14,925 bases of DNA from Oscillospiraceae bacterium (GTDB taxonomy: Bacteria; Bacillota; Clostridia; Saccharofermentanales; Saccharofermentanaceae). The DNA is taken from contig CADBNJ010000161.1 of NCBI GenBank assembly GCA_902795955.1, positions 1-14,925 of the forward strand, in the 5' to 3' direction. A model generated the notes under the pieces. The model saw nothing but the letters and a program-made list of their open reading frames with translations, was not told the origin of the DNA and ran no database searches. Each line of letters opens with the position of its first letter. Position 1 is the stretch's first letter. Of the stretch, positions 1-14,925 are shown piece after piece. The position numbers and the translations under genes are program-made.

Positions 1-963
1 ATTGCTGTCTTTGACGGGATCGGTTTGTTCAGCAAGAGCAAGGATACCGGTGAATATATACAGACTCAGAGATATCTGATCGTAGGTGCTCATTATGACA
101 GTAAGTATTCCCGGGATGAACTTGATGAATTCAATGCCAAATTGAAGGAAGAGAAGGGGGATGAAGCCGTTACATATGATTATGACGGCATAAATGACAA
201 TGCTTCCGGGATAGGCGCCCTTATGACATGTGCTAAGGAACTCAAGGAACTCAAAAATGTTCCGTATAATATTATCTTTGTTGCTTTCGGGGCATCCGGG
301 GATGATTTTGCCGGAGCCAAGACTTTCTTCTCTGCCCTTACTCCTGATGTAAGATCCAAGCTTGAGGGCATGATCTGCATCGACAGTATCTATGCCGGTG
401 ACAAGATCTATGTTAACAGCGGGATGAATTCACTTCTGCCCGGGCGCAAATATGCCATGAGACGTAAGCTCTATCAGGCTTATGATGTTGCTTATGAGAG
501 ATCATTGGATGATCTGAACGGTTTTAATCTTCTGTATAATGAGTCAAGGATCCAGCAGGATCTTAACGGTGACGGAACTCTCGATATCTACAGTGAGGTA
601 TCGCTTAATCAGTCTGATTACCTGCCTTTTGATAATGCAATGGTTCCTGTCGTGTTCTTTGACAGTTATGATTACAACTTCAAGACCATCGATGAGATGC
701 ATGACACAAAGAACCTTGACCTGCAGGCTTTTGACGGAATGATCAGGGAGACATATCTTGACAGCATGAGTACGCTTGATCCGATCCTTAAGACAGAGGA
801 GTCTGATCTGCTTCAGGTCAGGATAAATAATGTTGCATGCGTTATCCTCGGGCTTTTCTTCAAGGAATCCGGAACAGCGCTCTTGCCTGAAGAGTATAAG
901 GCTGCAATGGAGGCCGAGAAGTCCGGTGCGACGATCCAGACGATACCTTTGGGGCAATCTTGA
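1..963 (+). CDS. M28-family peptidase homologue (5' truncated, probably inactive)
   Basis: This is the C-terminal 320 residues of a protein whose start lies left of the window; the frame is open from base 1 to TGA at 961-963. Several landmarks of the M28 zinc aminopeptidase fold are visible, counting from base 1. They are AHYDS (H31), NDNASG (D66), ICIDS (D128), a SDY/PF segment, and MHD (H234), which match the family's metal ligands His, Asp, Asp and His. At the position of the usual Ala-Glu-Glu, which holds the general base and a metal ligand, the sequence reads Ala98-Ser99-Gly100. Spacing fits: S99 lies 33 residues after D66 and 29 before D128. A charged insertion of about 20 residues separates H31 from D66. 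The family call is fairly firm. Lack of hydrolase activity is an inference, and any N-terminal signal or extra domain cannot be seen. No clear terminator follows it. Confidence 0.75.
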   Translation: MAVFDGIGLFSKSKDTGEYIQTQRYLIVGAHYDSKYSRDELDEFNAKLKEEKGDEAVTYDYDGINDNASGIGALMTCAKELKELKNVPYNIIFVAFGASGDDFAGAKTFFSALTPDVRSKLEGMICIDSIYAGDKIYVNSGMNSLLPGRKYAMRRKLYQAYDVAYERSLDDLNGFNLLYNESRIQQDLNGDGTLDIYSEVSLNQSDYLPFDNAMVPVVFFDSYDYNFKTIDEMHDTKNLDLQAFDGMIRETYLDSMSTLDPILKTEESDLLQVRINNVACVILGLFFKESGTALLPEEYKAAMEAEKSGATIQTIPLGQS

Positions 964-995
964 GCCAATAATTCCCGTTAGCTAATTTAATAAAA

Positions 996-1012
996 GTATT
1001 ATGTTATAATAC
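996..1012 (+). promoter_or_regulatory. Promoter with extended -10 inside an inverted repeat, upstream of the cdaA-ybbR fusion
   Basis: TGTTATAAT at 1002-1010 is a perfect extended -10 (TGn followed by TATAAT at 1005-1010). No good -35 is present at 16-18 bases upstream, which is acceptable for extended -10 promoters. The -10 lies in a perfect inverted repeat, GTATTAT-GTT-ATAATAC (996-1012). This could be an operator whose bound protein blocks RNA polymerase, or chance symmetry in AT-rich DNA. The start codon is about 40 bases downstream, behind a strong GGAGGA ribosome site (1044-1049). Confidence 0.6.
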
Positions 1013-1053
1013 AAAGACAGAGTGTCGTACTCAATAATTCAACGGAGGAAGAT

Positions 1054-2571
1054 ATGGGCGAAGATTCAATTTTCTTGCAGATAGTTGAATTTTTTAAGGA
1101 GCTCGTGGCCAGTCTCGGAGACGGCTATCTTTTCTTCGGCGGTCCTTGGGATATCGTAAGATACATAGTAGATATCATATTTGTAACATTTCTATTCTAT
1201 TGGATAATCATGTTCATCCGCCAGACAAGGGCGTGGCAGCTTATTAAGGGCATCGGTCTTATTCTGGCTATAGTAATAATCTGTTCGATCCTGGGACTGC
1301 AGATGGTTGGTTACCTGTTCAATAACCTTATCTATGTATTTGCAGTATTCTTTATCATTTTGTTCCAGCCGGAATTCACAAGAGCTTTGGAGACGGTAGG
1401 CCTCAGGTCTTCCGGTTCCATCAAGGAACTGTTCAGGGGCAATGAACGCGATGATGACAAGAATCTGTCATCGCTCATCCACGAAGTGTGCTATGCCTGC
1501 AAAGAGATGTGCAAGACTTATACCGGGGCGCTGATCCTGATCGAACGTAATACAAGACTTGATGAACTCCTCGATCAGGAGAATGTTGTCAAGTTCGATT
1601 CTACCGTTACAAATTCGGTGCTTCAGTCCGTATTCTATAAGGGTTCACCAATGCATGACGGCGGACTTCTCATCAGGGACGGCAAGATCATAGCTGCAAG
1701 ATGCCATGTACCTTTGTCAGTTACGATGCATAATCTTGAGAGAAGCGGCACCAGGCACCGTGCGGCAGTCGGAGCGAGCGAGATGGGAGATACTGTCGCC
1801 GTTGTAGTCTCGGAAGAGAGAGGGAAGTGCTCAATAGCCGTGAACGGCATGCTTTTCGAGATGGCTGATGAGATGGAGCTCGAAGCAAATCTCTCCTATC
1901 TTCTTGGCGTTGGTGAATATGAGCATTCCAGGAAAGGCCTCGGCAAAGTAATAAGCAGGTTCAGGAAGCACCGCAATATCGAAGTCCGGAAGGCTCCGGA
2001 CAGTGTTCATATCAGTGTTCCTGATCCGGATATATTAGAAGACGGCAAGACAAATGAGACTTCTGTATCCGAGTCTATACGGACAGGTAAGCCTGATACG
2101 GTTACGGCAGCGGCAGGGGCAGCTCCGGTAAGGATCAATCTCAAGACCAGAGCAGCAGAAGAAGTGCCTAATTCACAGAAGGTCGGTGTTGCAGAGAGAA
2201 CGGTATTCTTACTAATCTCCATCATTCTGTCAGTCGGACTGTGGATGTACATACAGATCAATAACAACCCTGTAGTCAGTAAGACGCTGACAGTTCCGAT
2301 CTCTTATTCTTCGACCGATACGCCCGATAATATCGAGGTGTCATATCCTATCGATTCCGTTGAATTGACGCTTGTAGGACGTCAGAATTCTATCGCCAAT
2401 CTGACCTCGTCCGATATTATCGTCACGATCGATTATTCGAGCATTAAGTCTACTGATACAGGCGTAGTAGAGCTGCCGGTCATTATCGAGCCCAAGCAGG
2501 GATCGATCTACTTCAGAATCGAGCAGCAGCTCCCTGAGACGATATCCGTTACGGTATATTCCGTTAAATAG
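1054..2571 (+). CDS. cdaA: Diadenylate cyclase CdaA fused to a YbbR/CdaR regulatory domain
   Basis: The 505-residue protein makes c-di-AMP from two ATP at the membrane. Three hydrophobic segments at about residues 35-102 match the CdaA membrane anchor. A diadenylate cyclase domain follows (about 120-285), with D202-G203-G204 at the catalytic DGA motif and an intact R234-H235-R236. A hydrophilic linker (about 290-378) leads to a fourth hydrophobic segment (about 383-402) and a single extracytoplasmic YbbR-like domain (about 405-505). In most Firmicutes CdaA and its YbbR-type regulator CdaR are separate adjacent genes, usually followed by glmM. Here they form one polypeptide, and glmM is absent; the gene ends at a terminator. 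The start is set by GGAGGA just upstream. The Ala-to-Gly change in DGA is conservative, so activity is still expected. Confidence 0.88.
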   Translation: MGEDSIFLQIVEFFKELVASLGDGYLFFGGPWDIVRYIVDIIFVTFLFYWIIMFIRQTRAWQLIKGIGLILAIVIICSILGLQMVGYLFNNLIYVFAVFFIILFQPEFTRALETVGLRSSGSIKELFRGNERDDDKNLSSLIHEVCYACKEMCKTYTGALILIERNTRLDELLDQENVVKFDSTVTNSVLQSVFYKGSPMHDGGLLIRDGKIIAARCHVPLSVTMHNLERSGTRHRAAVGASEMGDTVAVVVSEERGKCSIAVNGMLFEMADEMELEANLSYLLGVGEYEHSRKGLGKVISRFRKHRNIEVRKAPDSVHISVPDPDILEDGKTNETSVSESIRTGKPDTVTAAAGAAPVRINLKTRAAEEVPNSQKVGVAERTVFLLISIILSVGLWMYIQINNNPVVSKTLTVPISYSSTDTPDNIEVSYPIDSVELTLVGRQNSIANLTSSDIIVTIDYSSIKSTDTGVVELPVIIEPKQGSIYFRIEQQLPETISVTVYSVK

Positions 2572-2596
2572 AGCAGTGAGAAGGTAAGCATAAAAT

Positions 2597-2620
2597 AAGA
2601 GCCTCAGTCATGAGGCTCTT
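2597..2620. terminator. Bidirectional intrinsic terminator
   Basis: A perfect 10-bp stem, AAGAGCCTCA / TGAGGCTCTT, encloses a GTCA loop. It is followed by ATATATTTATT on the plus strand and by an ATTTTAT stretch on the minus strand. It sits between the 3' ends of two convergent genes and can end transcription from both sides. Confidence 0.85.
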
Positions 2621-2641
2621 ATATATTTATTAACGCAGAAC

Positions 2642-2983
2642 TTATACGACGCTTGTCTTGAGTCTGTCGAAAGCAGCCTTGGCCACATTCCTTACATTGG
2701 GATCCGAATCAGCGAAAGCAAGCTTCTTAACATACTCTTCACAGTGCTTTGCATTGATATCGGCAGCGGAAGTTGCAGCAGCAGCTCTGACCATAGGGGA
2801 TGAGTCTCGGAGAAGCGGTATCAGAGCCATGCCGGATTCGTATGTCGAGATCATGCCCATCGCTATTGCTGCTTCTGTCCTTACCATCTCATCACCGTCA
2901 GAAGAGAACTTGATGAGGCCATCAAGCTTCTGCTTCCTGCCTAACTTCTGTATTTTCTCTCTAATTGCATCAATACGAGCCAT
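2642..2983 (-). CDS. Small HEAT-repeat protein
   Basis: A 113-residue soluble, mostly alpha-helical protein. After a basic N-terminal helix it shows three HEAT/PBS-lyase-like units. These have the pattern D-x-x-x-x-VR-x-x-A-x-x-A, seen as GDEMVRTEAAIAMG, SSPMVRAAAATSAA and SDPNVRNVAKAAFD. Such repeats form protein-binding solenoids and do not point to one substrate. The start is the ATG at 2981-2983, because AGGAG lies 7 bases upstream on the minus strand; a TTG start 18 bases further out would overlap that ribosome site. The gene is monocistronic, converges on the cyclase gene through the shared terminator, and is divergent from the GH5 gene. The repeat fold is a confident call; the role is unknown. 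Confidence 0.8.
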   Translation of the reverse strand: MARIDAIREKIQKLGRKQKLDGLIKFSSDGDEMVRTEAAIAMGMISTYESGMALIPLLRDSSPMVRAAAATSAADINAKHCEEYVKKLAFADSDPNVRNVAKAAFDRLKTSVV

Positions 2984-3203
2984 TGAGTTACTCCTAAACA
3001 AAAATTATTATTTTGATTAATTACATTATAAAATTTATACAACAAGAATAATTTTAACAAAAAGTATATAAATTGTGAACACAATGTGGCAAGGTGCACA
3101 ACATGTATTAATTAAAAAATAAAATTCGTGTTATATAAAATTCATAACTTGTTTTATAATATCACTGTAGTTTCAAAATGAATACCAAAATTGAGGTGTC
3201 CTT
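2984..3203. promoter_or_regulatory. AT-rich divergent promoter region
   Basis: These 220 bases separate the minus-strand HEAT gene from the plus-strand GH5 gene and hold no credible open frame. A plus-strand TATAAT at 3155-3160, about 44 bases from the GH5 start, is the best -10 candidate; the -35 candidate TTATAT (3131-3136, spacer 18) is weak. On the minus strand a TATAAT (plus coordinates 3025-3030) lies about 42 bases from the HEAT start and also lacks a good -35. The GH5 ribosome site is GAGGTG at 3193-3198. No riboswitch-like fold was recognised. Confidence 0.5.
3072..3085. promoter_or_regulatory. Palindrome, possible operator
   Basis: ATTGTG-AA-CACAAT is a perfect 6-2-6 inverted repeat lying between the two divergent promoters. 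A partial copy of one arm (GTGCACAAC, 3094-3102) follows. Its position suits a transcription-factor site that governs one or both genes. It matches no consensus I can name with confidence, and chance symmetry is possible. Confidence 0.3.
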
Positions 3204-4391
3204 ATGAGAAAATCAACTTTGTTTAAGATTCTTGCTTCATCCATGGTCTTTTCCATGCTTTCGGGAATAACCTCATGTTCAAATAAACTTCCTGACGAGA
3301 CACTGCCTCCGCCGACAACAACAACGGAGTCAACGACCGAATCTACAACCGAGACCACAGCCGGGACTACAGAGACGATCAAGCCTTCACACGGCCCGAA
3401 CAGTACTGCTGTGGTAACTGAAAGACCTGTCGACATTCACGGACAGCTCTCTGTTAAGGGAACCGATCTGGTGAATCAGAACGGTGAGAAGGTCCAGCTT
3501 AGAGGCATGAGTTCTTATGTTCTCAATGCTTCCGCATATTTCTGGAATGAAGAAGCAGTCAAGACACTCGCGCAGGACTGGGGTTGCAGCATTCTCAGAG
3601 TAGCCGTATCAACAGAAGGCGGCGGTGACGGATATGTGTCCAATCCCGACAAATATCTCACACTTACGAGCAAGATCATCGATCTGTGCGTTGATCAGGG
3701 AATATATGTCCTTATCGATTGGCATATCCTGCCGGATGGCGATCCCAATGAGTTTGCCGAGCAGTCAGAAGACTTCTTCACCCGTATTTCTGCTTTGTAT
3801 AAAGACTGTCCGAATGTAATCTACGAGGTATGCAATGAGCCCAACGGCAAGAGATTCGATGACAAGGACAAGACAGTGGACTGGAAGAACACGGTAAAGC
3901 CTTATGCCGAGAAGATAATTAAGGCAATAAGGAAGAACGATCCCGACAATGTTATCATCGTTGGCACTCCGACATGGAGCCAGGATGTGGATATTGCTTC
4001 CAAGGATCCCATTAAGGGCGATAACCTCATGTATACACTTCATTTCTATGCCGGATCTCACGGTCAGGATCTGAGGGACAAGCTCCTTGCTGCAAATAAG
4101 AACGGATGTGCCGTCTTTGTTACTGAGTGGGGAACTACAGGCGACTCCGGCGGAGGTCCGCTGTATCTGGATGAGACTAAGGTCTGGCTTGATTTCCTTG
4201 AAGAGCATAATATCAGCTGGTGCAACTGGTCTATCGGAAGCCCCGCTTCAGAGAATTCCAATGCACTTAAGTTCGCGTCCAAGGTGCTTACTATAGAAGA
4301 GAAATATCAGGGTCACTGGCCTGATGAGTTTATCTCTGACTCAGGTAAGTTTGTAAGAGACTATCTTCTCAAAGGAGTTACCGGCAACTGA
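3204..4391 (+). CDS. Secreted GH5-family endoglucanase-like lipoprotein
   Basis: A 395-residue glycoside hydrolase family 5 protein, predicted to cut beta-1,4-glucan or a related beta-linked polysaccharide at the cell surface. The N-terminus is a lipoprotein signal peptide with lipobox ITSC (Cys25). A Thr/Ser/Glu/Pro-rich linker (about 30-62) follows, then a TIM-barrel domain. GH5 landmarks are LRGMSSY, LIDWHIL, the acid/base in CNEPNG (E212), LHFYAGSHG, the nucleophile in VTEWGT (E308), and a WCNWSIG loop. Both catalytic glutamates are present. There is no dockerin or carbohydrate-binding module. The layout resembles the Bacillus/Clostridium Cel5 (GH5_2) type, but the exact substrate cannot be read from sequence. 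Start ATG is supported by GAGGTG upstream. It is the first gene of the long plus-strand gene run, 5 bases before the CapA-like gene. Confidence 0.88.
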   Translation: MRKSTLFKILASSMVFSMLSGITSCSNKLPDETLPPPTTTTESTTESTTETTAGTTETIKPSHGPNSTAVVTERPVDIHGQLSVKGTDLVNQNGEKVQLRGMSSYVLNASAYFWNEEAVKTLAQDWGCSILRVAVSTEGGGDGYVSNPDKYLTLTSKIIDLCVDQGIYVLIDWHILPDGDPNEFAEQSEDFFTRISALYKDCPNVIYEVCNEPNGKRFDDKDKTVDWKNTVKPYAEKIIKAIRKNDPDNVIIVGTPTWSQDVDIASKDPIKGDNLMYTLHFYAGSHGQDLRDKLLAANKNGCAVFVTEWGTTGDSGGGPLYLDETKVWLDFLEEHNISWCNWSIGSPASENSNALKFASKVLTIEEKYQGHWPDEFISDSGKFVRDYLLKGVTGN

Positions 4392-4396
4392 TTAAT

Positions 4397-5545
4397 ATGG
4401 CGATCTGGAGAAGATTTAAGCAATTAACCGCATTAGTAACAGTATCCGCTATGCTCATGTCGTTGGGCGGATGCAGTAATACCATATCTGATAACACTGA
4501 TTCCGCGGCCTCTGCTGCATCGGCAGATCCTTCTGCATCAGATGTTACGGGCAATGCAACCATTGATACAAGCAAGCTGACAGAAGCAGCTGACAGTATC
4601 GTCAGTTCGGAGAATACCGAAGAGTCAACGGAATCATCCAAGACATATGACTCCGTTGTCGTCTCGTTTATAGGTGATGTTACCCTTTGCTCTGACATTA
4701 AGAGCGTCGATGCTAACAAGGGCTTTGAATATGTTGTCGACGGTGACCTCAATTATTGCTTCCAGAATTGTTCCGAGATATTCAAGGAAGATGACCTCAC
4801 CATTGCAAACCTCGAAGGTGCCGTTACTACTTCCACGGAGCATAAAGACAAGCAGTTTGTTTTTGCTATGCCTCCGGATACATTGAAGATGCTTACAAAT
4901 AACGGGATCGATGCCGTTAATCTAGCCAATAATCATACAATGGACTTCTTTGAGAAAGGCTACACTGATACTACATTTAACCTTTATTGTGCCGGTATCA
5001 CTTGGAGTGATCAGAATACTGCCGCTACATATCAGGTAGGTAATTACAAGATCGGCATGTTCGGTATATGTGACTGGGACCCCATTAATCTGGCATATCA
5101 GCGCATTGAAGAACTTAAGACCGAAGGATGTAATATTATAATCGCCAACTGCCACTGGGGTGAGGAAGCCAAATATGAACAGAATGACAAGCAGACCGTC
5201 CTGGCTCATAAGCTGATCGATAAAGGTGTCGATATAGTGGTAGGCAGTCATCCTCACAGACTTCAGCCGCTGGAGAAGTATAAGGACAAGTGGATCGCAT
5301 ACAGCATCTCCAATTTCTGCTTCGGCGGCAATACATGGCTGTCCGATCCTGATACTGTAATATTACAATGTGAATTTGTTATGGACGCGGAGACGGGTAA
5401 TTGTGTAGACTATAGACTCAATATCATTCCGTACTCACAGACGAGCTCCGTCGGCAATGATTTTTGTCCCGTGCCCTATGAATGGGGAAGCGACAAGTAT
5501 TACAGAGTGCTGAGCAGACTTGGCTGGTCTCAGGAAGACGAATAA
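4397..5545 (+). CDS. CapA-like lipoprotein (PGA_cap metallophosphatase-fold family)
   Basis: A 382-residue surface lipoprotein: a basic N-terminus, a hydrophobic stretch and a SLGGC lipobox (Cys26), then a Ser/Ala/Asp-rich linker to about residue 80. The rest matches the CapA/PgsA poly-gamma-glutamate capsule family, a calcineurin-like metallophosphatase fold. Landmarks are SFIGDVTLC, NLEGAV, LANNHTMDF, NCHWGEE and VGSHPHRLQP. Family members are linked to polyglutamate capsules, but many clostridial copies stand alone without pgsBC, as here, so the substrate is uncertain. The ATG at 4397 has no ribosome site at normal distance: GGAG (4374-4377) lies 19 bases before it. An in-frame CTG at 4388 would sit 10 bases after that GGAG; alternatively, translation is coupled to the GH5 stop 5 bases upstream. 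Confidence 0.82.
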   Translation: MAIWRRFKQLTALVTVSAMLMSLGGCSNTISDNTDSAASAASADPSASDVTGNATIDTSKLTEAADSIVSSENTEESTESSKTYDSVVVSFIGDVTLCSDIKSVDANKGFEYVVDGDLNYCFQNCSEIFKEDDLTIANLEGAVTTSTEHKDKQFVFAMPPDTLKMLTNNGIDAVNLANNHTMDFFEKGYTDTTFNLYCAGITWSDQNTAATYQVGNYKIGMFGICDWDPINLAYQRIEELKTEGCNIIIANCHWGEEAKYEQNDKQTVLAHKLIDKGVDIVVGSHPHRLQPLEKYKDKWIAYSISNFCFGGNTWLSDPDTVILQCEFVMDAETGNCVDYRLNIIPYSQTSSVGNDFCPVPYEWGSDKYYRVLSRLGWSQEDE

Positions 5546-5566
5546 TTAATTGATTGGAGAGATATC

Positions 5567-6067
5567 ATGAACGGTAAAGTTCTTATTGTTATGGGTTCTG
5601 ATTCTGATTTTCCCGTAATGGAAGGCTGCTTCAAGATGCTGAAGCAGTTCGGTGTTGATTTTGAGGCCAGAGTTGCATCCGCGCACAGGACGCCTGATAA
5701 GGCGATCAGTCTTGCAAGGACTGCCAAAGACAACGGATTCGGAGTAATCATTGCCGCAGCAGGGCTTGCAGCGCACCTCGGCGGTGTTCTTGCTGCCAAT
5801 ACGATCCTTCCCGTTATAGGCGTTCCATGCAAGGGCGGCGCGCTGAACGGGGTTGATGCTCTTTATGCGACGGTTCAGATGCCTACCGGTATACCTGTTG
5901 CTACTGTCGCCATTGACGGCGGATCTAATGCCGCCATCCTTGCTTGTCAGATATTGGCTTTGGGCAATGAGGAATTGTCTTCTAAGCTTGCTGAATATAA
6001 AAAGTCACTTGAAGCTTCTGTCGAACAAAGAGACGCCAGACTTCAGGCAAAAATCTCAGAACTGTAA
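5567..6067 (+). CDS. purE: PurE, 5-(carboxyamino)imidazole ribonucleotide mutase / AIR carboxylase
   Basis: The 166-residue protein catalyses the carboxylation step that gives CAIR in de novo purine synthesis. The class I pattern is clear: MGSDSD (11-14), ASAHRTP (H40), GLAAHLGG (69-73), LNGVDAL, QMPTGIPVATVAI and NAAILACQILA. Two local differences from common class I PurE are Gly72 where the usual AHLPG has Pro, and CKGG before the LNGVDAL segment. purK is not adjacent, which fits clostridial purine pathways that may rely on unassisted carboxylation. GGAGAG (5556-5561) precedes the ATG. purF starts 9 bases downstream. No promoter or terminator separates it from the CapA-like gene 21 bases upstream. 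Confidence 0.92.
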   Translation: MNGKVLIVMGSDSDFPVMEGCFKMLKQFGVDFEARVASAHRTPDKAISLARTAKDNGFGVIIAAAGLAAHLGGVLAANTILPVIGVPCKGGALNGVDALYATVQMPTGIPVATVAIDGGSNAAILACQILALGNEELSSKLAEYKKSLEASVEQRDARLQAKISEL

Positions 6068-6076
6068 GGTGGTACT

Positions 6077-7459
6077 ATGAGCGGAGTATTTGGATGTTTT
6101 GACAGAACAGGCGCTAAAGACGTTGCCAAGGACATGTATTACGGTGTTTTCTCACTGCAGCACCGCGGCCAGGAAGCGGCAGGAATAGCCGTTAATAATG
6201 ACGGAACATTCCTCGTGCATAAGCAGATGGGCATGGTAACTGATGTTTTCGATGAGATCACATTATCGGCGCTCCCCGGTTATTGCGGTATCGGACATGC
6301 AAGGGGCGGTTCCGATAAGTCAACAGGCAGCGACGGTATTCAGCCTGTCCTCATCAAGTCTCGTGTAGGCAACATAGGTATTACCTGTGATTCCGTCGTT
6401 CTCAATGCCGACATCATCAGGGATGAACTTAAGAATCTCGGTGCGATCTTCCAGTCCGGTACGGATTCAGAGCTTATCCTGTCATTGTTCTCAAGGAACA
6501 GGATATCGACTGATGACTGCGAACATGCGATCCTTAACATGATGAAGGAAATCAAGGGCGTCTACTCAATGATCTTCATGACAGATAACAAGCTCATCGG
6601 CGTCAGAGATCCGTTCGGATTGAGACCTCTTGTGCTCGGAAGGGCAGGTGAGAGGTATTTCCTCTCATCAGAATCATGTGCTCTCGATGCGATCGGGGCA
6701 GAGTTTGTCAGAGATATTGAGCCCGGTGAGATAATCTCTATATCAAATGACGGAATATCTTCGCTCTTCTATGAGGATAAGGCAGACAGAGTAGCTGACG
6801 GACATGTATGTATATTTGAATATGTGTATGTTGCAAGACCCGACAGTACGATAGACGGAACAGAGATCTTCGAGTCGAGATATTCTGCAGGCAGAGCTCT
6901 GGCGAAGGAGCAGCCCTGTGACTGTGATCTTGTCATAGGTGCACCGGACTCAGGTAATGCCGCAGCTTTAGGTTATGCAGATTCCCTCGGTGTTCCTTAC
7001 GGTATGGGCCTTCTTAAGAACCGTTATGTAGGAAGAACATTTATCAAGAGTACTCAGGGACAGAGAGAACTCGCTGTTAGAATGAAGTTCTCGGTACTCA
7101 AGAGTGCAGTTAAGGGTAAGAGGATATGCATCGTCGATGATTCGCTCGTCAGAGGAACAACGACAAAGCATATTATTCATTTCATGCGTGAGAACGGCGC
7201 GAAAGAAGTCCACTTGAGACTTGCTTCTCCTCAGGTCAGATATGCATGCTGCTACGGCGTTAATGCCGATAAGATCGAAGATCTTCCTGCACACACCAAG
7301 ACAGACAAAGAGATCTGTGAGATGATAGGCGCTGATTCGCTCGGCTATATCAGTCTCGAATCTCTGCGTGCTTCTCTTAAGAATATCCATTGCAAGCAGT
7401 GCTCGGCATGCTTTGACGGTGATTTCATTGCAGGTAAACCCGAAGGGTGTGAAGAGTAA
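6077..7459 (+). CDS. purF: PurF-type amidophosphoribosyltransferase with degenerate glutaminase domain
   Basis: This 460-residue PurF homologue aligns over its whole length with Bacillus-type PurF. The phosphoribosyltransferase half looks functional: NRYVGRTFI, the RELAVRMKFS segment and the PRPP loop VDDSLVRGTT. Cysteines at VCIFEY, ACCYG and HCKQCSACF fit the Fe-S cluster seen in Bacillus PurF. The N-terminal glutamine amidotransferase half is altered. The nucleophile Cys of CGVFG is Ser2 (ATG AGC GGA), the GHxRY motif reads GHARG (R76), and the oxyanion-hole HNGN reads CDSV (104-107). TDSE is kept. Glutamine hydrolysis is therefore unlikely, and synthesis of phosphoribosylamine from PRPP may depend on free ammonia or a partner (inference). 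AAGGTGG upstream supports this start, and no propeptide is encoded. It is one base from purN. Confidence 0.88.
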   Translation: MSGVFGCFDRTGAKDVAKDMYYGVFSLQHRGQEAAGIAVNNDGTFLVHKQMGMVTDVFDEITLSALPGYCGIGHARGGSDKSTGSDGIQPVLIKSRVGNIGITCDSVVLNADIIRDELKNLGAIFQSGTDSELILSLFSRNRISTDDCEHAILNMMKEIKGVYSMIFMTDNKLIGVRDPFGLRPLVLGRAGERYFLSSESCALDAIGAEFVRDIEPGEIISISNDGISSLFYEDKADRVADGHVCIFEYVYVARPDSTIDGTEIFESRYSAGRALAKEQPCDCDLVIGAPDSGNAAALGYADSLGVPYGMGLLKNRYVGRTFIKSTQGQRELAVRMKFSVLKSAVKGKRICIVDDSLVRGTTTKHIIHFMRENGAKEVHLRLASPQVRYACCYGVNADKIEDLPAHTKTDKEICEMIGADSLGYISLESLRASLKNIHCKQCSACFDGDFIAGKPEGCEE

Positions 7460-7460
7460 C

Positions 7461-8087
7461 ATGAAGATCGCAGTTTTCGTATCCGGCGGAGGAACTAACC
7501 TTCAGGCAATCATAGACAACATCAAGAGCGGTTATCTAGAAGGTGTTGAGATATGTCTTGTAGTTGCATCCAACAGCAGCGCTTATGCTCTTACCAGAGC
7601 ATCAGACAACGGGATCCCTTCCTGTGTTCTTTCTGTTAAGGATTTTGCTGACAGGGATTCCTGGGATCAGGCAGTGCTTGACAAGGTAGAGGCGTCAGGA
7701 GCTGAGCTGATCGTCCTTGCAGGATATCTGTCACTTCTCGGGGATAAGGTGGTCAAGGCTTATTCCAACAGGATAATTAATATTCACCCCGCACTTATTC
7801 CTTCTTTCTGCGGTGCTGGCATGTACGGCATCAAGCCGCACAAAGCAGTTCTTGCAAGAGGAGTCAAAGTATCGGGGGCTACGGTTCATTTTGTTAATGA
7901 GAATTATGATGACGGACCGATCATACTTCAGAAGGCGGTCGATGTGCTTCCGGGTGATACGCCCGAGATACTTCAGAAGCGCATCATGAGAGAATGTGAA
8001 CAAGTGATACTTCCCAGGGCAATAAGGCTTATTGCTGACGGTAAGGTCGCGATCGAGAATAATATTGCATATGTTAAGGAGGATTAA
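7461..8087 (+). CDS. purN: PurN, phosphoribosylglycinamide formyltransferase
   Basis: A 208-residue folate-dependent GAR transformylase, the third step of purine synthesis, using 10-formyltetrahydrofolate. Visible motifs are the phosphate-binding GGGTNLQAI near the N-terminus, catalytic INIHPALIPSF (N107, H109), SGATVHFV, and YDDGPII (D150), which match the Asn-His-Asp triad of E. coli PurN. The start is the ATG at 7461, one base after the purF stop, with AAGGGTG and GAAGAG just inside the end of purF serving translation. A longer in-frame open stretch runs into purF but lacks PurN-like sequence. The purO-like gene follows after 3 bases. Confidence 0.93.
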   Translation: MKIAVFVSGGGTNLQAIIDNIKSGYLEGVEICLVVASNSSAYALTRASDNGIPSCVLSVKDFADRDSWDQAVLDKVEASGAELIVLAGYLSLLGDKVVKAYSNRIINIHPALIPSFCGAGMYGIKPHKAVLARGVKVSGATVHFVNENYDDGPIILQKAVDVLPGDTPEILQKRIMRECEQVILPRAIRLIADGKVAIENNIAYVKED

Positions 8088-8090
8088 GAG

Positions 8091-8804
8091 ATGAGACTTA
8101 ATGATCTAGGACAGTTGCTGGGAAGTACTTCATATCCCGGAAGAGGTATCGTCATCGGTACTTCTGATGACGGTAAATATGCCGTCACGGCATATTTTAT
8201 TATGGGGCGCAGCGTTAATTCGCGCAACCGCGTATTTACTGCCACGGATGACGGTATCAAGACAGAGGCTTTCGATCCTTCCAAATTATCTGATCCCCAC
8301 CTCATTATTTACAGTCCTGTAAGGGTTCTCGGTAATGACACGATCGTTACTAACGGTGATCAGACAGATACTATTTTTGAGCTTATGAGTGCCGGCAAGA
8401 CTTTCGAAGAGGCGCTGAGAACACGTGAGTTTGAGGATGATGCACCTAACTATACGCCCAGGATATCTGGAATCATGCATGTTAAGAACGGTAAGTTCAG
8501 TTATGAGCTGAGTATCCTTAAGTCTTCAGACGGTAATCCTGATTCATGTGAGAGATTTACTTATCAGTATTTCCAGCCTGTAAAAGGCGAGGGAAGGTTT
8601 ATCCATACATATATGGGAGATGGCAATCCTCTGCCCAGCTTCACGGGCGAGCCTGAGAAGGTCGTAATCGAAGGTAATATCGATTCATTCACAAAGACTG
8701 TCTGGGATAATCTTAACGAAGACAACAAAGTATCCCTGTTTGTCAGGTTTATCGATATTGCAACCGGCGAGGCTGACACAAGAATAATCAATAAAAATGT
8801 TTAA
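8091..8804 (+). CDS. purO: PurO-type IMP cyclohydrolase
   Basis: A 237-residue protein matching the IMP cyclohydrolase family first known from archaeal PurO, in its bacterial form. It closes FAICAR to IMP, the last step of the pathway. Recognised segments are YPGRGIVIG, an SRNRVF motif, VTNGDQTDTI, YTPRISGI, and DGNPLPSFTGEP near residue 185. It is unrelated to the MGS-like cyclohydrolase half of PurH. The reaction is inferred from family and context: it lies directly before a stand-alone AICAR transformylase, so the pair together replaces bifunctional PurH. GGAGG at the very end of purN is its ribosome site. Confidence 0.85.
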   Translation: MRLNDLGQLLGSTSYPGRGIVIGTSDDGKYAVTAYFIMGRSVNSRNRVFTATDDGIKTEAFDPSKLSDPHLIIYSPVRVLGNDTIVTNGDQTDTIFELMSAGKTFEEALRTREFEDDAPNYTPRISGIMHVKNGKFSYELSILKSSDGNPDSCERFTYQYFQPVKGEGRFIHTYMGDGNPLPSFTGEPEKVVIEGNIDSFTKTVWDNLNEDNKVSLFVRFIDIATGEADTRIINKNV

Positions 8805-8822
8805 TACAGGAGTGTGATCACT

Positions 8823-10004
8823 ATGGCAAACGAGATGCAGCTTAAGTACGGATGTAATCCAAATCAGAAACCTTCAAGAATCTTCATGGAAGACGGTTCG
8901 GAGCTTCCTATCACCGTTCTGAACGGTAAGCCGGGATATATCAATCTTCTTGATGCTTTTAACGGTTATCAGCTTGTAAAGGAACTTAAAGCTGCAACCG
9001 GTATGCCTTCAGCAACTTCATTCAAGCATGTATCTCCTGCCGGAGCTGCAGTAGGAAGACCGCTTACTGATACGGAAGCAAAGATATATTTTGTTGACGA
9101 TCTTGGTGAATTGTCTCCGATTGCCTGTGCATATGCAAGAGCCAGAGGCGCTGACAGAATGTCTTCTTACGGTGATTTTGTCGCTTTATCCGATACATGT
9201 GATGCTATTACGGCAACAATGCTTGCAAGAGAAGTATCTGACGGAATCATTGCTCCCGACTATACAGATGATGCTCTTGAGATCCTGAAGACAAAGCGCA
9301 AGGGAACTTATAATGTGATCAAGATCGATCCTTCATACAAGCCTGAGCCCATTGAGCGCAAGCAGGTATATGGGGTTACTTTCGAGCAGGGAAGAAATGA
9401 ACTTGATATCAATGCTTCTCTCCTTGATAACATTGTAACTGATAACAAAGATATTCCCGAAGATAAGAAGATCGATCTGCTCATCTCTCTTATCACATTG
9501 AAGTACACGCAGTCCAATTCCGTCTGCTATGTTAAGGACGGTCAGGCAATCGGTATCGGTGCCGGTCAGCAGTCCAGGATCCACTGCACGAGGCTGGCAG
9601 GCAACAAGGCAGACATCTGGTGGCTCAGGCAGCATCCTAAGGTCATGGGACTTCAGTTCGTAGATGATATCAGGAGACCCGACAGGGATAATACGATCGA
9701 TGTTTATATCTCTGACGAGCATGACGATGTGCTGGCTGACGGAGTATGGCAGAATCTGTTTAAGGTTAAGCCTGAAGTTCTGACTGATGCAGAGAAGAAA
9801 GAGTGGCTTGCCAAGAATACAGATGTATCAGTCGGTTCCGATGCTTTCTTCCCGTTCGGTGACAACATAGAGAGAGCACATAAGAGCGGTGTTAAGTACA
9901 TTGCAGAGCCCGGCGGTTCAATAAGAGATGACCATGTCATCATGACATGCAACAAGTACGGTATCGCAATGGCGTTCACAGGTATCAGGCTGTTCCATCA
10001 TTAA
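8823..10004 (+). CDS. purH: Stand-alone AICAR transformylase (PurH C-terminal-type domain)
   Basis: A 393-residue enzyme formylating AICAR to FAICAR with 10-formyltetrahydrofolate. It starts within the transformylase domain and has no MGS-like cyclohydrolase domain. Catalytic Lys-His is in FKHVSPAG (K68, H69). Other landmarks are SYGDFVALSD, GAGQQSRIHCTRLAG, DAFFPFGDN (342-347), a GGSIRDD loop and the terminal RLFHH ending typical of ATIC-type proteins. I chose ATG 8823 because AGGAG (8808-8812) is 10 bases upstream; a GTG at 8814 would overlap the ribosome site. It works with the preceding PurO-type enzyme. The symbol purH is used for the transformylase activity only. Confidence 0.9.
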   Translation: MANEMQLKYGCNPNQKPSRIFMEDGSELPITVLNGKPGYINLLDAFNGYQLVKELKAATGMPSATSFKHVSPAGAAVGRPLTDTEAKIYFVDDLGELSPIACAYARARGADRMSSYGDFVALSDTCDAITATMLAREVSDGIIAPDYTDDALEILKTKRKGTYNVIKIDPSYKPEPIERKQVYGVTFEQGRNELDINASLLDNIVTDNKDIPEDKKIDLLISLITLKYTQSNSVCYVKDGQAIGIGAGQQSRIHCTRLAGNKADIWWLRQHPKVMGLQFVDDIRRPDRDNTIDVYISDEHDDVLADGVWQNLFKVKPEVLTDAEKKEWLAKNTDVSVGSDAFFPFGDNIERAHKSGVKYIAEPGGSIRDDHVIMTCNKYGIAMAFTGIRLFHH

Positions 10005-10021
10005 TACCGGAGGTCCTGTCA

Positions 10022-10450
10022 ATGGCTAAAGTTAATTATTCCGAGATGAGTGATCATGATCTTCTGGTTGCAATGCTCAAGGCACAGGAGAAAGATGCGA
10101 GAAGAGGGCTTCTGGCTGCAATATCAGGTTTTGTCCTTGCCGCAGTTTTTGCCATTGCATTTGCTATTCTTATTCCCGTAGCGGTCAATTCACTGTCCAA
10201 GATCGATACGGCCCTTCAGAACTGCACTGTCATGGTTGACAATGCTCAGGTAACGATAACCAAAGCCCAGACGACGCTCGAAGGTATCGATACAATGACG
10301 TCTAACGTTAATTCGGTTGTTGTAGATAATACAGAATCTGTGAACAACGCTCTCGATGAGATCAATAAGATCGACATTGAGAAGCTTAACAAGGCTATTG
10401 ATGATCTGGCCAGCATAATCGATCCGCTGGCAAAACTGTTTGGCAATTAA
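10022..10450 (+). CDS. Uncharacterised single-pass membrane protein with coiled coil
   Basis: A 142-residue protein of a family I do not recognise. The order is a short acidic/basic cytoplasmic N-terminus with QEKDARRG, one long hydrophobic segment (about 29-52), then a soluble tail. The tail is rich in Asn, Asp, Ile and Val with heptad-like spacing (about 57-140), suggesting an elongated coiled coil; the positive residues before the membrane segment predict a tail outside the membrane. There is no Cys-based or enzymatic motif. The general layout recalls DUF948-type or methyl-accepting-type membrane helices, but that is only a resemblance. GGAGG (10010s) and an ATG 17 bases after the transformylase stop show it is translated as part of the purine operon, just before purD. 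Its link to purine synthesis is unknown. Confidence 0.75.
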   Translation: MAKVNYSEMSDHDLLVAMLKAQEKDARRGLLAAISGFVLAAVFAIAFAILIPVAVNSLSKIDTALQNCTVMVDNAQVTITKAQTTLEGIDTMTSNVNSVVVDNTESVNNALDEINKIDIEKLNKAIDDLASIIDPLAKLFGN

Positions 10451-10470
10451 TCTATCCGGAGGATGTAAAT

Positions 10471-11724
10471 ATGAAGGTTTTAGTAGTAGGAAGCGGCGGT
10501 AGAGAACACGTTATATGCTGGAAGCTCAAGCAGACCGGCAAAGTTGATGAGTTGTACTGTGCTCCGGGTAACGGAGGCATAGCTTCTGTTGCAACCTGCG
10601 TGGATATCAAAGCATCAGAGGTCGATAAGATAACTGATTATGCTGTCGATAATAAGTTCGATCTTGTTGTCGTAGCTCCCGAGGATCCTCTTGCTCTGGG
10701 TCTCGTTGACAAGCTCAACGCCAAAGGGATCAGAGCTTTCGGGCCATCTGCGAGAGCTGCTGTTATCGAGGCTTCCAAGGCTTTCTCCAAGAACCTTATG
10801 AAGAAATACGGAATTCCTACTGCCAGGTATGAATTGTTTGACGATGAGGCAAAGGCGTGTGCGTATCTCGAGACGCAGGAAATGCCTATCGTATTGAAAT
10901 GTGACGGACTTGCTCTCGGTAAGGGCGTTATCATTGCTCAGACTCTTGATGAGGCTAAGACTGCCGTCCATCAGATGATGGGTGATAAGAAGTTCGGAGA
11001 TGCCGGTTCCACCGTTGTCATAGAAGAATGCATGGTCGGTCCTGAACTTACGATCCTCGCTTTCTCGGACGGCAACATCGCCGTACCGATGATATCCTCA
11101 AGAGACCATAAGCGCGCTTATGATCACGATGAGGGACTCAATACGGGAGGTATGGGTGCAGTAACGCCGGGTGCCGATCTGTCCGGTAATGATATTGCCG
11201 AGATAAAGAGAACTATAATCCAGCCTACTGTTGAAGCATTGAAGGCTGAAGGAAGGCCGTTCAAGGGAGTCATATATTTCGGTCTTATGCTTACAAAGGA
11301 CGGTGCAAAGGTTGTTGAGTACAACTGCAGATTCGGCGATCCCGAAGTTCAGGCAATACTGCCGCTCCTTGAGACTGATTTCATCGATATCATCAATGCC
11401 ACTATTGACGGAACACTTGATCAGATCGACATTAAGTGGAAGAAGAAGTGCTCATGCGTTGTCGTAATGGCCTCGGGCGGTTATCCCGAGAGTTATGCCA
11501 AGGGTTATGAGATCACGGGCATAGATACTTGCGGCAAGCTTGTTTTCCAGGCCGGAACTGCGCTTAAGGATGGTAAGCTTGTGACAAACGGCGGCCGTGT
11601 TCTCTGCGTTTATGATGAAGGTGATACACTTGATGAAGCGATCGACGGTGCCTATGAGGGTGTTAAGAAGATATCTTTCAAGGATATGCATTTCCGTACG
11701 GATATAGGAAGGACTCTGGGCTGA
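10471..11724 (+). CDS. purD: PurD, phosphoribosylamine-glycine ligase
   Basis: The 417-residue ATP-grasp enzyme joins glycine to phosphoribosylamine, the unstable product of PurF. Landmarks in order are GSGGREHV at the N-terminus, APGNGG, APEDPLALGLVD, LKCDGLALGKGV (ATP-grasp lysine region), SSRDHKRAYD, NTGGMGAVTP and EYNCRFGDPE (metal and ATP ligands), then the C-terminal domain. Length is normal for the family. AUG is preceded by CGGAGGA. The nadD-yqeK fusion starts one base after its stop, so the two are probably translationally coupled. Confidence 0.95.
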   Translation: MKVLVVGSGGREHVICWKLKQTGKVDELYCAPGNGGIASVATCVDIKASEVDKITDYAVDNKFDLVVVAPEDPLALGLVDKLNAKGIRAFGPSARAAVIEASKAFSKNLMKKYGIPTARYELFDDEAKACAYLETQEMPIVLKCDGLALGKGVIIAQTLDEAKTAVHQMMGDKKFGDAGSTVVIEECMVGPELTILAFSDGNIAVPMISSRDHKRAYDHDEGLNTGGMGAVTPGADLSGNDIAEIKRTIIQPTVEALKAEGRPFKGVIYFGLMLTKDGAKVVEYNCRFGDPEVQAILPLLETDFIDIINATIDGTLDQIDIKWKKKCSCVVVMASGGYPESYAKGYEITGIDTCGKLVFQAGTALKDGKLVTNGGRVLCVYDEGDTLDEAIDGAYEGVKKISFKDMHFRTDIGRTLG

Positions 11725-11725
11725 C

Positions 11726-12952
11726 ATGCGGATCGCACTGTTCGGCGGTTCTTTTGACCCGTTCCATTACGGTCATATCGAATTGATCAGAGGTGCGCTT
11801 GATTCCGGCGCAGTTGATACAGTCATCGTAATCCCCGCCGTAAATAACAGCTTCAAGCGCGGGCGTGCTCTTCTGCCGGCGCCTTACAGGTACTACATGA
11901 CAAAGAATGCGGTAGAGAATGAATTCCCGGAGAACGTATTCATCAGCGATATCGAGTTCGGTTTTGAAGGAATAACATATACCGTTAATACACTGCGTGA
12001 GATAGTGAAGGACAGCTACATTATTCCTTTTCTCATGCGCAACGGGGTTCCGGGAGATCTGGCAGCACAAAGGCATCAGTTTTTCTGGCTCTGCGGTTCT
12101 GACATCCTTCCGACGTTCGATAAATGGTATATGCCTGAGAAGATACTGTCCTATGCGGTGCTTCTTGTAGCGCAGCGAAAGGGTGATTACACGGGCGTAA
12201 GAGAGCAGGGAGCCCGTCTCAAATCATTATTCGGTTGTGATATTGCAGTCTTTGAGATGAACGGGGTCGATCAGTCATCTTCCGCGGTCAAATCTTCCGG
12301 TAATTATGATTCGCTTCCGCCTTCTGTCAGGGAATTCATAGATACGCATGACATATACAATGCCGTCAAGGCGCTTGATCACTGTTCTGATGAAGCGTGC
12401 GCAAAGTACTACCGATTTGCCGGAAGTCTTTATTATCTTCTGGGGGGCAAAAGGCTGCTTCATACCCTTAATGTCGGCCTTCTGTCGGCAAAACTTGCTT
12501 TCGACCACGGTGCTGACTGTGACAAAGCTCTCATTGCCGGAGAACTGCACGATTGTGCTAAGGAGATCGACATGGATGAACAGAGGCGTTTGGCTATTGC
12601 CGTTGCCGGTGATCTTTTTGTCGATGATAAACTGCTTCATTCTCCTGCCGGTGCTTATATGGCCAGGGAGAAGTTCGGAATTGAAGACCGTGAGATACTT
12701 GATGCCATTACTTATCATACGACAGGGCGCGGCGGTATGACGGTTCTTGATAAGATCGTTTATCTGGCAGATAAGATTGAACCTTCGAGGACTTATACCG
12801 ATCTCAGTGAAATGAGGCGCATTGCGCCGTCAGATCTTAATGGTGCAGTCAGGTTGTGTCTTGACTCGGTTAATGATAAATTTAAGCGCAAGGGGAGAAC
12901 TATCCACCCTTTGACGGTAGAATTTGGCAGACAGTTACAAGAGGAATACTGA
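11726..12952 (+). CDS. nadD: NadD-YqeK fusion (nicotinate mononucleotide adenylyltransferase plus HD-domain Ap4A hydrolase)
   Basis: A 408-residue fusion. Residues 1 to about 210 match NadD, which makes deamido-NAD from NaMN and ATP: GGSFDPFHYGH at the N-terminus, TYTVNTLRE, and LCGSDILPTFDKW. The usual ISSTxIR motif reads QSSSAVK (K189 in place of Arg), followed by the normal LPPSVREFI end. A short insertion (IIPFLMRNGVPGDLAAQ) lies before the LCGSD segment. Residues about 215-408 match YqeK, a symmetric Ap4A hydrolase of the HD superfamily: LHTLNVG, LHDCAKE (H275-D276), an HSPAGAYMA segment, and HTTGRGGMTVLDKIVYLADKIEP. In Firmicutes nadD and yqeK are usually neighbours; fusion is known in mollicutes. 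The rsfS gene that often follows is absent. Confidence 0.88.
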   Translation: MRIALFGGSFDPFHYGHIELIRGALDSGAVDTVIVIPAVNNSFKRGRALLPAPYRYYMTKNAVENEFPENVFISDIEFGFEGITYTVNTLREIVKDSYIIPFLMRNGVPGDLAAQRHQFFWLCGSDILPTFDKWYMPEKILSYAVLLVAQRKGDYTGVREQGARLKSLFGCDIAVFEMNGVDQSSSAVKSSGNYDSLPPSVREFIDTHDIYNAVKALDHCSDEACAKYYRFAGSLYYLLGGKRLLHTLNVGLLSAKLAFDHGADCDKALIAGELHDCAKEIDMDEQRRLAIAVAGDLFVDDKLLHSPAGAYMAREKFGIEDREILDAITYHTTGRGGMTVLDKIVYLADKIEPSRTYTDLSEMRRIAPSDLNGAVRLCLDSVNDKFKRKGRTIHPLTVEFGRQLQEEY

Positions 12953-12955
12953 TAT

Positions 12956-14170
12956 ATGGCAACGCTTTGTAAGAATTGTGCATACGGCCTTGTTTTCGAT
13001 CCCGCTTCACAGCGTATGGTATGTGAAGCATGCGGAAGCTCTTTCCTGCCGGAGGAAGTGGAAGCCGAATCCAGAAAACTCAGACAGGACCTTCAGGCGC
13101 AGTCCATGCAGGAGAAATACGGCGTGGAAGACGAAGACATGATGGACTGCTATGTCTATACATGCAGTCAGTGTGCAGGTGAGATCATCATTAACGGCAC
13201 TGAGGCTTCTACAACCTGCATCTACTGCGGTAATTCCAATGTCGTGTTCAGCAGGATAGCAAAGCAGAGATGTCCGGAGTGCGTGCTGCCGTTCTCAGTT
13301 ACAAAAGAGACGGCACTTGAACTCGTTCAGAAGCAGATCAGCAAAGGTGTATTCGTTCCCAAAGAGATCAAGCATTTTACCGTTGACAGCATCAGAGGCA
13401 TATACATTCCTTACTGGATAATCAATGCGGATTTCACTGATTCCGTCGTTGTTCAGGGAAGGGTAAAGAGCGGCAAAAACTCCGTTACAAGATTCTTTGG
13501 AAGGGCCGGCCATATGAGAATTCACAATCTTCCTCTTGATGCTTCCACTATGCTTGCAGATGAGAGCAGTTCAAGGCTTGAACCCTATGACCTGACAAAG
13601 CTCAAACCTTTTGACGAAGACTATCTTGCAGGATTCTATTCTAACGTATCTGACGTGACTTACAGTGATCTGAGGGGCGCGGCCCTTCTCAGGGCGAAAG
13701 AATACTTCGAGGAAGATGCCATGAATGATGTTAAGGCTAGCGGCAAAAAGGTCGTATCTTCATGTCCGTCACTCGATCTTAAGAATGATATGATCTACGC
13801 AATGCTTCCGGCATGGTTTATTACGTTTGACTATAAGGGCAAGTTCAATACGATACTTGTTAACGGGGATTCAGGCAAGGTCGTATGCGGTTTGCCGTGG
13901 AATAAGAAGCTCTTCTATACTTTACTGATAATCGCGGGAATCCTTATGGCCATTCCGATGTTCTTTGTTTTCAAAGGATTGCTCCCGGGAATGTTTGCAA
14001 CGAGGAGACATTCAAGCAATGACAGCAGCGGCAAGATCATTGCATATATCATTGCCGGAATTGTTGCGCTGTTCTCAACAGGTATCCACAAGGTAACCAA
14101 AGTAGTTAAGAACATCAACAGAACACAGGATAAAGCGATCTTTAATTTTACGAAGAAAAGGCAGGGCTGA
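12956..14170 (+). CDS. Multi-zinc-ribbon membrane protein
   Basis: A 404-residue protein whose N-terminus holds paired CxxC knuckles: CKNC/CEAC (residues 5-25) and CSQC/CIYC (about 68-88), then CPEC (about 102-105). Together these make two rubredoxin/TFIIB-like zinc ribbons and a partial third. A beta-rich domain follows with VPKEIKHFTVDSIRGIYIPYW, a FFGRAGHMRIHNLPLDAS segment and a VNGDSGKVVCGLP segment. It is similar to the TFIIB-type zinc-ribbon proteins common in Firmicutes. Two hydrophobic segments near the C-terminus (about 322-347 and 362-378) put it in the membrane with the ribbons probably cytoplasmic. The molecular function of this family is not established. It starts 3 bases after the nadD-yqeK stop and ends 4 bases before a small membrane protein gene, which may be its partner. 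Confidence 0.78.
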   Translation: MATLCKNCAYGLVFDPASQRMVCEACGSSFLPEEVEAESRKLRQDLQAQSMQEKYGVEDEDMMDCYVYTCSQCAGEIIINGTEASTTCIYCGNSNVVFSRIAKQRCPECVLPFSVTKETALELVQKQISKGVFVPKEIKHFTVDSIRGIYIPYWIINADFTDSVVVQGRVKSGKNSVTRFFGRAGHMRIHNLPLDASTMLADESSSRLEPYDLTKLKPFDEDYLAGFYSNVSDVTYSDLRGAALLRAKEYFEEDAMNDVKASGKKVVSSCPSLDLKNDMIYAMLPAWFITFDYKGKFNTILVNGDSGKVVCGLPWNKKLFYTLLIIAGILMAIPMFFVFKGLLPGMFATRRHSSNDSSGKIIAYIIAGIVALFSTGIHKVTKVVKNINRTQDKAIFNFTKKRQG

Positions 14171-14174
14171 TGAT

Positions 14175-14597
14175 ATGGTAGGATTCTTTGCTGTTCTTTT
14201 GTCATTGGGCCTTGGAATGGGACTGTCATGCTGGATATTCGGCACGTTACTGTATAAATCGAATACAATGGGAGACAACTACGGTACACGGAGCGATTAT
14301 GGTGTAAACGTGATCTTTACGGAACGCAGGGACCGTCTTAGCGGACAGGAGAAAACGACTTTTGCTTCCGCTTATTCACAGAGGATCGATAATCTGCACG
14401 AGTCCCCCGGCGGAACTGCTCTGGTAAGGAGACTGACACCGGAAGAACTGGCATTCTATAATACGCCACGGTACAATGCACCTGCAGTTCCTGTTCCTGC
14501 TGCCCCGTCAGCTTCAGTACCTGTTAATAGTGTTGAAGCTGAATTCAGGGCCTGGGAGAATGAGCAGTTCAACAACGGGCAGAACAATAATCCATAA
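14175..14597 (+). CDS. Small membrane-anchored protein of unknown function, possibly a truncated gene
   Basis: A 140-residue protein: an N-terminal hydrophobic segment (about 2-27), a polar region with a Tyr/Ser/Arg-rich stretch, a Pro/Ala/Val linker (about 98-112), and an Asn/Gln-rich end before TAA at 14595-14597. I recognise no family. ATG 14175 lies 4 bases after the previous stop, with only a weak ribosome site (GGCAGGG), so coupling is likely. The frame stays open after the TAA for another 106 codons that encode cell-wall-binding-type repeats. The intact ancestor may thus have been a 247-residue surface protein running to 14918 (see next entry). Confidence 0.6.
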   Translation: MVGFFAVLLSLGLGMGLSCWIFGTLLYKSNTMGDNYGTRSDYGVNVIFTERRDRLSGQEKTTFASAYSQRIDNLHESPGGTALVRRLTPEELAFYNTPRYNAPAVPVPAAPSASVPVNSVEAEFRAWENEQFNNGQNNNP

Positions 14598-14918
14598 ATT
14601 TTACAATTCTATAATGAACCTGCCGGCTATACCGAGCTTGATCAGTTATATTACTTCCGTGACGGTTACGATGATCTGGCTTTTCTGTCAGTATCACCCG
14701 ATTTGCATGTTATATATGGTCAGAATTCCGAGATGAAATGGAAGAGGATATACGGAAAGTGGTACTATATTGACGGCAAAGGACTTAAGACTACCGGTAT
14801 GAAAGATATTGGCAATAAACGTTATTATTTCGATAGTGACGGTGTTATGCTCAAGTCAACAAAGGTCACTATCAAAGGCGTGGAATATGAGTTCGATGCA
14901 TCAGGTGCAATGAAGTGA
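14598..14918 (+). pseudogene. Cell-wall-binding-repeat C-terminal region, in frame after a stop codon
   Basis: Directly after the TAA at 14595-14597, in the same frame, 106 codons run to TGA at 14916-14918. The first half contains YTELDQLYYFRDGYDD. The second half has about two and a half choline/cell-wall-binding-type repeats: GKWYYIDGKGLKTTGM, NKRYYFDSDGVMLKST and VEYEFDASGAM. No ribosome site precedes any start in this frame; the first ATG (14733) falls after the repeats' neighbouring domain begins. The best reading is that it is the C-terminus of the preceding gene, split by one nonsense change (for example CAA to TAA). Alternatives are a sequencing error, readthrough, or a separate gene with a non-standard start. 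Confidence 0.55.
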
Positions 14919-14925
14919 TAAAGCC

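Follow-up and report, generated by a model that had tools for sequence, protein, structure and literature searches.

A genus-wide, operon-encoded PurF with a dismantled glutaminase site in Saccharofermentanaceae: a candidate bacterial PurF'

PurF makes ammonia in its Ntn domain, from which a channel of ~20 angstroms leads it to the site where PRPP is bound (PMC7056826). Replacing Cys1 of the E. coli enzyme with Ala or Ser abolishes glutamine activity while ammonia use is kept (PMC3261824, citing Mei and Zalkin 1989). A second, Cys-less PurF is known from Crenarchaeota under the name PurF'; it was put forward, for experimental testing, as a PRPP aminotransferase that depends on ammonia (Brown et al. 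2011, PMC3261824). As described there, Ala or Val often stands in for the Cys of archaeal PurF', and both genes lie near purine genes. The same source describes Mlab_0150 of Methanocorpusculum labreanum, a PurF duplicate with Ser for Cys that is suspected not to be a glutamine amidotransferase. This was the only paper on Cys-less PurF found in the open-licence literature, where our search returned no report of the bacterial Cys-less clade described below. Cys-less PurF as a kind and the idea of its ammonia function are already known; added here are a bacterial clade, its stepwise history, its operon place, and a probable case without a canonical partner.

The window, the whole stretch of 14,925 nucleotides that was analyzed, belongs, as contig 161, to a metagenome-assembled genome of 1.86 Mb in 349 contigs that is 68.85% complete. 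Like archaeal PurF' as described in PMC3261824, window-type PurF lacks the N-terminal Cys, usually shares its genome with a canonical PurF, and is linked to purine genes. Unlike archaeal PurF', it is found in Bacillota, starts with Met-Ser-Gly, has lost the oxyanion hole as well, and is the only one of the two copies to lie in the operon. Mlab_0150, set beside the window protein by its description in PMC3261824, differs in being a recent duplicate in one species. Relatives of the window protein in public databases carry names including Saccharofermentans, Mageeibacillus, and Clostridiales/Ruminococcaceae; several of them came from the duodenum of sheep, the rumen of buffalo and yak, and the omasum of yak.

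The operon has the order purE - purF - purN - IMP cyclohydrolase - AICAR formyltransferase - DUF948-like - purD - nadD/yqeK. Its PurF matched the TIGR01134 purF model over the full length with 433.6 bits, passing the curated cut-off of 350. The features of the operon were as follows:

5567..6067, forward strand: purE, adjoining purF' upstream (TIGR01162)
6077..7459, forward strand: purF', a class A PurF with a predicted dead glutaminase, 460 aa plus stop (ORF; TIGR01134; GATase_7, GATase_6, Pribosyltran)
7461..8087, forward strand: purN, adjoining purF' downstream (TIGR00639)
8091..8804, forward strand: IMP cyclohydrolase, PurO-like (PF07826; under the cut-off of the archaeal models NF003167 and TIGR01922)
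8814..10004, forward strand: AICAR formyltransferase, stand-alone (NF005492/PRK07106)
10471..11724, forward strand: purD, the user of phosphoribosylamine (TIGR00877)

Ahead of the operon, on the opposite strand (window 2642-3001), lies a gene whose 119-aa product looks repeat-like and, by eye, resembles HEAT repeats; many loci of the genus and its sisters have a similar ORF of ~113 aa at this side of the operon.

The N-terminus of the window PurF reads MSGVFGCFDR. Codon 2 is AGC, which places Ser where PurF enzymes carry the nucleophile Cys, as a sequence-only reading of this DNA had claimed. No upstream start would add a Cys: the in-frame stop at 6065-6067, the end of purE, is followed by GGT GGT ACT, none of which is a start codon. 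The protein was aligned with B. subtilis PurF (1ao0 and 1gph) using phmmer over query residues 3-450. Asp105-Ser106 aligned with the Asn-Gly of HNGN, and Gly77 with the Tyr of GHVRY. The other two replacements named in that reading, HNGN by Cys-Asp-Ser-Val at residues 104-107 and GHxRY by GHARG, were thereby borne out, as was its statement that the rest of the protein is collinear with the Bacillus enzyme, which holds for residues 3-450. Relative to B. subtilis PurF, the window protein lacks the propeptide, Cys1, the Asn-Gly, and the Tyr of GHxRY. Residues were interpreted according to their roles in E. coli PurF. The features of this half were as follows:

6080..6751, forward strand: former glutaminase (Ntn) domain, residues 2-225, boundaries approximate (Pfam GATase matches; AlphaFold2 Ntn fold, pLDDT mostly >80)
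6080..6082, forward strand: Ser2 (AGC) at the canonical nucleophile-Cys place (Ser in 76/76 genus and Cys in 21/21 sister orthologues)
6293..6307, forward strand: GHARG for GHxRY, Tyr lost, residues 73-77 (sequence, phmmer alignment, genus rows)
6386..6397, forward strand: CDSV for HNGN, oxyanion-hole Asn-Gly lost, residues 104-107 (sequence, phmmer alignment, genus rows)

A search of 85 genomes of the genus yielded two kinds of PurF, class A, which includes the window protein, and class B, the canonical PurF. Among the matches listed, identity to the window protein was 63-98% for class A and 41-47% for class B. Class A was present in 77/85 genomes, the 8 absences comparing with 9.4 expected from incompleteness. 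The genus class A set comprised 76 complete rows from 75 genomes, with two rows from G049 and the partial genes of G032 and G071 left out. The other rows were 21 class A sequences from sister genera, 45 class B sequences (36 genus, 9 sister), and 18 sequences from other families of the order. Two further class A genes were excluded from the counts, one being in two pieces in different frames (G111:C102, L144) and the other cut by a contig end (G094:C26, L145).

The residue before GxxG was Ser in 76/76 genus class A rows and Cys in all 21 sister class A and all 45 class B rows (43 of the latter read from the alignment, G039 and G038 directly as MHEEC). Similarly, the oxyanion-hole Gly was kept in none of the 76 genus class A rows, in 21/21 sister class A rows, and in 45/45 class B rows. 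Within genus class A (n = 76), position 105 was Asp in 73 rows, Asn in 2, and Cys in 1; position 106 was Ser in 70, Thr in 3, Cys in 2, and Ala in 1, with no Gly; and position 77 was Gly in 73, Leu in 2, and Thr in 1, with no Tyr. Sister class A sequences had partly drifted already, retaining the Tyr of GHxRY in 2/21 and the His of HNGN in 2/21. In the protein database, an MSGxxG start was found in 116 of the best 120 matches; two of the remainder were truncated and two had EEC/G. The loss of the glutaminase site is a genus-wide trait.

Sequencing error or a pseudogene was ruled out by the 76 complete rows that share this state and by low dN/dS; the sequence-only reading had argued against sequencing error from several independent changes. 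Of the stops that had been flagged, the two TAA in G083 fall away, as the homologous stretch is open over 459 aa, as does the one TAA in G032, where 351 aa of the partial gene read open. One candidate intermediate, P0120, with a Met-Ser start and an intact Asn-Gly, reflected an alignment shift: its MSGKWQEEC/GVFG start is that of a Cys-bearing sister protein. In P0089, a metagenome contig of 1808 bases, a canonical HEEC/GVFGIWSS start is followed by the class A motifs HARGG and SCDTS; this is a recombinant or chimeric assembly, not an intermediate.

The history of the trait was investigated using a FastTree phylogeny of 160 rows, in which the trait columns were included in the alignment and the short rows G071, G032, G111, and G094 were dropped. 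A branch with an SH-like support of 100 set the Ser rows apart from all others, so that Ser2 and the replaced HNGN motif, for which conservation as a clade had been the proposed check, do mark a clade of their own, with 0/76 rows carrying Gly at 106. This clade is nested among Cys-bearing class A sequences of sister genera, beside genus g5. The purE-purF-purN slot was found in 16/16 genus loci with both flanks and in 13/13 sister loci, and the class A copies of the two groups are orthologous on the strength of this shared slot. Moreover, genomes with two PurF copies occur in other families of the order, indicating that the A/B pair predates the glutaminase loss. Alignment and tree show that the operon copy lost its propeptide, nucleophile, and oxyanion hole once in the genus lineage. 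Because this clade arises from within clostridial PurFs that bear the Cys, we infer an origin separate from that of archaeal PurF', the archaeal proteins being compared by description only.

The sister proteins also suggest how the nucleophile was lost. Sister class A proteins start with MSRKWQEEC/GVFG and similar sequences, with Met-Ser in 18/21, then a short stretch, then Cys; a deletion of 6-8 codons between MS and GVFG of such a start gives MSGVFG. A short in-frame deletion that removed propeptide and nucleophile Cys jointly would account for the sequences better than a Cys-to-Ser substitution. Since Met-Ser starts 18/21 sister proteins, Ser2 is probably a remnant of the old start and no swapped nucleophile. 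These data bear on the reading in which Ser2, exposed by Met removal, acts as an alternative Ntn nucleophile and glutamine or another amide is still hydrolyzed. Ser is invariant (76/76) and serves as nucleophile in other Ntn hydrolases, and the places of Arg76 (Arg or Lys) and Asp130 (Asp or Glu) are held in 76/76 genus rows. However, the oxyanion-hole Asn-Gly is gone (Gly106 in 0/76, Asn105 in 2/76), the Met-Ser start of the sisters explains the Ser without selection, and the Cys-to-Ser change kills glutamine use in E. coli PurF (PMC3261824). We consider such an activity very unlikely.

A second operon character was observed in the same loci. The PurO-like IMP cyclohydrolase and the stand-alone AICAR formyltransferase were both present in 16/16 genus loci with both flanks. 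In the sister loci, a purO match was found in 0/13; five of the 13 and some other loci contain instead a frame of ~514 aa, the size of fused PurH. Together with the purF change, two operon changes divide the same two groups.

Selection on the two halves was compared within each class. Genus class A (619 pairs) gave a dN/dS of 0.075 on the former glutaminase side and 0.059 on the transferase side, each slightly above the corresponding value for sister class A (0.048 and 0.036; 97 pairs). The class B values were 0.046 and 0.050, based on only 7 pairs. For protein distances, the half-to-half ratio spanned 1.28-1.69 (genus class A), 0.97-1.55 (sister class A), and 1.20-1.56 (genus class B). By both measures, the dead half is only a little less constrained than its counterpart in working enzymes. 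Purifying selection acts on both domains, and the gene is not decaying. That the glutaminase half is nearly as constrained as the transferase half may mean that it keeps some function for which a simple NH3 enzyme would have no use.

It had been suggested beforehand that a second canonical purF in the genome would mark the operon copy as a decaying paralogue. Decay without present use would fit the loss of one catalytic site and the second, functional-looking PurF of most genomes. It fits poorly with the occurrence of class A in 77/85 genomes, its absences being no more than incompleteness predicts, with complete rows that are all open, with low dN/dS, and with an invariant synthase site. For an old clade that is held by purifying selection, the suggestion was not borne out; we regard decay as highly improbable.

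The synthase half presented a different picture, its features being as follows:

6809..6811, forward strand: Cys245, aligned to a B. subtilis PurF cluster cysteine (phmmer; 76/76)
7016..7042, forward strand: KNRYVGRTF, flexible PRT loop, residues 314-322 (75 or 76/76 per residue)
7133..7162, forward strand: VDDSLVRGTT, PRPP loop, residues 353-362 (each of ten residues 76/76)
7247..7249, forward strand: Cys391, aligned to a B. subtilis PurF cluster cysteine (phmmer; 76/76)
7400..7411, forward strand: Cys442 and Cys445, aligned to B. subtilis PurF cluster cysteines (each 75/76, the remaining row being a gap)

The PRPP loop is kept residue for residue in all 76 rows, and Cys245, 391, 442, and 445 align with B. 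subtilis cysteines that we take to be cluster ligands, both as anticipated. The AlphaFold2 model had a mean pLDDT of 87, falling below 50 only at residues 311-325, the flexible loop. In a fold search with this model, the best PDB match was B. subtilis PurF (1ao0; TM 0.88, 39% identity), to which the window protein is also alike in its collinearity over residues 3-450, its cluster cysteines, and its PRPP loop. The central claim of the sequence-only reading, a dismantled glutaminase site beside an intact synthase site, holds at the level of sequence across the genus rows (n = 76).

Based on the untouched transferase site, the operon address, the E. coli Cys1 mutants, and genome G023 described below, the simplest function is NH3-dependent synthesis. 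We propose that the product of the window gene is a bacterial PurF' that makes phosphoribosylamine from ammonia (probability roughly 0.6). In the proposed mechanism, Met would be removed and the former glutaminase domain would fold without hydrolyzing glutamine, the dead Ntn domain staying as a scaffold and regulatory cover. Free NH3 would reach the PRPP site and yield phosphoribosylamine for the PurD of the same operon, and the canonical PurF, encoded elsewhere, would serve under ammonia scarcity. Ammonia is plentiful in rumen and gut, and the origin of several public relatives from such sites favors the proposal. Its use as the substrate is suggested by these features and is strengthened by the apparent loss of the canonical copy in G023. 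Counting against this explanation, most carriers have a canonical PurF, so the cell need not depend on the class A copy. The constraint on the dead half, and a dN/dS that in both halves lies a little above that of sister class A, also weigh against it.

A freed site might also have allowed a changed job, either PRPP amination using a separate glutaminase or another amino donor, or synthesis of a different phosphoribosyl compound. Pairs of a separate glutaminase and a synthase are common among other amidotransferases. However, no glutaminase or amidase gene was found within the window's purine operon among its ORFs and family matches, the PRPP and flexible loops are unchanged, and the place in the purine operon, common to the Cys-bearing sister orthologues, speaks for the same product. 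A changed job therefore seems quite improbable.

The canonical copy was investigated across the genus. A class B gene accompanies class A in 69/77 carriers, including the nearest relative, G003; G062 has a fragment only. The Cys was present in all 36 genus class B sequences read. The operon PurF is thus usually one of two and not the only source of phosphoribosylamine. The second canonical purF that had been sought in the same genome exists for the genus; in the window's own assembly (69% complete) it was not found. None of 18 class B loci had operon genes beside the canonical copy. The usual place, in the order read in 14 loci, is between a divergent gene, cl8, and transglutaminase-core genes; other neighbors were a racemase, an AMP-binding enzyme, or lysA/glmS/dapL. 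Nothing about these neighbors points to purine metabolism, and a gene for a mixed partner beside the canonical copy was rejected as a candidate. The cl8 product is a conserved protein of ~300 aa starting with CTLCPRxC, to which no Pfam or NCBIfam model matched under the thresholds applied; its gene is divergent from canonical purF, adjoins tandem transglutaminase-core genes, and was located at L086 4890-5843, at L088 7473-8363, and at the junctions L183, L186, L187, and L188.

Coexistence of the two copies raises the main rival to an NH3-dependent synthase, namely that the class A protein is a pseudo-subunit that forms mixed tetramers with canonical PurF as a regulatory or ammonia-receiving partner, the dead site being a binding or scaffold module. 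In favor are the 69/77 carriers with both copies, the constraint on the dead domain (dN/dS 0.075) with its conserved replacements (Asp105 73/76, Ser106 70/76), and the tetrameric state of PurFs, described for the plant enzyme (PMC7056826). Against this, the two genes share no locus in the 18 canonical-copy loci, a mere regulator would not need a fully conserved transferase site, and G023 seems to be without the canonical copy while its class A gene is full length. We judge a pseudo-subunit role unlikely.

Canonical PurF was not found in eight class A carriers: G000, G019, G021, G023, G042, G044, G065, and G079. These absences offer no proof of loss, as 8/77 compares with 7.8 expected from incompleteness (at ≥90% completeness, 3/47 versus 2.0); only the junction in G023 argues for true loss. 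In the G023 assembly (94% complete, 40 contigs), cl8 and the transglutaminase gene directly adjoin, as they do in G079, G044, and G000, and tblastn at E of 1 or less detected no purF remnant at the junction. The purF model found only the full-length class A gene and a GlmS-sized frame in this genome. The G023 purD scored above the cut-off, and the operon purE, purN, purO, and AICAR formyltransferase genes were present; PurM gave weak matches below the cut-off, as it did in G006 and G060. G003, G051, and G040 have an equally empty junction, yet they carry canonical purF elsewhere. The canonical purF has probably been lost in G023, which probably, though this is not proven, relies on the dead-glutaminase PurF alone.

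The other absences were less telling. In G000, the lysA-purF-glmS-dapL block that its nearest relative, G003, carries is missing in full from the assembly, and the absence is no proof of loss. Similarly, G019, G021, and G065 lack the usual transglutaminase neighbors and lie apart on the tree within a tight group, making an assembly gap as likely. G079 and G044 are 69% and 64% complete, and purD was not found in G044. We suggest only tentatively that in some species (G023, perhaps G079 and G044) the dead-glutaminase PurF, having taken over the operon slot, may be the only phosphoribosylamine synthase, with the first committed step of the purine pathway glutamine-free and fed by environmental ammonia, and with the sister genera keeping the earlier steps.

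The bacterial case brings close Cys-bearing orthologues, an operon address, and dozens of naturally occurring variants. At least one genome may rely on a dead-glutaminase PurF alone. Together, these make the ammonia question directly testable. It also indicates that an annotation as a "glutamine" amidotransferase, even with a high score to a curated model, can be mistaken across an entire genus whose members are abundant in the rumen.

Finally, a distant PurF-like family with MGG or LSG starts (L133-L136; P0163-P0282) resembles the window protein in lacking the Cys and is annotated as amidophosphoribosyltransferase; among the best 120 matches listed, the Cys place was Gly in 99 and Ser in 21. 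It differs in being 27-31% identical to the window protein and in scoring 192-194 bits against TIGR01134, under the cut-off of 350. No purine operon was found around its genes in the four loci read. The genomes holding these loci (G041, G043, G085, and G086) were without class A. The family has the motif MGGxFGV..HSHLGTRRGG, and its sources, in Clostridia and others, include Desulfoscipio, Pelotomaculum, Dehalobacter, and Syntrophomonas.
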